A stretch of DNA of 64,000 nucleotides from Prescottella defluvii (GTDB lineage Bacteria > Actinomycetota > Actinomycetes > Mycobacteriales > Mycobacteriaceae). Shown here piece after piece: positions 1-64,000 of the stretch (the first letter of the stretch is position 1; every line of letters starts with the position of its first letter). The position numbers and the translations under genes are program-made. The stretch spans positions 62,001-126,000 of the forward strand of contig NZ_JPOC01000007.1 in NCBI RefSeq assembly GCF_000738775.1, written 5' to 3'. Below the pieces are notes generated by a model. The model saw only the letters and a program-made list of their open reading frames with translations. It was not told the origin of the DNA and did no database searches.

Positions 1-792
1 ATGTTCGTCCACGGCCTGTGGCTGGCCGCATCGTCCTGGGATCCGTGGCGAGACAGGTTCGCCGCGGCCGGATTCCCGACCCTCGCCCCCACCTGGCCCG
101 GCGAGGCGCCGACGGTCCCCGACACCCGCGCGCACGCCGAGGACCAGGCCGGCATCGGGATCGACGAGGTCACTGCCCATTTCGCCGAGGCCATCGCCCC
201 ACTCGGACGCAAACCGATCATCGTCGGACACTCGTTCGGCGGCCTGATTGCCCAGAAACTCCTCGCCGCGGACGTCGCCGCGGCCGCCGTCGCCATCGAT
301 CCCGCGCAGATCCAGGGCGTGAAAACGATTCCGCTCGCACAGCTTCGCTCCTCCTTCCCCGTCCTCGGCAACCCCGCCAACGCGAAACGCAGCGTCACGC
401 TCACCCCCGACGCCTTCGCCCACGGCTTCGGCAACGCGCTCGACCGGAGCGAGTCGGACTCGCTGTACGACCACTGGTCCATCCCGTCGCCGGGACGGCC
501 CCTGTTCCAGGCGGCGTTCGCCAACTTGCTGCCCGGATCGCCCGCCCATGTCGACACCCACGTCGAGCGAGGACCCCTGCTGATCCTCGGCGGCGGCCGG
601 GACCGCACGGTGCCCGAGTCGGTGAGCCGCTCCGCATTCCACCGCTACCACCGGGCACGCACCGACAACGACTACGTCGTCTTCCCGGACCGCGGCCACT
701 CGCTCACCGTCGACCACGGCTGGCCCGAGGTGGCCGACACCGTGATCGAGTGGTTGGCGTCGAAGGGATTCGGCGCACCGATCAGTCACTGA
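1..792 (+). CDS. alpha/beta hydrolase (5' end probably outside window)
   Basis: Alpha/beta-hydrolase fold protein, probably a cytoplasmic esterase or lipase-like hydrolase of unknown substrate. The visible protein starts directly at the strand-3 oxyanion segment (FVHGLW, residues 2-7), so the true start is very likely upstream of base 1 and the ATG at base 1 may be internal. The nucleophile elbow GHSFGG puts the catalytic Ser at residue 78. An Asp in GGGRDRTVP and the His in DRGHSLT near the C-terminus complete a plausible triad. No signal peptide is visible, but the N-terminus may be missing. The family assignment is firm; the substrate cannot be read from the sequence. Confidence 0.8.
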   Translation: MFVHGLWLAASSWDPWRDRFAAAGFPTLAPTWPGEAPTVPDTRAHAEDQAGIGIDEVTAHFAEAIAPLGRKPIIVGHSFGGLIAQKLLAADVAAAAVAIDPAQIQGVKTIPLAQLRSSFPVLGNPANAKRSVTLTPDAFAHGFGNALDRSESDSLYDHWSIPSPGRPLFQAAFANLLPGSPAHVDTHVERGPLLILGGGRDRTVPESVSRSAFHRYHRARTDNDYVVFPDRGHSLTVDHGWPEVADTVIEWLASKGFGAPISH

Positions 793-843
793 TCGCCGCG
801 AGGCCCGGCCGGTGGGCCGCGCGGCGACCACTACCGTGGGCGC

Positions 844-1446
844 ATGACAGATCTCGGCCTGCGCAGCCACCGCACCTCGATCGACGTGACCGCCCGCGTG
901 CTGACCGAGGTCGGCGCGCCGTGGGTCGTCAACATCGCCGCGTCGGTGGGCATGGGAGTCGCTGTGGGCGCACCCGGTTGGGGAGTGTTCGTCGCGATCT
1001 GTGCCGGCGTCGTGCCGATGGCCGTCATCCTCGCCGGGATGCGGCGGGCGAAGATCGGCGATCACCACGTCACGCGGATCGACGAGCGGCACCTGCTGAT
1101 GGTCGTGTTGCTGGGTGTCGTACTGGGCGGACTACTCGTCCTGATCGTCGCGCACGCACCGATCGAGATGATCGCGTTCATGTCGGCGGGCCTGGTGGCA
1201 CTGCTGGCCGCGACCGCGATCACCAGCATCTTCCACTGGAAGGTCAGCATTCACACCGGTGTCTCTGCCGGTGTCACAGTCGTTCTGGCCCTCGCGCTCT
1301 CACCGTGGTGGCTGCTGACCCTGGCCGCCACACCGCTGATCGGCTGGTCCCGGGTGCACCTCGGACACCACACGCGGGGGCAGGTCGTCGTCGGCGCGCT
1401 CGCCGGGGCCGTCGCCGCCGGTCTCACGTACGCGTCCATCGCCTAG
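844..1446 (+). CDS. PAP2-like membrane protein, catalytic motifs degenerate
   Basis: A 200-residue integral membrane protein with about five hydrophobic segments. Its C-terminal part resembles a PAP2/lipid-phosphatase domain. The SRxxxxxHxxxD motif appears as S169-R170 ... H176 ... Q180, so the last acidic residue is replaced by Gln. Where family members carry PSGH there is SIHTG (residues 135-139). This suggests a PAP2-fold protein that is either inactive or altered in chemistry. It lies about 50 bp after the hydrolase on the same strand and may be cotranscribed. Membrane location is clear; the PAP2 relationship is an inference from the two short motifs. Confidence 0.6.
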   Translation: MTDLGLRSHRTSIDVTARVLTEVGAPWVVNIAASVGMGVAVGAPGWGVFVAICAGVVPMAVILAGMRRAKIGDHHVTRIDERHLLMVVLLGVVLGGLLVLIVAHAPIEMIAFMSAGLVALLAATAITSIFHWKVSIHTGVSAGVTVVLALALSPWWLLTLAATPLIGWSRVHLGHHTRGQVVVGALAGAVAAGLTYASIA

Positions 1447-1471
1447 GACGACGCCCCGGCGCCTTCCACGA

Positions 1472-1801
1472 TCAGGCAGGCAGATTCGCGGTGGCCCATG
1501 CCGTGATCTCGCGCAAGGCGGGCAGAAGCGCCTGGCCGGCCGGCGTCAGGCTGTAGGTGACGGCAATCGGGGGACCGTCGTCGACCACCCGCCTGACCAG
1601 TCCGGCCTTGCCCAGCGCTCCGAGTCGCTCGGAGAGCACCGAGTCGCTGATGCCGGCGACCGCACGACGCAACTCGGAGAATCCGGCCGGGCCGGACAGC
1701 AGGGTCGCGAGAATGACCCCGTTCCAACGCTTCCCGAGAAACTCGAAGGCGCGCGCGAGGGCAGCGTCACACGCCCTCGGCTCCTGCTCCTCGATTGCCA
1801 T
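1472..1801 (-). CDS. HxlR-family transcriptional regulator
   Basis: Small winged-helix regulator of the HxlR type, about 109 residues from the ATG at 1801; a second ATG at 1813 would add four residues. The signature is visible as an N-terminal Cys (ACDAALARAFEFLGKRWN), then FSELRRAV, ISDSVLSERLGALGKAGLV and a basic wing. The Cys is typical of redox- or electrophile-sensing members. It is divergent from a nitroreductase gene starting at 1880, with an inverted repeat at 1821-1844 between them. This is the usual arrangement in which an HxlR repressor controls a flavoenzyme. A much longer reading frame continues upstream antisense to the nitroreductase, but it has no family features. Confidence 0.88.
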   Translation of the reverse strand: MAIEEQEPRACDAALARAFEFLGKRWNGVILATLLSGPAGFSELRRAVAGISDSVLSERLGALGKAGLVRRVVDDGPPIAVTYSLTPAGQALLPALREITAWATANLPA

Positions 1802-1820
1802 GCTCTCGACCATAGCAACG

Positions 1821-1844
1821 AGTGCTACTTTCGATGTAGCCACT
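1821..1844. promoter_or_regulatory. inverted repeat, candidate HxlR operator
   Basis: AGTGCTAC at 1821-1828 faces GTAGCCACT at 1836-1844 across a 7-base spacer. The arms are complementary except for one extra C. The element lies in the unusually AT-rich 66-78 bp gap between the divergent HxlR and nitroreductase starts, where an operator controlling both would be expected. Confidence 0.5.
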
Positions 1845-1879
1845 AGCAAAATAGAAGCTGCAAAGAAGAAGGAAGTGCC

Positions 1880-2503
1880 ATGACCGAGCTCGCAGAGGGT
1901 CTGACCCACACGCTGAACACCCTCGACGAGGCCGGGCGCGCCGCCCTGTTCACCGAGGCGCGCACCGCGAACACCTTCGCCCCCACCCCCGTCTCCGACG
2001 CCGAACTCGCCGAGATCTGGGAACTCGCGAAGTGGGCGCCGACTGCCGCCAACACCCAGCCACTGCGGGTGCTCTTCATCCGCACCGACGAGGGCCGCGC
2101 GCGGCTCGTCGAGCACATGTCCGACGGCAACAAGTCCAAGGTCGCGACGGCGCCCGCGGTCGCCGTCCTCGCGGTGGACACCCGTTTCCACCAACACATT
2201 CCGACGGTGTTCCCGATCCGCCCCGAGATGGCCGACTTCTACGAGGCCAACGAGGAGGCGCGCACCGGCACCGGGTCGTTCAACTCGGCGCTGCAGGCGG
2301 GCTACTTCATCCTCGCGGTCCGCGCGCTCGGCCTCGCTGCCGGCCCGATGGCCGGCTTCGACGCCGCCGGAATCGACGGCGAGTTCTTCGCCGACGGACG
2401 GTGGAAGTCGATCCTCGTGATCAACATCGGCCACCCCGGCGAGAACCCGTGGTTCGACCGGCTGCCCCGACTCGACCCGGCAGAGACCCTGCACTGGGCC
2501 TGA
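1880..2503 (+). CDS. nitroreductase, RutE/malonic-semialdehyde-reductase type
   Basis: A 207-residue FMN-dependent nitroreductase-fold protein of the RutE/HadB-like branch, predicted to reduce aldehydes such as malonic semialdehyde, or quinones and nitro compounds, with NAD(P)H. Typical segments are TARTANTFAPTPVSD, the WAPTAANTQPLR flavin-binding region near residues 52-63, FNSALQAGYFILAVRALGLAAGPM, and the C-terminal INIGHPG. No other pyrimidine-degradation (rut) gene is nearby, so a detoxification role under the divergent HxlR regulator is more likely than pyrimidine catabolism. A GAAGGAAG ribosome site precedes the ATG. Confidence 0.85.
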   Translation: MTELAEGLTHTLNTLDEAGRAALFTEARTANTFAPTPVSDAELAEIWELAKWAPTAANTQPLRVLFIRTDEGRARLVEHMSDGNKSKVATAPAVAVLAVDTRFHQHIPTVFPIRPEMADFYEANEEARTGTGSFNSALQAGYFILAVRALGLAAGPMAGFDAAGIDGEFFADGRWKSILVINIGHPGENPWFDRLPRLDPAETLHWA

Positions 2504-2655
2504 ACCTCGTCGACGCCGCGCACCCCGCCCGCACAGGAGACTCACATCGTCGCCCCAGGGGGCACTCGAGGTCGAGGCATCTACTGGAACGTGCAGCACC
2601 GACCGGTGAGGTTCGAGATCACGACATGGCCCAGGCCACGGAAGGATCGAAGAAG

Positions 2656-2994
2656 ATGAGCACAATCCCGAAGAGGTCACGACGCGTCCTGATGCGGGTG
2701 GCGGCGGCAGGAGTTCTCGTGTCCGTTCCCGCGATCATCGTGGTGGCGCCGGCGCTGGCCGACCCACTGCCGCAGTCGAGTCCGGTGGAGCACAACTGGC
2801 AGCAGGACCAGGGGCAGGGCCAGGACAACCACCACGGCGAGCACCGGCGTCACGATGAGCACGATCGGCAATGGCAGGACCGGCCCGAACAGTACAACCA
2901 GTGGCAGCAGGGACAGGGCGGACAGAACCAGGGCCTGTTCGGCGGCGGCAATCCGCTGGGTAGCCTCGGCGGACTGGGAGGTTTCGGCAGCTAG
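2656..2994 (+). CDS. secreted Gln/His-rich small protein
   Basis: A 112-residue secreted protein that I do not recognise. The ATG at 2656 is chosen because GGAAGGA at 2640-2646 is well spaced; an in-frame ATG at 2626 lacks one. Residues 1-36 form a Sec signal peptide (basic start, long hydrophobic core, APALA then D). The mature part is low-complexity: rich in Gln and His with HH, HGEHRRHDEHDRQ and QWQQGQGGQNQ segments, ending in a Gly/Leu tail (GSLGGLGGFGS). The His and acidic clusters could bind metal ions, but nothing proves this. It converges on the DUF2889 gene with only 8 bp between stops. Confidence 0.65.
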   Translation: MSTIPKRSRRVLMRVAAAGVLVSVPAIIVVAPALADPLPQSSPVEHNWQQDQGQGQDNHHGEHRRHDEHDRQWQDRPEQYNQWQQGQGGQNQGLFGGGNPLGSLGGLGGFGS

Positions 2995-3002
2995 CGGTCC
3001 GA

Positions 3003-4016
3003 TCAGTCGGCGATGCTCCGCAACAGATCGTTGAGGTGGGTGCAGGTGTCGACTCCGCGGAACTCCCGCCGGACCCGGGACTCCACCTCGGCGAGTGTCA
3101 TGCCGACGAGGTGACCGGCGCTCGGGACCGCGCCGGGGCAGTCGAACCACGGCAGCACGTGCGGCGTCGCGACGGCGTCCCGGACGATGCCGGTCCCGGC
3201 GTCCGCAACCACCTCGAGCCGGTATTCGTGGATGACGGTCTCGACTCCGTCGGGGCGACCGTAGGTGTCGCGGAACATCGCGTCGATGTGCAGGACGCCG
3301 CCGACGCGCCAGCGGTCGATCCGCCGGCGTCGACGCATGGAATGCGGCGCGAGGGGGCCCGGTAGCCACCCGAATGCGTCGTCGAGGCGCGGGGCGACCG
3401 GGCCGTCCGCGACGGGGCTGCGTCCACGCATCCGGATCGTGCCGATGAGGACTCCCCGATCGGCGTAGCCGGCACACTGGTCACCGACCGGAACGTATCC
3501 GGTTCCCGCAGTGGCGTTCTGCGTATCCAGTTCGTTGGCCGCGGACACCGCGTGCCCGGAGATGAGGGTGCCCAACGGCACGTCGTCGAGCAGCGCCGCC
3601 AGTGGTGTTCCCCGGCGGGCGGCACCACTCGCGGCGATCGCACCGAGGCGCCCACGGAAGCCACCGATGGCGGACTCGCCGACCAGGCCCACAAGTTCCG
3701 GCGATGCGGGCACGGTCTCGAGGGCCGTCAGGACTCGGTTCCGGTGGTAGTCCACGGTCGCTCGGAGACTCGCGGTTTCACGAACCGACGGCACCCGCTC
3801 GCCGTCCACCTCGAAATCTCGAGCCTGCCCGGACAGTTCGAGTGCGCCACCGATTCCGTTCGGCCGGTCCAGGTCCAGACAGGTGACGCGCCGACAGGAC
3901 ATCGGCCGTGCCGCCGGGACATCCGCCCGTGGTCCACGCACCGAACCGTGCAACGCGGGGTCCGGTCCACACTCAGTCATGGCGTCGACGGTGCCGCCGA
4001 TCCCGGCCACCGTCAA
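3003..4016 (-). CDS. DUF2889 domain protein
   Basis: A 337-residue protein with a DUF2889-like C-terminus, recognised by the terminal CTHLNDLLRSIAD signature and the VRREFRGV segment preceding it. DUF2889 has no established biochemical function. No signal peptide or membrane segment is seen, so it is probably cytoplasmic. The start may be the ATG at 4016 or the internal ATG at 3980; neither has a strong ribosome site. The N-terminal third contains a CRRVTCLDLDRPNG segment. It is divergent from the DHA2 transporter starting at 4087. Confidence 0.7.
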   Translation of the reverse strand: MTVAGIGGTVDAMTECGPDPALHGSVRGPRADVPAARPMSCRRVTCLDLDRPNGIGGALELSGQARDFEVDGERVPSVRETASLRATVDYHRNRVLTALETVPASPELVGLVGESAIGGFRGRLGAIAASGAARRGTPLAALLDDVPLGTLISGHAVSAANELDTQNATAGTGYVPVGDQCAGYADRGVLIGTIRMRGRSPVADGPVAPRLDDAFGWLPGPLAPHSMRRRRRIDRWRVGGVLHIDAMFRDTYGRPDGVETVIHEYRLEVVADAGTGIVRDAVATPHVLPWFDCPGAVPSAGHLVGMTLAEVESRVRREFRGVDTCTHLNDLLRSIAD

Positions 4017-4086
4017 GGCGATCTCTCGCCCCGCGGGAATCGGCTGATCCGCGACGCCGCGGGTCCCCGCCCTGCTTCAATCAGGT

Positions 4087-5730
4087 ATGGGCCCGCGCGC
4101 GGGACGGTCGGTCGGCTCCAGGGCGACACTCGTCCTGGCGACGCTGTCGGCCGGCCAGTTCCTGATGACGCTCGACAGCTCGGTCATGAACGTGTCGATG
4201 GCGATGGTCGCGTCGGATCTCGGGACGACGATCACCGGCATCCAGACGGCCATCACGCTGTACACGCTCGTGATGGCGACCCTGATGATCACCGGCGGCA
4301 AGATCGGGAGCATCGTGGGGCGCCGGCGGGCGTTCGCGATCGGGCTCGTCGTCTACGGGGCGGGATCGCTGACCACCGCGCTCGCCCCCAATCTCACGGT
4401 CCTGCTGATCGGCTGGTCGCTCCTCGAGGGTGTGGGAGCGGCGCTCATCATGCCCGCCATCGTGGCACTGGTCGCGTCCAACTTCCCACCCGAGAAACGC
4501 TCGAGCGCTTACGGATTGGTCGCCGCTTCCGGTGCGGTCGCGGTCGCCGCGGGTCCGTTGATCGGCGGCGCCGTCACCACCTTCGCGTCGTGGCGGTACG
4601 TCTTCGCCGGCGAGGTGGTCCTGGTGCTGCTGATCCTGCCGGTTCTCCGCCGGATCGACGACGCACCACCGGCGCGGGTGCGCCTCGACATCGTCGGGTC
4701 GCTGCTGTCGGTGCTCGGCCTGGGACTCGTCGTGTTCGGTGTGCTGCGGTCCGGTGAATGGGGCTGGCTGCGCAGTCGGGCCGGCGGACCCGAGATGTTC
4801 GGCCTGTCCCCCGTGTGCTGGCTCGTCCTGTCCGGACTCCTGGTGGTCTACGCCTTCATGCGGTGGGAGGCCCGCCTGACCCGGCTCGGCCGGGAACCGT
4901 TGCTCGACACCCGCCTGCTCGGCAACCGGCAACTGTCCGGCGGCCTGACGATGTTCTTCGCGCAGTTCATGGTCCAGGCCGGGGTCTTCTTCGCGGTGCC
5001 GCTGTTCCTGTCCGTCGTCCTCGAACTGAGTGCGTTGCAGACCGGGGTCCGTCTGCTTCCGCTGTCGATCGCGCTGCTGCTGGCCGCGGTCGGAATACCG
5101 CGGGTGTGGCCGCACGCGTCGCCGCGGCGTGTCGTCCGGATCGGGCTGGGCGCCATGATCGTCGGGATCGTCGTCCTGGCCGCCGGCATGGACCCCGGCG
5201 CCAACGCCGGCATCGTCGCCGTTCCGATGCTCCTCATGGGCCTGGGCCTGGGGGCGCTGGCGTCGCAACTGGGTGCGGTCACCGTGTCGGCCGTGCCCGA
5301 TTCGCGCAGCGCCGAGGTGGGCGGACTGCAGAACACCGCGACCAACCTCGGTGCGTCACTCGGCACCGCGCTCATCGGGTCGGTCCTGATCGCGACCCTC
5401 AGCGCGTCGATCGTCGCCGGAATCCAGAACGACCCCCGGGTGCCCGACTCGGTGCAGCAGCAGGCCGAGACCGATCTCGCGAGCGGCGTGCCCTTCCTCA
5501 GTGACGCCCAACTCGAGCCCGCTCTGCGCGACGCCGGGGTCGACCCGGAGGTGGCGGACGCGGTGGTCGAGGCCAACGCCGGCGCCCGACTCGCGGCCCT
5601 GCAGAGCGCGCTCGCGGTGGCGGCTCTGCTGGCCGTCGCCGCCCTGTTCGGCACCGGCCGTATCCCAACCAGACCGGTCGGGGCCGGCGAGGACGACGGG
5701 GCCGACGAGGCCGACGAGGCCGCCGTGTGA
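4087..5730 (+). CDS. MFS multidrug efflux transporter (DHA2, 14 TM)
   Basis: A 547-residue major facilitator of the EmrB/QacA (DHA2) group, predicted to export drugs or toxic metabolites by proton antiport at the cytoplasmic membrane. Hydrophobicity and length fit 14 transmembrane helices. Family motifs include TLDSSVMNVSM in helix 1, the GGKIGSIVGRRRAF motif A loop, and the antiporter motif C region AVAAGPLIGG. The cytoplasmic C-terminus is acidic and carries a short repeat (ADEADEAAV) encoded by 9-base units. It converges on ureD, with 6 bp between stops. Confidence 0.9.
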   Translation: MGPRAGRSVGSRATLVLATLSAGQFLMTLDSSVMNVSMAMVASDLGTTITGIQTAITLYTLVMATLMITGGKIGSIVGRRRAFAIGLVVYGAGSLTTALAPNLTVLLIGWSLLEGVGAALIMPAIVALVASNFPPEKRSSAYGLVAASGAVAVAAGPLIGGAVTTFASWRYVFAGEVVLVLLILPVLRRIDDAPPARVRLDIVGSLLSVLGLGLVVFGVLRSGEWGWLRSRAGGPEMFGLSPVCWLVLSGLLVVYAFMRWEARLTRLGREPLLDTRLLGNRQLSGGLTMFFAQFMVQAGVFFAVPLFLSVVLELSALQTGVRLLPLSIALLLAAVGIPRVWPHASPRRVVRIGLGAMIVGIVVLAAGMDPGANAGIVAVPMLLMGLGLGALASQLGAVTVSAVPDSRSAEVGGLQNTATNLGASLGTALIGSVLIATLSASIVAGIQNDPRVPDSVQQQAETDLASGVPFLSDAQLEPALRDAGVDPEVADAVVEANAGARLAALQSALAVAALLAVAALFGTGRIPTRPVGAGEDDGADEADEAAV

Positions 5731-5736
5731 GGGCGG

Positions 5737-6645
5737 TCAGGTCCGGCGGATGTGCGGGGCCGGCACCCCCACCAGGAGTCGGCGCGCGGCGTTCCAGGCC
5801 CGCAACACGATAGCGGCGACCGCCTCGGTGTCCGGTCCGAGCACTCGGATCCAGGCACCGCAGTCCTCCGGGAGGATGCTGACGCCGGCGCGAGCTTCCT
5901 CCGACGCACCGTCGATCGCCCCGTCCAGGACGTCGGCGAGTGCTGTCGCCGAGGCGAGGGGGCTGATCACGTACAGCGAGCCCATTACGTCGTGGCTGCC
6001 GAACACGGCCGGACCGGTCACGCCGCTGCCGGACGGGTGCAGCCGGATCGTGTCGACGGCGAGCAGGCCGCCGTCGGGCCGGGCAATCTCGAGATCCGAC
6101 GCGAGCACGTCGTAGGCGTGCCGTTCCCCGCGCGCCAGACGGCCTGCCAGCACCGTCTCCCCGATGATCACGGTGGCGGTGGGATCGACGGTGACTTCCG
6201 TCCGCTGGTGCAGGCGCGCGCCGCCGAACGGGATCAGCGGTTCGGGCAGGTACTCGACGAACGCCTTCTCCCCGGCCCGCAGCCGGACGGACTGCGTGGC
6301 GTAGTCCGTGTCCATGCGCTGCACTTTCGTCGACGCCTGCGTCGTGAGGTGCACCGAAGTGCCGGGACCGCAATCGAAGTCGAACCGCAGCCGGTCGCCC
6401 TGAACCAGCCCGCCACCTGTCGACATCAGGTACACGACGGGCAGGTCGGGACGCTCGGGATCGACGTACAGCGGACGCATGATCTGCAACGGCGGCTGCT
6501 GCCGGTGATGTGTGAGCTCGGTCCGGCCACCGATGACCGCGAATCCCAGTTCCAGGATCCCGTTCTTGCCCGGACTGCCTACCGGCAGCGTCTCCGGGGT
6601 GCCCGCGTAGGCGGCCACCACACCGGGCACGTCGGGCGTGCTCAT
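5737..6645 (-). CDS. ureD: urease accessory protein UreD (UreH)
   Basis: UreD, 302 residues, the scaffold that binds apo-urease and, with UreF and UreG, forms the complex through which CO2 and nickel enter the active site. Family segments seen are PLYVDPERPDLPVVYLMSTGGGLVQGD, TTQASTKVQRM (the TQxxTKVY region) and VEYLPEPLIPFGGARLHQ. It is the last gene of the urease operon; its ATG overlaps the ureG stop by 4 bp, indicating translational coupling. The length is normal for the family. Confidence 0.95.
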   Translation of the reverse strand: MSTPDVPGVVAAYAGTPETLPVGSPGKNGILELGFAVIGGRTELTHHRQQPPLQIMRPLYVDPERPDLPVVYLMSTGGGLVQGDRLRFDFDCGPGTSVHLTTQASTKVQRMDTDYATQSVRLRAGEKAFVEYLPEPLIPFGGARLHQRTEVTVDPTATVIIGETVLAGRLARGERHAYDVLASDLEIARPDGGLLAVDTIRLHPSGSGVTGPAVFGSHDVMGSLYVISPLASATALADVLDGAIDGASEEARAGVSILPEDCGAWIRVLGPDTEAVAAIVLRAWNAARRLLVGVPAPHIRRT

Positions 6646-7319
6646 GCCGGTTTCCTGAACGTGTCGAGGAAGTCCGCGATCTGTTCGAGCCCCTGTCCGG
6701 TGAGACAGTTCGTCAACTGCACCGGGCGTCCGTCGCGGACACGGTAGGCATCGGACTCCATCACGGACACATCGGCCCGCACGTACTGCGCGATGTCGAT
6801 CTTGTTGATCACCAACAGATCCGACTCGGTGATGCCCGGGCCACGCTTGCGTGGCATCTTCTCGCCCTCGGCGGTGTCGAGGACGAACAGGAACAGATCC
6901 ACCAGCACCGGACTGAAGGTCAGCGTGAGGTTGTCACCACCCGACTCGTACAGCAGCGTGTCGACGTCGGGGAACTGGTCGAGCAGTTCGGCACCGGCGG
7001 CCAGGTTCATCGTCGGGTCGTCACGGACCGCGGTGTGCGGACACGCGCCGGTCTCCACACCGACAACCTTTGCGGGGTCCAGGATTCCGTCGAGTGTGCG
7101 CCGGACGTGCTGAGCGTCCTCCTGGGTGTAGATGTCGTTGGTGATCACCGCGGGGCTGTACCCGCGCGCGGTCAGGACGGGGACCAGCGCCTCGATCAGC
7201 GCGGTCTTGCCGGAACCCACCGGCCCGCCGATTCCGACCCGGAGAACCCGGGACGTCTCGGAGGACTCGGCAAAATCGGAAAGCTCGGAAAGCTCGGAAA
7301 GCTCGGAAACCTCGGTCAT
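6642..7319 (-). CDS. ureG: urease accessory GTPase UreG
   Basis: UreG, 225 residues, the SIMIBI-class GTPase that carries Ni(II) to the UreD-UreF-urease complex. The P-loop GPVGSGKT is at residues 32-39 and the nickel-binding CPH motif at 93-95. LLYESGGDNL and LLVINKID (guanine specificity) follow. The first 23 residues are a non-conserved acidic/Ser-rich extension (SELSELSELSD) made by three exact copies of a 9-base unit. There is no His-rich N-terminus of the kind that substitutes for UreE in some UreG proteins. AGGAG is 5-6 bases before the ATG. Confidence 0.96.
   Translation of the reverse strand: MTEVSELSELSELSDFAESSETSRVLRVGIGGPVGSGKTALIEALVPVLTARGYSPAVITNDIYTQEDAQHVRRTLDGILDPAKVVGVETGACPHTAVRDDPTMNLAAGAELLDQFPDVDTLLYESGGDNLTLTFSPVLVDLFLFVLDTAEGEKMPRKRGPGITESDLLVINKIDIAQYVRADVSVMESDAYRVRDGRPVQLTNCLTGQGLEQIADFLDTFRKPA
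7282..7308. repeat. 9-bp tandem repeat inside ureG
   Basis: Three exact head-to-tail copies of AGCTCGGAA (7282-7290, 7291-7299, 7300-7308), flanked by degenerate copies on both sides. On the coding strand they specify the Ser-Glu-Leu repeats at the UreG N-terminus. Because the unit is a multiple of three, copy-number changes would alter length without shifting the frame. Confidence 0.9.
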
Positions 7320-7338
7320 GTCATCTCCTTCTCCGGTG

Positions 7339-8028
7339 TCAGCTGACGAACAGGCGGGCCTCGGCCCGCTCGTGTCGAGCCGACATCACATCGGCGACGG
7401 GTGTGCACCCGCCGATATCGTCGAGATTGCGGTGCAGCGCAGTCTCGGTGACCTCCTCGATCACCGGTGCGGCATCGGCCAGGATGCGTTGCGCCCGCAG
7501 GTGATCGGTGAGCCGCAGGCGCAGCGCCGCCCCGACCAGGCTGGACGAGAACGCGAACAGGTCGCCGGCCACGGCCTGCGCCACCTCGACTCCGCACGCC
7601 GCCGCCACGACCCCGGTCACGACGGGCTGCGTCCCCGGCGTGCGCTGGGCCCGCACCTCCACCGCGAAATCGTCGATGTCGCTGCGGCCGAACGTCTGCC
7701 GCGACACCGACAGCATCTGGTGTCCGGTGCGGGTGCATGCCCGCCGCAGCTCCCGATTGAGCTTGGTGGCGTACAGCCGCCGGTCCACCCGGCGCAGTTG
7801 CTCGGGGTCGCGTTCGCGGACAGCGGCGTGCGCCAACGCCACCGCGGTCGCGTCCGACGGCCCCACCGAGTTCCGGAGCAGATCGACCAGCAGGTCCGGC
7901 AGGGTCTCGGGGGTCACGGACTTCGATTGCGCGTAGCCCTCGAGTCCGTGCGAGAGCGTGTAGAAGCCCGCAGGGAACGCGGAGTCGGTGAGCTGCAGGG
8001 TCACCAGCAGTGCGGCCACATCGGTCAT
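7339..8028 (-). CDS. ureF: urease accessory protein UreF
   Basis: UreF, 229 residues from the ATG at 8028, the all-helical regulator that links UreD-urease to UreG and gates GTP-dependent nickel delivery. The family N-terminus LLVTLQLTDSAFPAGFYTLSHGLEGY is present, followed by RRACTRTGHQML and RAQRTPGTQPVVTGVVA. The open frame extends to 8247, but that part is antisense shadow of ureC; the chosen start lies 7 bp after the ureBC stop and fits the family N-terminus. Confidence 0.94.
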   Translation of the reverse strand: MTDVAALLVTLQLTDSAFPAGFYTLSHGLEGYAQSKSVTPETLPDLLVDLLRNSVGPSDATAVALAHAAVRERDPEQLRRVDRRLYATKLNRELRRACTRTGHQMLSVSRQTFGRSDIDDFAVEVRAQRTPGTQPVVTGVVAAACGVEVAQAVAGDLFAFSSSLVGAALRLRLTDHLRAQRILADAAPVIEEVTETALHRNLDDIGGCTPVADVMSARHERAEARLFVS

Positions 8029-8035
8029 GTCCGGC

Positions 8036-10201
8036 TCACACGATGTAGAACAGCTGGGTGAGCGGAAGGCGCTGCGCCGGAGCGATCGTCGCGGTCTTAC
8101 CGTCGGCGCGGACGTGATAGGTGTCCGGGTCGACGGTGATCTCGGGCGTCGCGGTGTTGCGGACCATGTCCTGCTTGCCGATCGTGCGGCAGCCCCGCAC
8201 CGCCACCACCGGAGACTGCAATCCGAGCTGCTCCGGGACACCGGCATCCAGTGCCGCCTGCGAGACGAACGTGAGCCGTGTGGAGCGCATCGCCGCCCCC
8301 AGCGCCCCGTACATCGGCCGGTAGCGGACCGGCTGCGGCGTCGAGATCGAGCCGTTGGGATCGCCCATCAGCGACCAGCAGATCAGCCCGCCCTTGACGA
8401 TCAGACTCGGCTTGGCACCGAACGAATGGACGGGCCACAGCACGATGTCCGCGAGCTTCCCGGGCTCGAGCGAACCGACATGATCGGCGACACCCGCCGC
8501 GAGCGCGGGGTTGATCGTCGTCTTCGCCACGTAGCGCAGAATGCGTTCGTTGTCGTTGCGGGACGTGCCGTCGGCCGCGGTGTCCTCGGGCAGCGGGCCC
8601 CGCTGGTCCTTGCAGTGGTGCGCCGTCTGGATGGCCCGCGTCCAGGTCTCCCCGACCCGGCCCATCGCCTGCGAGTCGGACGAGAAGATGGAGATGACGC
8701 CGTCGTCGTGCAGCACCGTCTCGGCCGCGATGGTCTCGGCCCGCACCCGCGAGTCGGCGAACGACACGTCCTCCGGGATGTCGTGCCGCAGGTGGTGACA
8801 CACCATCACCATGTCGAGCAGTTCGTCCACCGAGTTGATCGTGTACGGCAGCGTCGGATTGGTCGACGCCGGAAGCACGTTCGACTCCCCCGCGACCCGC
8901 AGGATGTCCGGTGCGTGCCCGCCGCCGGCGCCCTCGGTGTGGAACGTGTGGATGGTCCGGCCGTCGATCGCGGCGAGGGTGTCCTCGTAGAATCCGGACT
9001 CGTTGAGGGTGTCGGCGTGGATCGCGACCTGGACATCCATGTCGTCGGCCACACGCAGTGCCGCATCGATCGTGGCGGGTGTCGCGCCCCAGTCCTCGTG
9101 AATCTTGATCCCACACAACCCCGCCGCGATCTGCTCCGCCATCGCCGCGGGCAGCGAAGTCGCCTTGCCCAGCAGCCCGACGTTGACCGGCAGTTCCTCG
9201 ACGGCCTGCAGCATCCGGCCGATGTGCCACGGCCCCGGCGTGCACGTGGTGCCCTTGCTGCCGTCGGAGGGCCCGGTGCCGCCGCCGATCATCGTGGTGA
9301 CGCCGTTGCTGAGGGCCTCCTCCACCTGTTGCGGCGCCAGGAAGTGCACATGGGTGTCGACGGCGCCCGCCGTCGCGATCAGGTGCTCGCCCGAGATCAC
9401 CTCGGTGCCGGGTCCGATCACCAGATCCGGGTCCACCCCGTCCTGCGTGCGCGGATTGCCGGCCTTGCCGACGCCGACGATCCGGCCGCCGCGGACGCCG
9501 AGGTCGCCCTTGACGACACCCAGGATCGCGTCGAGCACCACGACGTTGGTGATCACCAGGTCCAGTGCACCGGACGCCGCCGTCGCGGCGGGGTCCTGCG
9601 CCATGCCGTCACGGATGGCCTTGCCGCCGCCGTACACGGCCTCGTCCCCGAAGGCACCCGTGTTGCAGTCCCGTTCGACCTCGACGACCAGGTTGGTGTC
9701 GGCGAGCGTGAAGCGATCGCCGGTCGACGGCCCGAACAGGTCCACATAGGTCCGGCGGGGCAGCACAGCAGGCCGGGGCTCCGCACGGTCCCGGACGGCG
9801 CCCGATTCGTCGGCGCCGGAGAGGAATCCGCGCTCGCGCGCCCGCTGGAAGACCCGCTCCCGGGTCCCCGGACCGTCGAGTGCGACGACGTCGTCACCGC
9901 CTCCGTCCACCAGGCCGGCGAAGCCCGCCAGTTCGCGGGTGCCACCGAAGTCGCACAGCGTCACGGTGCGGGTGTCACCGGGCTCGAACCGCACCGCCGT
10001 GCCCGACGCGATGTCGAGGTGCATGCCGTAGGTCGCGGCCCGGTCGAATCGCAGGGCCCGGTTCACCTCGAAGAAGTGGTAGTGCGAGCCGACCTGCACC
10101 GCGCGGTCACCGACGTTCGACACCGTGACCACGACTCGCCGCCGACCGGCGTTGAGGGGTACCGGCTCGTGGGCGTAGAGGTACTTCGCTCCCTCCGTCA
10201 T
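8036..10201 (-). CDS. ureC: urease, fused beta (UreB) and alpha (UreC) subunits
   Basis: One uninterrupted 721-codon frame encodes the urease beta domain (about residues 1-110, with [23 protein letters not shown] and the PGDTRTV segment) joined by a linker (about 111-146) to the complete alpha subunit (from [16 protein letters not shown]). It hydrolyses urea to ammonia and carbamate in the cytoplasm. All active-site residues are present at canonical spacing: nickel ligands H284, H286, H395, H421 and D509, carbamylated K366, and flap C468-H469. Three separate subunits are usual in bacteria; Helicobacter fuses gamma to beta instead. No internal ribosome site was noted at the junction. A GGAAAGGA element lies 12-13 bases before the ATG. 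Confidence 0.95.
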
Positions 10202-10311
10202 GACGGTGTCTCGTCCTTTCCGGCGGGTTCACCCCGTCGCTGCAGTGCTGAATGAAGAAGTCGGCTCTCGGCACAAGCCGGGAGCCGCGGTGTGCGGTGT
10301 CGTCGAGAAGG

Positions 10312-11073
10312 TCAGTGCCCGTGGCCGTGGCCGTGGCCGTGCCCGTGGCCCTCACCGGGACCGTGGCTGTGGGCGAAGCCCTGCCCGTGGTCGGCCTCGA
10401 GCCCGTCGTCGATCCCGTCGTGTCCGTGATCGAGCAGGTGCAGGGCATCGGACACCCGGGCCGCGACCACCCCGCGCAGCGCCGCGTCACCGAGCAGTGG
10501 GCCGCCGTCGACGACCCCCTCCCCCGGCGGGGGCGGAGCCGACCCCAGCCACGCCGGGAGGACGGTGATCTCGCGGGCGCCCAGTCGACGACACCGGTCG
10601 ATTCCCGCATCGAGGTCCGGATCACCGCCGAGCAGCGCCACCTCCACCAGACCGGAAGGTCCGAATTGTCGCACCAGCCGGGCGATTCGGAAGAGTTCGG
10701 CATCCTCGAACGGGCTTCCCGTAGGCGCCGTCACCAGTAGTGCGTCGGAGGCCGCGGCCACCGCACGCCCCCGCAACCACCCGACCAGATGGTCGGTTGC
10801 ACCCAGCGGCCGAGCAAGGGAAACCGGCGTCGAATTCGATTCCCTGCGTGCCCAACTCAACGCACGGGCGGCGTCCGCAACCAGGCCGGGATCGCGACCG
10901 AGGGTCATCGGAACAACGCAGAGCGGCGCGGAGGACGTGGCCCGCACGGCCGCGATTGCCTCCGCCAGGGCGCGCCCACCTGCGACGACGGTCCAACCGG
11001 GGTCGATCCGACGCAGGTACGCGGCGTCGGGGCACTCGTGCCCGCACACCAGGATCACGTTCGCGGCAATCAT
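10312..11073 (-). CDS. CbiX/sirohydrochlorin-chelatase-like protein with His-rich tail
   Basis: A 253-residue protein resembling the actinobacterial CbiX/sirohydrochlorin chelatase fold: N-terminal VILVCGHECPD, CVVPMTLGRDPGLVADAA, VEVALLGGDP and ITVLPAWLG. The His of CGHE (residue 12) could correspond to a chelatase metal ligand, but I see no second canonical His in the repeat half. The C-terminal 42 residues are exceptionally His-rich and end in six His-Gly-type repeats. It lies 4 bp after ureA and before ureBC, inside the urease operon, which lacks ureE. Inference: a nickel-binding chaperone or store that does the job of UreE, not a tetrapyrrole chelatase. No cobalamin or siroheme gene is adjacent. 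Confidence 0.8.
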   Translation of the reverse strand: MIAANVILVCGHECPDAAYLRRIDPGWTVVAGGRALAEAIAAVRATSSAPLCVVPMTLGRDPGLVADAARALSWARRESNSTPVSLARPLGATDHLVGWLRGRAVAAASDALLVTAPTGSPFEDAELFRIARLVRQFGPSGLVEVALLGGDPDLDAGIDRCRRLGAREITVLPAWLGSAPPPPGEGVVDGGPLLGDAALRGVVAARVSDALHLLDHGHDGIDDGLEADHGQGFAHSHGPGEGHGHGHGHGHGH

Positions 11074-11077
11074 CGGC

Positions 11078-11383
11078 TCATCCGCCGATCGGGTCGTGGC
11101 ACGACACCAGCTTGGTGCCGTCGACGAACGTGGCCTCCACCTGCACGAGTTGGGCCATGTCCCGCACGCCGGGCATCACGTCGTCGCCGGTCAGCACCTG
11201 TCGGCCCACCTGCATGCACTCCGCGACGGTACGGCCGTCGCGCGCACCCTCGACGATCGCCTCGCTGATCAGCGCGACCGCCTCGCCGTAGTTGAGCTTC
11301 AGACCTCGATCACGGCGACGGCGCGCCAGATCGGCCACGACGTGGATGTAGAGCTTGTCCATCTCGCGGGGACTGAGGTTCAT
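11078..11383 (-). CDS. ureA: urease gamma subunit UreA
   Basis: UreA, 101 residues from the ATG at 11383, the smallest structural subunit of urease. It matches the family end to end: [58 protein letters not shown] and the C-terminal [14 protein letters not shown]. It is the first gene of the urease operon. The reading frame is open further upstream to 11713, but that extension has no family similarity. Since UreB is fused to UreC here, UreA is the only free small subunit. Confidence 0.96.
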
Positions 11384-11721
11384 GCGGGCACTGTCCGTTC
11401 TCATCCACTGGGGATGCCTTGTCGATGGGTGCCGCGAACCAGGGGAGCGAGCGAGACGATCGGTCGCGAGCGCATGCAGCGGCTTCGGTTCCTGGAATCT
11501 GGCGGCGCCCAACATCTTACAGATTCTCGTCGAGCTATCAAACGCGCCCCTCCATCGGGAACTGCCACTGTGAGGGGGGTGACCGTCACCGCGTCGACGT
11601 CGGAATGTGGCCGGACCGAGTCGAATTCGACGATCCGACTTGCGCCCGGCTGCTACCTTCTCATCTGAACAGCCCCACATATGTCGGCTCCGTTCCCCCT
11701 CGCCCAGACCCACACCCGGGG
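11384..11721. other. divergent control region between ureA and nickel ABC importer
   Basis: A 338 bp gene-free stretch between two divergent operons. It holds two short perfect palindromes: GGTGACCGTCACC at 11578-11590 and GTCGAATTCGAC at 11620-11631. An AT-richer stretch lies near 11510-11545. I found no recognisable NikR or Nur box and no riboswitch structure. Transcription of both operons must start here, so nickel-dependent control of both is plausible but not shown. Confidence 0.5.
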
Positions 11722-13332
11722 ATGATCATGAAACTTGTTCCAGCTCTTTCCGTTTTCTCGATTGCGACGATTGCCCTGGTCGGCTGCTCGACGCCAGCGG
11801 CGTCCGGCGATCGTGGCGGAACCGCGCTGGTGCTCGCCGACGGCTACGAGCTGGGCAACTACAACCCCGTCGCCGGCTTCGGAGAGGCGGGTGAGGCCAA
11901 GGTGTACGACGGCCTGGTCCGGCTGACCGGCGGCCAGGACACCGGCATCCCGGTGCTCGAGCCCGCGCTGGCGGCGGAGATGCCGGTCCCCGACGCCGAC
12001 GCGACGGTGTGGACCGTCAAGGTCCGCGAGGGCGTCCGGTTCACCGACGGCACCGCGTTCGGCCCCGAGGACGTCGTCGCGACCTATCGCGCGATCCTCG
12101 ATCCCGCATCGGCATCACCGCTGGCCACGTCGTACGACATGCTCGAGTCGGTGGAGGCCACCGGCCCGGACACCGTCGAGTTCCGGCTCGCCTACCCGTA
12201 CGCGCCGTGGCCGACCAAACTGCTGCTCGGCATCGCCCCGGCCGAACGCCTCACCGGCGGGCCGGCCGAACAGTCGCCGCTCAACAGCGCACCGGTGGGC
12301 ACCGGCCCCTACAAGCTGGTGTCGCTGCGCGCCGACCAGGCGGTCTACGAGGCCAACGAGGACTACTGGGACGGCGCGCCGCAGGTGAAGAAACTCACCG
12401 TGGTCTACGTGCCGGACGACAACGCCCGCGCCCAGCGGATGGCGTCCGGCGAACTCGACGGCGCGAACATCCCGCCGCTCCTGGCGAACACGTTCGAAGG
12501 TCGCGACGGATACGAGGTGGTCGCCAACACCTCCGCGGACTGGCGCGGCGTGACACTGCCCGCCGACAACCCGGTCACCGCGGACCCGGCGATGCGGATG
12601 GCGCTCAACCTGGCGGTGGATCGCGGCGCGATGGTGACGAACATCCTCGGCGGCCACGGCCGGGCGGCGTCGACCCCGGTGCCCGAGGTGTACGGCGATT
12701 CGTACGAGGCGACGGCCGTCTTCCCGTTCGACCGGGCCCGTGCCGAGCAGATGCTGACCGACGCGGGCTGGGTGCCCGGCCCGGACGGGGTGCGCAGCAA
12801 GGACGGCGTCCGCGCCGAGTTCGACGTCATGTACTTCCCGCAGGACACGCTGCGCCGGGACCTGTCGCAGGCCTTCGCCTCCGACGCGTCGAAGATCGGG
12901 GTGCGGGTGAACGTCGAGGCCGTGGACCGCGGGGTGTTCCCGGACCAGCTCACGGCCAAGGCCGGGCTGCTCGGCGGCGGCGACCTGCCCTACGACCCGG
13001 ACACCCAGCTGTACTCGACGCTGCACTCGTCGTACGCGCAGCCCGGCGTCGGCAGCGGCTACGACAACGCCTCCGACTACGTGAACCCGCAGATCGACCG
13101 CGCGCTCGACGACGCCCGCCGCAGCATCGACCCGGCCGCGCGCGCCGCCGACTACCGCGCGGTGCAGAACGCGTACGTCGCCGACCCCGGCTACGTGATG
13201 CTGGTGTTCCTCGACCACACGTACGTGCTGCGGGGCAGCGACTGGACCGGGTCGACACCGATCCTCGAGCCGCACAGTCACGGCGTCAACTGGGGTCCGT
13301 GGTGGAATCTGCGGGACTGGACCCGTCCGTGA
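11722..13332 (+). CDS. ABC importer substrate-binding lipoprotein, nickel/peptide family 5
   Basis: A 536-residue family-5 solute-binding lipoprotein (OppA/NikA type). A lipobox ALVGC puts the lipidated Cys at residue 22 (ATG at 11722; an ATG at 11728 is also possible). Family features include [33 protein letters not shown] and [14 protein letters not shown]. It captures the substrate outside the membrane for the two permeases that follow. Divergence from the urease operon makes nickel, or a nickel-chelate complex, the likeliest cargo, though the family also carries peptides. Its TGA overlaps the GTG of the next gene. Confidence 0.9.
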
Positions 13333-14366
13333 CGACGACGTCCGCACCCCCGGAGGCCGCGACCGCCGCACCGCGGCGCAGCCTCCACGCCCGACGCCGC
13401 GAGGTCGCCCGAATGGCGCTGCGCCGGGCCGCCTTCGCGATCCCGCTGCTGATCGTGGTGTCGGCGGCGCTGTTCGCGCTGGCGTCGCGCTCGCCGTTCG
13501 ATCCCCTCGCCGGCTACCTCGGCGACCGCTACGTGACCACCAGCGACGCCGACCGGGCCCGGCTTGCCGCCGAACTGGGCCTGCACGACCCGTGGTGGAC
13601 GACGTACGGGCACTGGGTGAGTGGGCTGCTGTCCGGTGATCTCGGGGTCTCCCGCAGCTTCGGGCAGCCGGTCGCGGCCGTGATCGGTGAACGGCTGCCG
13701 TGGACGCTGCTACTCACGTGCCTGGGTCTGGGCCTGGCGATCGTGGTGTCGTTCGTGCTCGGCGTGTGGTCCGGCGCGCGACCGGGCGGTCTGCTGGACC
13801 GGGTGGTGGCGCCGCTCGCCTCGGTCGTGCAGGCCACCCCGCCGTTCGTGCTGTCCCTCGGTGCGGTCGCGGTGTTCGCGCTGTCGCTGGGGTGGCTGCC
13901 CGTCGCGGGCCTCACCGACGCCGGGAGCGATCCGACGTTCGGTCAGGTGGCCGAGCACCTCGTGCTGCCGGTGACCGTGCTCGCGGTCTCTCAGGTGCCG
14001 TGGCTGGCGCTGTCGGTGCGGCAGTCGGTGCGGGACGCGATCGGCTCGGACGCCGTCCGCGGGGCCCGCGCCCGCGGCATCCCGGAACGGACGATCCTGC
14101 TGCGGCACGTCGTCCCGGTGGCGCTCGGACCGTTCGTGACCGTGATCGGCCTGCGGCTGCCGGAGATCATCGTCGGCGCGGCGATCGTCGAGGAGGTGTT
14201 CTCATGGCCCGGGATCGCCGGGGCCGTGGTCACGTCCGCGCGCGAACTCGACTTCCCGCTGCTCGCCGCGCTCACCGTCGGCACGACGCTGATCGTGCTG
14301 ATCGGATCGCTGCTCGCCGACGTCGCGCTGACACTGCTCGATCCGCGGGTGAGCACCGATGGGTAG
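13329..14366 (+). CDS. ABC importer permease 1 (NikB/DppB type)
   Basis: A 345-residue inner-membrane permease starting at GTG 13329, whose codon overlaps the preceding stop (GTGA). It has the DppB-type layout: an N-terminal helix, a periplasmic loop with ELGLHDPWWTTYGHWVSGLLSGDLGVSRSF, about six helices, and the EAA cytoplasmic loop RGARARGIPERTILLRHVVPVALGP that contacts the ATPases. The first 35 residues are a basic/Ala-rich cytoplasmic extension. A long upstream open frame overlapping the lipoprotein gene is a shadow. Confidence 0.9.
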   Translation: MTTTSAPPEAATAAPRRSLHARRREVARMALRRAAFAIPLLIVVSAALFALASRSPFDPLAGYLGDRYVTTSDADRARLAAELGLHDPWWTTYGHWVSGLLSGDLGVSRSFGQPVAAVIGERLPWTLLLTCLGLGLAIVVSFVLGVWSGARPGGLLDRVVAPLASVVQATPPFVLSLGAVAVFALSLGWLPVAGLTDAGSDPTFGQVAEHLVLPVTVLAVSQVPWLALSVRQSVRDAIGSDAVRGARARGIPERTILLRHVVPVALGPFVTVIGLRLPEIIVGAAIVEEVFSWPGIAGAVVTSARELDFPLLAALTVGTTLIVLIGSLLADVALTLLDPRVSTDG

Positions 14367-15195
14367 GCTCGCACGTCTCGACCGTCGGCTGCTGGTCTCT
14401 GCGGTCGTGCTGACCGCGATCGTCGCGTACGCCGTTCTGGTGCCGTGGTTCGCGGGCATCGATAACCGGCTCACCGACTTCGCCGACGCGCGCCTGGCAC
14501 CGAGCGCCGAACACTGGTTCGGCACCGACAATGCGGGACGCGACCTGTTCGTCCGGGTGGCGGCCGGGCTGCGGATCTCGCTGTTCATCGCCGCGGTGTG
14601 CGCGATCGTCTCCACGGTCCTGGGCACCGGGATCGGCGTGGCCGCAGCAACTTTCGGAGGATGGTTCGACCGGATCGTCATGCGTGTGGTCGACGGCGTC
14701 AACGCCCTCCCCCACCTGCTGCTGGGCATCGTCATCGTGGCGCTGTTCCGGGGCAACATCCCGGCGATCATCGCGTCGATCGCCCTGACCCACTGGACGC
14801 AGGTCGCGCGCATCGCACGTTCCGAGGTCCTCGGCGTGCGCGGCCGCGAGTACGTCGACGCCGCCCACCTCGCGGGCGCCGGACGATGGCACGTGATGCG
14901 ACACCACCTGGCCCCGGCCGCCGCCGGACAGGCCCTCATCGCGGTGGTACTGCTGCTGCCGCACGCCATCTGGCACGAGACGACGCTGTCGTTCCTCGGC
15001 CTCGGTCTGCCCCCACACCAGCCGTCGTTGGGAACGCTTCTGCAGGAAGCGCGTTCGACGATGCTCCTCGGCGGATGGTGGACACTCGCATTCCCGTCAC
15101 TGTTGCTGGTGGCGGCGACACTCGCGGTCGCCGGCATCGGGGCGTCCCTGCGTGACCGGATCAGCCCCCCGATCCTGGAAAGGGCACCTCGATGA
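14359..15195 (+). CDS. ABC importer permease 2 (NikC/DppC type)
   Basis: A 278-residue DppC/NikC-type permease, overlapping permease 1 by 8 bp. Diagnostic segments are HWFGTDNAGRDLFVRVAAGLRISL near residues 53-76, VVDGVNALPHLLLGIVIVALF, and the EAA loop REYVDAAHLAGAGRWHVMRHHLAPAA, followed by LSFLGLGLPPHQPSLG. It pairs with permease 1 to form the channel. The ATG of the following ATPase overlaps its stop by 4 bp. Confidence 0.92.
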   Translation: MGRLARLDRRLLVSAVVLTAIVAYAVLVPWFAGIDNRLTDFADARLAPSAEHWFGTDNAGRDLFVRVAAGLRISLFIAAVCAIVSTVLGTGIGVAAATFGGWFDRIVMRVVDGVNALPHLLLGIVIVALFRGNIPAIIASIALTHWTQVARIARSEVLGVRGREYVDAAHLAGAGRWHVMRHHLAPAAAGQALIAVVLLLPHAIWHETTLSFLGLGLPPHQPSLGTLLQEARSTMLLGGWWTLAFPSLLLVAATLAVAGIGASLRDRISPPILERAPR

Positions 15196-16121
15196 CCGCC
15201 GCGCTCACCGTGGACGCGCTCACCGTCCGGATCCCGGTCGGCACCGGAGTCGTGCACGCCGCCACCGACGTGAGCCTGACACTCGAGACCGGCGGCACCC
15301 ACGCCGTCGTCGGCGAATCCGGTTGCGGCAAATCGATAGTCGCGTCCGCGATCTGCGGGCTGCTGCCACCCCACGCGCGCGTGTCCGGATCCGTCCGGCT
15401 GACGTCCGACGGCGGGGACGACGTCGAGATCGTGGGCGCTCGCGAACGGGTCCTGCGCACCGTCCGGGGACGCCGGATCGCCCTCGTCCCGCAATCCGCC
15501 GCCACCTACCTGACGCCGGTCCGCACCATCGGTGCACAACTCGACGAGACCCTACGACACCTCGAGAGCCGTTACGGCGGCAGCGAACTCCTCGACCGCG
15601 TCGGACTCGACGCGCGCTGCCGCAACCTGTACCCCCACGAGCTGTCCGGCGGGATGGCGCAGCGGGCGGCGATCGCGTTCGCGTTGGCGGGCGACCCGGA
15701 GGTGATCGTCGCGGACGAACCGACGTCCAGCCTCGACCCCGACCTCACCGAGCGGATCCTGACCCTCCTGGGGGGCTGCGCGGCGTCCGGTGCCGCGGTC
15801 CTGCTCATCACCCACGACATCGCCGCGGTTGCCGGGCACGCCGACACCGTGTCGGTGATGTACGCCGGCCGGATCCTCGAATCCGGTCCGGCCACAGAGG
15901 TACTCGACGATCCGTGGCACGACTACACGAAGGACCTGATGGCGGCACTGCCCCACAACGGACTGCGTCCCATGCCGGGGTCCCCACCGGAACTGACCGA
16001 CCTGCCCGACGACTGCGTCTACCACCTGCGACGCCCGGACACCGCCTTCTCGGGCGGCCGAACCCACCTGGTGCGGACCGGCGACCGCACCGTCCGCACC
16101 CGGATCGGAGGAACCGAGTGA
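15192..16121 (+). CDS. ABC importer ATPase 1 (NikD/OppD type)
   Basis: A 309-residue ABC ATPase. Walker A is GESGCGKS, the signature LSGGMAQRAAIAFAL, Walker B VIVADEPTSSLD, and the H-loop LLITHDIAAV. The C-terminal extension carries the oligopeptide/dipeptide-type tail after LDDPWHDYTKDLMAALP, where family members often have a Cys cluster; only one Cys is seen here (DDCVYH). It energises import by the two permeases together with the next gene. Confidence 0.92.
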   Translation: MTAALTVDALTVRIPVGTGVVHAATDVSLTLETGGTHAVVGESGCGKSIVASAICGLLPPHARVSGSVRLTSDGGDDVEIVGARERVLRTVRGRRIALVPQSAATYLTPVRTIGAQLDETLRHLESRYGGSELLDRVGLDARCRNLYPHELSGGMAQRAAIAFALAGDPEVIVADEPTSSLDPDLTERILTLLGGCAASGAAVLLITHDIAAVAGHADTVSVMYAGRILESGPATEVLDDPWHDYTKDLMAALPHNGLRPMPGSPPELTDLPDDCVYHLRRPDTAFSGGRTHLVRTGDRTVRTRIGGTE

Positions 16122-16786
16122 GCCTGACCGCCGAAGCAATCCGCGCCGGACACGACCGCGGCGCTCCCGTCCTCGACGGCGCCGGGATCGAGATTCCGCG
16201 CGGCCGGACCATCGGACTGACCGGGCCGTCCGGTGCCGGAAAGACGACCCTCGCCAGAGTGTGCGCGCTGCTGCACCAACCGTGGTCCGGACAGGTCCAC
16301 ATCGACGGGGTGGCCGTCGGCCGCCGCGCCGACGCGCCACCCGAGACCCGGCGGGCGATTGCGATGCTGTTCCAGTCCCCGCGCCAGTCGACGTCGCCGC
16401 GGTTGACGCTCGAGCGGATCGTCGCGGAACCGCTTGCGCTGTCGCGGGTTCCGCGGGTCGAACGCGCGGGCATCGTGCGCGCCGCGGCCGCGCGAGTGGG
16501 GCTCACGCCGGACCTGCTGACCCGTCGCCCACACCAGGTGAGCGACGGACAGCTGCAACGAGCCTGTCTCGCAAGAGCTCTGGTGCAGCGACCGCGCTAT
16601 CTGATCTGCGACGAGATGACCGCAATGCTCGACCCTGCAACCACCGCTGCCCTTGTCGCGGTGCTGCGCGAGGAGACGCGGACCGGGCTGGGCGTACTCG
16701 CCGTCAGCCACGACCACGCACTGCTCGAGGTGTGGGCCGACGACGTCGTCGAACTGCCCCTCACCGGCGCCGCGCGCACTCCGTGA
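16118..16786 (+). CDS. ABC importer ATPase 2 (NikE/OppF type), short
   Basis: A 222-residue ABC ATPase beginning at GTG 16118, which overlaps the previous stop. Walker A is GPSGAGKT and Walker B YLICDEMTAMLD, with the H-loop AVSHDH. The signature reads VSDGQLQR where LSGGQ is usual, so one Gly is replaced by Asp; such variants exist in NikE-like subunits. It is shorter than typical OppF/NikE proteins because it lacks the C-terminal tail. It is the last gene of the importer operon. Confidence 0.88.
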   Translation: MSLTAEAIRAGHDRGAPVLDGAGIEIPRGRTIGLTGPSGAGKTTLARVCALLHQPWSGQVHIDGVAVGRRADAPPETRRAIAMLFQSPRQSTSPRLTLERIVAEPLALSRVPRVERAGIVRAAAARVGLTPDLLTRRPHQVSDGQLQRACLARALVQRPRYLICDEMTAMLDPATTAALVAVLREETRTGLGVLAVSHDHALLEVWADDVVELPLTGAARTP

Positions 16787-16917
16787 CCGTCACCCCGGAC
16801 CGGAACGTGCGGGTGTCGACTCCGACCGGCTCACCACACCACTCATGCCCGAGATCTCGACGGACGAGATCGTCGACTCACTGCTCGCCGGGCTTCTGCC
16901 CTGATCGGCGAACCCAC

Positions 16918-16940
16918 CTGCGGAACAGTCAGTTCCGCAG
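16918..16940 (-). terminator. hairpin at end of CoA-transferase gene
   Basis: CTGCGGAAC at 16918-16926 pairs perfectly with GTTCCGCAG at 16932-16940 across AGTCA. The hairpin overlaps the last codons and stop of the CoA-transferase gene. There is no U-run, which is common for actinobacterial terminators, so this is a candidate only. Confidence 0.4.
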
Positions 16941-18506
16941 CATCGACCCCGTCTCGTTGAACCGCTCGTGGAACGACAGTGCCTCGCCCAGCAGGTGCGG
17001 GGTGTGGCCGGCCGACGGGTAGGCCTCCGCGCGGTCGACGTAGTCGAGCAGCATCGCCCGGTAATCGGGGTGCGCACACTTCTCGATGACGACGCGGGAC
17101 CGCTTGCGGGGCGACAACCCCCGCAGGTCGGCCAGGCCCTGCTCGGTGACGAGCACCTGGACGTCGTGCTCGGTGTGGTCGACGTGCGGGACCATCGGCA
17201 CGATCGACGAGATCGTGCCGCCCTTCGCGGTGGACGGGCTCATGAACATCGACAGGTAGCCGTTGCGGGCGAAATCGCCCGAGCCGCCGATACCGTTCAT
17301 GATCTTGGTGCCCATGACGTGCGTGGAGTTCACGTTGCCGTAGATGTCGGCCTCGAGCATCCCGTTCATCGCGATGATGCCGAGGCGCCGGACGACCTCC
17401 GGGTGGTTGCTGATCTCCTGCGGCCGCAACACGATGTGCTTGCGGTAGAAGTCGATGTTCGACATCAGCTCGTCGATGCCCGCCTCCGACAACGCCAACG
17501 ACGTCGCCGACGCGTACCGCACCGTGCCGTGCTTGATGAGGTGCAGCATCCCGTCCTGGATCACCTCGGAGAAGCAGGTGAGCCCCTTGTGCGGGCCGGC
17601 ATCCAGCCCCTGCAGCACCGCGTTGGCGACGTTGCCGATACCGGACTGCAGCGGCAGCAGACCATCCGCGGGCAAGCGTCCCTTCGACACCTCGTACTCG
17701 AAGAAGTCGAGCACGTGCGCCGCGATGGCCTGGCTGACGTCGTCGGGCGGGGTCAGCGGGCTCGCGCTGTCGCGGGCGTGCGTCTCGACGACCGCGACCA
17801 CCTTGTTGGGATCCACGCGCAGCGTCGGCTGGCCGATGCGGTCCTCGACCGAGGTGAGCTGAATCGGCTTGCGGTACGGCGGCAGCGCGGTGCCGTAGTA
17901 GACGTCGTGGATGCCCTCCATCGCCTCCGGCACCCACGAGTTCACCTCGAGAATGACCTTGTCGGCGACGTCGAGCCAGGTCTTGTTGTTGCCGATCGAC
18001 GCGGACGGGATGAGCTCACCGGACTCGGTGATCCCGGCGACCTCGACGACCGCGACGTCGACGTTGCCGTAATAGCCCTCCCACACCTGCTGCGCGACGT
18101 GCGAGAGGTGGATGTCGACGTAGTCCATCCGGCCGGAGTTGATGTTGCGGCGCGCGGTCGGCTCGGACTGGTACGGCATCCGCAGTGAGATGCCGTCGAC
18201 CTCGGCGAGGAGACGCTCGGTGCCCGCGGACACCGAGGCTCCGGTCAGGAGGTTGATGGTGAAGTTCGACCCCGCGCCACGAACCGCGTGGATGCGGTCC
18301 GCGAGCGCGGGGATGATCGCCTTGGGCGTTCCGGCGCTGGCGAATCCACTGATCGCCACCGTGTCGTGGGGGTGGATGAACTCGACGGCCTCCGCGGCGG
18401 AGGTCACCTTGTTTCGGAACACCGAATTGCGGATCCGGGTCGGGTTCGACAGGAAGCCGGCTTCATCCATGCGCGAGGTCACAGTGACAAGGCTAACTCT
18501 CGACAT
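16929..18506 (-). CDS. acetyl-CoA hydrolase/transferase (succinyl-CoA:acetate CoA-transferase type)
   Basis: A class I CoA-transferase of the AarC/Cat1 group, about 525 residues from the ATG at 18506 (ATG at 18470 would give 513, closer to the family norm of about 505). It is expected to move CoA between succinyl-CoA and acetate, or to hydrolyse acetyl-CoA. Visible signatures are VAISGFASAGTPKAIIPALA, PLQSGIGNVANAVLQGL, the catalytic-Glu segment TCFSEVIQDGMLHL, and MNGIGGSGDFARNGYLS. It stands alone between the nickel importer and azlCD. Neither start has a good ribosome site. Confidence 0.9.
   Translation of the reverse strand: MSRVSLVTVTSRMDEAGFLSNPTRIRNSVFRNKVTSAAEAVEFIHPHDTVAISGFASAGTPKAIIPALADRIHAVRGAGSNFTINLLTGASVSAGTERLLAEVDGISLRMPYQSEPTARRNINSGRMDYVDIHLSHVAQQVWEGYYGNVDVAVVEVAGITESGELIPSASIGNNKTWLDVADKVILEVNSWVPEAMEGIHDVYYGTALPPYRKPIQLTSVEDRIGQPTLRVDPNKVVAVVETHARDSASPLTPPDDVSQAIAAHVLDFFEYEVSKGRLPADGLLPLQSGIGNVANAVLQGLDAGPHKGLTCFSEVIQDGMLHLIKHGTVRYASATSLALSEAGIDELMSNIDFYRKHIVLRPQEISNHPEVVRRLGIIAMNGMLEADIYGNVNSTHVMGTKIMNGIGGSGDFARNGYLSMFMSPSTAKGGTISSIVPMVPHVDHTEHDVQVLVTEQGLADLRGLSPRKRSRVVIEKCAHPDYRAMLLDYVDRAEAYPSAGHTPHLLGEALSFHERFNETGSMLRN
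18478..18488. promoter_or_regulatory. perfect palindrome GTCACAGTGAC near CoA-transferase start
   Basis: An 11-base perfect palindrome just upstream of the alternative start codon of the CoA-transferase gene. The identical 11-mer occurs at 19887-19897 upstream of the M23 peptidase. The core resembles Crp/GlxR-type half-sites (GTCAC/GTGAC), but the spacing is shorter than the usual TGTGA-N6-TCACA. Confidence 0.35.
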
Positions 18507-18644
18507 CCCGATGAACGTCCCGCTTCGAACAATCGAAATGCCCCTGACGTGCAGGTTTCGCTTCGCTATGCGCATGTCGATCGGTGACGCGCCCGAAACC
18601 TGCGACGAGCGCGCCCATCGCAGCGACGAACAGCGTTCACCGGT

Positions 18645-18983
18645 TCAGCCGAACACCCAATTCGCGTGAACCATGTATGCCGCGGTGCCGCCGACGATAC
18701 TGAGCAGCGCATGACGGCGCCACAGATGCAGACCCACCGTCGCGGCCAGCGCGACGGCCGCCGGTAGCGACGACGACGGCACCACCGAGACGTTCCGCAG
18801 CGTGTACACCGCGAGGATGAGCATGATGCCCACCGGCATGTGCACGCCGAGGTAGTGGACCAGTGCCGACGAGCGCAACGGTGCCATGATCGCGAACGGC
18901 ACGGCGCGCAGCGCGAAGGTGACCCCCATGATCACCGCGAGCGCGGTCAGGATGTACGAGACGTCAGGCATCGGCAGGGTCAT
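18645..18983 (-). CDS. azlD: AzlD-family amino-acid exporter small subunit
   Basis: A 112-residue membrane protein with about four helices, matching AzlD, the small partner of AzlC in branched-chain amino-acid export. The features are ALRAVPFAIMAPLRSSALVHYLGVHMPVGIMLILAVYTL and a C-terminal HALLSIVGGTAAYM helix. Its start overlaps the azlC stop by 20 bp (8 bp if the second Met is used), so the two are translated from one message. Confidence 0.9.
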   Translation of the reverse strand: MTLPMPDVSYILTALAVIMGVTFALRAVPFAIMAPLRSSALVHYLGVHMPVGIMLILAVYTLRNVSVVPSSSLPAAVALAATVGLHLWRRHALLSIVGGTAAYMVHANWVFG

Positions 18984-19725
18984 TCCCGTCCTTCCCGCGC
19001 CGCCGCAGCAGCAGGAAACGGACCAGCAGCGCCGCCACGAACAGCGTCATCGCGACCATCAGCATCTGCTCGCGCGCTACGACCAGGGCCACCAGCGCAC
19101 TCAGCAACGCGAGGATCGGGGTGGGGATGTCCCGGCGGGCACGGAACGCATCGAGCGCCAGCACGACGAACAGTGCGGTGAGTGCGAAGTCCAGGCCGAC
19201 GAGCTGCACCGGGATCGCCCCGCCGACGACGGCGCCGACGACACCGCCGAGCACCCAGTACAACTGGCAGAACACCTGGATGAAGAGGATGCGGCGGCCG
19301 CTCAGTGTGTCGGGGTCCTTACCCGCGGTCACCGCGTACGCCTCATCGGTGAGCGCGTACATGCTGTAGAGCTTCGCGACGCGTCCACGCACCCGGTACA
19401 GCGGGAACGACAGCCCGTAGAACGCGTGACGGAAATTGACCAGGAAGGTCGTCATCGCCACCGACGCGAGCGGCGTGACCGCCAGCACCAGTCCGATCGC
19501 GAGGAATTCGAGCGAGCCCGCGTAGATCATGAGCGAGAAGATCGGCGCCCACCACCAGTGGAACCCGGACTGGACCAGCAGCAGACCGAACGCCAGACCC
19601 AGCGGGAACAACCCGAAGCCGACGGAGACGGTGTCACGGGCCGCGGCGCGAACGTCGAATCGACGCGACTCCGAGGGGGAGGTGTCGAGGCCGGGGACGC
19701 ACTGCCCGGGAAACGCGCTGGTCAC
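18964..19725 (-). CDS. azlC: AzlC-family branched-chain amino-acid exporter
   Basis: A 253-residue membrane protein from GTG 19725 (an in-frame ATG at 19755 is the alternative; neither has a clear ribosome site). It matches AzlC: FGLFPLGLAFGLLLVQSGFHWWWAPIFSLMIYAGSLEFLAIGL, then LVNFRHAFYGLSFP and LTDEAYAV. With AzlD it forms a two-component exporter for branched-chain and related amino acids. A CCCCGA-AAC-TCGGGG hairpin at 19756-19770 lies immediately upstream. Confidence 0.9.
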   Translation of the reverse strand: MTSAFPGQCVPGLDTSPSESRRFDVRAAARDTVSVGFGLFPLGLAFGLLLVQSGFHWWWAPIFSLMIYAGSLEFLAIGLVLAVTPLASVAMTTFLVNFRHAFYGLSFPLYRVRGRVAKLYSMYALTDEAYAVTAGKDPDTLSGRRILFIQVFCQLYWVLGGVVGAVVGGAIPVQLVGLDFALTALFVVLALDAFRARRDIPTPILALLSALVALVVAREQMLMVAMTLFVAALLVRFLLLRRRGKDGNDPADA

Positions 19726-19755
19726 GCGGAAATGATAGGTCGGCCATCGACCCAC

Positions 19756-20190
19756 CCCCGAAACTCGGGGTCCGAGCCACCCGAGCCGAGGAGATCACTG
19801 TCACGTTTTGCCGACGCGAGCCGCGGATCGGCCGGCAGATCGATCTTGCTCGTGCGACAGCGCCGCCTCCCCCGACACGCACCTGTGTCACAGTGACGTA
19901 ATTTACGCGCCTGAGCCGACCGGGACGCCCCCTCACCTCGACATACGCCGATGCGATCGACCAGACTTCCCGGTCCGATGACGACGGAGAGTGCTGCGTC
20001 GACCTGTCCGCTTTGGGACTGGTGAGGCTTTGACCAGCAGGTTTCCTCAAAACCGGTTGGTACATAACTCATGCAGGTAAAGGTTTAGTCACGCTAGACG
20101 TTTCGATATCGCCTTGTTACCTTTTCGTGATGAAAGATCCGAGGTCGCAGTCCGAACGGGCCGACCAGAGACACAGATGAGGTATCCACT
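19756..20190. other. long intergenic region upstream of M23 peptidase, with palindromes
   Basis: A 435 bp gene-free stretch. It contains a hairpin at 19756-19770 and, at 19885-19908, the palindrome GTCACAGTGAC (19887-19897) fused to CGTAATTTACG (19896-19906). Nearer the gene lies TTGTTACC at about 20111, a single GTAACA half-site on the minus strand, reminiscent of MtrA-type sites found before cell-wall hydrolase genes. I looked for a c-di-AMP riboswitch, which often precedes such genes in actinobacteria, and did not find its conserved core. Confidence 0.5.
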
Positions 20191-20970
20191 GTGGTCAATC
20201 CCCACAGGACGATGAGTTCCCGCACCCTGAAGTCCCTGCGCCGCCACCCCACCATCAAGGCCACAGCGGCCGCGCTCACCGTCGGCGCACTGCTCACGGG
20301 GAGCATTCAGATCGGCGCCGCCACCGCGTCGGCAGCTCCCCTGCGCCTGCCGGCCGTCGGCAACGTCCAACTCCAGGTTCCCGCCGGCCCGTTCCTGCCC
20401 GGCATCGACCTCCCGACGCCCCCCGGCACGCCGACGATCGCTCCGATGCCGTGGACCCCTCCGTCGGCCGACGCCTGGACGGCCGCACCCCGACTGCTGG
20501 CGCCTGCACCGGCACCCGAACCACAGGCTGCGCCGATACCGGCGCCCATGCCCGTGCCGGTGATCGTTCCGGTGCCACCTGCCGTCGTCCAGCCCGTCGC
20601 CGGCTTCCTGACCTCGAGCTACGGACCACGCTGGGGCACCCACCACAACGGCATCGACGTCGGCGCCGATCTCGGCGTTCCGATCTTTGCGGCCGCCGGC
20701 GGTGTCGTCCTCAACGCCGGCCCGGCCTCCGGCTTCGGCCAGTGGGTACGTGTGCTGCACGACGACGGCCACATCACCGTCTACGGGCACGTCGACAGCT
20801 TCACCACCAGCGTCGGCGATCGCGTGGCCACCGGTCAGCAGATCGCCACGGTCGGCAACCGCGGCCAGTCCACCGGACCGCACCTGCACCTCGAGGTGTG
20901 GGATCCGGCCGGCATCCAGGTCGATCCGCTGATCTGGCTGCGCGACAGCAACGTTCCGGTGACCTGGTAG
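20191..20970 (+). CDS. secreted M23-family peptidase (cell-wall endopeptidase)
   Basis: A 259-residue exported protein starting at GTG 20191, chosen because GAGG lies 8 bases upstream; the ATG at 20212 is the alternative. Residues 1 to about 48 are a long signal peptide ending TASA. Residues 65-135 are Pro/Ala-rich, a spacer expected to cross the envelope. The LytM/M23 domain follows, with the zinc and catalytic residues H152 and D156 (HxxxD), H200, and H231-H233 (HLH). It should cleave peptidoglycan cross-bridges or stems. A strong hairpin follows the stop. Confidence 0.92.
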   Translation: MVNPHRTMSSRTLKSLRRHPTIKATAAALTVGALLTGSIQIGAATASAAPLRLPAVGNVQLQVPAGPFLPGIDLPTPPGTPTIAPMPWTPPSADAWTAAPRLLAPAPAPEPQAAPIPAPMPVPVIVPVPPAVVQPVAGFLTSSYGPRWGTHHNGIDVGADLGVPIFAAAGGVVLNAGPASGFGQWVRVLHDDGHITVYGHVDSFTTSVGDRVATGQQIATVGNRGQSTGPHLHLEVWDPAGIQVDPLIWLRDSNVPVTW

Positions 20971-20995
20971 CCCCACTCGGACGGATACGCGTGAA

Positions 20996-21031
20996 CGGCC
21001 CGGCCCCAACGGTTTCCGTGGAGCCGGGCCG
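20996..21031 (+). terminator. terminator hairpin after M23 peptidase
   Basis: CGGCCCGGC (20996-21004) pairs with GCCGGGCCG (21023-21031), 9 bp perfect, with a partly paired 18-base loop. It sits 25 bp after the M23 stop, between it and the convergent acyl-CoA synthetase. Confidence 0.6.
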
Positions 21032-21052
21032 ATTGCGTTCCCGCGGCGGATG

Positions 21053-22582
21053 CTAGGACGGATCCAGGACGGTGCGCAGTTCTCGCTTGAGGAGCTTCCC
21101 GCTCTGGTTCCGAGGAAGCTCGTCGACGAACCGAATCTGCTTGGGCAGCTTGAAGGGCGCGATCCTGCTCCGCGCGTGCTCGATGAGTGACTGGGCGTCG
21201 ACGGGTCCGGCGTCGACGCGCAGCACCACCACCGCCGTGATCGCCTCGATCCACTTGTCGTCCGGGGTCCCGATCACCGCCACCTCCGCGACGGCGGGAT
21301 GAGCGTAGAGCGCATCCTCCACCTCGCGGGACGCGACGAGGATGCCGCCGGTGTTGATCACATCCTTGATCCGGTCCACGACCGTCACGTACCCCTCGGC
21401 GTCCCGTGTCACCAGGTCCCCGGAATGGAACCATCCGTCACGGAAGGCGTCCGCCGTCGCCTCGGGATTGTCCCAATACCCTTGGCACAGTTGTGGAGAA
21501 CGATAGAGAATCTCGCCCGGCTCGTCGTCCGCGACGTCGTTGCCGTCGGCGTCCACCACGCGGGCCTCGACGAAGAACACCGCCCGCCCGCACGAGGACG
21601 CCCGAGTCTCGTGTTCCTCCGGCCGGAGGACCATCGCGAGCGGTCCGATCTCCGACTGGCCGAAGCAGTTGTAGAAGCCGAGCGCCGGGTACCGCTCGCG
21701 CAGGCGGTTGAGCACCGTGACCGGCATGATCGACGCCCCGTACTGCGCCTTGGTGAGCGACGACAGATCGCGGGTCTCGAGATCGGGGTGGCTCGCCAAC
21801 GGCACCCAGACGGTGGGCGCCAGGAACAGGGACCCGATCCGGTCGGTCTCGATGCGGCGCAGGATCTCCGGAATGTCCGGGGACTGCATGAGATTCACGG
21901 TCGCCCCCACCGACAGGTACGGCAACATGAACACGTGCATGCCGGCCGAATGGTACAGCGGCATGCAGATCAACGGATTGTCGTCGGCCGCCAACCCCAG
22001 CGCGATCACCGACGACACGTACTCGTGGACCAGTGCACCGTGGGTCATCATGGCGCCCTTGGGCTTCGACGTGGTGCCCGACGTGTAGAGCAGTTGCACC
22101 AGGTCACCCGTCGCCGCACCGGGCCGGTACGCCGGCACGTCGCCGGTGGAGCTGGAAGCGAGCAGCGAACCGGGCTCGTCGCGCAGCCGGATCACATGCT
22201 CGACGGCGAGATCCGGCACCGCGTCCAGTGTCGACGCCAGCTTCGGATCGACGAGGACGGCCCGCGCCCCCGACTGCGCCAGCAGGTAGTGCAGTTCGTC
22301 GCCCGTGAGCGCGTAGTTGACGGGGACATGCACCAGGCCTGCGCGGGCGCAGGCCAGGAACCCGATGACGTAGGCGTCGGAGTTGACGCCGTACGCGGCC
22401 ACCCGGTCGCCCGGCGCGAGGCCGAGCCCCAGCAGGCGCGCGGCTCCCCTCGTGACGGCGTCGTCGAGTTCTCGGTACGTCCAGGTGCGGTCGTCGAAGG
22501 TCAGAGCGGTGCGGCCGGGCTGCCGTGCGGCAGCCCGGCGCAGCACGCCGTCGACGGTGTCGGTGCGCGGATCCTCACTCAT
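21053..22582 (-). CDS. fatty-acyl-CoA synthetase / acyl-CoA ligase (FadD type)
   Basis: A 509-residue ATP-dependent acyl-CoA ligase of the ANL superfamily. Motif A3 is LLYTSGTTSKPKGAMM, followed by FYNCFGQSEIG, WFHSGDL, DRIKDVINTGG and the C-terminal Lys in NQSGKLLKREL. It adenylates a carboxylic acid and transfers it to CoA; the acid cannot be told from sequence. The start at 22582 fits the family N-terminus; longer in-frame extensions run through the next gene and are spurious. A perfect minus-strand TATAAT at 22592-22597 places transcription start almost at the ATG, suggesting a leaderless message. Confidence 0.92.
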   Translation of the reverse strand: MSEDPRTDTVDGVLRRAAARQPGRTALTFDDRTWTYRELDDAVTRGAARLLGLGLAPGDRVAAYGVNSDAYVIGFLACARAGLVHVPVNYALTGDELHYLLAQSGARAVLVDPKLASTLDAVPDLAVEHVIRLRDEPGSLLASSSTGDVPAYRPGAATGDLVQLLYTSGTTSKPKGAMMTHGALVHEYVSSVIALGLAADDNPLICMPLYHSAGMHVFMLPYLSVGATVNLMQSPDIPEILRRIETDRIGSLFLAPTVWVPLASHPDLETRDLSSLTKAQYGASIMPVTVLNRLRERYPALGFYNCFGQSEIGPLAMVLRPEEHETRASSCGRAVFFVEARVVDADGNDVADDEPGEILYRSPQLCQGYWDNPEATADAFRDGWFHSGDLVTRDAEGYVTVVDRIKDVINTGGILVASREVEDALYAHPAVAEVAVIGTPDDKWIEAITAVVVLRVDAGPVDAQSLIEHARSRIAPFKLPKQIRFVDELPRNQSGKLLKRELRTVLDPS

Positions 22583-22591
22583 GTGACGCAG

Positions 22592-22604
22592 ATTATAGGA
22601 CGTC
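22592..22604 (-). promoter_or_regulatory. -10 element TATAAT and palindrome before acyl-CoA ligase
   Basis: On the minus strand TATAAT (22592-22597) lies 9 bases before the ATG at 22582, so the message probably has almost no leader. Directly upstream is the palindrome GGACGTCC (22598-22605), well placed for a repressor that blocks polymerase. Confidence 0.5.
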
Positions 22605-22671
22605 CAACTATTGCGTAAGGGGTTTCTTTCGGCGTATCCGTTGTGTAGTTTGACGCGCCCGCGGCGCCCGA

Positions 22672-23043
22672 TCAGCCCCCGAACGCCGCGGTGATCGCAC
22701 CCATGTCGAAGTAGTCGCGCCACGCGGCGATCTTGCCGTCCACCACCTCGAAGACCCCCATCACCGGCAGCGGGGTCTCCTTCCCGAGACCGCGCAGCAC
22801 ATCGGTCCGCTCGTTCATCACGATGCCACCGGACGCGACCTGCTTGTGGATCCGGAAGTCGATGCCCTCGAAGGCCGCGACGAAGCCCGCGATGAACTCC
22901 CTGATCTCGTCCCGGCCCTTCACCGGAGCCATCGGAATATTGTGATAGACAGCGTCTTCCGTGAAGTAGCTCGCCAACACGACCGGGTCCGGGTCGGACC
23001 ACGCCCCACAGAACTCCGTGACCAGATCCTCGGCTGCGCTCAT
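22672..23043 (-). CDS. SnoaL-like / limonene-epoxide-hydrolase-family protein
   Basis: A 123-residue cone-fold protein similar to limonene-1,2-epoxide hydrolases and SnoaL-like proteins. It shows the family start AEDLVTEFCGAWSDPDPVVLASYFTEDAVYHNIPM, then a GRDEIREFIAGF helix, RTDVL, and the C-terminal VMGVFEVVDGKIAAWRDYFDMG. The Asp/Arg/Asp hydrolase triad is plausibly the R and D of ERTD plus the D of WRDYFD. It lies downstream of the TetR gene on the same strand. Its upstream region carries one arm of the TetR palindrome. Confidence 0.85.
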   Translation of the reverse strand: MSAAEDLVTEFCGAWSDPDPVVLASYFTEDAVYHNIPMAPVKGRDEIREFIAGFVAAFEGIDFRIHKQVASGGIVMNERTDVLRGLGKETPLPVMGVFEVVDGKIAAWRDYFDMGAITAAFGG

Positions 23044-23085
23044 GTGCCCATTCCCCTTCTCCCAACCGGTTCCCGAGCGGGACAG

Positions 23086-23095
23086 TAGCCGATAC
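23086..23095. promoter_or_regulatory. half-operator TAGCCGATAC before SnoaL-like gene
   Basis: The 10-mer TAGCCGATAC is identical to the left arm of the palindrome at 23768-23792. Its inverted partner is absent here, so it may be a weak or half-site for the same TetR-family regulator, located 43 bp upstream of the SnoaL-like gene. Confidence 0.45.
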
Positions 23096-23121
23096 CTCTC
23101 AGGGAGACATGCCCATTCGCT

Positions 23122-23715
23122 TCACCGAGGCAGGATGCCGTGCAGCACGATGTCGACCAGCGCCGCCGACAGCCCGTCCTGGTCCTGCACGTCGCGGACC
23201 GACTGCGCGAAGATCGCCGTGCCGGCGATGACGTCGAGCAGCGTGTCCTGGTCGATACCCTGCCGCACCTCGCCGTCCGCGACAGCCGCGCCCAACCGTC
23301 GCCCCAACTCCTCACGGATCACCTCGAGCTGATCGGTGAGCAGCGCCTTGCGGAGCGATTCGTCGGTGCGAACCTCGCTCATGAGCGCGGGAACCGCCTC
23401 CCGCGCGGCCGGTCCGCCGAACAGCGCCACGGCACCGTACGTGAGCCGCGCTACCTCCTCCCCGATCGGAAGGTCCGACATGTTCTCGGACTCCGCAACC
23501 GGATACACGGCGTCGTGGACGATGTGGGCCTTGGAGGGCCACCGCCGGTAGATCGCCGGCCTCCCCACACCCGCGCGTGTCGCGATCGCGTCGATCGACG
23601 TCCCCGCATAGCCGTTCTCGACCAGCAAGTCGCGGGTGGCCTGCAGGACGGCGTCGTCGATCTCGGGGTTTCGCTGCGGCCCGAGACGGTGCTGCGCTCG
23701 CCGCTTCTTGGACAT
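23122..23715 (-). CDS. TetR-family transcriptional regulator
   Basis: A 197-residue TetR regulator from ATG 23715. The helix-turn-helix is at residues 19-65 (DDAVLQATRDLLVENGYAGTSIDAIATRAGVGRPAIYRRWPSKAHI). The C-terminal domain ends with a TetR_C-type helix bundle. The open frame continues far upstream antisense to the kinase-like gene but lacks similarity. It is divergent from the kinase-like gene, and a perfect 10+10 bp palindrome lies in the shared promoter, so autoregulation and control of both sides are likely. Confidence 0.9.
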   Translation of the reverse strand: MSKKRRAQHRLGPQRNPEIDDAVLQATRDLLVENGYAGTSIDAIATRAGVGRPAIYRRWPSKAHIVHDAVYPVAESENMSDLPIGEEVARLTYGAVALFGGPAAREAVPALMSEVRTDESLRKALLTDQLEVIREELGRRLGAAVADGEVRQGIDQDTLLDVIAGTAIFAQSVRDVQDQDGLSAALVDIVLHGILPR

Positions 23716-23767
23716 CGAACGAACCCCTTGCGTAGAGATGTGACGGGCGTTACATTGTGTCACGTCG

Positions 23768-23792
23768 TAGCCGATACGGAATGTATCGGCTA
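23768..23792. promoter_or_regulatory. perfect palindromic TetR operator
   Basis: TAGCCGATAC (23768-23777) and GTATCGGCTA (23783-23792) are perfect inverted repeats of 10 bases around GGAAT. They lie midway between the TetR gene (start 23715) and the divergent kinase-like gene (start 23926). Confidence 0.75.
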
Positions 23793-23925
23793 GAGCTTTT
23801 CCCGCCCCGCCGACACACCGGGGCCGTCGACCCACCCGCTCTTCCTGCCGTACCGCTGGACCCGCTGGACCGCATCGAATCCACGCATGCGAGGCGTCAC
23901 ACGCCTCCGCCGTCGAAGGGGCGTC

Positions 23926-25110
23926 ATGAGTTCCGAGAAGACACAGGACCAGGACTTCTCCGAGGTCGCCAGACCCGGACAGTCCCGGACCGACCCCGCC
24001 GAACTGGCGTCCCGCCTCGAGCGGTGGCTGCGCACCAAACTGCCCGCCGACGCGAATCCTCAGGTCACCGACGTGCAGGTGCCCGCCGCGAACGGGATGT
24101 CCAACGAGACGATCCTGTTCGACGCCCTGTGGGACGAGGACGGCCAGCGGCGTCACCACGACCTCGTGGCCCGCATCGCACCAGCCCCGTCGGGGGTGCC
24201 GATCTTCCCGTCGTACGACATCGACCAGCAGTTCGAGGTGATCAAGACGGTCGGGGAGCACTCCGTCGTCCCCGTGCCGCGCGTGTACTGGTCCGAGACC
24301 TCCCCCGAGGCCCTCGGCGGCGAGTTCTTCGTGATGGAACGCGTCGACGGCCAGGTTCCGCCGGACGTGATGCCGTACAACTTCGGCTCGTGGCTGTCCG
24401 AAGGATCCGCCGACGACCGCCGGGAACTGCAGACCGCATCGATACGGATCCTGGCCGAGCTGCACGCGATACCCGAACCGGCGCAACTGTTCCCGAGTCT
24501 CGCTACCGAGCTCGGGTCGGTGCCGGCGACCGCCGACGCCGCACTGGCCGTGCACGTGGCCGGGCAGCGTCGCTACTACGAGTGGGCCACTCGGTCCGGC
24601 CCCCGCTCACCACTCATCGAACGCGGCCTCGACTGGCTCGACGAGCATCGGCCGGCCGTCGCCGGCCCCGCCGTGCTGTGCTGGGGCGACTCCCGGGTCG
24701 GGAACATCATGTACCGGGACTTCCGGCCGGTGGCGGTACTCGACTGGGAGATGGCCACTCTCGGGCCGCGGGAGTTGGATCTGGGCTGGATGATCTTCAT
24801 CCACCGGTTCTTCGAGGACCTCGCCGGTGTCGCCGGACTGCCCGGGCTGCCCGACTTCCTGCGTCGCGGCGACGTCGCCGCGACGTACCGCGAACTGACC
24901 GACCACGACGCCGACGATCTGGATTTCTACACGTTCTACGCCGCGCTCCGGCACGCCATCATCATGTTCCGCGTGCAGAGCCGTGCGGTCGCGTTCGGAC
25001 AGGCCCAGATACCCGAGGACCCGGACGACATGATCCTGCACCGCAAGACCGTCGAGGAGATGCTCGACGGCACCTACTGGGCTCGCGTCAACGGGCAGGA
25101 GGTCGCCTGA
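23926..25110 (+). CDS. phosphotransferase-family (APH/ACAD10-11-like) kinase
   Basis: A 394-residue protein of the aminoglycoside-phosphotransferase-like fold, of the group often found with acyl-CoA dehydrogenases and thought to phosphorylate hydroxy-acyl substrates. The catalytic loop is LCWGDSRVGNIMY, with Trp in place of the usual His before GD, followed by the metal-binding VLDWEMATLG. The ATG at 23926 is preceded by AAGGGG. Its TGA overlaps the ATG of the next gene, so the two products are likely made together. No acyl-CoA dehydrogenase is in the window beside it. Confidence 0.8.
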   Translation: MSSEKTQDQDFSEVARPGQSRTDPAELASRLERWLRTKLPADANPQVTDVQVPAANGMSNETILFDALWDEDGQRRHHDLVARIAPAPSGVPIFPSYDIDQQFEVIKTVGEHSVVPVPRVYWSETSPEALGGEFFVMERVDGQVPPDVMPYNFGSWLSEGSADDRRELQTASIRILAELHAIPEPAQLFPSLATELGSVPATADAALAVHVAGQRRYYEWATRSGPRSPLIERGLDWLDEHRPAVAGPAVLCWGDSRVGNIMYRDFRPVAVLDWEMATLGPRELDLGWMIFIHRFFEDLAGVAGLPGLPDFLRRGDVAATYRELTDHDADDLDFYTFYAALRHAIIMFRVQSRAVAFGQAQIPEDPDDMILHRKTVEEMLDGTYWARVNGQEVA

Positions 25111-26270
25111 TGCTCTCCCCCCTGGACGACTTCCCCGTGCACCAGATCGCCGAGCCGATCCGTCACGTCGGCACCTCCGATCGCAACTTCTACGACCGCT
25201 ACTACTTCAACTGCCACCCCGGACTCGACTACGACGGCGAGCCGCTGTTCCTCATCATCGGTCTCGGCCAGTACCCGAATCTCGGTGTCACGGACGGGTT
25301 CGCGGTACTCCGTCGCGGCAACGACCACATCGTCACCCGTGTCTCGAAGGCTCTCGGCTCGGATCGCATGGATGTCGCGGTCGGACCGCTGCGAATCGAG
25401 GTGATCGAGGGCCTGCACCGTCTGAGGGTCGTCCTCGAGCCCACGCCCGAAGCACCGGACCTGTCGTTCGACCTCGTCTTCGAGTCCGACGTGCCGGCCG
25501 CGCTGGAGGCTCGGCACTTCCACCGTCAGCTCGAGCGGGTCACCTTCGACACGCAGCGATTCGTCCAGACCGGGTCGTGGAGCGGCACCCTCACCGTCGA
25601 CGACGAGACCGTCCCGGTCACCCCTGACACCTGGCGCGGCAACCGCGACCGGTCGTGGGGTGTCCGCCCGGTCGGCGAGGCCGAGCCGCCGGGGCGGCGC
25701 GCGGACCCGTCCATCGCAGGCGAGCAGAACTTCTTCTGGATCTACGCCATCATGCAGTTCGACGACTTCTCGATCGTCGCGATCATGCAGGAGGACCGGC
25801 AGGGCCGCCGCATCATCCAGGATGCCACCCGGGTGTGGACCGACCGCTCCCGTGAACCCGAGTGGCTCGGTCGTCCCGAGCACGACCTGACCTTCATCTC
25901 GGGGGGACGCGAGGTCGCGGCAGGAACGCTCGAGTTCCACCGCCCAGGCGGATACGGCAAGCCCGACGACATCCTCACCGTGGCTTGCGAACCGGTGCTC
26001 CCCCACTACCTCGGGGTAGGCACCGGCTACGGACTCGAGCAGGACTGGCGCCACGGGATGTGGCAGGGCGAACTGGTGGTCCAGGGTCTGCGCGAGAAGG
26101 TTGCCGACATCGAGCCGTGGAAGAAGATGTTCTGTCCGGTCGACAACCTCACCCGGTTCACCCTCCGCGAGAACGGCGAGACGCTAGTCGGTGCCGGACT
26201 TTTCGAGGTTGCGGTCATCGGACCGTGTGACCGGTACGGCTTCACCGGCGTCGGCGACGTCGCCCCCTGA
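25110..26270 (+). CDS. conserved hypothetical protein, all-beta type, coupled to kinase
   Basis: A 386-residue protein that I do not recognise with certainty. It begins at ATG 25110, overlapping the kinase stop (TGATG). It is rich in alternating hydrophobic/charged strands and in Trp/Tyr, without signal peptide or membrane helix. Features include NFYDRYYFNCHPGLDYDG, GLGQYPNLGVTDGFAVLRRG and RDRSWGVRPV. It resembles the mycobacterial/rhodococcal hypothetical proteins of the lipocalin or tocopherol-cyclase-like type. Translational coupling with the kinase and shared TetR control suggest a joint lipid- or terpenoid-related role; this is inference. Confidence 0.7.
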   Translation: MLSPLDDFPVHQIAEPIRHVGTSDRNFYDRYYFNCHPGLDYDGEPLFLIIGLGQYPNLGVTDGFAVLRRGNDHIVTRVSKALGSDRMDVAVGPLRIEVIEGLHRLRVVLEPTPEAPDLSFDLVFESDVPAALEARHFHRQLERVTFDTQRFVQTGSWSGTLTVDDETVPVTPDTWRGNRDRSWGVRPVGEAEPPGRRADPSIAGEQNFFWIYAIMQFDDFSIVAIMQEDRQGRRIIQDATRVWTDRSREPEWLGRPEHDLTFISGGREVAAGTLEFHRPGGYGKPDDILTVACEPVLPHYLGVGTGYGLEQDWRHGMWQGELVVQGLREKVADIEPWKKMFCPVDNLTRFTLRENGETLVGAGLFEVAVIGPCDRYGFTGVGDVAP

Positions 26271-26298
26271 GTACACCACCACCACGAAGGGACACGAG

Positions 26299-27267
26299 AT
26301 GAAGGCTGGTTCCAGCCCGTTACGCACGCGGACCGTCCGGTCCGCGACAGCACTACTTCTGGCCGGAGGAATGTTCCTCTCCGGCAACATGCTCGCCTCG
26401 GCACAGGAGGTACCCGCTCTACCCGATCTGGGCGGCCTGATCCCCACGGAAGCCCTAGGGTCCCTCGGCACCGCCTCGTCCGACGTCCATCCCGATACGA
26501 CGCCGCGCCTGGCATCGATCCCCAACTTCCGGGACGTCGCCGGAAGCGAGGGTGGCGGCTACGAGGGCCTCGCCGGTCGCCACCTCAAGCGCGGCGTGCT
26601 CTACCGGTCCGACGCACTCCCGTCCGCCAGCGACGAGGACCTCGCAACCCTGTCGTCGCTGAACGTCACGCACATCTACGACCTCCGCGGCGAATCCGAG
26701 ATCGCCAATCCGCTGGTCGGCGGTCCCGACCGGATCCCGGAGGGCGTCGGGTACACCAACATCCCCGTCGAGTTCGGGGACCTGATCGCGCTCGCGCAGA
26801 CCATCGAGTCGCCCGAGCAGGGCCGTCAGTTCATGGAGGACACCAACCGCAGCTTCGTCACCGATCCGGCGCGGCGCGCGAGCTTCAAGCAGTTGCTGAC
26901 GGAGATCGCCGACAGCGACGGCCCCGTTCTCTTCCACTGCAGTGCAGGTAAGGACCGTGCCGGCTGGATCGCCGCGCTGCTCCTCACCATCTCCGGAGTT
27001 TCCGAGCAGACGGTCTTCGACGACTACCTGCTCAGCAACGAGTATCTGGCCGAGTCGAACGCCGCCACGCTCACCCAGATCCGGGGCGCACTCGGCGACC
27101 AGGCCGCGCTGAACCTCGAGCCGATCCTGACCGCCGAGCGGAGCTACCTCGCGGCCGGCTTCGAACAGATGCGGACCGACTACGGCGGCCCGGTCTCCTA
27201 CCTCGCCGACGGTCTCGGTCTCGAGCAGACGACCATCGCGAAGCTTGCGAGCAAGCTCTCTCTCTGA
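26299..27267 (+). CDS. secreted tyrosine phosphatase (PtpB-like, Y_phosphatase3)
   Basis: A 322-residue exported phosphatase. Residues 1-35 are a signal peptide (ASA before Gln36). The domain carries IPNFRDVAG near residue 74, the RGVLYRSDAL segment, IYDLRGESE and the CX5R loop HCSAGKDRAGW with C214 and R220. This matches the tyrosine/serine phosphatase group that includes Mycobacterium PtpB and Listeria LipA, which accept phosphotyrosine and phosphoinositides. It differs from PtpB in having an obvious Sec signal. A strong terminator follows. Confidence 0.9.
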   Translation: MKAGSSPLRTRTVRSATALLLAGGMFLSGNMLASAQEVPALPDLGGLIPTEALGSLGTASSDVHPDTTPRLASIPNFRDVAGSEGGGYEGLAGRHLKRGVLYRSDALPSASDEDLATLSSLNVTHIYDLRGESEIANPLVGGPDRIPEGVGYTNIPVEFGDLIALAQTIESPEQGRQFMEDTNRSFVTDPARRASFKQLLTEIADSDGPVLFHCSAGKDRAGWIAALLLTISGVSEQTVFDDYLLSNEYLAESNAATLTQIRGALGDQAALNLEPILTAERSYLAAGFEQMRTDYGGPVSYLADGLGLEQTTIAKLASKLSL

Positions 27268-27284
27268 CGGCTGCTCGCAATACG

Positions 27285-27320
27285 CCCGGACGGTCCTGCC
27301 CCCGACCAGGACCGTCCGGG
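27285..27320 (+). terminator. terminator hairpin after tyrosine phosphatase
   Basis: CCCGGACGGTCCTG (27285-27298) and CAGGACCGTCCGGG (27307-27320) form a perfect 14 bp stem with an 8-base loop, followed by TTCCGTCGTG. It starts 17 bp after the phosphatase stop. Confidence 0.8.
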
Positions 27321-27432
27321 TTCCGTCGTGTTACCGCCGCGGCACGGACCGATCGCCGGTAGCGTCGCGGCCACGAAGAGCAGTTCCCGCGTCATCGACC
27401 GGCAGGATCCGCGACGACCTCAGGAGCATCCC

Positions 27433-27840
27433 GTGGCCTCTCGACTCAACCCCTACATCAGCTTCGCCGGCACCGCGCGCGACGCGATGGAGTTCTACAA
27501 GGGTGTCTTCGGCGGCACCCTGAACATGAGCACGTTCGGCGAGTTCGGCGCACCGGCCCCCGAAGACCAGATCATGCACGCGACACTCGAGACCGACAGC
27601 GGCTTCACGATCATGGGTGCGGACATCCCGCCCGGCATCGAGCGGACGCTCGGTACCGACATGGCGGTGAGCCTGAGCGGCGACGACGACGCCGAACTGC
27701 GCGGCTACTGGAGCGCGCTGGCCGGGTCCGGCACCGTGGACGTGCCCCTCGAGAAGCAGATGTGGGGTGACACCTTCGGGGCGTGCACCGACCGCTACGG
27801 GGTCTCGTGGATGGTGAATATCACGGAACCGGCGTCCTGA
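27433..27840 (+). CDS. VOC/PhnB-like protein (glyoxalase fold)
   Basis: A 135-residue protein of the PhnB/3-demethylubiquinone-methyltransferase-like branch of the vicinal-oxygen-chelate superfamily. Features are NPYISFAGTARDAMEFYKGVFGG at the N-terminus, IMHATLE, FTIMGADIP and WGDTFGACTDRYGVSWMVNI at the end. The function is unknown; members bind small molecules or resistance substrates. GTG 27433 is chosen because AGGAG lies 7 bases upstream. Confidence 0.85.
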   Translation: MASRLNPYISFAGTARDAMEFYKGVFGGTLNMSTFGEFGAPAPEDQIMHATLETDSGFTIMGADIPPGIERTLGTDMAVSLSGDDDAELRGYWSALAGSGTVDVPLEKQMWGDTFGACTDRYGVSWMVNITEPAS

Positions 27841-27932
27841 CTGCAACAAAACTCCCGGTGAGTTGCCTTCGCCTCCATTCATGACCACACTCGCCTTTGG
27901 CCTAGACGACAGAGCGTGATCAGGAAGGTCCC

Positions 27933-28664
27933 ATGGACAGCAGCTCGCCCAAGACGACCGTCGTTGTACCTACATACAACGAACGCGACAATCTGCCCAA
28001 GCTCGTCGAGCTGCTGGCGGCGCTGGAGGTACCGAACCTGCACCTGCTGGTCGTCGACGACAACTCCCCCGACGGCACCGGCGACGTCGCCGAGAAACTC
28101 GCGATCGACTCCCCGCTCTCCATCGGGGTGCTGCACCGCACCGAGAAGGACGGTCTGGGCCGCGCCTACGTGGCCGGTATGACCCGTGCCCTCGCCGAGG
28201 GCGCCGACATCGTCGTGCAGATGGACGCCGACCTGTCGCACCCGGCAGAGGTCATCCCCACGATGATCCGCACGCTGACGTCCACCGATGCCGCCGTCGT
28301 CCTCGGCTCCCGGTACGTTCCGGGCGGCGCGGTCGCCAGCGACTGGCCGTGGCATCGCAAGGCGCTGTCGGCGTTCGCCAACCGGTACGTCAATGCGATC
28401 CTGCGACTCGGGGTCAAGGATGCGACCGCCGGATTCAAGGCCTGGCACGCCCGCACGCTGGAGGCGATCGATGTCTCGTCGATCCACAGCAACGGCTACT
28501 CCTTCCAGGTGGAGATGAACTACCGGACCACCAGCCGCGGGATGAAGATCGCCGAGGTGCCGATCCGGTTCGAGGAGCGCATCGAGGGCGTGTCGAAGAT
28601 GAGCCTGGGCGTGCAGCTCGAGTCGGCACTGGTGCCGTGGAAGCTGCGGTTCGGCAGCCGCTGA
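27933..28664 (+). CDS. ppm1: polyprenol-phosphate mannose synthase Ppm1
   Basis: A 243-residue GT2 glycosyltransferase that makes polyprenyl-phosphomannose from GDP-mannose, the donor for lipomannan and protein mannosylation. Typical features are VVVPTYNERDNLPKLVELL, VDDNSPDGTGDVA, QMDADLSHPAEVIP (DxD motif) and VLGSRYVPGGAV. It lacks the membrane or apolipoprotein N-acyltransferase domain fused to Ppm1 in Mycobacterium tuberculosis. It is convergent with the amidohydrolase gene; the two stops are 5 bp apart. Confidence 0.93.
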   Translation: MDSSSPKTTVVVPTYNERDNLPKLVELLAALEVPNLHLLVVDDNSPDGTGDVAEKLAIDSPLSIGVLHRTEKDGLGRAYVAGMTRALAEGADIVVQMDADLSHPAEVIPTMIRTLTSTDAAVVLGSRYVPGGAVASDWPWHRKALSAFANRYVNAILRLGVKDATAGFKAWHARTLEAIDVSSIHSNGYSFQVEMNYRTTSRGMKIAEVPIRFEERIEGVSKMSLGVQLESALVPWKLRFGSR

Positions 28665-28684
28665 CCCGGCTAACCCACCGGGTC
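28663..28684. terminator. short bidirectional hairpin between ppm1 and amidohydrolase
   Basis: GACCCGG (28663-28669) pairs with CCGGGTC (28678-28684), 7 bp, spanning the two convergent stop codons. It is short, so a weak candidate. Confidence 0.4.
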
Positions 28685-29854
28685 ACCGAGGCGGTACGCC
28701 CTGCGGGCGTTCCCCTCGGCGATCATCCCCACGATCCGTGCGGCGTCGGCTTCGCTCCATTCCCCCTGCGCCACTGAGGTTTCGAGACACCTGGACAGGG
28801 CGTGACGGAACACGGCGGCGCCGACGTGGAACAGTTCGGGCAGGCCGTAGCCGTCGGTGGAGAACAGCACCGACCCGAACGGTGCCAGTTCCAGCAGCTC
28901 ACCGAGGATCCGCGCTGCGCCGACACTTCCGACGTTGTGCAGCGCGAGACCGACGTCGACGAACACGTGGTCGAACACCTGCGCCAGGTACCCGGCGTGC
29001 CGGTGGAACGGGTAGTTGTGCAGCAGCATGATCGGTATGCCGCGGTCCGCGGTGGCGCGCAGCAACGGCATCAGCAGCAGCGGGTCGGCGCGGGACAGGT
29101 CGGTGTCGGCGTCGCCGTACCCGACGTGGAACTGGATCGGCAGCCCGGCGTCGACTGCGGTCCAGATCAGGAACCGGGTCAGCATCGCATCGGCCAGCCG
29201 TGCCGGCGCACCGCCCGCGATATCCGCCGCCCACCGCGCAGTGGCCGTGTAGACCGCCGCATCGGAGGGCGGTTCGGGGGGAAGATCCAGTCCCACCCGA
29301 TAGGCCGCGATGGTCTTGAACGCGACCGCGTTCCCGGCAGCTGTCCGAACCTGTTCGCGGAACCGATCCGCGAAGTCCGACGGGCCGTGGTCGACGATCA
29401 CCCGCTCCGCCACCGATTCCAGACGCACCACCTCACGGGCAGTTCCACCGGTGAACGCGGCCAACTCCCCGGGTGTCGTCAGGCGTTCCGGCCGAAAGCC
29501 GGTATCGACCAGATGATCGGAGATCCCGGTCGCGCGCAGCAGCCGCCGGGCCACCTCGTCGGCGCCGAGTTCGGCGCGGCGTGCGAGGTAGCCGTCGGCG
29601 CCGCTGTGCGGTTCCAACCCCAGCACCGGCGCGCACAGTCGCCGCACCGCGAATCCGACCTGGGTGTCGAAGAGACTGCCGTGCCACGGGCCGGACGCCG
29701 CGGCCTCGCACAGCAACGCCTCGAAGGCGGGCCGGTCGAGTGGTTCGCGCACGATGCCGTGGCAGTGATGATCGACGAGGGGAATCGTGTCGACCAACTG
29801 CGCGATCGGGCTATCGCCGGACGGCACCGGCGTATCGTCTGGGAACGGCGCCAT
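28670..29854 (-). CDS. amidohydrolase (FluG N-terminal-domain type)
   Basis: A 394-residue TIM-barrel amidohydrolase of the amidohydrolase-2 branch. Metal-binding features are VDHHCHG at residues 27-33, QFHVGYGDADTDLS, LLHNYPFHRHAGYLA and the STDGYGLPEL Asp near the C-terminus. The closest familiar arrangement is the amidohydrolase half of FluG. Its neighbour, divergent by 45 bp, encodes a glutamine-synthetase-like protein, the other half of FluG. The pair may add or remove a gamma-glutamyl group on an amine; the substrate is unknown. Confidence 0.85.
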   Translation of the reverse strand: MAPFPDDTPVPSGDSPIAQLVDTIPLVDHHCHGIVREPLDRPAFEALLCEAAASGPWHGSLFDTQVGFAVRRLCAPVLGLEPHSGADGYLARRAELGADEVARRLLRATGISDHLVDTGFRPERLTTPGELAAFTGGTAREVVRLESVAERVIVDHGPSDFADRFREQVRTAAGNAVAFKTIAAYRVGLDLPPEPPSDAAVYTATARWAADIAGGAPARLADAMLTRFLIWTAVDAGLPIQFHVGYGDADTDLSRADPLLLMPLLRATADRGIPIMLLHNYPFHRHAGYLAQVFDHVFVDVGLALHNVGSVGAARILGELLELAPFGSVLFSTDGYGLPELFHVGAAVFRHALSRCLETSVAQGEWSEADAARIVGMIAEGNARRAYRLGDPVG

Positions 29855-29899
29855 CTACGCCATTGTGCCGCTGATCGGGTAGCGCGCGAGGGAGATGCG

Positions 29900-31300
29900 A
29901 TGGATCGGCACGATCGTGACCGGCGAGCTCTCGAAGCCGCCCGGCTGACCCGGCGGCTCACCGAGCACGGAGTCGTCGGGGTCGCCCTGACCTGGGTCGA
30001 CAACAGCGGTGTCCACCGGATGAAGGCGGTTCCCGTCGAGCGGTTCGAGCGGGCCGCGACGTGGGGCGTGGGCGCCTCCCCCGTGTTCGATGCGTTCACC
30101 CCGGACGACACCATCGTCGTCGGCCGCTTCGCGGGCGGACCGGTGGGCGACCTGCGCCTGCTCCCCGACCTGGACCGGGTGACGGTGCTGTCCGCGCTGC
30201 CCGGATGGGCGTGGGCACCCGTCGATCGGTACACCCAGGACGGCGACCGGCATCCGCAGGATTCCCGCGGTCTGCTGCGCCGCGCCGTCGCTCAGCTCGC
30301 CGAGGACGATCTGACGGCGAAGGCGGCATTCGAGATCGAGTGGGTGGTCGGGCAGGACTCGGAAGCCTCGAACGCCTCGGACGCCTCGGCCGGCTTCGTG
30401 CCCGCCACCCGCGGTCCGGCGTACGGAGTCACCCGTCTGGTGGAGCGGTCCGGCTACCTCGCCGACGTGCTGTCCGCGCTGCGCGACCAGGACATCCGGG
30501 TGGAACAGATCCATCCCGAGTACGCGGCCGGCCAGTTCGAGGTGTCCGTGACGGCCGAGGACCCGCTCGGGGCGGCGGACACGTTCGTGCTGGTACGCGA
30601 GACGATCCGTGCCGTCTCGCTGCGGCACGGGATGCGGGCGTCGTTCTCCCCCAAGGTCGACGCCGCCGGGGTCGGCAACGGCGGTCACGTGCACCTGTCG
30701 CTGTGGCGCGAGGGAATCAACCTGCACAGCGGGGGCGACGGTCCGTGCCGGATCACCGACACCGCCGAGTCGTTCGCGGCGGGGATCCTGGACCGGCTAC
30801 CGGCACTGCTGGCCGTCGGGGCACCGTCCGCCGCAAGCTATCTGCGGCTGGTGTCGGGCGCATGGGCGGCACCGTTCCAGGTGTGCGGGCACGAGAACCG
30901 GGAGGCGGCGCTGCGGTTGATCACCGGCAGCAGCGGCGACGAGGCCGGCGCGGCGAACCTCGAGGTGAAGGTCCTCGACCAGTCGGCCAATCCGTACCTG
31001 TGCATGGCCGGTCTGCTGTTCGCCGGGATGTGGGGTGTCCGGGCCGGGCTGCGCCTGCCGCCACTGGTCGACGTCGATCCGGCGACGCTGCCGGAGGAAG
31101 AATTCATACGCCGCGGGATCCGGCGCCTCCCCTCGTCACTCTCCGAATCCACCGATGCCTTCGAGGCCGACACACTGCTCACCCACGAGTTCGGCACCGA
31201 ACTCGCCGCCACGATCGTGGACGTGCACCGCGCCGAGATCGAACGGTTCCGCGGTGCCACCGACGATGAGATCGCCGCGGCGCTGCGGTGGGCGTTCTGA
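29900..31300 (+). CDS. glutamine-synthetase-like gamma-glutamyl ligase
   Basis: A 466-residue GS-fold protein from ATG 29900 (GAGGGAGA upstream). The N-terminal beta-grasp domain has VALTWVDNSGVHRMKAVP. The catalytic part has EQIHPEYAAGQFEVS, ASFSPKVDAAGVGNGGHVHLSLW (ATP/glutamate region) and GHENREAALRL. It belongs to the GlnA-like/FluG C-terminal group that ligates glutamate to amines other than ammonia. A short 9-base repeat encodes EASNASDAS (about residues 155-163), absent from the family core. It is divergent from the amidohydrolase. Confidence 0.88.
   Translation: MDRHDRDRRALEAARLTRRLTEHGVVGVALTWVDNSGVHRMKAVPVERFERAATWGVGASPVFDAFTPDDTIVVGRFAGGPVGDLRLLPDLDRVTVLSALPGWAWAPVDRYTQDGDRHPQDSRGLLRRAVAQLAEDDLTAKAAFEIEWVVGQDSEASNASDASAGFVPATRGPAYGVTRLVERSGYLADVLSALRDQDIRVEQIHPEYAAGQFEVSVTAEDPLGAADTFVLVRETIRAVSLRHGMRASFSPKVDAAGVGNGGHVHLSLWREGINLHSGGDGPCRITDTAESFAAGILDRLPALLAVGAPSAASYLRLVSGAWAAPFQVCGHENREAALRLITGSSGDEAGAANLEVKVLDQSANPYLCMAGLLFAGMWGVRAGLRLPPLVDVDPATLPEEEFIRRGIRRLPSSLSESTDAFEADTLLTHEFGTELAATIVDVHRAEIERFRGATDDEIAAALRWAF
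30362..30388. repeat. 9-bp tandem repeat inside GS-like gene
   Basis: Three adjacent 9-base units GAAGCCTCG, AACGCCTCG, GACGCCTCG (30362-30388) differ only in their first two bases and encode Glu/Asn/Asp-Ala-Ser repeats in a surface loop. Confidence 0.75.
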
Positions 31301-31331
31301 CCGGCACCCACCGCAGCGGTTTCCGGCAGGA

Positions 31332-31682
31332 CTACCACCACCAGTCACGGTTGCGGTGCGGGGTGACGACGTCGTCGAACGCCGCATCATCGCCGCGTGC
31401 CCAGTCGCGGCGACCACGATGCAGGCGGGCGGCGGCGGCACGGCGCGCGCGGCGCATGTCGAGACGATGGCCGATCTTGTCGCGGCACACGTTGCACGAA
31501 CAGGTCTTGATACCGGTGTGGACGAATCCCCAGGTGCAGTGAGTCGGGGGCGCGTTCCAATCGGATGCGACACGGGCGGGCAGATCGCAGACCCCGTCAC
31601 GGTGATCGTGGTCGGCGGTGGACGCGACCTCGCGACGGTTCATCAGAACCCACAGCGGGGCGTGGATATCGGTACGGGACAA
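31332..31682 (-). CDS. small Cys-cluster protein, TTG start
   Basis: A 116-residue basic protein of unknown function. The start codon is TTG at 31682, supported by GAGAGG 8 bases upstream and by the conserved-looking opening MSRTDIHAPLWV. The centre has a Cys cluster (CTWGFVHTGIKTCSCNVC) that could bind zinc, followed by an Arg-rich stretch RRARRAAAARLHRGRRD. Proteins opening with SRTD.H.P.W and carrying such clusters recur in actinobacteria and their phages as hypotheticals. It sits alone between the GS-like and cupin genes. Confidence 0.6.
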   Translation of the reverse strand: MSRTDIHAPLWVLMNRREVASTADHDHRDGVCDLPARVASDWNAPPTHCTWGFVHTGIKTCSCNVCRDKIGHRLDMRRARRAAAARLHRGRRDWARGDDAAFDDVVTPHRNRDWWW

Positions 31683-31863
31683 GGCAGTACCTCTCGGGGC
31701 TCACGCGCCCCGGCCCGCTACCCCCGGATGAGGACGGACCGGGGCGACGTTTGGCACACCGCGCCCCGCGCCTGCCGGTGCAGGCGTCGTCCCGTTCGTG
31801 TCATGGCGCCGATCCTGGCACGGGCGTCCGACAACGTCGTGGCACTGTCGAACTCCTTCCCCG

Positions 31864-32187
31864 TCAGCGCAGCACGAACAGCAGCACGACCGAGTCCTCC
31901 GCCGCCTCGAGTCGGTGCACGATCCCGGCATCCAGGTTGACCGCCACCCCCTGTTCGAGGGTGACCGCTCGGCCGCCGGTTTCGAAGGTCACCCGACCGC
32001 TGACGCCCTGCACGAGGATCGGCGCGGCGGCCTTGTGGTCGTCGAGAATCTGACCGGCAGTGAAACTGAGCCGCACCACGGTGACCCCCGGCCCTGCGGA
32101 CAACCGCTCGACTCGCGGTGTCGGCCCCTCCTTGGGCGCGAACGTCGTCAGCCCCTCGATGTGCACCATGTCGGTTCCCTCGGCCAT
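31864..32187 (-). CDS. small cupin-domain protein
   Basis: A 107-residue single-domain cupin from ATG 32187, chosen for GGAGGA 6 bases upstream. It has LSFTAGQILDDHKAAAPILVQGVSGRVTF (first cupin motif, with a single His) and AVNLDAGIVHRLEAAEDSVVLLFVL (second motif). The metal site looks incomplete, with two His, so it may be a binding rather than an enzymatic protein. It is divergent from the MerR regulator, whose palindrome lies in the 58 bp gap. Confidence 0.85.
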   Translation of the reverse strand: MAEGTDMVHIEGLTTFAPKEGPTPRVERLSAGPGVTVVRLSFTAGQILDDHKAAAPILVQGVSGRVTFETGGRAVTLEQGVAVNLDAGIVHRLEAAEDSVVLLFVLR

Positions 32188-32210
32188 GCCGGCTCCTCCC
32201 TCTCGAACTT

Positions 32211-32233
32211 GACCATGACGCAGCGTCATGGTC
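32211..32233. promoter_or_regulatory. perfect palindrome at MerR/cupin divergent promoter
   Basis: GACCATGACGC (32211-32221) and GCGTCATGGTC (32223-32233) are perfect inverted repeats around one A. TTGACC at 32209-32214 and GATGCT at 32234-32239 flank a 19-base spacer filled by the dyad, the hallmark of MerR-type promoters. This predicts transcription starting near 32246, the ATG of MRISDIAQ. Confidence 0.65.
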
Positions 32234-32245
32234 GATGCTGACGAT

Positions 32246-33055
32246 ATGCGCATCAGCGACATCGCACAGGCAGCAGGAACCACGCCCCGCGCGGTTCGTC
32301 ACTACCATCGTCTCGGATTGCTCGCCGAGCCCCGCCGACTCGCGAACGGGTATCGCGAGTACGACCTCACGGACCTCGTCCGGCTCATGCGGATCCGGTG
32401 GCTCGCGTCTGCGGGGGTGCCGTTGGGTTCGGTCTCGTCGATCGTTTCCGCGACCACCGACAACACTGCGGCAGACGACCTCGAGGCCGATCTGACCGCG
32501 TTGATCGACACCGTCGAAGCGGAACGCCGGGTGCTCGAGGCCAAGAGCAGCCGGTTGCAGGAAATGCTCGACGCCCATCGCGCCGGACGCCCGGTCTCGC
32601 CCCTCCCGCCCGGTCTCGCACTGGTCTTCGCCGACCTCGTCGACAACGAGGCCGACCCGGCCGTACGGGCCGAGTTCGAGCAGGAACGGAACGCGTTCGA
32701 GTTGGTGGCGATCTCCGGCACAGCCCCCGAAGCGTTCTACGACGCCACCACCCGTCTGCTCACCGACGCGCACGATCGGGACCGGATCGTGAACCTGTAT
32801 CGACGGTTCGCCGCCGTGCGGGGACTCGATCCGACACGATGCGCGGCCGAGATCGAATCCCTCGCCGAGGCAATGGAAATCCCGGTCCGGACGGTGCTGG
32901 CGGAGGCCGGACTCCTGGAACGATGGCAATCGGCCGGCCCGTCCGGTGACACCGCCCCGCTACCGGTGGCGGACCTCGTCCCCGATCGGGCGCAGGGTGT
33001 CGTCCTCACCCTCCTGCTGCAGCGACTCGGAATCGTGCCCGAGGACGCGCCGTGA
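32246..33055 (+). CDS. MerR-family transcriptional regulator
   Basis: A regulator of about 269 residues from ATG 32246; an ATG at 32228 lies inside the operator and is less likely. The MerR helix-turn-helix is MRISDIAQAAGTTPRAVRHYHRLGLLAEPRR followed by the wing NGYREYDLTDLVRLMRIRWL. Next come a long helix (DDLEADLTALIDTVEAERRVLEAK) and a large C-terminal domain of unknown ligand. The stop overlaps the GTG of the membrane protein by 4 bp. The predicted promoter would give a leaderless transcript. Confidence 0.9.
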   Translation: MRISDIAQAAGTTPRAVRHYHRLGLLAEPRRLANGYREYDLTDLVRLMRIRWLASAGVPLGSVSSIVSATTDNTAADDLEADLTALIDTVEAERRVLEAKSSRLQEMLDAHRAGRPVSPLPPGLALVFADLVDNEADPAVRAEFEQERNAFELVAISGTAPEAFYDATTRLLTDAHDRDRIVNLYRRFAAVRGLDPTRCAAEIESLAEAMEIPVRTVLAEAGLLERWQSAGPSGDTAPLPVADLVPDRAQGVVLTLLLQRLGIVPEDAP

Positions 33056-33603
33056 TCCGGTCACTGTGGTTGTGGTGCCGCGGACGAGTGAACGGCACAG
33101 GCGACGGGGTCTCCACGTTCGGGTACACGGCGGGCACCCTGGGCATGCCGGTGATGTTCCTCGGAGCCACCGTCATCGAGACCGTGGCCATTCACCTGCT
33201 CGTACCGTGGCTGTGGCTGCAGGTGACGCTCCTCGTCCTCACCGTCGTCTCCGTCGTCGCGGTGGCGGGCCTGCTCGCCGACCGCGCCGTCCATCCGCAT
33301 CTGGTGACCGCCGGGGAACTCGTCCTCCGGTCCGGCCGGGCGACGATCCTGTCCGTCGATCGCGATCGCATCATCCGAGCGGTCCCCGGCCGGCGGTTTC
33401 AGCACACCGCCCCCGGCGTCCACGACGGCCGGCTCTACCTACCGGGCCCGGACGGGACCTCCGTCGACATCGACTTCGACGTGCCGGTTCTCGTGGAAAA
33501 CTCCACGGCCGCTCGGAAATTCGATTCGACTGCGGTGACCGGTGTGAGCCTGCACGTCGACGCACCGGCCGACCTGTGCGCCCGTCTCAGCCTGCGATGC
33601 TGA
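33052..33603 (+). CDS. membrane protein coupled to MerR regulator
   Basis: A 183-residue protein from GTG 33052, overlapping the merR stop. Two or three hydrophobic helices (about residues 25-75, including VMFLGATVIETVAIHLLVPWLWLQVTLLVLTVVSVVAVAGLL) are followed by a soluble C-terminal domain with VTAGELVLRSG and VDIDFDVPVLVENS. I do not recognise the family. Translational coupling to the MerR regulator suggests it is one of the regulated functions. Confidence 0.7.
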   Translation: MIRSLWLWCRGRVNGTGDGVSTFGYTAGTLGMPVMFLGATVIETVAIHLLVPWLWLQVTLLVLTVVSVVAVAGLLADRAVHPHLVTAGELVLRSGRATILSVDRDRIIRAVPGRRFQHTAPGVHDGRLYLPGPDGTSVDIDFDVPVLVENSTAARKFDSTAVTGVSLHVDAPADLCARLSLRC

Positions 33604-33629
33604 CGAAATCGATTCTCGTCACGTGAAGT

Positions 33630-34349
33630 TCACGCCGACCACTCGTGCGCGGGTTCGATGACGATCTTCTCGTCGTTGCCGGGATCGGCGGGGTCGTACC
33701 AGAGGCGCGCCTGTTGGCCGTCGACGACCGGGGTGGCCGCGTGAACCACCATCCCGCGCTGCACCCATCGCTGGGTGTTCCGGCTGTCGGTGAACGAAAA
33801 CGTCACCGCCGTGAAGATCCGATCGTTCCCCCGAAAGACGCTGTACCCCTTGTCGTGGACGACTGCGGAGGTGACCGTGCCGGTGCGCGCGGGCTCGTCA
33901 CCGCGGGCACGGCAGACCTGACCTCCACGGGCGGCGGTCAGCCCGACGATCAGGCAGATCGCACCCGACACCAGACTGCCGTATCCGATGCCGGTCACGA
34001 TCGGGCTGTCACCGAGTTGTCGCCCGGCGACGATCGCGCCCTCGCCGACCCCGAGCCACCAGGATCCGACACCGTAGAAGAATCCGAGGTGCCGGGCCTC
34101 GAGCATGACCGACGTCCAGAGGAGGAACCCGGACACCGACACCGGCAGACCTCCCAGTGCCCCGACGAACGCCAGCGCGGGCGGATCGAACGCCTCCGAC
34201 GCCATGCCGCCGCAGAACATCCTCGGCCAGCCGAATCCCATCGCCGATCCCCCGACGACCAGCAGGATCAAGGCGAGCGAGATCCGCCTCATGACCGGTG
34301 GACCGCTCAGGCGTTCACGCCTCGCGACAACCGGATCGACCGTGCTCAT
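33630..34349 (-). CDS. DUF3592-like membrane protein
   Basis: A 239-residue protein with about four transmembrane helices in the first 140 residues (ISLALILLVVGGSAMGFGW, ALAFVGALGGLPVSVSGFLLW, GSLVSGAICLIVGLTAA). A C-terminal soluble part with TVTSAVVHDKGYSVFRGNDRIFTAVTFSFTDS and LWYDPADPGND resembles DUF3592 domains. The function is unknown. Confidence 0.7.
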   Translation of the reverse strand: MSTVDPVVARRERLSGPPVMRRISLALILLVVGGSAMGFGWPRMFCGGMASEAFDPPALAFVGALGGLPVSVSGFLLWTSVMLEARHLGFFYGVGSWWLGVGEGAIVAGRQLGDSPIVTGIGYGSLVSGAICLIVGLTAARGGQVCRARGDEPARTGTVTSAVVHDKGYSVFRGNDRIFTAVTFSFTDSRNTQRWVQRGMVVHAATPVVDGQQARLWYDPADPGNDEKIVIEPAHEWSA

Positions 34350-34420
34350 CGAAACTCCCCCCTCACGCCACCTCGGGGCGTGTCCTACGGGAGCATAAGG
34401 GGTCGACTCCGCTGGAGCAC

Positions 34421-35017
34421 TCAGGAATCGAGACGACCGAAACCGACAACCGCGGAATCGGATTCCCAGTCGAGATCGTGTACCCGAATCTTGCCGAGTT
34501 CGTTGCCGCCGACAGTCGTCACGGTGTCGCCGTCGACTGCGACGACGAAGTTGGTGTGCTGACCGATCCGGAACTCGTTGTCGTACAACACCACGTCACC
34601 GGTCTCGGGCCGGTAGCCGTTGCCGATCGGCTCGAATCGGCCCTCTGCCTCGTAGTACTCCTGGAGCGTGTAGACGCCCGGGATCCGCCACGACCCGGAG
34701 TGCGGGTTCGACAGCGGCTCCCCTGCCTCGCGCATGATCCAGCTGACGAAGTTCGCGCACCACGGCTCCTTCGCACCGTCGGAGTAGAAGGTGCCGGGCC
34801 GCTGCTCGCGGTGCTCGGCCTCGAGCAGGTCGACCACCTTGGCCTGGGTGGGTGTCAGCGTCGAAGCGTCGACGTCGGGGAACGCCGCGGTATCCCACGG
34901 TAGATACCGGTCCGGTGCCCACCACAGCACGGCGCCCGCCGCCAGCACCAGCACCGCGATCACGGATGCGATCCACACGGCGAGGCGACGACGACGGGCG
35001 GCGGGCTGGGCGGTCAT
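34421..35017 (-). CDS. membrane-anchored CHAP-domain protein
   Basis: A 198-residue protein with one N-terminal membrane anchor (RRRRLAVWIASVIAVLVLAAGAVLWW) and a CHAP/NlpC-like amidase domain outside. The catalytic Cys is in KEPWCANFVSWIMREAG and the His in FRIGQHTNFVVAVDG. It is expected to act on peptidoglycan or to be a related cysteine amidase. ATG 35017 is chosen; longer upstream frame is antisense. The AMIN-like lipoprotein gene lies 53 bp upstream on the same strand, so both may serve the cell wall. Confidence 0.82.
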   Translation of the reverse strand: MTAQPAARRRRLAVWIASVIAVLVLAAGAVLWWAPDRYLPWDTAAFPDVDASTLTPTQAKVVDLLEAEHREQRPGTFYSDGAKEPWCANFVSWIMREAGEPLSNPHSGSWRIPGVYTLQEYYEAEGRFEPIGNGYRPETGDVVLYDNEFRIGQHTNFVVAVDGDTVTTVGGNELGKIRVHDLDWESDSAVVGFGRLDS

Positions 35018-35070
35018 GGTCTCGAATGTAGCCGGAACCGAGACGGGCGCCGGGGGCGCCGACCGAGCCG

Positions 35071-35682
35071 TCAGCGGAACTCGATGATCAGCTGGGGTGG
35101 TTCCTCGACGGTGACGACCTCGAACGGCACAGGCCCGGGACGGAGACCGATGAAGGACTGGGTGATTCCATTCGCGTCCCGCACGTCCGGTAGCACGAAG
35201 AGCTGGGTCACGCGGGACCCGTCCGGCGTCACCACGGGTACCGCGGCGTCGGAGGGGTGACGTGCCGGTGGCGCCGTGCCCATGATGTCCACCTGCATGA
35301 TCGCCCTGCCCGGGACCGGAAGGGTGGGACCACCGCGGTACGGGACGGCCTCGGCGACGTACCCCGCCTTCCAGAACGGGATTCCCGAGCCGGCGAACAC
35401 GTAGACGACCCTCTCGGCGCCGGTATCGGCGTCGATCTCGACCCGCACGTCGTCCACGGCGGCAGTGGAGACCGCACCGGACTCGGCCGGGGCGTCGGTC
35501 AGCGGCGCGGGTTCGACCACGGAGGGGTGCCCCGGCGTAGTCCCGAAATGGATCCGGCCGGTGCGGTCGGCCGGCACGGAGCGCGGGGGTGGATCCGACG
35601 GCGGTGCGGCCCGATCGACTCCGCACCCGCCCAACACGATCACGCAGGCCACCACCCCGATGATCGACTTCGATCCCCCCAC
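35071..35682 (-). CDS. AMIN-like domain lipoprotein
   Basis: A 203-residue lipoprotein from GTG 35682, preferred over GTG 35712 because AGGGGGA is 4 bases upstream. The lipobox VIVLGGC places the lipidated Cys at residue 20. A Pro-rich linker leads to an AMIN-like beta domain: VDDVRVEIDADTGAERVVYVFAGSG, RAIMQVDIMGTA, and the C-terminal VVTVEEPPQLIIEF. It is probably anchored to the outer face of the membrane and may bind the wall. Confidence 0.82.
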   Translation of the reverse strand: MGGSKSIIGVVACVIVLGGCGVDRAAPPSDPPPRSVPADRTGRIHFGTTPGHPSVVEPAPLTDAPAESGAVSTAAVDDVRVEIDADTGAERVVYVFAGSGIPFWKAGYVAEAVPYRGGPTLPVPGRAIMQVDIMGTAPPARHPSDAAVPVVTPDGSRVTQLFVLPDVRDANGITQSFIGLRPGPVPFEVVTVEEPPQLIIEFR

Positions 35683-35712
35683 GATTCCCCCTGTTCGCCT
35701 CAACCCGCCCAC

Positions 35713-36038
35713 CGCCGACTGTACGTCCAGTTCCGCGGCATCCGGGGCACTTCGCGTACAGGGGCAGGGCCGGGCCGGGCGGTCCGTTCCGAGGTTCTCG
35801 GGCCACAGCGCTCAGCCGAACCGAACAACCGATTGACCTGCGCCGACGCCGTCCCTCTCCGCGGAGAGCGGAACACAGGCTGCGGCACCGCTTCGGGTGC
35901 CGAGGCTTGTCCGGTGAAACCCGATGCCTTCCCGCGATATTCGAGTTCGTCGACGCCGCCGAGCAGACTCCGCGATCAGTTGGTAGCGTTCAAACCGAAC
36001 AAACCGTTCGCGTTCTGTCGAATGACAAGGAGTGTCGA
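35713..36038. other. 326 bp intergenic region
   Basis: Gene-free stretch between the AMIN-like lipoprotein and the 35-residue gene. It must hold promoters for both directions. TTGGTAGC near 35980 and the AT-richer run 35984-36030 probably belong to the small gene's promoter and leader. I saw no hairpin or operator. Confidence 0.35.
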
Positions 36039-36146
36039 GTGTTTTCCAGCGTCAACGATCTTTTCACCCTCGTGCTCAATCTCGGCTTCTCGATGGGATC
36101 TTCGGGATTCCACGTCAGCGGCTCCGGCGCCGGGAACCCGACCTGA
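36039..36146 (+). CDS. 35-residue hydrophobic/Gly-Ser peptide
   Basis: A small gene starting at GTG 36039 with an excellent ribosome site (AAGGAG, 6 bases away) and a 13 bp terminator hairpin 25 bp after its stop. The peptide has an amphipathic helix-like front (VNDLFTLVLNLGFSM) and a Ser/Gly tail (GSSGFHVSGSGAGNPT). It has no signal peptide in the classical sense. It does not resemble a family I know; a small channel-forming or membrane-active peptide is one guess. An in-frame ATG at 35907 would give 79 residues but lacks a ribosome site. Confidence 0.55.
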   Translation: MFSSVNDLFTLVLNLGFSMGSSGFHVSGSGAGNPT

Positions 36147-36171
36147 CGTAGAGGCATCTCCACGACCCCCA

Positions 36172-36203
36172 CTGTGCCCCGGACCGACACGTCCGGGGCA
36201 CAG
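36172..36203 (+). terminator. strong hairpin after the 35-residue gene
   Basis: CTGTGCCCCGGAC (36172-36184) and GTCCGGGGCACAG (36191-36203) form a perfect 13 bp stem with loop CGACAC. It lies between the small gene and the convergent phosphatase, and could serve both. Confidence 0.8.
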
Positions 36204-36230
36204 GCCCGTTCCGGGTAGTCGCTCGCCGTT

Positions 36231-37952
36231 CTACGGACGGTGGGCGGCGGGGTCGAGTGGAGTGCCGACCGGATGTGCCTGCTGCGAACCGTCGGCGACG
36301 CGATAGCTCGTCCCGTGCCGTGCCGCACCGCGCGGGTCGGTGGGATCGTCGACGTAGAACCAGTCCATCTGCACCCCAGCCTTGCTCACCTCGAAGACGC
36401 CGTACCCGTGAGAGTCGAGTTCGACGTATCGGACGTGCCGGTTGAAGGCCTTGAACGCCTCCTCCGCGGCCACCGTCGCGGTGCGCGGGGGCACCTTCAG
36501 CATGTCGTCGATGTTCGGCGACGTCACCGACGGCACCACGAACTCGGTGCCGACCGTGCCGGCGGCAGGATAGTTCGCGGCGTCCACCGGCAGGTCGCAG
36601 GCCCACGACGTGTGGATGTCGCCGGTGAGGAACACCGCGTTGCGGACACCGTTCGTGGTGATCGCGTCGAACAGCCGACGCCGGTCTGCGGAGTAGCCGT
36701 CCCACTGGTCGGTGTTGAACGGGATTCCGGCGTCGGGCAGACCGATCATCTCGGTGACGGCTGCGGTGGTGCGGGTGTCGAGCGGCGGAAAGGCACACGG
36801 CGCGATCATCACCGGATTGCCGACCAGCTTCCAGCGGGCAGGCGAGGTGACGATTCCGGCCGTGAGCCAGTCCATCTGGGCGCGGCCGGTGATGGTGCGG
36901 TCGGGGGCATCGACGTTGCGCCAACCGGCGCCGGCGGACGTCGGCTCGTCACGGTAGGTACGCAGGTCCAGCATGGAGATCTCCGCCAGGACGCCGTACC
37001 GGAACCGTCGGTACAGTGTGGCGGTTGCGTTGGACCGCACCGGCATCCACTCGAAGTACGCCTGCGTGGACGCCGACTTGCGGGCACTCCACTCGCCCTC
37101 GGTGGCGGGATCGTGATTCTCGGCGCCGCCGTCGTACGAATTGTCGGCGGACTCGTGGTCGTCCCACGTCACGATGAACGGGACCTTCGCGTGCAGGGCC
37201 ATCAGATCGGGATCGGTCTTGTACTGCGCGTGCCGGATCCGGTAGTCGGCGAGGGACACGATCTCGTGCGCCGGGTCGTGCAGCCGGACCGAACCGTCAC
37301 GGGCGCCGTACTCGCCGCGGCCGTACTCGTAGATGTAGTCGCCGAGGTGCAGGACGGCGTCGAGGTCGTCCCGCTCGGCGAGCAGTCGGTACGACGCGAA
37401 GTATCCGGCCTCCCAGTTGGAGCACGACACCACACCGAAGCGCAGTCGGTCGAGGTCCGCGTCGGTCGCCGGTGCGGTACGCGTCCGCCCCACTGACGAC
37501 ACCTGCCCGACCGCGGTGAAGCGGTAGAAGTATGTGGTGCCCGGCCGCAACCCGGCGACGTCGACCTTCACGGTGTGGTCGCTCGCAGGGACCGCGGTGA
37601 CGGTTCCGCGGCGCACCACGGCACCGAATCCGGCGTCGGAGGCAACCTCCCAGTCCACCGGAACAGCCTTCCCCGCACCGGAACCGGGCTGCGCATCCAC
37701 CGACGGCGTGATGCGGGTCCAGATGACGACACCGTCAGGCAGCGGATCACCGGATGCGACACCGTGGACGAAGCCCACCGCCCCACCCGACCCGGCCACC
37801 CCCGGCGCCGGGACACCGGCGACCGCGCGTCCCGCCGCCGCGACGGTCAGCCCGGCACCCGCCAGGACCGCCGAGCTACGCAGCAGCCCACGCCGGCTCA
37901 CCCCGCTCCGTGTGTCGCTGTTGCAGTTCTCCGGCACCCGATTCTCGAACAC
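36231..37952 (-). CDS. PhoD-type alkaline phosphatase, Tat-exported
   Basis: A 573-residue metallophosphatase from GTG 37952 (GTG 37937 is possible). A twin-arginine signal SRRGLLRSSAVLAGAGLTVAAAG is at about residues 18-40. An N-terminal beta domain (VHGVASGDPLPDGVVIWTRI) precedes the calcineurin-like domain with LHLGDYIYEYGRGEYG, VTWDDHESADNSYDGG and LTGDIHTSWA, which carry the metal ligands. It should hydrolyse phosphodiesters/monoesters outside the cell to scavenge phosphate. I see no convincing PHO box upstream. Confidence 0.93.
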   Translation of the reverse strand: MFENRVPENCNSDTRSGVSRRGLLRSSAVLAGAGLTVAAAGRAVAGVPAPGVAGSGGAVGFVHGVASGDPLPDGVVIWTRITPSVDAQPGSGAGKAVPVDWEVASDAGFGAVVRRGTVTAVPASDHTVKVDVAGLRPGTTYFYRFTAVGQVSSVGRTRTAPATDADLDRLRFGVVSCSNWEAGYFASYRLLAERDDLDAVLHLGDYIYEYGRGEYGARDGSVRLHDPAHEIVSLADYRIRHAQYKTDPDLMALHAKVPFIVTWDDHESADNSYDGGAENHDPATEGEWSARKSASTQAYFEWMPVRSNATATLYRRFRYGVLAEISMLDLRTYRDEPTSAGAGWRNVDAPDRTITGRAQMDWLTAGIVTSPARWKLVGNPVMIAPCAFPPLDTRTTAAVTEMIGLPDAGIPFNTDQWDGYSADRRRLFDAITTNGVRNAVFLTGDIHTSWACDLPVDAANYPAAGTVGTEFVVPSVTSPNIDDMLKVPPRTATVAAEEAFKAFNRHVRYVELDSHGYGVFEVSKAGVQMDWFYVDDPTDPRGAARHGTSYRVADGSQQAHPVGTPLDPAAHRP

Positions 37953-38041
37953 GACAGGATCACAACGAAATTCGGACGGATGTTCAACTCCGATCGGCGG
38001 AATCTCGGAGTGTTCACCCGCTGTTCGCCGTACCGGCCCCG

Positions 38042-38803
38042 TCAGAACACCTGGTGGGCTCCGGGCCGGTGAACGACGCCGCGCGCGACCAGTTCGATCG
38101 CCACCGCGACCGCACACGTCTGCGCGAGGAGCACCCCGACGAGGACGAGGATCTGCACGGCGCCGGCCTGGACCGCGGATCCACTGGCCAGCAGCACACC
38201 GACGAACGCTCCGGGCAGCGTCACCAGGCCCACGGTCCGGGTCTGGTCCAGGCCCGGCAGCAGGGCGTCCGACGCCGCCGGACCGAGCACCTCCATCCGC
38301 GCGTCCCGCACACTGAATCCCAGGCTCAGCCCGGCTTCGACCTCACCCCACCGCTGGTCGATCGCGTCCAATCCCCGCTTCGCGGCGAGCGCGGTCGCGG
38401 TCATCGCGTTCCCGAGCACGATGCCCCCGATCGGCACCAAGGCCACACCCTCGATCGGGACCACCCCGCTGATCAGCATCAGCGGGACCACCACGCCGAC
38501 ACCCGAGGCGAGCGCCACCGCCAACCATGCCGCCGACCGGCCCGCTCTCGCCCGGCGGGCCGCCGTCACCGCGGCGGCCACGAACATCACGACCAGCACC
38601 AGCACCGACGACCACAGGTGCGCCAGCGCCGCAGCCAGGATCAGGGAGACGACGGCGAGTTGCAGCGCACCCCGGACCGCGGCCCGCGGGGCCGTCAGCG
38701 GATGGCCCAGCCGCGCGAACCGGTAGACCACGGCCGCGGCCGCGACCATGACCATGCACAGTACGACGAGCGCGAGGCCGGGATTCGCCAGCTCGGTACT
38801 CAC
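38042..38803 (-). CDS. FetB/YbbM-family (UPF0014) permease
   Basis: A 253-residue membrane protein with about seven helices, from GTG 38803 (GGAAGG 8 bases upstream; GTG 38812 also possible). It matches the FetB family: APRAAVRGALQLAVVSLILAAAL, PIGGIVLGNAMTATALAAKR, and GLDQTRTVGLVTLPGAFVGVLLASGSAVQAGAVQILV. FetB works with the ATPase FetA in iron export in E. coli; no such ATPase is adjacent. It lies 28 bp after the MFS gene, as the last gene of a putative iron-regulated operon. Confidence 0.85.
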   Translation of the reverse strand: MSTELANPGLALVVLCMVMVAAAAVVYRFARLGHPLTAPRAAVRGALQLAVVSLILAAALAHLWSSVLVLVVMFVAAAVTAARRARAGRSAAWLAVALASGVGVVVPLMLISGVVPIEGVALVPIGGIVLGNAMTATALAAKRGLDAIDQRWGEVEAGLSLGFSVRDARMEVLGPAASDALLPGLDQTRTVGLVTLPGAFVGVLLASGSAVQAGAVQILVLVGVLLAQTCAVAVAIELVARGVVHRPGAHQVF

Positions 38804-38831
38804 GGTTGTCACCTTCCCACCAAGGCGGCGC

Positions 38832-40139
38832 TCAGCGGAATGCCGGACGCGTGATCCGGGTCCGACCACTCCACGACCACAGCCCCGCCGCCGCGACGGC
38901 GACGGCGACCGCGAGCACCCACCACGGGGCCGCAAGGGCGATATCGCCGACGTCGACCACGTCGAACAGCTGCCCGACTCCGACGGAACCGACCAGGGTC
39001 AGCAACCCACCGAGAGTGTTCAGCATCCCGAAATGAGCGCCGAGGAAACGCTCGCCGGCGAGGCGACCGATGGTGTCCCGCATCGGCGGGACCATCAGCA
39101 TCTGACCGACATGCAGCAGTGCGACCCACACCACCAGACCTGCCAATTGCGCGTGCTCGGAATCCGGCGCAACCATCGACACGACCGCCGGCGCGAGGAA
39201 CGACGCCGCCATGATCGTCATCCCGCCGACGATCGACGCACGGTGCCCGATCCGGTTCGCCACCGCGACGACGGGCGATTGTCCGAAGATGACGAGCAGC
39301 GCGGCACCGGTGAAGAACCAGCCGAGGGCGGCCTGCGACCCGAGGCTGCGTTCGAGCTGCTCGGGGAGCATCAGATACAGCTGGTTGTACGCAGCCAGCT
39401 GCGCCCCGCACAGCCCCGCGAACACCAGGAACCCGCGGTTGGTCAGGACTGTCCGCCACACACTGCGCAGACCGGGCGAGTCCGTCGCCGACTCGACGTC
39501 CTGCGACGTGGTGACGTCCGCGGGCAGCCACAGGGCGAACGCGATCAGCAGCCCCGTGAAGAGCACGGCCGCCGACGTCGCGGTCCACAGGAACGGCACG
39601 GCCAGCAGCAGCGCACCGAGGGCGGGGCCGACGACGGTGCCGAGGCGGCTGCACATCTGCTCGAGCGCGAACAGTTCGGTCCGGAGGATCACGCCGTCAC
39701 GCTCGAGCCGGTGTCCGTACGCCGCGTTCGCGGCCTCGACGGCCGGCGCGAACAGCGCCGCCGCGAGGCCGACCAGGAGCACACCGACGATCATCTGGGC
39801 CAGGTTCGACGCCAACCCCAGCGCGAGGAAGCCGATCACCCGCAACGCGATCCCGAGAAGCACCAGCGGACGGACACCGAACCTGTCGGCGAGGCTTCCC
39901 CCGAGGAAGAACATCCCCTGCTGACTGAACGTGCGCAGCCCCAGCACCAGTCCGATCGCCCAACCCGCCAGCCCCAGGTCGTCGGACATATGGACCGCAA
40001 GGAACGGAACCACAAGGTAGAAGCCCACATTGAAGAGGACCATCGACACGAGGATCAGACGGACCGGCGCCGGGACCGCACGCGCGACCCGGATCGATCG
40101 AGCGAAGGAACTCAGGGGGCGGGCACGCAACACAGGCAT
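38832..40139 (-). CDS. MFS transporter (DHA1/MdtH-like), possible siderophore exporter
   Basis: A 435-residue, 12-helix major facilitator. It has the FNVGFYLVVPFLAVHMSDDLGLAGWAIGLVLGLRTFSQQG front, the SLADRFGVRPLVLLG motif A loop, and an acidic central loop (SQDVESATDSP). Similar proteins in actinobacteria lie in siderophore loci and export siderophores or drugs. Here it is 21 bp downstream of an iron-box-controlled substrate-binding lipoprotein, so a role in iron handling is likely; the direction of transport is inferred. Confidence 0.85.
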   Translation of the reverse strand: MPVLRARPLSSFARSIRVARAVPAPVRLILVSMVLFNVGFYLVVPFLAVHMSDDLGLAGWAIGLVLGLRTFSQQGMFFLGGSLADRFGVRPLVLLGIALRVIGFLALGLASNLAQMIVGVLLVGLAAALFAPAVEAANAAYGHRLERDGVILRTELFALEQMCSRLGTVVGPALGALLLAVPFLWTATSAAVLFTGLLIAFALWLPADVTTSQDVESATDSPGLRSVWRTVLTNRGFLVFAGLCGAQLAAYNQLYLMLPEQLERSLGSQAALGWFFTGAALLVIFGQSPVVAVANRIGHRASIVGGMTIMAASFLAPAVVSMVAPDSEHAQLAGLVVWVALLHVGQMLMVPPMRDTIGRLAGERFLGAHFGMLNTLGGLLTLVGSVGVGQLFDVVDVGDIALAAPWWVLAVAVAVAAAGLWSWSGRTRITRPAFR

Positions 40140-40160
40140 GACCCTAGAGGGCCGGTACCG

Positions 40161-41186
40161 CTACCGCGCCGCCTGCTGCTCGTTGATCATCGCGACGAAC
40201 TCGTCGAGCACGAACGGGATCGTGAGCGGGTTCGGCATCGAGACGGCGTCGCTGACGATCGGATCCAGGGCGATCAGGCCACCGGACTTCACCACATTCA
40301 GATTCGTGAACACCGGAGTCGCTTCCAAGCCGGTACGGAACTTCTCGTAGTTGTCGAACAGCATCAGGTCGGCGTCGAGCAGGTTGTAGTTCTCGGCCGA
40401 CACCTCGTAGTTGAGCTTGCCGTCGAACCTGTCCTTCAGTGCCGGCGGAGCGTCGAAGCCCAACTGGGTCAACAACTGTGCCCGGGCCGCATCCGGTGCG
40501 AACGCACGCAGCTTGCCGTCGTTGCGGGCGACGACGAGCACCGCGGTCTTGCCCCGGAACTGGGGATTCTCGTCACGCGTGCGAGCGATGAGAGCCTGGA
40601 CGTCGCGCACTTCCTGCTGCGCCTGCGCCGGGAGGCCCACGGCCGCGCCGATCCGGGTGGTGACCTCTTCCCACGGCAGTACCCAGTCGGTCTGGTCCGC
40701 GGCATGCAGAACGGTGGGCGCGATCGCGCTGAGCTGCTTGTACGTGTCCTCGTCGATCGCGTTGTTCACGGCGATGATGAGGTCGGGGGCGGCCGTCACG
40801 ATGGTTTCGATGTCGAACTCGGTGGTGGCGTCGGCCAGGGCCTTCGGGTCGTCACCGTGGACGCTGGGCTCGGCCCACACCCCGATACCGTCGTCCGTGG
40901 AGCCGGTCCACACCGGCACCAGCACGGGAGTCAGTCCCAGTGCGAGCAGCACGTCGGCGTCGCCGATGCCGACCGCAGCGATCCGGCGCGGAGCCTGCGT
41001 GATGGTGGTCGACCCGTACTTGTGGTCGATCGTCACCGGAAAGGCGCCCGGCTCGGCGTGGTCCGCACCGCCGCCGGCGGCCTCTCCCTGCGAGGCGTCG
41101 TTGCTGCTGCAACCCGCCACCGCCAGACCCGCGATCGTCGCGAACGTCATCGACAGCACGGTGCGTCGGCTCAGCACAGGATTCAT
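40161..41186 (-). CDS. FecB/FepB-type siderophore-binding lipoprotein
   Basis: A 341-residue periplasmic-binding-protein-fold lipoprotein of the iron-siderophore class. The signal ends in LAVAGC, lipidated Cys at 26. The fold is recognised by RRIAAVGIGDADVLLALGLTPVLVPVW, TVVTAAPDLIIAVN and DADLMLFDNYEKF. The basic RR at residues 7-8 could also be read as a Tat signal. A near-consensus IdeR/DtxR box lies 19 bp upstream of the ATG, so it should be induced by iron starvation. The matching permease and ATPase are not in the window. Confidence 0.9.
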   Translation of the reverse strand: MNPVLSRRTVLSMTFATIAGLAVAGCSSNDASQGEAAGGGADHAEPGAFPVTIDHKYGSTTITQAPRRIAAVGIGDADVLLALGLTPVLVPVWTGSTDDGIGVWAEPSVHGDDPKALADATTEFDIETIVTAAPDLIIAVNNAIDEDTYKQLSAIAPTVLHAADQTDWVLPWEEVTTRIGAAVGLPAQAQQEVRDVQALIARTRDENPQFRGKTAVLVVARNDGKLRAFAPDAARAQLLTQLGFDAPPALKDRFDGKLNYEVSAENYNLLDADLMLFDNYEKFRTGLEATPVFTNLNVVKSGGLIALDPIVSDAVSMPNPLTIPFVLDEFVAMINEQQAAR

Positions 41187-41204
41187 GTCAGGGACCTTTC
41201 AGAC

Positions 41205-41223
41205 TTTGGTTACCCTAACCATA
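41205..41223 (-). promoter_or_regulatory. IdeR/DtxR iron box
   Basis: TTTGGTTACCCTAACCATA matches the 19-base IdeR consensus (TTAGGTTAG-C-CTAACCTAA type) at 15 positions, with both hexamer cores GGTTA and TAACC intact. It is 19 bp upstream of the siderophore-binding lipoprotein start, where bound IdeR-Fe(II) would block transcription. Confidence 0.75.
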
Positions 41224-41360
41224 GGCGACGGGTTTACGCCTGCGACAGACACCGCACCGGATACGGCTGCACCGAAGCCACGCGACCGCGCCGGGCCTCG
41301 CTACCTTCCACGTCCCGTAGGCGACCACCCCCGTCGCGCATCCGGCACGACGGATGTGAA

Positions 41361-41395
41361 CGATCTGTTGTCAATACTTCATTGACAACAGATCG
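41361..41395. promoter_or_regulatory. 15+15 bp perfect inverted repeat before HTH gene
   Basis: CGATCTGTTGTCAAT (41361-41375) and ATTGACAACAGATCG (41381-41395) are perfect inverted repeats around ACTTC. The right arm ends 21 bp before the ATG at 41417 of a small DNA-binding protein, so it probably is that protein's own operator. Its length is unusual for a simple operator. Confidence 0.7.
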
Positions 41396-41416
41396 GACCG
41401 GGTGGACGCTCGAAGC

Positions 41417-41824
41417 ATGACCTCCGACGCCTTCACCCCACCCAACCCGAGTCGCGAGCGAGTCCACCGCGAGTACGCCGCGCTGTTCCGCATCGCCGAA
41501 CGCCACGGAGCGACGCCCGAGCAGCGGGCCCGGCAGTCGCACCCCGAGATCCTCGAGCCCCTCGGCGCCATCCGCGTCGTCGCGGCACTGGCCGGTGGCG
41601 TCCACACGCCCGAACCGGGGGAGCCCGAGATCGACGATGCCGACATCACCGCCGCGCTCGGCCTGTTCCCCAAGGCCCGCGCGGAGATGGACCAGTTGGA
41701 GGCTCTCTTTCTGGGCATCGCACGCCAACGCGGAATGACCTGGCAGGAAATCGCTTTCGGCCTCGGTCTCGGAAGCACACAGGCCGCACGCCAACGCTAC
41801 GACCGGTTGGTGAAACGCATCTGA
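41417..41824 (+). CDS. small helix-turn-helix DNA-binding protein
   Basis: A 135-residue protein whose C-terminal third is a helix-turn-helix (MTWQEIAFGLGLGSTQAARQRYDRLVKR). The N-terminal part is helical and acidic (EYAALFRIAERHGATPEQRARQ ... EIDDADITAALGLFPKARAEMDQLEALF). Family members are annotated simply as DNA-binding. No partner gene is coupled to it; a strong hairpin follows. The perfect palindrome upstream suggests autoregulation. Confidence 0.75.
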   Translation: MTSDAFTPPNPSRERVHREYAALFRIAERHGATPEQRARQSHPEILEPLGAIRVVAALAGGVHTPEPGEPEIDDADITAALGLFPKARAEMDQLEALFLGIARQRGMTWQEIAFGLGLGSTQAARQRYDRLVKRI

Positions 41825-41837
41825 CCCGGACACGCCT

Positions 41838-41870
41838 CGGGGCCGGAGCCGACGATCGGCTCCGGCCCCG
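41838..41870. terminator. bidirectional terminator hairpin
   Basis: CGGGGCCGGAGCCGA (41838-41852) and TCGGCTCCGGCCCCG (41856-41870) form a perfect 15 bp GC-rich stem with a 3-base loop. It lies between the convergent HTH gene and the 43-residue gene and can serve both. Confidence 0.85.
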
Positions 41871-41903
41871 GGGCGGAGTGGTTGTAGGTGACGATCTTGC
41901 GTA

Positions 41904-42035
41904 CTAGATCACCAGTGCGGCGAACGCGCCCACCGCCGCGATGAGTGCGGCGAAGGCACCGATCGCCTCCGCACCCGCGACGACCTGATCGAAATCGACC
42001 GAACCGATGAGCGTACCGATCTCCTCAGAACCCAT
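41904..42035 (-). CDS. 43-residue hydrophobic peptide, possible small porin-type protein
   Basis: A short gene with ATG 42035, ribosome site AGGGGA about 5 bases upstream, and a strong terminator beyond its stop. The peptide has an acidic front (MGSEEIGTLIGSVDFDQVV) and a hydrophobic Ala-rich end (AIGAFAALIAAVGAFAALVI), without signal sequence. In size, missing signal and alternating polar/hydrophobic character it recalls the 45-57-residue PorA/PorH channel peptides of Corynebacterium. That comparison is by general character only; a holin-like or toxin-like peptide is equally possible. Confidence 0.6.
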   Translation of the reverse strand: MGSEEIGTLIGSVDFDQVVAGAEAIGAFAALIAAVGAFAALVI

Positions 42036-42199
42036 TTCGTTCCCCTTTGTCCCTGTGAAGCGGGTGCTTCGCCTTGCCGCCGTTCTCGGCGCCACTGCAT
42101 GTGTAGCCGACCGGACGAGGCGATTCCAAGCGGCGAAAGCCCTGAATCGCAATCCATTACAGAATGGAAACGCCCACGCGCTCAGGCGTAAAAATCACG

Positions 42200-44707
42200 T
42201 CACGTGGCGTTAACACCGAGCGCCCGCACCCGCAGATCGCGGGCCAGATGATCGCGCTGTTCGATCACCAGACGGCGCAGCGCACCGGGCGCGTCCGCGT
42301 TGACGTCCAGCCAGGTGTCGACGGGGCCGAGCGCATCGGACGCCGGAAAGAGACCGAGCACGATGCGGCGGGCGATCTCGATGCTCCGCTCGGCCCACAC
42401 GGCCCGGATCGCGGCGAAATAGGCGTCGTCGTACCGCGCGACGAGGTCACGGCGCTCACCGGCCCGGAAGCCGCCGATGACGGCGTCGAGGTGGTCGTTG
42501 GTCAGGGTCGTGTCCTCGAGCGCCGACGCCCACGCCCGAGCCTTGACGTCGGCGTCGGGGCGGGCCGCCAGCGCGCGCAGGCGGGCGGTCCGCCCGGACG
42601 CGGTGTCGTCGCGGTCCAGTTCACCGTCCAGATCACCCTGCCCGGCGTGCCCGGTCGCACTCAGCGCGGTCCACAGGGACCACCGCAGATCCGGGTCCAG
42701 GGCCAGGCCGTCGGGCGCCGGGCGGACCCCGTCGAGCAGCCCCCGGATGTCCGCCGCCCGCCGGCCGTCGACGACGGCCGCGGATGCGACCGCGCGCGCC
42801 CAGGCCAGCTGGGCGCCGGATCCGGATTCCGCGTTGCGCATTGCAGCCCAGCATGATTCGAGCCACAGTTCACGCCAGCCGGCCCGATCCGCGTCCGGCA
42901 GGTAGTGCCCGATCGCGAACGCGGCATTCGCGAGGACCGCGGCGAGCAGGGCCATGTTGGTCTCGGCCGGCGCGAACCCGCGCGCCATCGCCAGGTAGCG
43001 CCGGGGATCGAGTTCGCCGTCGCGGGTCGCGTTCCACAGCGCCGACCAGACGAGTCCCCGCGCCAACGGATCCACGAGGCGGTCCAGGGAGCGCTCCACC
43101 GTCGCGAGGGAACCGGCGTCGAGGCGCACCTTCGCATACGTGAGGTCGCCGTCGTTGAGCAGTCGCAGCGGCGCGGGCGCCAGGTCGAGCGGTGTCCGCT
43201 CGGCGACCACATCCAACTCCACGCGATCGCGTCGCACCAGATCGCCGGCATCGTCGAAGTCGTAGAGTCCGACGGCCAGGCGGTGCGGCCGCGGATCGGT
43301 CTGCACGATCTCGTACCCGCCGTCCCCGGACTCCAGTGTCAGCGTCGACATCCCGGTGGTCTGCAACCACGCCTGTGCCCACTCCGCGAGGTCCCGGCCC
43401 GAGGACGCCGACAACTCCGTCAGCAGGTCGGCCAGCGTCGTGTTGCCGAACGCGTGCTCACGGAAGTACCGACGGGAGCCCTCGAAGAACGCGTCCCGAC
43501 CCACGTAGGCCACCAACTGCTTGAGGACGCTGGCGCCCTTGGCGTACGTGATGCCGTCGAAGTTCAGCTTCGCGGCCTCGAGATCGACGATGTCGGCCAC
43601 GATGGGATGGGTGGTGGGCAGTTGGTCCTGCGAGTACGCCCACGCCTTCCGCCGGTTCGCGAACGCAACCCACGCATCGGTCCACTCGGTGGCCTCGACG
43701 CTCGCGAGAGCGCCCATGAAGTCGGCGAACGACTCCTTGAGCCACAGGTCGTCCCACCACACCATCGTCACCAGATCGCCGAACCACATGTGCGCCATCT
43801 CGTGCAGGATCGTGTTGGCGCGGCCCTCGTACTGTGCGGCCGTGGCGGCACCCCGGAAGACGTAGGCCTCCGTGAACGTGACGCAGCCCGGATTCTCCAT
43901 CGCCCCCAGGTTGTATTCGGGCACGAACACCTGGTCGTACTTGCCCCACGGATACGGAAAGTCGAAGTGCTCGGCGAAGAAGTCCAGTCCCTGCTTCGTC
44001 ACCTCGACGATGGTGTCGGCATCCAGATACTGCGCCAGCGACGCGCGGCACAGCACACCGAGCGGAACAGTGAGATCGTCACGTTCCCAGACGGATTCGA
44101 CGCGATGGTACGGTCCCGCAACGATCGCGGTGATGTAGGTGGAGATGGGCAGCGTGGGAGAGAACTCGACGACCTGACGGGTGTCGTCGAGGCGTCGGTG
44201 CGCCGCCGGACGGTTGGACATCACCTCCCAGCCCCCGGGCGCGGTGACCACGAACGTGAACGGCGCCTTCATGTCCGGCTGCTCGAAGCAGGCGAACACC
44301 CGGCGCGCATCCGACGGCTCGTACTGCGTGTAGAGATACGTCGCACCGTCGACGGGATCGTCGAACCGGTGCAGCCCCTCCCCCGAGCGGCTGTACGCAC
44401 CCACCGCGTGGATCACGACGGTGTTCGATGCGCGGAGCCCTCGCAGCGCGATACGGGCGCCGTCGAACTCGGTGTCGACGGCCTCACCGTTGACGGTCAC
44501 CGAGAGGACCTCGGGACCGAGAAAGTCGAGCCAGGTCTCGGCCGTCCCGGGCGCCACGCAGTCGAACTCGACGGTCGTCGACGTCGCGAAGCCCGGCACG
44601 GAACCGTCCGGCGCCCCGGAGACGTCGAGTTCGACACGATAGGAACGGACGGTCACGGCGGCCGAACGCGCGGCGGCCTCGGCACGGGTCAGGTTCGCGG
44701 TACTCAC
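42200..44707 (-). CDS. pepN: aminopeptidase N (M1 family)
   Basis: An 835-residue cytoplasmic zinc aminopeptidase. GAMEN (268-272) is the exopeptidase motif, HEMAH (302-306) with E325 binds zinc. The C-terminal ERAP1-like helical domain runs to the end. It removes N-terminal residues from peptides in protein turnover. Length and order match actinobacterial PepN. The gene stands alone, divergent from the enoyl-CoA hydratase. Confidence 0.96.
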   Translation of the reverse strand: MSTANLTRAEAAARSAAVTVRSYRVELDVSGAPDGSVPGFATSTTVEFDCVAPGTAETWLDFLGPEVLSVTVNGEAVDTEFDGARIALRGLRASNTVVIHAVGAYSRSGEGLHRFDDPVDGATYLYTQYEPSDARRVFACFEQPDMKAPFTFVVTAPGGWEVMSNRPAAHRRLDDTRQVVEFSPTLPISTYITAIVAGPYHRVESVWERDDLTVPLGVLCRASLAQYLDADTIVEVTKQGLDFFAEHFDFPYPWGKYDQVFVPEYNLGAMENPGCVTFTEAYVFRGAATAAQYEGRANTILHEMAHMWFGDLVTMVWWDDLWLKESFADFMGALASVEATEWTDAWVAFANRRKAWAYSQDQLPTTHPIVADIVDLEAAKLNFDGITYAKGASVLKQLVAYVGRDAFFEGSRRYFREHAFGNTTLADLLTELSASSGRDLAEWAQAWLQTTGMSTLTLESGDGGYEIVQTDPRPHRLAVGLYDFDDAGDLVRRDRVELDVVAERTPLDLAPAPLRLLNDGDLTYAKVRLDAGSLATVERSLDRLVDPLARGLVWSALWNATRDGELDPRRYLAMARGFAPAETNMALLAAVLANAAFAIGHYLPDADRAGWRELWLESCWAAMRNAESGSGAQLAWARAVASAAVVDGRRAADIRGLLDGVRPAPDGLALDPDLRWSLWTALSATGHAGQGDLDGELDRDDTASGRTARLRALAARPDADVKARAWASALEDTTLTNDHLDAVIGGFRAGERRDLVARYDDAYFAAIRAVWAERSIEIARRIVLGLFPASDALGPVDTWLDVNADAPGALRRLVIEQRDHLARDLRVRALGVNAT

Positions 44708-44838
44708 ACCCCGATCCTGCCAGCCTCGCCATCGAACGGACGCGCACCGGTGTCCGGCCTTCCCCTCTCGTGACCCGACTTCGCCCTACCGTCCCGGGTA
44801 GCATCGGGCACTGCCACCCGACATGACGGAGAAGCGCG

Positions 44839-45618
44839 ATGAACGACGTCGTCAGAACCGAGATCGACCCGGAAACCGGTATCGGCACCATCGCCCTGGA
44901 TCAGCCCGACCAACGAAATCCGCTGTCCATCAGCATGATGCGTCAGGTCACCACCGCACTGCGAGCGATGGCCGACGACGCAACCGTACGGGCGGTCGTG
45001 CTGAGCGCGACCGGCCCAGTGTTCTCGGCCGGCCACGACCTGTCCGAGATGCTCGACCGCAGCCTCGAAGGGGAGCGGGAGGTCTTCGAGGTGTGCACCG
45101 CGATGATGGACACCGTGCAGGCGATTCCGCAGCCGGTGATCGCCGCGGTGCAGGGGCCGGCGATCGCAGCCGGTTGTCAGTTGGCCGCGTCGTGCGACCT
45201 GGTGGTCGCGTCGTCGAACGCGGTATTCGGAACCCCAGGCGTGCGGATCGGGCTGTTCTGCTCCACCCCCATGGTCGCCCTCAGCCGAGCGGTCGGCCGC
45301 AAGCGGGCGATGCAGATGCTGCTCACCGGCGAGACGATCGACGCCGGCACCGCCGCCGACTGGGGCCTGGTCAACATCGTGGTCGCCGCCGACGAACTGC
45401 AGGCCCGGGCGCGGGATCTGGCCTCGAAGATCGCCGAATCCAGCCCGTTGACCCTCGCGATCGGCAAGCAGGCGTTCTACCGGCAGATCGACCTGCCCCA
45501 GGACGAGGCGTACGAACTGATGGCCGAGACTATGGCCACCAACGCGATCACCTGCGACGCGCAGGAAGGGATGAGCGCCTTCCTCGAGAAGCGAAAGCCG
45601 ACGTGGAAGGGCAAATGA
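44839..45618 (+). CDS. enoyl-CoA hydratase/isomerase family (ECHDC3-like)
   Basis: A 259-residue crotonase-fold protein. The oxyanion-hole segments are FSAGHDLSEM and IAAVQGPAIAAGCQLAASCDLVVAS, and FGTPGVRIGLFCSTPMVALSRAVG follows. Where classical hydratases have two catalytic Glu, this protein has other residues, as in ECHDC3-like members, so the reaction may not be simple hydration. An ATG at 44839 follows GGAGAAG. It is followed 108 bp later by the integration-host-factor-like gene. Confidence 0.88.
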   Translation: MNDVVRTEIDPETGIGTIALDQPDQRNPLSISMMRQVTTALRAMADDATVRAVVLSATGPVFSAGHDLSEMLDRSLEGEREVFEVCTAMMDTVQAIPQPVIAAVQGPAIAAGCQLAASCDLVVASSNAVFGTPGVRIGLFCSTPMVALSRAVGRKRAMQMLLTGETIDAGTAADWGLVNIVVAADELQARARDLASKIAESSPLTLAIGKQAFYRQIDLPQDEAYELMAETMATNAITCDAQEGMSAFLEKRKPTWKGK

Positions 45619-45726
45619 GACGAATTGCCACGGCTTTTCGACACGCGGGTCCCAGTTGACGCGCGCGACAGCGATTCTCGCTCTAGCCTGAAGCGCATCC
45701 GGGTTCCGTGAGAGAGAGGCACATCG

Positions 45727-46038
45727 ATGGCATTGCCCACCTTGACCCCCGAACAGCGCGCTGCAGCACTGGAAAAGGCTGCAGCGTCCCGCAAGGCGCG
45801 GTCCGCACTGAGAGAAGATCTCAAGGCGGGCAAGCTCACCCTTGTGGAAGTTCTAGACAAGGCGGATACCGACGAACTGGTCGGTAAGACGAAGGTGCTC
45901 TACCTGCTCGAATCCCTACCCAAGGTGGGGAAGATCAAGGCCCGTGACATCGCCGAGTCCGTCGGCATCGCCGAGACGCGGCGCGTCTCCGGGCTGGGCG
46001 CACGTCAGCGCGCCGACCTTATCGCCAAGCTCAGCTGA
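45727..46038 (+). CDS. mihF: actinobacterial integration host factor (diverged copy)
   Basis: A 103-residue nucleoid protein of the actinobacterial IHF family, recognised by MALPTLTPEQRAAALEKAAASRKAR, the helix-two-turn-helix region KTKVLYLLESLPKVGKIKARDIAESVGI and RRVSGLGARQRADL. It binds and bends DNA. The usual gene lies beside gmk; here the neighbours are an enoyl-CoA hydratase and a kinase, and the central region (EDLKAGKLTLVEVLDKADTDELVG) differs from the typical mycobacterial protein. It may therefore be a second copy. GAGAGAGG precedes the ATG. Confidence 0.9.
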   Translation: MALPTLTPEQRAAALEKAAASRKARSALREDLKAGKLTLVEVLDKADTDELVGKTKVLYLLESLPKVGKIKARDIAESVGIAETRRVSGLGARQRADLIAKLS

Positions 46039-46047
46039 CACAGCTCT

Positions 46048-46086
46048 CCGCGTCGGCCCGAACCCCCACGGTGCGGGTCGACGCGG
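46048..46086 (+). terminator. terminator hairpin after IHF gene
   Basis: CCGCGTCG-G-CCCG (46048-46060) pairs with CGGG-T-CGACGCGG (46074-46086) apart from one G-T pair, with a 13-base loop. It begins 10 bp after the IHF stop and precedes the convergent kinase gene. Confidence 0.6.
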
Positions 46087-46098
46087 CTGTGACCGGAC

Positions 46099-46980
46099 TC
46101 AGCGCGCCAACAGCATTCGCGCAATGGCGGCCTGTTGGTCCGCCAAGCGACATTCGCCGCCCTCGATGTCCCACAGTCCGTTCTGCAGGATTCTGCCGAG
46201 CGTCCATGCCCGCGCCCGCTCCCGATCGAGGTCGAGCACGTCGGTCATGAGGTCGAACCGCCACGCGGTCTCCGCCGGGTCGTAGCGGTTGACGAGCGCG
46301 GGCAGCAACTCGAAACCCGGGTCGCCGGCGAGCGGTTTCGGGTCGATCACGATCCACGGTTCACGCTCCGACGCGAGCACGTTGTCGTAGTGCAGATCCC
46401 AGTGCAGCAACCGGTCCCCGGGTTCGGCGACGACGTCCCGCAGCGCCCCGGCGCAATCGATCAGCAGCCTGCGGTCGTCGTCGGTCGCCAGCCGGGTCAC
46501 CGCGCCGGGCACATCCTCGAGCATCGCCGCGGCCACGTCCCCGAGGCGGCGCATCCCCCCAGGGGCCGGCCGAGACGTCAGCCGGGACAACAGTTCCGCG
46601 ATGATCTGCACCGCGGCCCGTGCATCCGTACTCGACAGGTGCCGAGAGAAGTCCAACCGTTCCAGGAGCATCGCGCCTGTCGCGGGATCGTGCTCCAGCA
46701 GGCGCACGGCCCCGTCGCCGTTCCACACACGCAGCGCCGCAGGCTCGCCGACACTCTCGTCGTCCACAACCTGCAACTTGAGCACCGATTCGCCGCCGTC
46801 CCGGGACCGAACCGGCAGGACCAGCGCCGTCTGCCCGTGCATCGCGGGACCGTCGGGCCGCAGCTCCCAGCGCTCGAGAAGCTCGTCCACCAACTCCGGC
46901 AGGGCCGCGACGAACGCCCGTCCGGCCGCTCCGCCGTGCTTGTTCTGCGTCGCGATCAACGCGGCGGGAATCTCGATCAT
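46099..46980 (-). CDS. aminoglycoside/hydroxyurea phosphotransferase-like kinase (APH(6) type)
   Basis: A 293-residue kinase of the APH(6)/hydroxyurea-phosphotransferase family, which phosphorylates streptomycin-like or other hydroxy compounds. It shows TALVLPVRSRDGGESVLKLQVVDDES (ATP-binding Lys), the catalytic HWDLHYDNVL loop, and VIDPKPLAGDPGFELLP (metal-binding Asp). Whether it gives resistance is unknown; chromosomal members may have housekeeping substrates. Confidence 0.88.
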   Translation of the reverse strand: MIEIPAALIATQNKHGGAAGRAFVAALPELVDELLERWELRPDGPAMHGQTALVLPVRSRDGGESVLKLQVVDDESVGEPAALRVWNGDGAVRLLEHDPATGAMLLERLDFSRHLSSTDARAAVQIIAELLSRLTSRPAPGGMRRLGDVAAAMLEDVPGAVTRLATDDDRRLLIDCAGALRDVVAEPGDRLLHWDLHYDNVLASEREPWIVIDPKPLAGDPGFELLPALVNRYDPAETAWRFDLMTDVLDLDRERARAWTLGRILQNGLWDIEGGECRLADQQAAIARMLLAR

Positions 46981-47027
46981 CCCGACGATTCTACGAAGAG
47001 CACGAACCGACCGGTCCCGGCCCGAGC

Positions 47028-47375
47028 TCAGTGCAGGCGGTTCGCCCAGTCCTCCGGTACCCGCTCACGCGGGCCCGGAACCGTCTGGTCGGTCGGATGA
47101 CTGTGCGGCGGAGCCAGTTCCGGCCCCTCGGCGAGGACCTGCGTCCGGTAGTCCCAGAACCACTCCTCACCGGGCTCGAAGCTCTGGATGATCGGGTGTC
47201 CGGACACCGCCGCGTGCGCGCTCGCATGTTGGGCGGGCGAGGAGTCGCAGCAGCCGACGTGTCCACAGGCGGCACATCGGCGCAGGTGGAACCACCAACC
47301 GCCCGACGCGTCGCACTCGGCGCAGCCCGGTCCGCTCGGTGTCGCGCCGGGATCGATCTCCGCGGTCTCGCTCAT
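47028..47375 (-). CDS. UBP-type zinc-finger protein
   Basis: A 115-residue protein from ATG 47375 (GAGGAGG 9 bases upstream). Almost the whole length is a ZnF-UBP domain: CAECDASGGWWFHLRRCAACGHVGCCDSSPAQHASAHAAVSGHPIIQSFEPGEEWFWDY, with the expected Cys and His zinc ligands. In eukaryotes this domain binds the ubiquitin C-terminus; in actinobacteria its role is unknown. It is divergent from the flavin monooxygenase and might share its promoter. Confidence 0.9.
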   Translation of the reverse strand: MSETAEIDPGATPSGPGCAECDASGGWWFHLRRCAACGHVGCCDSSPAQHASAHAAVSGHPIIQSFEPGEEWFWDYRTQVLAEGPELAPPHSHPTDQTVPGPRERVPEDWANRLH

Positions 47376-47553
47376 CTGTGGTGCCTCCTCGGACGGCCGG
47401 GTGACGGTGTGTGCTCGACGTGGGCACCATTGTTCGCTGGACCCCCACCTCACGTCGAGTGGATCGGGCCTCGGGTTTGCTCGCACGGGACGGGGCGGTC
47501 GGGCTACGGTGCAATACAGAGGTGGTTCACCAGTCCCAGCATCGGGAGGACCC

Positions 47554-49101
47554 ATGAACCTCGAACGCCCCACCGGTTCCGCGCCGATTCCCGGCCCCGA
47601 ACCCGAGCACGTCGACGTCCTCATCGTCGGTGCCGGGCTGTCCGGAATCGGCGTCGCCTGCCGGCTCCGCAGGACGTGTCCGGGACGGACCTTCGCGATC
47701 TTCGAGGCCCGGGCCGTCTCCGGAGGCACGTGGGACCTGTTCCGATACCCGGGTGTCCGGTCCGACTCCGACGTCCAGACCTACGGATACGACTTCAAGC
47801 CGTGGAAGGGCCGCCAGGCGCTCGCACCCGCGGCCGACATCCTCGGCTACATCCGCGACACCGCCCTCGAGTACGACGTCGAATCCCGTATCCGGTACCA
47901 CCACAAGGTGATCCGTGCCGACTGGTCGTCGGCGGACGCCCGCTGGACGGTGACCGCCCGGCACGGCGACACCGACGAGACCGTGACGGTCACGACCGAC
48001 TGGTTGTTCTGCGCGAGTGGCTACTACAACTACGACAAGGGCTACACACCGCAGTTTCCCGGCGCCGAGCGCTTCGGCGGCCGGATCGTGCATCCCCAGG
48101 CGTGGCCCGAGGACCTCGACTACACCGGCAAGCGGGTGGTGGTGATCGGCTCCGGCGCCACCGCGGTGACGCTGATCCCGGCGATGGCCGATGCCACCGA
48201 GCACGTCACCATGCTGCAGCGCTCACCGTCCTACGTTCTCCCGCTGCCCGCGACGGACCCGCTCTCGGACCTGTTCCGTCGGGTGCTCGGAGACCAGCGC
48301 GGCTACCGACTGGCCCGCAAGAAGAACACCATGCTGAACTTCCTGGTGTACCGGCTGGCTCGACGCTTCCCCAAACAGGCGCGGGCGGTCATCCGCCGGC
48401 TCAACATCCGTCTCCTACCGTCCGGTTTCGATGTCGACACCCACTTCAACCCCGCCTACGACCCGTGGATCCAGCGACTGTGCATCGTCCCGGGCGGCGA
48501 CCTGTTCAAGACGATCTCCAGGGGCAAGGCATCGGTGGTCACCGACAGGATCGAGACATTCGACGAGGACGGCATCCTGCTGACGTCCGGGAAGCACATC
48601 GATGCGGACATCATCATCACCGCAACCGGACTCGACCTGCTCTTCATCGGCGGCATCGAACTCCGCATCGACGGCGACCCGATCGACGTCACGAAGCGGC
48701 TCACGTTCAAGGGCACGATGCTCTCCGACGTCCCGAACTTCTCGTTCGCCTTCGGCTACCTCAACGGGCCGTGGACGCTCAAGGTCGATCTGATCTCGGA
48801 CCACCTGTGTCGGGTACTGGACGAGATGGATCGGCGAGACGCCCCCATCGTCTTCGCGCACAAGGCCGGATCGGGCACCGAGACCGCGCCGCAGTTCGAC
48901 TTCACGTCCGGATACCTCCAACGAGGTTTGGATCGGCTCCCCCAGACCGGCACCGAGGAACCCTGGAACCTACCGATGGACTACTACAAGGACGTCGTCG
49001 CATTGCGGGACGCCCCGGTCGACGACGGCACCCTGACGTTCGCGAGGCGGATCGAGCCGACGCCGGCCCGGCCGGACGACGATCTCGTCAGCCCCGACTG
49101 A
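47554..49101 (+). CDS. Baeyer-Villiger-type flavin monooxygenase (EthA-like)
   Basis: A 515-residue class B flavin monooxygenase. FAD-binding GAGLSG is at 26-31, the BVMO fingerprint F174-x-G-x3-H180-x3-W184 is complete, and the NADPH-binding GSGATA is at 199-204. It inserts oxygen into ketones or oxidises sulfides. The arrangement with the EthA/Rv3854c group is close. ATG 47554 follows GGGAGGA; longer frames overlapping the UBP gene are shadows. Confidence 0.93.
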   Translation: MNLERPTGSAPIPGPEPEHVDVLIVGAGLSGIGVACRLRRTCPGRTFAIFEARAVSGGTWDLFRYPGVRSDSDVQTYGYDFKPWKGRQALAPAADILGYIRDTALEYDVESRIRYHHKVIRADWSSADARWTVTARHGDTDETVTVTTDWLFCASGYYNYDKGYTPQFPGAERFGGRIVHPQAWPEDLDYTGKRVVVIGSGATAVTLIPAMADATEHVTMLQRSPSYVLPLPATDPLSDLFRRVLGDQRGYRLARKKNTMLNFLVYRLARRFPKQARAVIRRLNIRLLPSGFDVDTHFNPAYDPWIQRLCIVPGGDLFKTISRGKASVVTDRIETFDEDGILLTSGKHIDADIIITATGLDLLFIGGIELRIDGDPIDVTKRLTFKGTMLSDVPNFSFAFGYLNGPWTLKVDLISDHLCRVLDEMDRRDAPIVFAHKAGSGTETAPQFDFTSGYLQRGLDRLPQTGTEEPWNLPMDYYKDVVALRDAPVDDGTLTFARRIEPTPARPDDDLVSPD

Positions 49102-49110
49102 CCCGCCCGC

Positions 49111-49803
49111 TCAGTTGCTACTGCTACTGCTGCTGGTGTTCGACGGCATCCGCGCCTGAAGCCAGTCCACCAGGTCTGTGGCGCTGCGGGTCTGCATCCA
49201 CACCCGCCCCGGCCCGGTGAACTCGGTGACGATGCCCTCGCCACCGAGAATCATCGACTTCCACCCGCCCGCCTTGCGGATGCGGTACTGGACCGTCTCG
49301 TCGAAGGCGACGACGTGGCCGGAATCGAGCGTCATCGTCTCGCCCGCCGCGAGGGTCACCGACCGGATGGCACCGTAGCTGGACAGCAGGATCTCGCCGT
49401 TTCCACTGCACCGCAACAGAACCAACCCGGCACCGCTGAAGAATCCCTTGCTGCCACCCCACTTGGAGTCGACGTCGACGGTCGCGTCGGATGCCAGCCA
49501 GCAACCGGACTGGACGAGCAGCGCCGTCCCCTCGTCGATGGTGGTTTCGACCAGATCGCCCGGGAGCGCGCCGGCGACGCCCACCACACCTCCGCTCTCG
49601 CTGCCGAAGTCGTTGACGAAGAAGCTCGAGCCGCCCAGCGAACGACGAAGGCCCTTCAGGAAGCCGCCGCGCGTCGAGGTGGTGATGGAAATGTCCCCTC
49701 GCATCATCGCCATCGCTCCGGCCTCGACGCGGACCGATCCCCCGGCGGGGACACTGATTTCGGCGAATGCGAACGCGGGTCCGCAACTGATCTCGGTCTT
49801 CAT
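49111..49803 (-). CDS. AIM24/TIGR00266-family protein
   Basis: A 230-residue protein of the AIM24 (TIGR00266) family, a beta-trimeric fold of unknown function related to mitochondrial AIM24. Seen are FAFAEISVPAGGSVRVEAGAMAMM at the N-terminus, GGFLKGLRRSLGGSSFFVNDF, and GSGLVLL-like core strands. The last residues are a Ser run (NTSSSSSSN) that looks like a short codon repeat rather than a domain. It converges on the monooxygenase with 9 bp between stops. Confidence 0.9.
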   Translation of the reverse strand: MKTEISCGPAFAFAEISVPAGGSVRVEAGAMAMMRGDISITTSTRGGFLKGLRRSLGGSSFFVNDFGSESGGVVGVAGALPGDLVETTIDEGTALLVQSGCWLASDATVDVDSKWGGSKGFFSGAGLVLLRCSGNGEILLSSYGAIRSVTLAAGETMTLDSGHVVAFDETVQYRIRKAGGWKSMILGGEGIVTEFTGPGRVWMQTRSATDLVDWLQARMPSNTSSSSSSN

Positions 49804-49925
49804 GACGTCCCTCTCGACGGGTGTGAAGCTCGCATTCCGGGCAGTGCCGTCACAGTACCGGGATCCGACGGCCCGACACCGGATTCGACACGGGGCGGCG
49901 CATCCGGCGCGGTACCGTCGAACGT

Positions 49926-52241
49926 GTGCACCGCCTGAAGGAATTCGCCCTCCTGGCGGTCACCCTGAGCGCGCTGATCGCAGGTGTGACCGCCTGGCTG
50001 CTCGGCGCCGACGGCATCGCCGACGCCTGCTGGATCGCCGGGACGGTCGTAGCGATCGCACCCGCCGTCTGGTGGGTGATCCAGGCGCTCCGGCGGGGGC
50101 GGATGGGTGTGGACCTGCTCGCGGTGCTGTCCCTGGTCGGCACGCTGGCCGTCGGCGAGTACCTTGCCGGGGCGCTGATCGGCGTCATGCTGGCCACGGG
50201 GCAGGCCCTCGACGCCGCCGCCGAACGCCGCGCCACGAAGGATCTGCGTTCACTGCTCGAGCACGCGCCCCGCACCGCCCGCCGCCGGAGCGGCGACACC
50301 GTCGCGGTGGTTCCACTCGAGGATGTCGGTGCGGGTGATGCGCTGGTGTTGGGCCCGGGCGAGGTGGTGCCGGTGGACGGCTGGATCACCTCCGCGTCGG
50401 CGGTGCTCGACGAGTCGGTCCTGACCGGCGAACCGCTGACCGTGCACCGGCGGCGAGGTGAGGCCGTGCGGAGCGGAATCGTCAACGCCGGATCGGCTTT
50501 CGAGATGCAGGCGCGGACCACTGCCGAGCAGAGCACCTACGCCGGAATCGTCCGGCTCGCCCGCGACGCCGCCGCCGAGAGCGCCCCCGTCGTGCGGGTG
50601 GCCGACCGCGTCGCCGCCTGGTTCCTACCGCTCGCGCTCGCAATCGCCGGTGCCGCATGGCTGTTCAGCGGCTCGGCCACCCGCGCCGTCGCGGTGCTGG
50701 TGGTCGCGACACCGTGCCCACTGCTGCTGGCCGCACCCGTCGCGATCGTCTCGGGACTGTCCCGGGCGTCCCGCCGGGGAGTCGTGATCCGCAGCGGCGG
50801 CGCCCTCGAAAACCTCGGACATGCAACCACATTGGTGTTGGACAAGACGGGGACCCTGACCACCGGTCGCCCCACCGGCACCGACGTGCTCACCGCGCCC
50901 GGAGGCGACTCCGCGGATGTCCTGCGACTGGCCGCGTCCGCCGACCAACTGTCGCCGCACGTGCTGGCCGCCGCCATCGTGCAGGAAGCGAGGATGCGCG
51001 GGCTCACGCTGACGTTGCCCACCGACGTGACGGAGGAGGCCGGGACCGGGGTGAGCGCGACCGTCGACGGACGCCGCGTCACCGTCGGCACCCTCACACT
51101 GCCCGACGACGCCCCGGCGTGGGCCCGGGCCGCCCACAGTCGCGCCGTGCTCGACGGCGCCGCGGTCGCGTGGGTCACCGTCGACGGCGAGCTCGCGGGC
51201 GCCATCCTGCTGGTGGATCCCGTGCGACGGGACGCGTCCCGCACCCTGCGGCGCCTCCGCTCGGCCGGACTGAACCGGCTCGTCATGCTCACCGGAGACC
51301 GGCGCGAACCCGCGGAGGAGATCGGCTCGGTCCTGGGCCTGGACGCCGTGCACGCCGAGCAGACCCCCGCCGACAAGGTGGCCGGGGTCCGGGCGGAGCG
51401 GGAGTCGGCGGTCACCGTCATGGTCGGCGACGGCGTCAACGACGCCCCGGCGCTCGCGGCCGCCACCGTCGGTGTCGCGATGGGTGCGCGGGGGTCGACG
51501 GCGACGTCGGAGGCCGCGGACGTCGTGCTTACCACCGATCGACTCGACCACCTGGCCGACGCGATGGCCATCGCCCGTCGCTCCCGACGTATCGCCGTGC
51601 AGAGCGCGACCGTGGGGATGGGACTGTCGTTGGTGGCCATGGGATTCGCGGCGTTCGGGTTCCTTCCGCCGGCGGCCGGCGCGCTGCTGCAGGAGGGCAT
51701 CGACGTGGCGGTGATCCTCAACGCGCTGCGCGCGCTGCGTGGTGACCGGAACCAGGACATCCCCCTGCCCGACGACACCGAGGCGATGCTGCACCGGTTC
51801 TCGGGCGAACACGACGAACTGCGTGACCAACTGGCCATCCTGCGGGACACGGCGCAACTGCTCGTCGACGGAGATCTCGCGGCCGCGCACCCCGCCCTGC
51901 GGCGCGTGGACACCTTCCTGTTCGACACGCTCCTGCCGCACGAACAGGCGGAGGACCGCGAACTGTACCCGGCACTCGCCACCCCGCTGGGCACCGCGGA
52001 GGCGACCGCGACGATGAGCCGCATGCACGCCGAGATCGACCGGCTCGCGCGACGCCTGCGCACCCACCTCACCAGCGCCGACGCGTCCGGCGGGATCGAT
52101 CCCGATCAGGTCGACGACCTCCTCGCCTGCCTGTACGGTCTGCACGCACTGCTCCGGCTGCACTTCGTGCAGGAGGAGGAGAACTACTTCACCCTCGCGC
52201 CCGACTCGGAGTCCGCCGCCCCCGACACCCCGGACCACTGA
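49926..52241 (+). CDS. P1B-type metal ATPase fused to hemerythrin-like domain
   Basis: A 771-residue heavy-metal exporter. The actuator TGE is at 167-169, phosphorylated DKTGT at 306-310, GDGVND at 501-506. The membrane metal site reads TPC (262-264) and QEGID (589-593), matching the P1B-5 group, known members of which handle Ni and Fe. No N-terminal metal-binding domain is present. Residues about 618-756 form a hemerythrin-like domain with H629, H672, E676, H701, H740, H746 and E750, a di-iron site. Such C-terminal fusion is characteristic of P1B-5 proteins such as Sinorhizobium Nia. The HP dipeptide of the nucleotide domain is replaced by SPH (343-345). Confidence 0.9.
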   Translation: MHRLKEFALLAVTLSALIAGVTAWLLGADGIADACWIAGTVVAIAPAVWWVIQALRRGRMGVDLLAVLSLVGTLAVGEYLAGALIGVMLATGQALDAAAERRATKDLRSLLEHAPRTARRRSGDTVAVVPLEDVGAGDALVLGPGEVVPVDGWITSASAVLDESVLTGEPLTVHRRRGEAVRSGIVNAGSAFEMQARTTAEQSTYAGIVRLARDAAAESAPVVRVADRVAAWFLPLALAIAGAAWLFSGSATRAVAVLVVATPCPLLLAAPVAIVSGLSRASRRGVVIRSGGALENLGHATTLVLDKTGTLTTGRPTGTDVLTAPGGDSADVLRLAASADQLSPHVLAAAIVQEARMRGLTLTLPTDVTEEAGTGVSATVDGRRVTVGTLTLPDDAPAWARAAHSRAVLDGAAVAWVTVDGELAGAILLVDPVRRDASRTLRRLRSAGLNRLVMLTGDRREPAEEIGSVLGLDAVHAEQTPADKVAGVRAERESAVTVMVGDGVNDAPALAAATVGVAMGARGSTATSEAADVVLTTDRLDHLADAMAIARRSRRIAVQSATVGMGLSLVAMGFAAFGFLPPAAGALLQEGIDVAVILNALRALRGDRNQDIPLPDDTEAMLHRFSGEHDELRDQLAILRDTAQLLVDGDLAAAHPALRRVDTFLFDTLLPHEQAEDRELYPALATPLGTAEATATMSRMHAEIDRLARRLRTHLTSADASGGIDPDQVDDLLACLYGLHALLRLHFVQEEENYFTLAPDSESAAPDTPDH

Positions 52242-52618
52242 ACGATGCCCCGCCGACCGCGGAGCCGGTTCCGGGGCAGTCCCCGTCGGGGGCCCACCCG
52301 CCACGGGGCAAATCCCCCTACGCCGTCGCACGAACCGGCACTACCGTTCGAGTTGTCGCTCGGCTGGCCCGGGCGGTGACCGTGGTCCCCCGGACCCCCG
52401 ACCTGGTGGGCCACGGCCGGGCGGTGGCGTCGGATCCATCCCGACGCCGCCGTCCGGGCCCGAATCCGGGTCGATCACCGTCACGAACGCCACCGTCACG
52501 CATCACGGATCACGCGGTTCCGAAAAAAGTCTTTCACTCAGTGAAAGCCCCGCCGTGGTCCGCATCGACGCCCGGCACCGTGGAGGGCATCCATGTGCTG
52601 TGACTGCGAGGAGCGACC
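52242..52618. other. 377 bp promoter region of benzaldehyde dehydrogenase operon
   Basis: Gene-free stretch. The first 250 bases are GC-rich without visible elements. Near the 3' end lies an A-run (52521-52530) and a perfect palindrome at 52531-52547, followed 72 bases later by the GTG start. No regulator gene is adjacent. Confidence 0.45.
52531..52547. promoter_or_regulatory. palindromic operator before aromatic aldehyde dehydrogenase
   Basis: CTTTCACT (52531-52538) and AGTGAAAG (52540-52547) are perfect inverted repeats around one C. Their position in the promoter region of the benzaldehyde/benzyl-alcohol operon suggests a TetR-, IclR- or GntR-like regulator encoded elsewhere. Confidence 0.6.
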
Positions 52619-54082
52619 GTGACGAGTCTGTTGAACAAGCCGGTGTGGGAATCCCGAATCTTCACCGGCGATTGGGTCGCCGGCGGCGGCGAGGACCGTG
52701 TCGTGGTCGAACCCGCGACCGGCAAGCAACTCACCACCGTCGGAACCGCCACCCCCGACGACGTCGCGGCGGCCGCCACCGGCGCCGCTGCCGCACAGAA
52801 GGCGTGGGCCGCGCGTCCCTACACCGAACGCGCGGCCGTTCTCCGTCGAGCCGGGCAACTGTTCGAGCAGTACGCCGACGAGATCGGTGAGTGGATCGTC
52901 CGCGAGGGCGGCAGCATCCGTGCGAAGGCCGAGACCGAGACGCACACCGCGGCCGAGGAGTGCTACAACGCGGCGGCCCTCGCGGCACACCCCGTCGGCG
53001 AGGTGCTGCGCTCCGAGCAGCCGCGACTGAGCTTCTCCCGCCGCGTCCCGGTGGGCACCGTCGGCGTCATCGCCCCGTTCAACTTCCCGCTCATCCTGTC
53101 GATCCGTGCCGTCGCGCCGGCGCTCGCGCTGGGCAACGCGGTGATCGTCAAGCCGGACCCGCGCACCGCGATCTGCGGCGGCGTCGTCCTGGCCCGGATC
53201 TTCGAGGAGGCCGGGCTCCCGGCCGGCGTCCTCAGCGTGCTGCCCGGCGGCGCGGACGCCGGCGAGGCCGTGGTGGTCCACCCCAGCGTGCGCGTCATCG
53301 CGTTCACCGGCTCGACGCGGGCCGGCCGCGCGGTCGGCGAACTCGCGGGCCGCCACCTCAAGCGCGCCCATCTGGAACTCGGCGGCAACAACGCCCTCAT
53401 CGTCATGGACGACGTGGACCTGGAGAAGGCCGTCTCGGTGGGCGCGTTCGGCTCGTACATGCACCAGGGACAGATCTGCATGGCCACGGGCCGCCAGCTG
53501 GTGCACGAGAGCATCGTCGGCGACTACACCGCGCTGCTCGCCGAACACGCCGAGCGGCTGCCGGTCGGGGATCCGTTCACCGACCAGGTGGCGATGGGGC
53601 CGATCATCGATGCGCGGCAAAGGGATCAGATCCACGCACTGGTGTCGGACAGCATCGCCGCCGGTGCCCGACTGGCCGCCGGCGGAACCTACGAGGACCT
53701 CTTCTACCGTCCGACGGTCCTCGCCGACACCCCGCTGACGGCACCCGCCTTCGTCGACGAGGTCTTCGGACCCGTTGCCCCCGTCACCTCCTTCGCGTCC
53801 GTCGAGGAGGCCGTGCAGATCGCGAACAACTCGGAATACGCACTGTCCCTGGGAATCCTGACCGGTGATGCGATGAAGGGCCTCGAGATCGCCCAGCAGA
53901 TCCCGACCGGCCTGGTCCACATCAACGATCAGACGGTCGGTGACGAGGCCGTCGTCCCGTTCGGCGGACTCGGCGCCTCCGGCAACGGTGGGCGTGTCGG
54001 CGGGATCGGCGCCAACCTCGACGCGTTCACCGAGACGCAGTGGGTGACCGCGCAGAGCGCCCTGCCGATCTACCCCTTCTGA
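52619..54082 (+). CDS. benzaldehyde-type NAD-dependent aldehyde dehydrogenase
   Basis: A 487-residue aldehyde dehydrogenase closest in character to benzaldehyde dehydrogenase (XylC-like). Catalytic N155, E253 (ELGGNN) and C287 (GQICMATGR) are present. It oxidises aromatic aldehydes to acids. Start is GTG 52619 after GAGGAG. The downstream alcohol dehydrogenase completes an alcohol-to-aldehyde-to-acid pathway, so the pair probably converts benzyl-alcohol-like compounds to benzoates. Confidence 0.92.
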
Positions 54083-54086
54083 TCCG

Positions 54087-54113
54087 CCTGAACCACCTGA
54101 ACCACCTGAACCA
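54087..54113. repeat. 9-bp tandem repeat, intergenic
   Basis: Three exact copies of CCTGAACCA (54087-54095, 54096-54104, 54105-54113) between the aldehyde and alcohol dehydrogenase genes, just before the ribosome site of the second gene. Copy number could alter spacing but not coding. Confidence 0.9.
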
Positions 54114-54136
54114 CGCAGCAACCCCAGGAGCACAAC

Positions 54137-55246
54137 ATGGTCCACACAGCTCGTGCCGCCGTCGTCGACGGCATCGGTGAGCCCTTCACGATCGCCGACG
54201 TCACCCTCGATACGCCCCGGGCCGACGAGGTCCTGGTCCGGATCGTCGCAGCCGGGGTCTGCGGCACCGACCTGGGCGTCCAGGCCGGCCACATCCCCTT
54301 CCCACTGCCCGGCGTGCTGGGGCACGAGGGTGCCGGCATCGTCGAAGAGGTCGGCAGCGCGGTCACCAGCGTGAAGCCGGGAGACAAGGTGCTGCTGTCG
54401 TTCACCAGCTGCGGCGAATGCCGCAACTGCCGCACCGCGCACCCCGCCTACTGCCAGGAGTTCCTGCCGCGCAACCTCATCGGTGGACGGCGCGCCGACG
54501 GCAGCACCACCGTCCGGCGCGGCGACCAGGAGATCAGCGGGCACTTCTTCGCCCAATCCTCCTTCGCCACATATGCGTTGGCGGACGAGCGCGGCGTCAC
54601 CAAGGTGTCCGACTCGGCGGACCTGGGACTGCTGGCCCCGCTGGGCTGCGGAATCCAGACCGGCGCAGGCGCCGTCCTCAACATCCTCACCCCGGAACCC
54701 GGCTCCACCCTCGCCGTCTTCGGGGTGGGCGCGGTGGGCATGGCCGCCGTCATGGCCGCAGCCCTCACCGGCGCCGAGCGGATCGTCGCCGTCGACATCG
54801 TGCCGTCACGGCTCGACCTGGCCCAGGCGCTGGGGGCGACGGACGTGATCAACTCGCAGGAGGTGGATGCGGCCGCCGAACTCGACCGGATCAGCGCCGG
54901 ACTGGGCATCGACTACGCCATCGAAGCCACCGGCAACGTCCGGGTGCTCGAGACCGCGATCAACTGCCTGGCACCGCTGGGAACCGTGGCGGCCATCGGC
55001 GCCCCTGCCGCCGGCGCGTCGGTGCCCGTCGACGTCAACTACCTGCTGAACGGCCGCCGTTTCATCGGCGTCACCGAGGGCGATTCGGTGCCGCAGGTGT
55101 TTCTCCCCGCCCTGGTGAAGCTGATCGAGCAGGGCCGCTTCCCGTTGGAGAAACTCGTCGAGTACTACCGGTTCGAGGACATCAACGACGCCGCGCAGGG
55201 CATCAAGGACGGCAGCGTACTCAAGCCGGTGCTGCTGTTCGGCTGA
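54137..55246 (+). CDS. zinc-dependent aryl-alcohol dehydrogenase (XylB-like)
   Basis: A 369-residue medium-chain zinc alcohol dehydrogenase. Catalytic zinc ligands include C42 and H63-E64; the structural zinc Cys are C92, C95, C98 and C106. The NAD site GVGAVG follows SLAVF-type strand, with a VDIV Asp favouring NAD. The family, substrate-loop length and pairing with a benzaldehyde dehydrogenase indicate benzyl-alcohol or related aryl alcohols. AGGAG is 8 bases upstream of the ATG. Confidence 0.92.
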
Positions 55247-55348
55247 GCGTGTGACGGGCGTGTCTGCCCGGGAATACGAGGGCCCCTCGAGAGGATGACC
55301 TCGGGGCGGACGGCAGTGGGTCGCGGCCGGGCACGCGGAGGACGGAAT

Positions 55349-56005
55349 ATGCGACGCATCGTCGGACGATTCATCGGCTGGTCGGCGGCCCTGATCGCGC
55401 TGGCCGTCGCGATCGTGCTGGGGTCCGCGGGATGGGTCGCCGCCACCGCCGCCGGACACATGTACGACGTCCGGGACGCGCCGGACGCCCCCGTCGTGAT
55501 CGTGCTCGGCTCCCAGGTCCGGGACGGGAAGCCGATGAAGTTCCTCGCCGGAAGACTCGATGCCGCAGTGCAACTGGTCGCGGACGGCCGGGCCCGCGCG
55601 GTGCTGGTGTCCGGCGACGCGAACGGCCGATCCGGCAACGAGATCGCGGCGATGACCGAGTATCTCGTGGCCGCCGGCGTCGATCCCGAACGGATCGTGG
55701 GCGACGACTACGGCCTCGACACGTACGACACCTGCGCGCGGGCGGTGCAGACGTACGGGGTGACGAAGGCACTCGTCGTCAGCCAGGGTCTGCACGTGTC
55801 CCGCGCGGTGGCACTGTGCCGCGACGCCGGAATCGACGTCGACGGTGTGGACGCGGAATGCGAATGCAACCGGCTCGCCGTCGCGCGGAACTATGCACGC
55901 GAATGGCTGGCCCGCCCCAAGGCGGTGCTCGATCTGCTGTCCGGGCGGGAGCCCGCCGTCGTGTCGCCGCCGGACGGTTCACTGACCACCGCCGCAAGTC
56001 ACTGA
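55349..56005 (+). CDS. SanA/YdcF-like DUF218 membrane protein
   Basis: A 218-residue protein with one N-terminal membrane helix (SAALIALAVAIVLGSAGWVAATAAG) and a DUF218 domain: VVIVLGSQVRDGKPMKFLAGRLDAAVQL, VLVSGDANGRSGNE, DDYGLDTYDTCARA and VVSQGLHVSRAVALCRDAGID. It resembles SanA, implicated in envelope permeability to vancomycin. ATG 55349 is chosen for GGAGGA 7 bases upstream; an ATG at 55295 lacks one. Confidence 0.88.
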   Translation: MRRIVGRFIGWSAALIALAVAIVLGSAGWVAATAAGHMYDVRDAPDAPVVIVLGSQVRDGKPMKFLAGRLDAAVQLVADGRARAVLVSGDANGRSGNEIAAMTEYLVAAGVDPERIVGDDYGLDTYDTCARAVQTYGVTKALVVSQGLHVSRAVALCRDAGIDVDGVDAECECNRLAVARNYAREWLARPKAVLDLLSGREPAVVSPPDGSLTTAASH

Positions 56006-56051
56006 ACCACCCGGACGGCCGCACCGCCCGATGAGCGGTGCGGCCATCGCC

Positions 56052-57740
56052 CTACCTCGCGGGAGCGGGCGCCGGGGTGGTCGTCGTCGGCTTGGCCGTC
56101 GTCGTGGTGGTGGTGCTCGGTGTCGTGACCGCAGCCGTCTCCGTCGGAGCGAGTGACGGTGCCGGCGGCGTCGTGGCGACCGTGGGTGCGGACGTCACGG
56201 CCGGCGTCGTGGCGGGAACCGCGGTGCCCGTGGCAGCCGGGGCCGCGGACTCGGCGGGAGCCGTCGACGCCGTCGGGGACGCGGTCGGAGTCTGCGGCAC
56301 AACCGAACCCGTCGGCTCGGCCGACGACTCCGTGCTGCCGGCCACCAACTCGGTCAGCGCCTCGGACAGTTCGGTCTCGGTCGGCTTCGCGGCCGGATCG
56401 ACCGGCTTTCCTTGCTGCGCCTGCTTGGCCAGATACGTCAGCCACGCGGCGGCGTACTCGGCGGACGTCAGCGGCTTCCCGTTCGCGGTGTCGGCGTCGC
56501 GCCAGTAGTCGAAGTGGTGTCCGATGTCCGGTCCGAGGGTCGTCTGGTACGGATCACTCAGGATCACCGGGATGGTGTTCTGGTTCGTCACGATCAGTCC
56601 GACGATCTCCTTGAACACCTTCTGCGGCAGGTACGCCAGCGGCGACATCTCGTCGGTGGAGATCGAACTCACGTCCTTCACCGGCAGCGTCGTCTCACCC
56701 GGGACGTAGTCGGGATCGGAGACCTTCAGCAGCACATCCAGGAAGGTCTCGTCGCTCTGCATCCAGTCGGGCTGCGACCGGACGGCGAGGAAGGCGTCGT
56801 ATCCGATGCGGCCCAGGACAACTGCGATGTCCTGGCCGGTGGCCGGGGTGAGACCCTCACCTTCGAGCCGGTCGACGTCGATCTGCCGGCCCACGTTGAC
56901 GACCAGCTGCAGCAGCGAGATGTTCTGGGGTGCAGCACAAGTGAAGTCACCGTCGGAGCAGAAGGACGCGACCTTTCCGCCCAGCGCACCGAAGTCGTCG
57001 CCGCCGGTGTTCGGGAGGATGCCCTGGCCGGGCACCGGCGTCTTGCCGTTCTGGTACTTCGTGTCGAAGTTGTCCGGATTGCCGAACGGGTCGGTCGCGC
57101 CGGGGAACGGACCCGACGCCCCCGCACGCCCGGCGTCGGCGAAGATGACGACGCCCACGACATTGTCCGGATCGACAATCGGGTACCCCTGCGCGGCCTC
57201 GGGATCCTGGTGCCCGATGTTCATCGCGACACGGCGAGCGACATCGGCGCCCTCGCTGTATCCGACGATCGAGAACTTGGTGTCCGGGCACGACAGGCGG
57301 ATGGCCTTCATCACCGATTCGGTGTTCGCGACACCCGTCGCGACGGCGTCGTCGTAGCTGGCCATGTTCGCGGGGTAGGCAATGTACAGCGCGGCGTACG
57401 CATCGGGGCCCACGATGCCGTTCGGGGCGTTGATGACCTGATCGATCCGTCCGCTGCTGTAGTCGTCCGACAGGGCCGCGGGCAGCGCGTTCCCGTTCTC
57501 GTCGACCAACATCTTCGTGGTGCCCGCCACCGGGGTGTCGCTGCGGCCGGCGATCGAGACGGTCACCATCTCACGGCACTCCGTCGTCGACGCCGTGAGC
57601 TGGGTGTCCACCGTGCTGGGCGGCGGGGACGACAACGCCCACCCGACGGCGACGACGACCGCCACACCCAACGCTGCCGGCGTCGTCACCCGCACCGCCA
57701 ACCGATGTCGCGCGAAGAATCCGCGAATTGTCATGTCCAC
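56052..57740 (-). CDS. cutinase-family secreted hydrolase with Ser/Thr/Pro tail
   Basis: A 562-residue exported protein. An N-terminal membrane/signal segment (VRVTTPAALGVAVVVAVGWAL) is followed by a cutinase-like alpha/beta domain with the nucleophile motif GYSEGA (Ser162) and paired Cys. The region after about residue 450 is a low-complexity tail of Pro, Thr, Ala and Ser, typical of glycosylated or wall-spanning stalks. It should hydrolyse an ester or lipid outside the cell. Met3 of the frame (57734) is an alternative start. Confidence 0.88.
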   Translation of the reverse strand: MDMTIRGFFARHRLAVRVTTPAALGVAVVVAVGWALSSPPPSTVDTQLTASTTECREMVTVSIAGRSDTPVAGTTKMLVDENGNALPAALSDDYSSGRIDQVINAPNGIVGPDAYAALYIAYPANMASYDDAVATGVANTESVMKAIRLSCPDTKFSIVGYSEGADVARRVAMNIGHQDPEAAQGYPIVDPDNVVGVVIFADAGRAGASGPFPGATDPFGNPDNFDTKYQNGKTPVPGQGILPNTGGDDFGALGGKVASFCSDGDFTCAAPQNISLLQLVVNVGRQIDVDRLEGEGLTPATGQDIAVVLGRIGYDAFLAVRSQPDWMQSDETFLDVLLKVSDPDYVPGETTLPVKDVSSISTDEMSPLAYLPQKVFKEIVGLIVTNQNTIPVILSDPYQTTLGPDIGHHFDYWRDADTANGKPLTSAEYAAAWLTYLAKQAQQGKPVDPAAKPTETELSEALTELVAGSTESSAEPTGSVVPQTPTASPTASTAPAESAAPAATGTAVPATTPAVTSAPTVATTPPAPSLAPTETAAVTTPSTTTTTTAKPTTTTPAPAPAR

Positions 57741-57966
57741 TCCCCAATCCCGACCTTGCGAGGACGCATAGAGGTCGACCCCCCGAACAGCGCGTCACGT
57801 CATCACAAACGTCGGCATCCGCACCGGTGGCGTTACATCGCCCGGCCGCCGACACGCGGGCCATCCGGTCAACGGGAGTGGACCTACTGCGATTCGGCCG
57901 CTTGACTACCTTTGTCTCGATCGTCTCTGCAACGAGCCGAGGCGACGTCCGGGGAGGGACACAGCC

Positions 57967-59268
57967 ATGGCAGACACAACCGAGGAACCGAGTACCGATC
58001 GAGTGTTCCCGGGAGGGCGCCCGACGACGGTCGTCCTCGCGCTTCTCGCTACCGCAGCGGCTGTGCTGCTGTTCACCCTGGTCGACCCGTGGTCACCGCG
58101 TGTCGGCATGTTGGTCGGCGGCGCCGACCTGGACGTCTACCGTGACGGCGCCCGGCACGTCATGGAGGACCTGCCGCTCTACACCGAACCGGTGATCCAC
58201 GGTCTGCTCTACACGTACACGCCGTTCTCGACGCTGATGTTCCTCCCGTTCGGACTGCTGCCCGGCGGGATCGACAAGTACCTGTGGATGGGATTCAACC
58301 TGGTCCTGCTGGTGGCGATCGTCGCGCTGTGCTGGCGGATGCTCGGGTACCTCGTCTCCCGCCGCGTCGTGGTGGTCTCGGTGCTGCTGGCGGTGGCGTG
58401 CACGTTCCTCGAACCGGTCCGCACCACCCTGTTCTACGGGCAGATCAACCTGGTCCTGATGGCACTGGTGCTGTGGGACGTCTCCCGCGCCGACGGCAGC
58501 AGGATCAAGGGCGTCGGCGTCGGCATCGCCGCCGGGATCAAACTGACACCGGCCTACTTCGTCCTTTACTACCTGGTGCTGCGGAAGTGGCGGGCCGCCG
58601 CCGTCGCGGCGGCCGCCTTCGTCGCGACCATCGTCGGCAGTTGGCTGGTGCTTCCGCAGGATTCCCGGCAGTACTGGACCGAGACGTTCTTCGACTCCAC
58701 CCGCATCGCGGACGACTCCCACCCCGCGAACCAGTCGTTGCGCGGGGCGCTCACCCGACTGGCCGGGGAGCCCGTGCCCACATGGGTGTGGCTGCTGGTC
58801 GCGGCCGCCGTCGTCGCCGTCAGCATGTGGGTGGTGGTCCGGCTCCACCGCGGCGGGGAGCGTCTCCTCGCCGTCACCGTCGCCGGGCTCACCGCCGCCG
58901 TCGTCTCCCCGTTCACCTGGAGCCACCACTGGGTGTGGTTCGTGCCGCTCGCGGTCTACCTCGTCCACCGCGCCCTGACGAACACCTGGTGGTGGGCGGG
59001 CGTGGTCGCACTGTTCGGCATCGCCGGATCCTGGGCCTACCGGTTCCCCGACGACACCATCGTCGTCGGGCTGTACCTGTTCCCGCCCCACTGGGTCGCG
59101 TGGGACATCGTCGTGAACATGTACGTGCTGCTGTACACGGCAGTCCTGATCGGTGCGGGCGTCGTCGCGTTCCGCGCCGGCACCCCGACCCCACCGCACC
59201 GCACACTTCCCGACGACGTGGCGCCGGACATCGAAGCCACCCCGGCCGACCCCGATCGGGTCTTCTAG
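57967..59268 (+). CDS. GT87-family polyprenol-phosphate mannosyltransferase
   Basis: A 433-residue multi-helix membrane glycosyltransferase of the GT-C class (GT87/DUF2029), the family of mycobacterial PimE and arabinan or mannan branching enzymes. A DLDVYRDGARHVMEDLPLY loop after helix 1 carries the acidic catalytic residues, and GQINLVLMALVLWDVSRADG and GIAAGIKLTPAYFVLYYLV follow. It takes mannose or arabinose from a polyprenyl-phosphate donor, such as the product of Ppm1 in this window. Confidence 0.9.
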   Translation: MADTTEEPSTDRVFPGGRPTTVVLALLATAAAVLLFTLVDPWSPRVGMLVGGADLDVYRDGARHVMEDLPLYTEPVIHGLLYTYTPFSTLMFLPFGLLPGGIDKYLWMGFNLVLLVAIVALCWRMLGYLVSRRVVVVSVLLAVACTFLEPVRTTLFYGQINLVLMALVLWDVSRADGSRIKGVGVGIAAGIKLTPAYFVLYYLVLRKWRAAAVAAAAFVATIVGSWLVLPQDSRQYWTETFFDSTRIADDSHPANQSLRGALTRLAGEPVPTWVWLLVAAAVVAVSMWVVVRLHRGGERLLAVTVAGLTAAVVSPFTWSHHWVWFVPLAVYLVHRALTNTWWWAGVVALFGIAGSWAYRFPDDTIVVGLYLFPPHWVAWDIVVNMYVLLYTAVLIGAGVVAFRAGTPTPPHRTLPDDVAPDIEATPADPDRVF

Positions 59269-59283
59269 GCTCGCGGCCGCCCC

Positions 59284-60588
59284 TCAGCCGTCGGGAAGCG
59301 CAGCAGCCCTGTCCAGCAGTACCTTCCGCTCGCGCTCGTTGCCGGTCAACTCGGCGGCCGCCTCGAACTCGTTGCGGGCCTCCCGGTTCCGTCCGAGCCG
59401 GGCGAGGAGTTCACCACGAGTCGCGGGTAGCAGCCGATAGCCCGCGAGGCGACCACCGTCGACGAGGCCGTCGACGATCCGCAGTGCGGCGTCGGGTCCC
59501 GAAGCCATCGCGACCGCCGCCGCGCGGTTGAGATCGACCACCGGTGACGGCGCCAGCCGGCCCAGAGCCTCGTAGAGGAGAACGATCCGGTCCCAGTCGG
59601 TTTCGTCGACGGACGGCGCGACCGCATGGCACTCCGCGATCGCCGCCTGCAACGCGTAGGCGCCGCGACCGCGGCCGATCGCGTCGGCCCTGGCGAGCGC
59701 GGCACGTCCCCGGGTGATGGCGCCGCGGTCCCACCGAAGACGATCCTGGTCGGCGAGCAGCACCGGGTCACCGTTCGCGTCGAGCCGCGCCGGGAACCGG
59801 GCGGCCGTCAACTCCATGAGCGCCACCAGGCCGTGCACGTCCGGTTCCTCCGGCAGGAGTTCGGCGAGAACACGTCCGAGCCGGACGGCCTCGCGGCTGA
59901 GCTCCGGACGCATCCACTCATCTCCAGCGCTGGACGCGTGCCCCTCGTTGAACACGAGATACAGCACGCCGAGGACCGCGCCCAGTCGCTCACCGAACTC
60001 GGACCGCGGCGGCACCTCGAACGGCACCTTCGCGGCGGCGAGGGTCTTCTTCGCACGTACGATCCGCTGCTGCACAGCGGCGGTCGACGCGAGGAACGCG
60101 CGCGCGATCTCCTCGCTCGACAGCCCGCCGACGACCTTGAGGGTCAAGGCGACCTGAGCCTCCCGCGACAGCACCGGATGGCACGACACGAACACCAGCC
60201 GGAGCACGTCGTCGTCGATCCGGTCCGGATCCCACGGCAGCTCGTCCGACGCGGCAGCCGCCTCCGCGGTCTCGAGGTCGCGTGCAATGGCGGCAACGCG
60301 CTGGTCGTAGCGTTCCTGCCGACGCCAGCCGTCGATCGCCTTGCGTTTCGCGACGGCGGTGAGCCACGCCCCCGGGTTCGCCGGGACACCGCTCTGCGGC
60401 CACTGCGCGATCGCATCGACGAGCGCCTCCTGAGCGAGATCCTCCGCCAGTCCGAAATCGCCCACAGTTCGGATGAGCGTGGCGACGATGCGGGCCGACT
60501 CGATGCGCCACACGGCCGCGACGGAGCGCCGCACGGACTCGATCGGGTCCGGCCGGTGCTCCGTCGGCATTGGCGGCATTGGCGGCAT
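59284..60588 (-). CDS. ECF42-type RNA polymerase sigma factor
   Basis: A 434-residue extracytoplasmic-function sigma factor with a long C-terminal extension. Region 2 is GDFGLAEDLAQEALVDAIAQWP, region 4 is LTLKVVGGLSSEEIARAFLASTAAVQQRIVRAKKTLA, then about 200 residues of TPR-like helices (DRGAITRGRAALARADAIG ... GELLARLGRNREARNEFEAAAEL). This is the ECF42 architecture, in which the extension takes the place of an anti-sigma factor. Its start (60588, 60579 or 60570) lies inside a 9-base repeat that gives MPPMPPMP. It follows its YCII partner by 4 bp. Confidence 0.92.
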   Translation of the reverse strand: MPPMPPMPTEHRPDPIESVRRSVAAVWRIESARIVATLIRTVGDFGLAEDLAQEALVDAIAQWPQSGVPANPGAWLTAVAKRKAIDGWRRQERYDQRVAAIARDLETAEAAAASDELPWDPDRIDDDVLRLVFVSCHPVLSREAQVALTLKVVGGLSSEEIARAFLASTAAVQQRIVRAKKTLAAAKVPFEVPPRSEFGERLGAVLGVLYLVFNEGHASSAGDEWMRPELSREAVRLGRVLAELLPEEPDVHGLVALMELTAARFPARLDANGDPVLLADQDRLRWDRGAITRGRAALARADAIGRGRGAYALQAAIAECHAVAPSVDETDWDRIVLLYEALGRLAPSPVVDLNRAAAVAMASGPDAALRIVDGLVDGGRLAGYRLLPATRGELLARLGRNREARNEFEAAAELTGNERERKVLLDRAAALPDG

Positions 60589-60589
60589 G
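60563..60589. repeat. 9-bp repeat creating three alternative starts
   Basis: Units GTCGGCATT, GGCGGCATT and GGCGGCATG (60563-60589) are tandem 9-mers. On the coding strand they give three in-frame Met codons (60588, 60579, 60570), so repeat number sets the sigma factor's start distance from the previous stop. Confidence 0.75.
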
Positions 60590-60592
60590 CGG

Positions 60593-61015
60593 CTACGCGT
60601 TGCGGTTCTCGAGCTCCTCGCGCCAGCCCTCTTCCTTCTGGATCCACTCGTTGTCCTGCGGGAAGTCCTCAGGTCCGGTCACCCGGCGCACCTCGATCTT
60701 CGCGCCCGGACCCAGCGGCACCCGCTTGGCCCACTCCGCAGCCTCCTCCTTGGACGCGACCTCGAGGATCCAGAATCCGTTGAACAGCTCCTTGGTCTCC
60801 CCGTACGGCCCGTCGGTGACGAGCGGGGTGTCGCCGGAGAAGTCCACGACGAACCCCTCCTCCGCGTCGGACAGCCCCTCGCCCGCCAACAGCACGCCCG
60901 CCTTCATCAGCGCCTCGTTGAACTTGCCCATCTGCTCGATGACCTGCTCGAACGGGACGTCCTTGTAAGCCTCGACGGCCTCGTCGGTGGCGCGCATGAT
61001 CAGCATGTACTTCAT
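60593..61015 (-). CDS. YCII/DGPF-domain protein, sigma-factor partner
   Basis: A 140-residue YCII-superfamily protein of the DGPF type: MKYMLIMRATDEAVEAYKD at the start and the signature DGPYGETKELFNGFWILEV. Such genes almost always precede ECF42 sigma factors, as here with only 4 bp between them, and are typical members of the sigma factor's own regulon. Its biochemical role is unknown. The frame continues upstream to 61396 without similarity. Confidence 0.92.
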   Translation of the reverse strand: MKYMLIMRATDEAVEAYKDVPFEQVIEQMGKFNEALMKAGVLLAGEGLSDAEEGFVVDFSGDTPLVTDGPYGETKELFNGFWILEVASKEEAAEWAKRVPLGPGAKIEVRRVTGPEDFPQDNEWIQKEEGWREELENRNA

Positions 61016-61173
61016 CTGTTCGCTCCTTCGTCGGGGGTCGCGATTCGACCCTCTCATCCAGGACGTCGAACGGGAAGACGCCGGATCGACACAGCCCGAG
61101 AATTTGTTCTTCGGCGGCCGGGCCGACGAGCGAAACCGCGAAGGGCCTCGCGAGCCGCCACACGGTCGCGGAC

Positions 61174-62142
61174 TCACATCACGGCGGGCACGGCCGATCG
61201 ACTCGCGCGGCGCAGCGCGGTGAGGTACTCCCCCTCGATCGTCTCGACGATTGTGCTCACCGGTTCGATTGCTCGGATGGGCGCAAGTCCCTGTCCGGCC
61301 GCCCAGACGTCCTTCCACCGCTTCATCGATTCCGCACCGGCGGTGTAGTTCTTGTCCCCGCTCGGAGGCGTGAGATTCTCGGGATCGAGCCCGCAAGCCA
61401 CGAGGCTGGGCTTGAGCCAGGAGGCCGGGGTGCCGGTGATCGCGGAACTGACCAGCAGATCGTCTACCCCGTGATCGACGACCATCTGCTTGTACCCGTC
61501 CACCGCCATGGATTCCGACGCCGCCAGGAACCGGGTACCCATGTAGACCAGGTCGGCGCCGGCGGTGACCGCACCTGCGACACCGTGGCCGTCACTGATG
61601 CCGCCACCGATGATGATCATCCCGTCGAAGAACTCACGCACGGCAGAGGTGAACGCGAAGGGCGACAGGTGGCCCGTGTGTCCGCCGGCGCCCGCAGACA
61701 CACATGCCATGCCGTCCACACCCGCGTCCGCTGCCTTGTGCGCAAGACGTAGGTTGACGACGTCGGCGATCACCGTGCCGCCGTATCCCTTGACGATGTC
61801 CATCACGGGCTTCGGGGACCCGAGGGCCGTAATGACGATCTGCGGCTTGTATTCGGCGATGAGACGCAGGTCGTCCGTGAGCCGGGCGTTACTGCTGTGC
61901 GTGATCACGTTCGCCGCCCACGGGGCGACCGGGCGGGAGCCGGCAGCCTCGGCCGCACGTAGGTGATCCGTGATCGATCCCATCCAGGTGTCGAGATCCG
62001 CTGCGGTACGGCAGTTCTGCGTCGGGAAGGAGCCGACGATACCTGCGGTGCAGGCGGCCGTGACGAGTTCCGGGCCGGAGACCAGGAACATCGGTGCCGC
62101 GACGACGGGCAACCGCAGGGCGGTCGGAAATGAGGCGGTCAT
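61174..62142 (-). CDS. nitronate monooxygenase (2-nitropropane dioxygenase type)
   Basis: A 322-residue FMN-dependent TIM-barrel enzyme of the nitronate monooxygenase family. Features are LRLPVVAAPMFLVSGPELVTAACTAGIVGSFP, GVDGMACVSAGAGGHTG (catalytic-His region) and IIIGGGISDGHGVAGAVTAGADLVYMGTRF (phosphate site). ATG 62142 is preceded by AGAGGA. It oxidises nitronates, or in some members acts on other substrates. It lies 44 bp downstream of the acyl-CoA synthetase. Confidence 0.92.
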   Translation of the reverse strand: MTASFPTALRLPVVAAPMFLVSGPELVTAACTAGIVGSFPTQNCRTAADLDTWMGSITDHLRAAEAAGSRPVAPWAANVITHSSNARLTDDLRLIAEYKPQIVITALGSPKPVMDIVKGYGGTVIADVVNLRLAHKAADAGVDGMACVSAGAGGHTGHLSPFAFTSAVREFFDGMIIIGGGISDGHGVAGAVTAGADLVYMGTRFLAASESMAVDGYKQMVVDHGVDDLLVSSAITGTPASWLKPSLVACGLDPENLTPPSGDKNYTAGAESMKRWKDVWAAGQGLAPIRAIEPVSTIVETIEGEYLTALRRASRSAVPAVM

Positions 62143-62186
62143 GGAGTCCTCTTTCGGGATGTATCGGTGTAAGTGTGTGTGGGAGT

Positions 62187-63746
62187 TCACGACGAGGCTC
62201 GAACGAGACCGTCGAGCAACTCGGCTGCAGCAGCCCGATCGACCTTCCCCAGCGCCGTCAACGGAAGACGGTCGACGCGATGCGCAGCCTTGGGGCGCTT
62301 GTAGTCGGGCAACCGCGTGCGACTCTCCGCCAGCACGACGGCGTCGGCGACGCCTGTGTCCGCAGCCGAGGTGTACGCGGCGACGATACGTTGCCCCCAT
62401 ACCTCGTCGGGCAGTCCGACGACGACGACATCGTCGACACCGGGGATTGCAGAGATCGCCTCCTCCACCTCACGTGGATAGACGTTGTAACCGCCGGTGA
62501 TGATCATGTCCTTGCTGCGACCGGTCAGGTGGATGTAGCCGTCGGGGTCCCGGTAGCCGAGGTCACCCGAGAACAAGTGGCCGTCCACGTGACTCTTACC
62601 CAGATCTGTTCGCGTACAAGCATTGTGATAGCCAGGGCTGACCGCGGGACCGGTGATCACGAGTTCGCCGATCTCCCCCTCGGGAACGGCCTCACCGAGA
62701 GCACGGAAACCGAAGGCCGCCTCCGGACAGACGCGCCCGACCGAGCCGAGCAGGTCGGCCTTCTCGAGCACACCACGGCGGTGGTCCGCCACGGTCAGCA
62801 CGGTCAGAGGCGGGATCGCCTCGACCATTCCGTAGTACTGCACGAGGTTGGGCGTGATGCGGTGGTACGCCTGCCGGACATGCTCGACCGGCATCGGTGC
62901 ACCCGCATACGCGAGCATGCGCATTCGCCGCATCACCGACAGTCGGGCGTCGTCGAAGTCGAGCAGTCGCGCGATGACCGTGGGCACCAGTGCCGTGTGG
63001 GTCACGGCGTGCGCCTCGACGGCGTCGACGAGACCCGCCGGGCCGATGTGTTCCAGCAGCACCTGCCGCCCGCCCGCCTCGAGAAAGGGCAGTACGAACA
63101 GGCCGCTGGTGTGAATGACTGGCCCGGCGTGCAGGAACACCGGCGGCTCGGCGCCGTCGAGAGTACCTGCGAGCACGTGGTCCCGCATCGCGCTCAGCGA
63201 GGCCAGCCGGTTCGCATGGGTTCGCTGGGCACCCTTCGGGACTCCCGTGGTACCGGACGAATAGTGCAGCGCGCACAGCGAATCCGGGTCGGGTGTGGGA
63301 ATTTCGGCGCCCCGCACGGTACCGGCCGCCAACTCGTCCACCGACGGACCGGTCGACGATGCCCCGCCGACGGCGACCACGGTCGGCATGCTGGTCGCAG
63401 TGGCGAACTCGGCTGCACCCGCGAGCCGTAGATCGACGATCAGTGCCGCCGGTTCACAGTCCTGAACGACACGCTCCCAGTCCATCCTGCCCACGCGCGG
63501 ATTGAGCGAGACCCGAACGAATCCGCCGATCGCGAGCCCGAGATCGACCTCGACCGCAGCGGTGGAATTGCCGAGCAGGACCACGACGCGACTCCCGGCC
63601 GCGACGCCGAGATCGCGCAGGCCACCGGCCAGCGCATGCACCCGATCGGACAGTTCCGTGAACGTTCGAGTCCCGCAGCTGTCCTCGAGTGCGATCGCCG
63701 ACCCGTATCGATCTGCCGCGGTGCGAACCACGTCGGCTATCGACAT
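62187..63746 (-). CDS. acyl-CoA synthetase (AMP-binding)
   Basis: A 519-residue ANL-superfamily ligase: LHYSSGTTGVPKGAQ (A3), YYGMVEAIPP, GHLFSGDLGYRD, GRSKDMIITGGYNVYP and the C-terminal LTALGKVDR Lys. It activates a carboxylic acid as CoA ester; the substrate is unknown. ATG 63746 follows GGAGGGAG and fits the family. It is divergent from the thiolase gene, 90 bp away, and cotranscribed with the nitronate monooxygenase, suggesting a small acyl-degradation locus. Confidence 0.92.
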   Translation of the reverse strand: MSIADVVRTAADRYGSAIALEDSCGTRTFTELSDRVHALAGGLRDLGVAAGSRVVVLLGNSTAAVEVDLGLAIGGFVRVSLNPRVGRMDWERVVQDCEPAALIVDLRLAGAAEFATATSMPTVVAVGGASSTGPSVDELAAGTVRGAEIPTPDPDSLCALHYSSGTTGVPKGAQRTHANRLASLSAMRDHVLAGTLDGAEPPVFLHAGPVIHTSGLFVLPFLEAGGRQVLLEHIGPAGLVDAVEAHAVTHTALVPTVIARLLDFDDARLSVMRRMRMLAYAGAPMPVEHVRQAYHRITPNLVQYYGMVEAIPPLTVLTVADHRRGVLEKADLLGSVGRVCPEAAFGFRALGEAVPEGEIGELVITGPAVSPGYHNACTRTDLGKSHVDGHLFSGDLGYRDPDGYIHLTGRSKDMIITGGYNVYPREVEEAISAIPGVDDVVVVGLPDEVWGQRIVAAYTSAADTGVADAVVLAESRTRLPDYKRPKAAHRVDRLPLTALGKVDRAAAAELLDGLVRASS

Positions 63747-63836
63747 GAGACTCCCTCCATTCGCTACAGTTATTGAAGTAGACAACGGCGGGCGGATTTC
63801 CGCAAGGGACCGCACCCCGACGCACAGGAGGAGCCC

Positions 63837-64000
63837 ATGACCCGACGCCCGTCCCCACCCGAGGGCCACATCCCGTGGGTGATCGACGCGGTCCGGACCC
63901 CGTTCGGCGCGGCCCGGGGAGCTCTCTCACACGTCCGGGCGGACGACCTGGCCGCGATTCCGATCGCCGACCTGGTCGGTAGGCATCCCACGCTCGATCC
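63837..64000 (+). CDS. thiolase / acetyl-CoA acyltransferase (cut by window end)
   Basis: The first 54 residues of a thiolase-family protein: after an 11-residue extension comes WVIDAVRTPFGAARGALSHVRADDLAAIPIADLVGRHP, the classical thiolase N-terminus. The catalytic Cys lies beyond the window. CAGGAGGA precedes the ATG at 63837. Together with the divergent acyl-CoA synthetase it points to beta-oxidation of an unknown acid. Confidence 0.85.
   Translation, partial: MTRRPSPPEGHIPWVIDAVRTPFGAARGALSHVRADDLAAIPIADLVGRHPTLD

Follow-up and report, generated by a model that had tools for sequence, protein, structure and literature searches.

How is nickel supplied to a urease whose operon encodes neither the chaperone UreE nor a UreG with a His-rich N-terminus? 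The question is raised by a urease operon in the window, the whole 64,000-nucleotide stretch of DNA that was analysed here, and a possible answer lies within the operon itself, in the product of a gene (here called X) that stands between the urease structural genes.

A chelatase-like protein within a urease operon

The genes of the operon run on the minus strand in the order ureA, X, fused ureBC, ureF, ureG and ureD. X (10312..11073, minus strand, 253 aa) encodes a putative pseudo-chelatase of the CbiX/SirB fold with a His tail and is proposed to be a urease nickel chaperone or store; its C-terminal end reads HSHGPGEGHGHGHGHGHGH (translation of ORF 10312-11073, minus strand). From the coordinates, 4 bases separate the ureA stop from the X start and 110 bases separate the X end from ureBC. 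The gene ureA (urease gamma; 11078..11383, minus strand) matches PF00547 with 146 bits, the match beginning at a segment of 10 protein letters, and the ureBC fusion (urease beta and alpha; 8036..10201, minus strand) matches PF00699, PF00449 and PF01979 as well as NF009686 (928 bits). These are followed on the same strand by ureF (7339..8028; PF01730, 127 bits; start set by homology), ureG (6642..7319; TIGR00101, 249 bits against a cut-off of 204) and ureD (5737..6645; PF01774, 188 bits). UreG has a CPH motif at residue 93, and its N-terminus, which opens MTEVSELSELSELSDFAESSETSR, is not His-rich, with zero His ahead of the P-loop. The same N-terminus is longer in the window (7248-7319) and contains an SEL repeat; five relatives in the genus begin MTDVLRV directly. 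Gene-by-gene annotation of the operon found no ureE. The initial annotation had described an operon of ureA, ureBC, ureF, ureG and ureD without ureE, a UreG without a His extension and, amid these genes, a chelatase-fold protein with a His/Gly tail; annotation of the genes and of X itself (PF01903, tail residues 219-253) confirms this description.

Fold, active site and tail of X

From its structural model, X is predicted to have the two-lobed alpha/beta class II chelatase fold of the CbiX/SirB/CfbA superfamily. Window X matches PF01903 (CbiX) with 29.4 bits by hmmscan (cut-off 22) and with 20.2 bits, under the cut-off, in the whole-genome search; the family matches 9 of the 10 X proteins at E up to 0.1. 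The top Foldseek match of the X model is FetB of P. gingivalis (PDB 9b86). A search of solved-structure sequences with X as the only query had no convincing match (best E 0.52), and the closest solved sequences, weakly so (E 0.04), are annotated as sirohydrochlorin cobaltochelatase.

Active chelatases can be recognized by a catalytic His pair (SirB His10 and His76) and a metal-supporting Glu (SirB Glu43), and X has only the first of these residues. The GHE motif, which contains His12-Glu13 (11035..11040, minus strand), is invariant in 10/10 X; His12 aligns to SirB His10, and the His10-like residue is retained in every X. The His76-like residue, which is His in 32/32 compared chelatases, is missing in 10/10 X (G, A, E or V instead), and the Glu43-like segment is deleted in all ten (E or D in 30/32 chelatases, with a gap in 2 partial rows). 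Glu43 is not strictly conserved in CfbA. Alignment thus indicates that X lost the chelatase Glu and the second catalytic His while the first was kept. An earlier argument, that the fold of the Ni-chelatase CfbA makes nickel chemistry natural for X, is weakened by the missing second catalytic His and Glu segment. Conserved motifs of the body are GHE, GRD, P..DAEL and PLL. A Cys-His-Cys site was considered and rejected: the six genus proteins read CGHEC at this point and the remaining four GGHES, so the Cys residues of X are not general.

The His/Gly tail of window X spans residues 219-253 (10315..10419, minus strand) in the alignment of 10 X and contains 9 His. All ten X have such a tail, with 31-128 aa counted from the DG motif and 8-32 His, and it is retained in all six genus X. 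The longest occurs in the X of genome G425 (L109:9204-10244), where 128 residues from the DG motif include 32 His in repeated HSHGPGEGH-like units. Values of dN/dS for X range from 0.16 to 0.35 over 15 pairs, and X is under purifying selection.

Distribution of X and its linkage to urease

X occurs in 6/14 genus genomes, the five other copies being 73-84% identical to window X. These are the same six genomes in which UreBC is at least 90% identical to window UreBC, and they have the gene order and a divergent transporter in common. A first search of 298 genomes of the order matched six besides the window (E 1e-6 to 1e-10), all of them chelatases by their motifs or similarity to CbiX. Restriction of X to one genus, as these first searches suggested, was overturned by a profile search of 394 genomes of the class, in which 64 genomes have matches. 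Full-length X is present in five of these, the window genome plus G425, G602, G592 and G652, the last four from three other families. The four non-window X match at E 1e-46 to 1e-65; the next match is at 1.5e-12. In these four genomes the order is ureA-X-ureB-ureC-F-G-D, and in G602 ureBC aligns as a single stretch. Full-length X therefore always stands as ureA-X-ureB(C)-F-G-D (10/10 genomes, 6 in the genus and 4 elsewhere), and the urease linkage that had been proposed for X is borne out.

The immediate neighbours of X are urease genes in 10/10 cases (further flanks were annotated in part, for the window). Conserved tetrapyrrole-chelatase activity linked to cobalamin genes had been named as a finding that would count against a urease role, and no such trait was found: neighbours are urease genes in 10/10 and the active-site residues are lost. 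On the same grounds X as a cobalamin CbiX is rejected. The weaker relatives read in translation (L003, L004, L005, L007, L008 and L017) have the chelatase motifs, and L017 adjoins cobalamin-type genes by eye; L006 likewise has a chelatase frame. By sequence comparison X is a distinct protein family.

Two plasmids also carry X. A plasmid of Streptomyces sp. NBC_01237 has the full ureA-X-ureB(C)-F-G-D order. In Embleya plasmid NZ_CP108777.1 (L134:7929-9432), X adjoins ureB, and none of ureA, C, F, G and D was found within 8 kb; this ureB has a Lys/Pro/Gly/Ser-rich C-terminal extension, and the locus is a remnant or something else.

UreE and the UreG N-terminus

A single UreE (PF02814, E 1.1e-17) is present in the window genome (5.13 Mb, 99.98% complete). 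It belongs to a second urease operon (contig C19, L023:3297-8733) with the order ureA-BC-E-F-G-D, and the proteins that it shares with the X operon are roughly 32-62% identical. The statement that ureE is missing is therefore true of the X operon only and not of the genome, and displacement of UreE inside the same operon is rejected. A second, ureE-bearing operon is also present in 3/5 other X-bearing genus genomes. UreE_N (PF02814) is unmatched in 6/10 X genomes, which are G300, G307 and 4/4 outside the genus; the other 4/10 have UreE in a separate urease operon. The X proteins themselves have no PF02814 match in 10/10 cases at E up to 0.1. The proposal that X stands in place of UreE is thus partly supported: UreE is absent from the operon but not from the window genome, and the expected co-occurrence of X with UreE absence is seen in six genomes but not in four.

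Urease without UreE is the norm in this order: among 298 genomes sampled, UreG was found in 164 (E up to 1e-30) and UreE in 15. The earlier suggestion that UreE absence points to a substitute is thus right in so far as UreE, His-rich UreG and X are complementary, but such absence is ordinary here and the usual substitute is His-rich UreG. What sets the X operon apart is the pairing of X with a UreG that has no His stretch, not the absence of UreE.

This complementarity was surveyed in 51 operons plus four class operons, which were hand-picked, with kinship uncorrected. Selection of the 40 order operons was manual, among the matches listed (the three closest relatives, five UreE carriers and otherwise about one per genus); it passed over genera whose matches were unlisted or close to a contig end. 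UreG starts were set by a simple rule of ribosome site and codon, and the four class operons were read by eye. At least 3 His precede the UreG P-loop in 0/10 X operons, 0/9 UreE operons and 34/36 operons with neither; in the X operons the number is zero in 10/10 UreG. The count of 34 comprises 33/36 by script and L065 (5 His, re-read), and nine of the 36 have just 3. Operons with neither were scored per operon, and the genomes of two of them (G220 L041 and G160 L048) carry UreE elsewhere. Comparing 0/19 with 34/36 by a Fisher test yields p 7e-13, which serves as a description and not as a probability because the operons are related and hand-picked. The two exceptions among operons with neither are G299 and G003; in G003 (L054) UreG is on a very long branch, and His stretch, UreE and X are all missing. 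At L051, ureG is present and ureA and ureC are unmatched within its 12 kb. Genomes without UreE mostly have a His-stretch UreG according to Haas et al. (2009; part of PMC2770081), and X adds a third state to this rule. Across the operons compared, UreE, His-rich UreG and X are complementary in distribution.

UreG also traces the history of the X operon. UreG at least 75% identical to that of the window (75-100%) is found in the same 5/394 class genomes as full-length X, with the next at 60% or less. In the order sample, UreG of G261, G220 and G176 is 67-71% identical and belongs to operons without X and with His-rich UreG; in the genus, UreG of G299 is 84% identical in an operon without X. In the UreG tree (55 rows, midpoint root), G299 groups with the ten X operons in a single clade (support 100/99), the His-rich UreG operons of G220, G261 and G176 are its sisters (98/91), and a clade of six UreE operons joins next with weak support (92/34); three more UreE operons lie further out. 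The G299 operon (L024:3600-11200) has the order ureA-B-C-F-G-D, with no X, UreE match or His-rich UreG, in a genome that is 79% complete and with ureB/C, F and D in broken frames. An apparent urea-transporter gene precedes it by eye. Since G299 is nested inside the X clade, the simplest account is that it probably lost X.

The divergent transporter

Divergent from ureA is a gene for a NikA/oligopeptide-type solute-binding lipoprotein (11728..13332, plus strand; start set by homology), for which the best NCBIfam match is NikA (TIGR02294) with 155 bits, under the cut-off of 393. An 84-92% identical copy adjoins X in 5/5 other genus operons. It is followed on the plus strand by two permeases of a Nik/Opp-type ABC transporter (13416-14366 and 14359-15195; Opp/Nik permease families) and two ATPases of the same transporter (15192-16121 and about 16055-16786; Opp/Nik ATPase families), the best matches being under cut-offs. 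Within this span (13416..16786), the coordinates of the first permease and the second ATPase are given with the start not fixed. Both permeases and the first ATPase are kept in 5/5 other genus X operons. The models matched across the transporter are NikA, NikB/C- and Opp-type, all under their cut-offs. The gap between ureA and the transporter (11384-11727) contains blocks conserved across six genomes; most of these genomes have a GGCGCC palindrome close to ureA, possibly a shared operator. No Nur/NikR box was seen in this gap in a by-eye look at the six-genome alignment.

Proposed function of X and alternatives

The reading favoured here, to which we give a probability of about two in three, is that X descends from a chelatase, is now a pseudo-enzyme and serves UreG as a urease nickel chaperone or store. 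A two-lobed sirohydrochlorin chelatase (CbiX/SirB) would have become a urease-dedicated nickel-handling protein by losing the residues that metallate a ring and keeping a His-rich tail such as occurs on some actinobacterial CbiX. The tail, possibly together with the invariant His12-Glu13 site, would collect Ni(II), and X would pass it to the CPH site of the tail-less UreG; Ni-loaded UreG, with UreF and UreD, would then load urease. X would fill the slot that is held elsewhere by UreE or by the His-rich UreG N-terminus. That X hands nickel to UreG is a step that we infer from its being His-rich and urease-linked. Nickel binding by X, its docking to UreG and its need for urease activity are likewise predictions from sequence and gene context. 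A bolder version, which seems to us evenly poised, is that X represents a third, non-homologous urease nickel route in which an ex-chelatase metallochaperone uses its His12-Glu13 body in nickel selection and UreG docking, and that this route was swapped for UreE or His-rich UreG in one lineage and spread across actinobacterial families.

Nickel donation by X is consistent with the genome G300, apparently the R. equi type strain DSM 20307, in which the X operon is the only UreBC match and UreE has no match. At 24 h the urease of DSM 20307 is weakly positive and by 48 h it is positive; that of strain 103S is weak at 48 h (both from part of PMC11893733). For 103S the urease is listed as REQ45360-410, a range compatible with a six-gene operon (part of PMC2947987). 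The C-terminal Fe-S and His-rich region of CbiX-L is dispensable for cobalt insertion and has therefore been proposed to serve in metal storage or delivery (part of PMC7689651). Against the same reading stand G299, which is nested in the X clade and has no visible nickel module, and likewise G003; HypA in 11/14 genus genomes, G300 included; the Embleya plasmid, where X is beside ureB only (within 8 kb); and G261, G220 and G176, with UreG at 67-71% and without X, though with His-rich UreG.

The best-surviving alternative, unlikely in our estimate, is that X, tuned to urease, buffers or stores nickel in the manner of Hpn or the SlyD tail, without direct hand-over to UreG and with a body that only carries the tail. 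The very variable tail length (31-128 aa from the DG motif) suits a store, as does the tail of E. coli SlyD, which takes up several Ni and is regarded as one (part of PMC7055735); however, X complements UreE and His-rich UreG, which are both urease-specific, its operon position is fixed and its body (GHE, GRD, P..DAEL, PLL) shows more conservation than a simple tail carrier would require. Distinctly less probable is a supply of nickel from HypA/HypB, as in H. pylori, with X employed otherwise as a UreA/UreB scaffold or a regulator. HypB has been proposed for cases in which UreE and His-rich UreG are both missing (part of PMC2770081), HypA is common in the genus and G299 manages without X, whereas G307 has an X operon with no UreE match and no HypA match, and every X retains its His tail.

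We consider it very improbable that X is only inherited along with one lineage of urease operons, as a passenger or as a gene in decay: it is patchy, confined to one operon clade and once on a plasmid, with a loss in G299 and a remnant on the Embleya plasmid, but its dN/dS is 0.16-0.35 over 15 pairs, it is retained across four families and no X operon has a UreG His extension. Continued tetrapyrrole chelation, yielding Ni-/Co-corphin or siroheme, is slightly less probable still: the class II fold and first catalytic His are retained and CfbA of the same fold uses Ni (part of PMC11301274), but all 10 X lack the second catalytic His and have a deletion of the Glu segment, the immediate neighbours are urease genes and the window genome has two further CbiX-family proteins above the Pfam cut-off.

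Significance and comparison with known systems

A nickel chaperone for urease is a known kind of protein; the protein family proposed for the role is new. The literature found on CbiX/sirohydrochlorin and urease does not describe any chelatase-like gene within a urease operon, nor do passages of PMC2667541, PMC2770081, PMC7689651, PMC7055735, PMC9164220, PMC11301274, PMC13332983, PMC2947987 or PMC11893733. Nickel supply of ureases without UreE is only partly explained: Frankia sp. CcI3 and Bradyrhizobium japonicum have neither UreE nor a His-stretch UreG (Haas et al. 2009; part of PMC2770081). X offers a testable answer for one operon class and a gene to delete in urease-positive actinobacteria, and it would show a route from an enzyme that metallates a cofactor to one that metallates a protein.

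Like X, UreE (PF02814) occurs in a urease operon with a tail-less UreG and is inferred to donate Ni to UreG, and several UreE in the surveyed genomes end in a short His stretch as X ends in a tail; however, the two sequences are unrelated, and X lies between ureA and ureB whereas UreE lies between ureC and ureF. His-rich UreG resembles X in that its His stretch is thought to handle nickel without UreE (Haas et al. 2009; part of PMC2770081). In X operons, by contrast, UreG has no His stretch, which is instead part of a distinct protein with the chelatase fold.

CbiX-L and SirB share with X the two-lobed class II chelatase fold and the first catalytic His, and a His-rich C-terminal tail as in X is present in 4/6 CbiX examined by translation (L003, L005, L008 and L017). 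These four are cobalamin-type CbiX and a possible source of the X tail. X differs from CbiX-L/SirB in its loss of the second His and the Glu and in its urease neighbours, and from CbiX-L in that the 10 X, which do have the His-rich region, showed no C-terminal Fe-S Cys motif such as was seen in CbiX translations. FetB (PDB 9b86) is, we assume, a chelatase-like haem-binding protein, and haem binding on such a fold would be a precedent for its reuse; FetB differs from X in presumably handling haem and not serving urease. CfbA belongs to the same superfamily as X and works with Ni, but it forms a small homodimer that contains two His9/His75 pairs (part of PMC11301274), whereas X is two-lobed and has one His of the pair.
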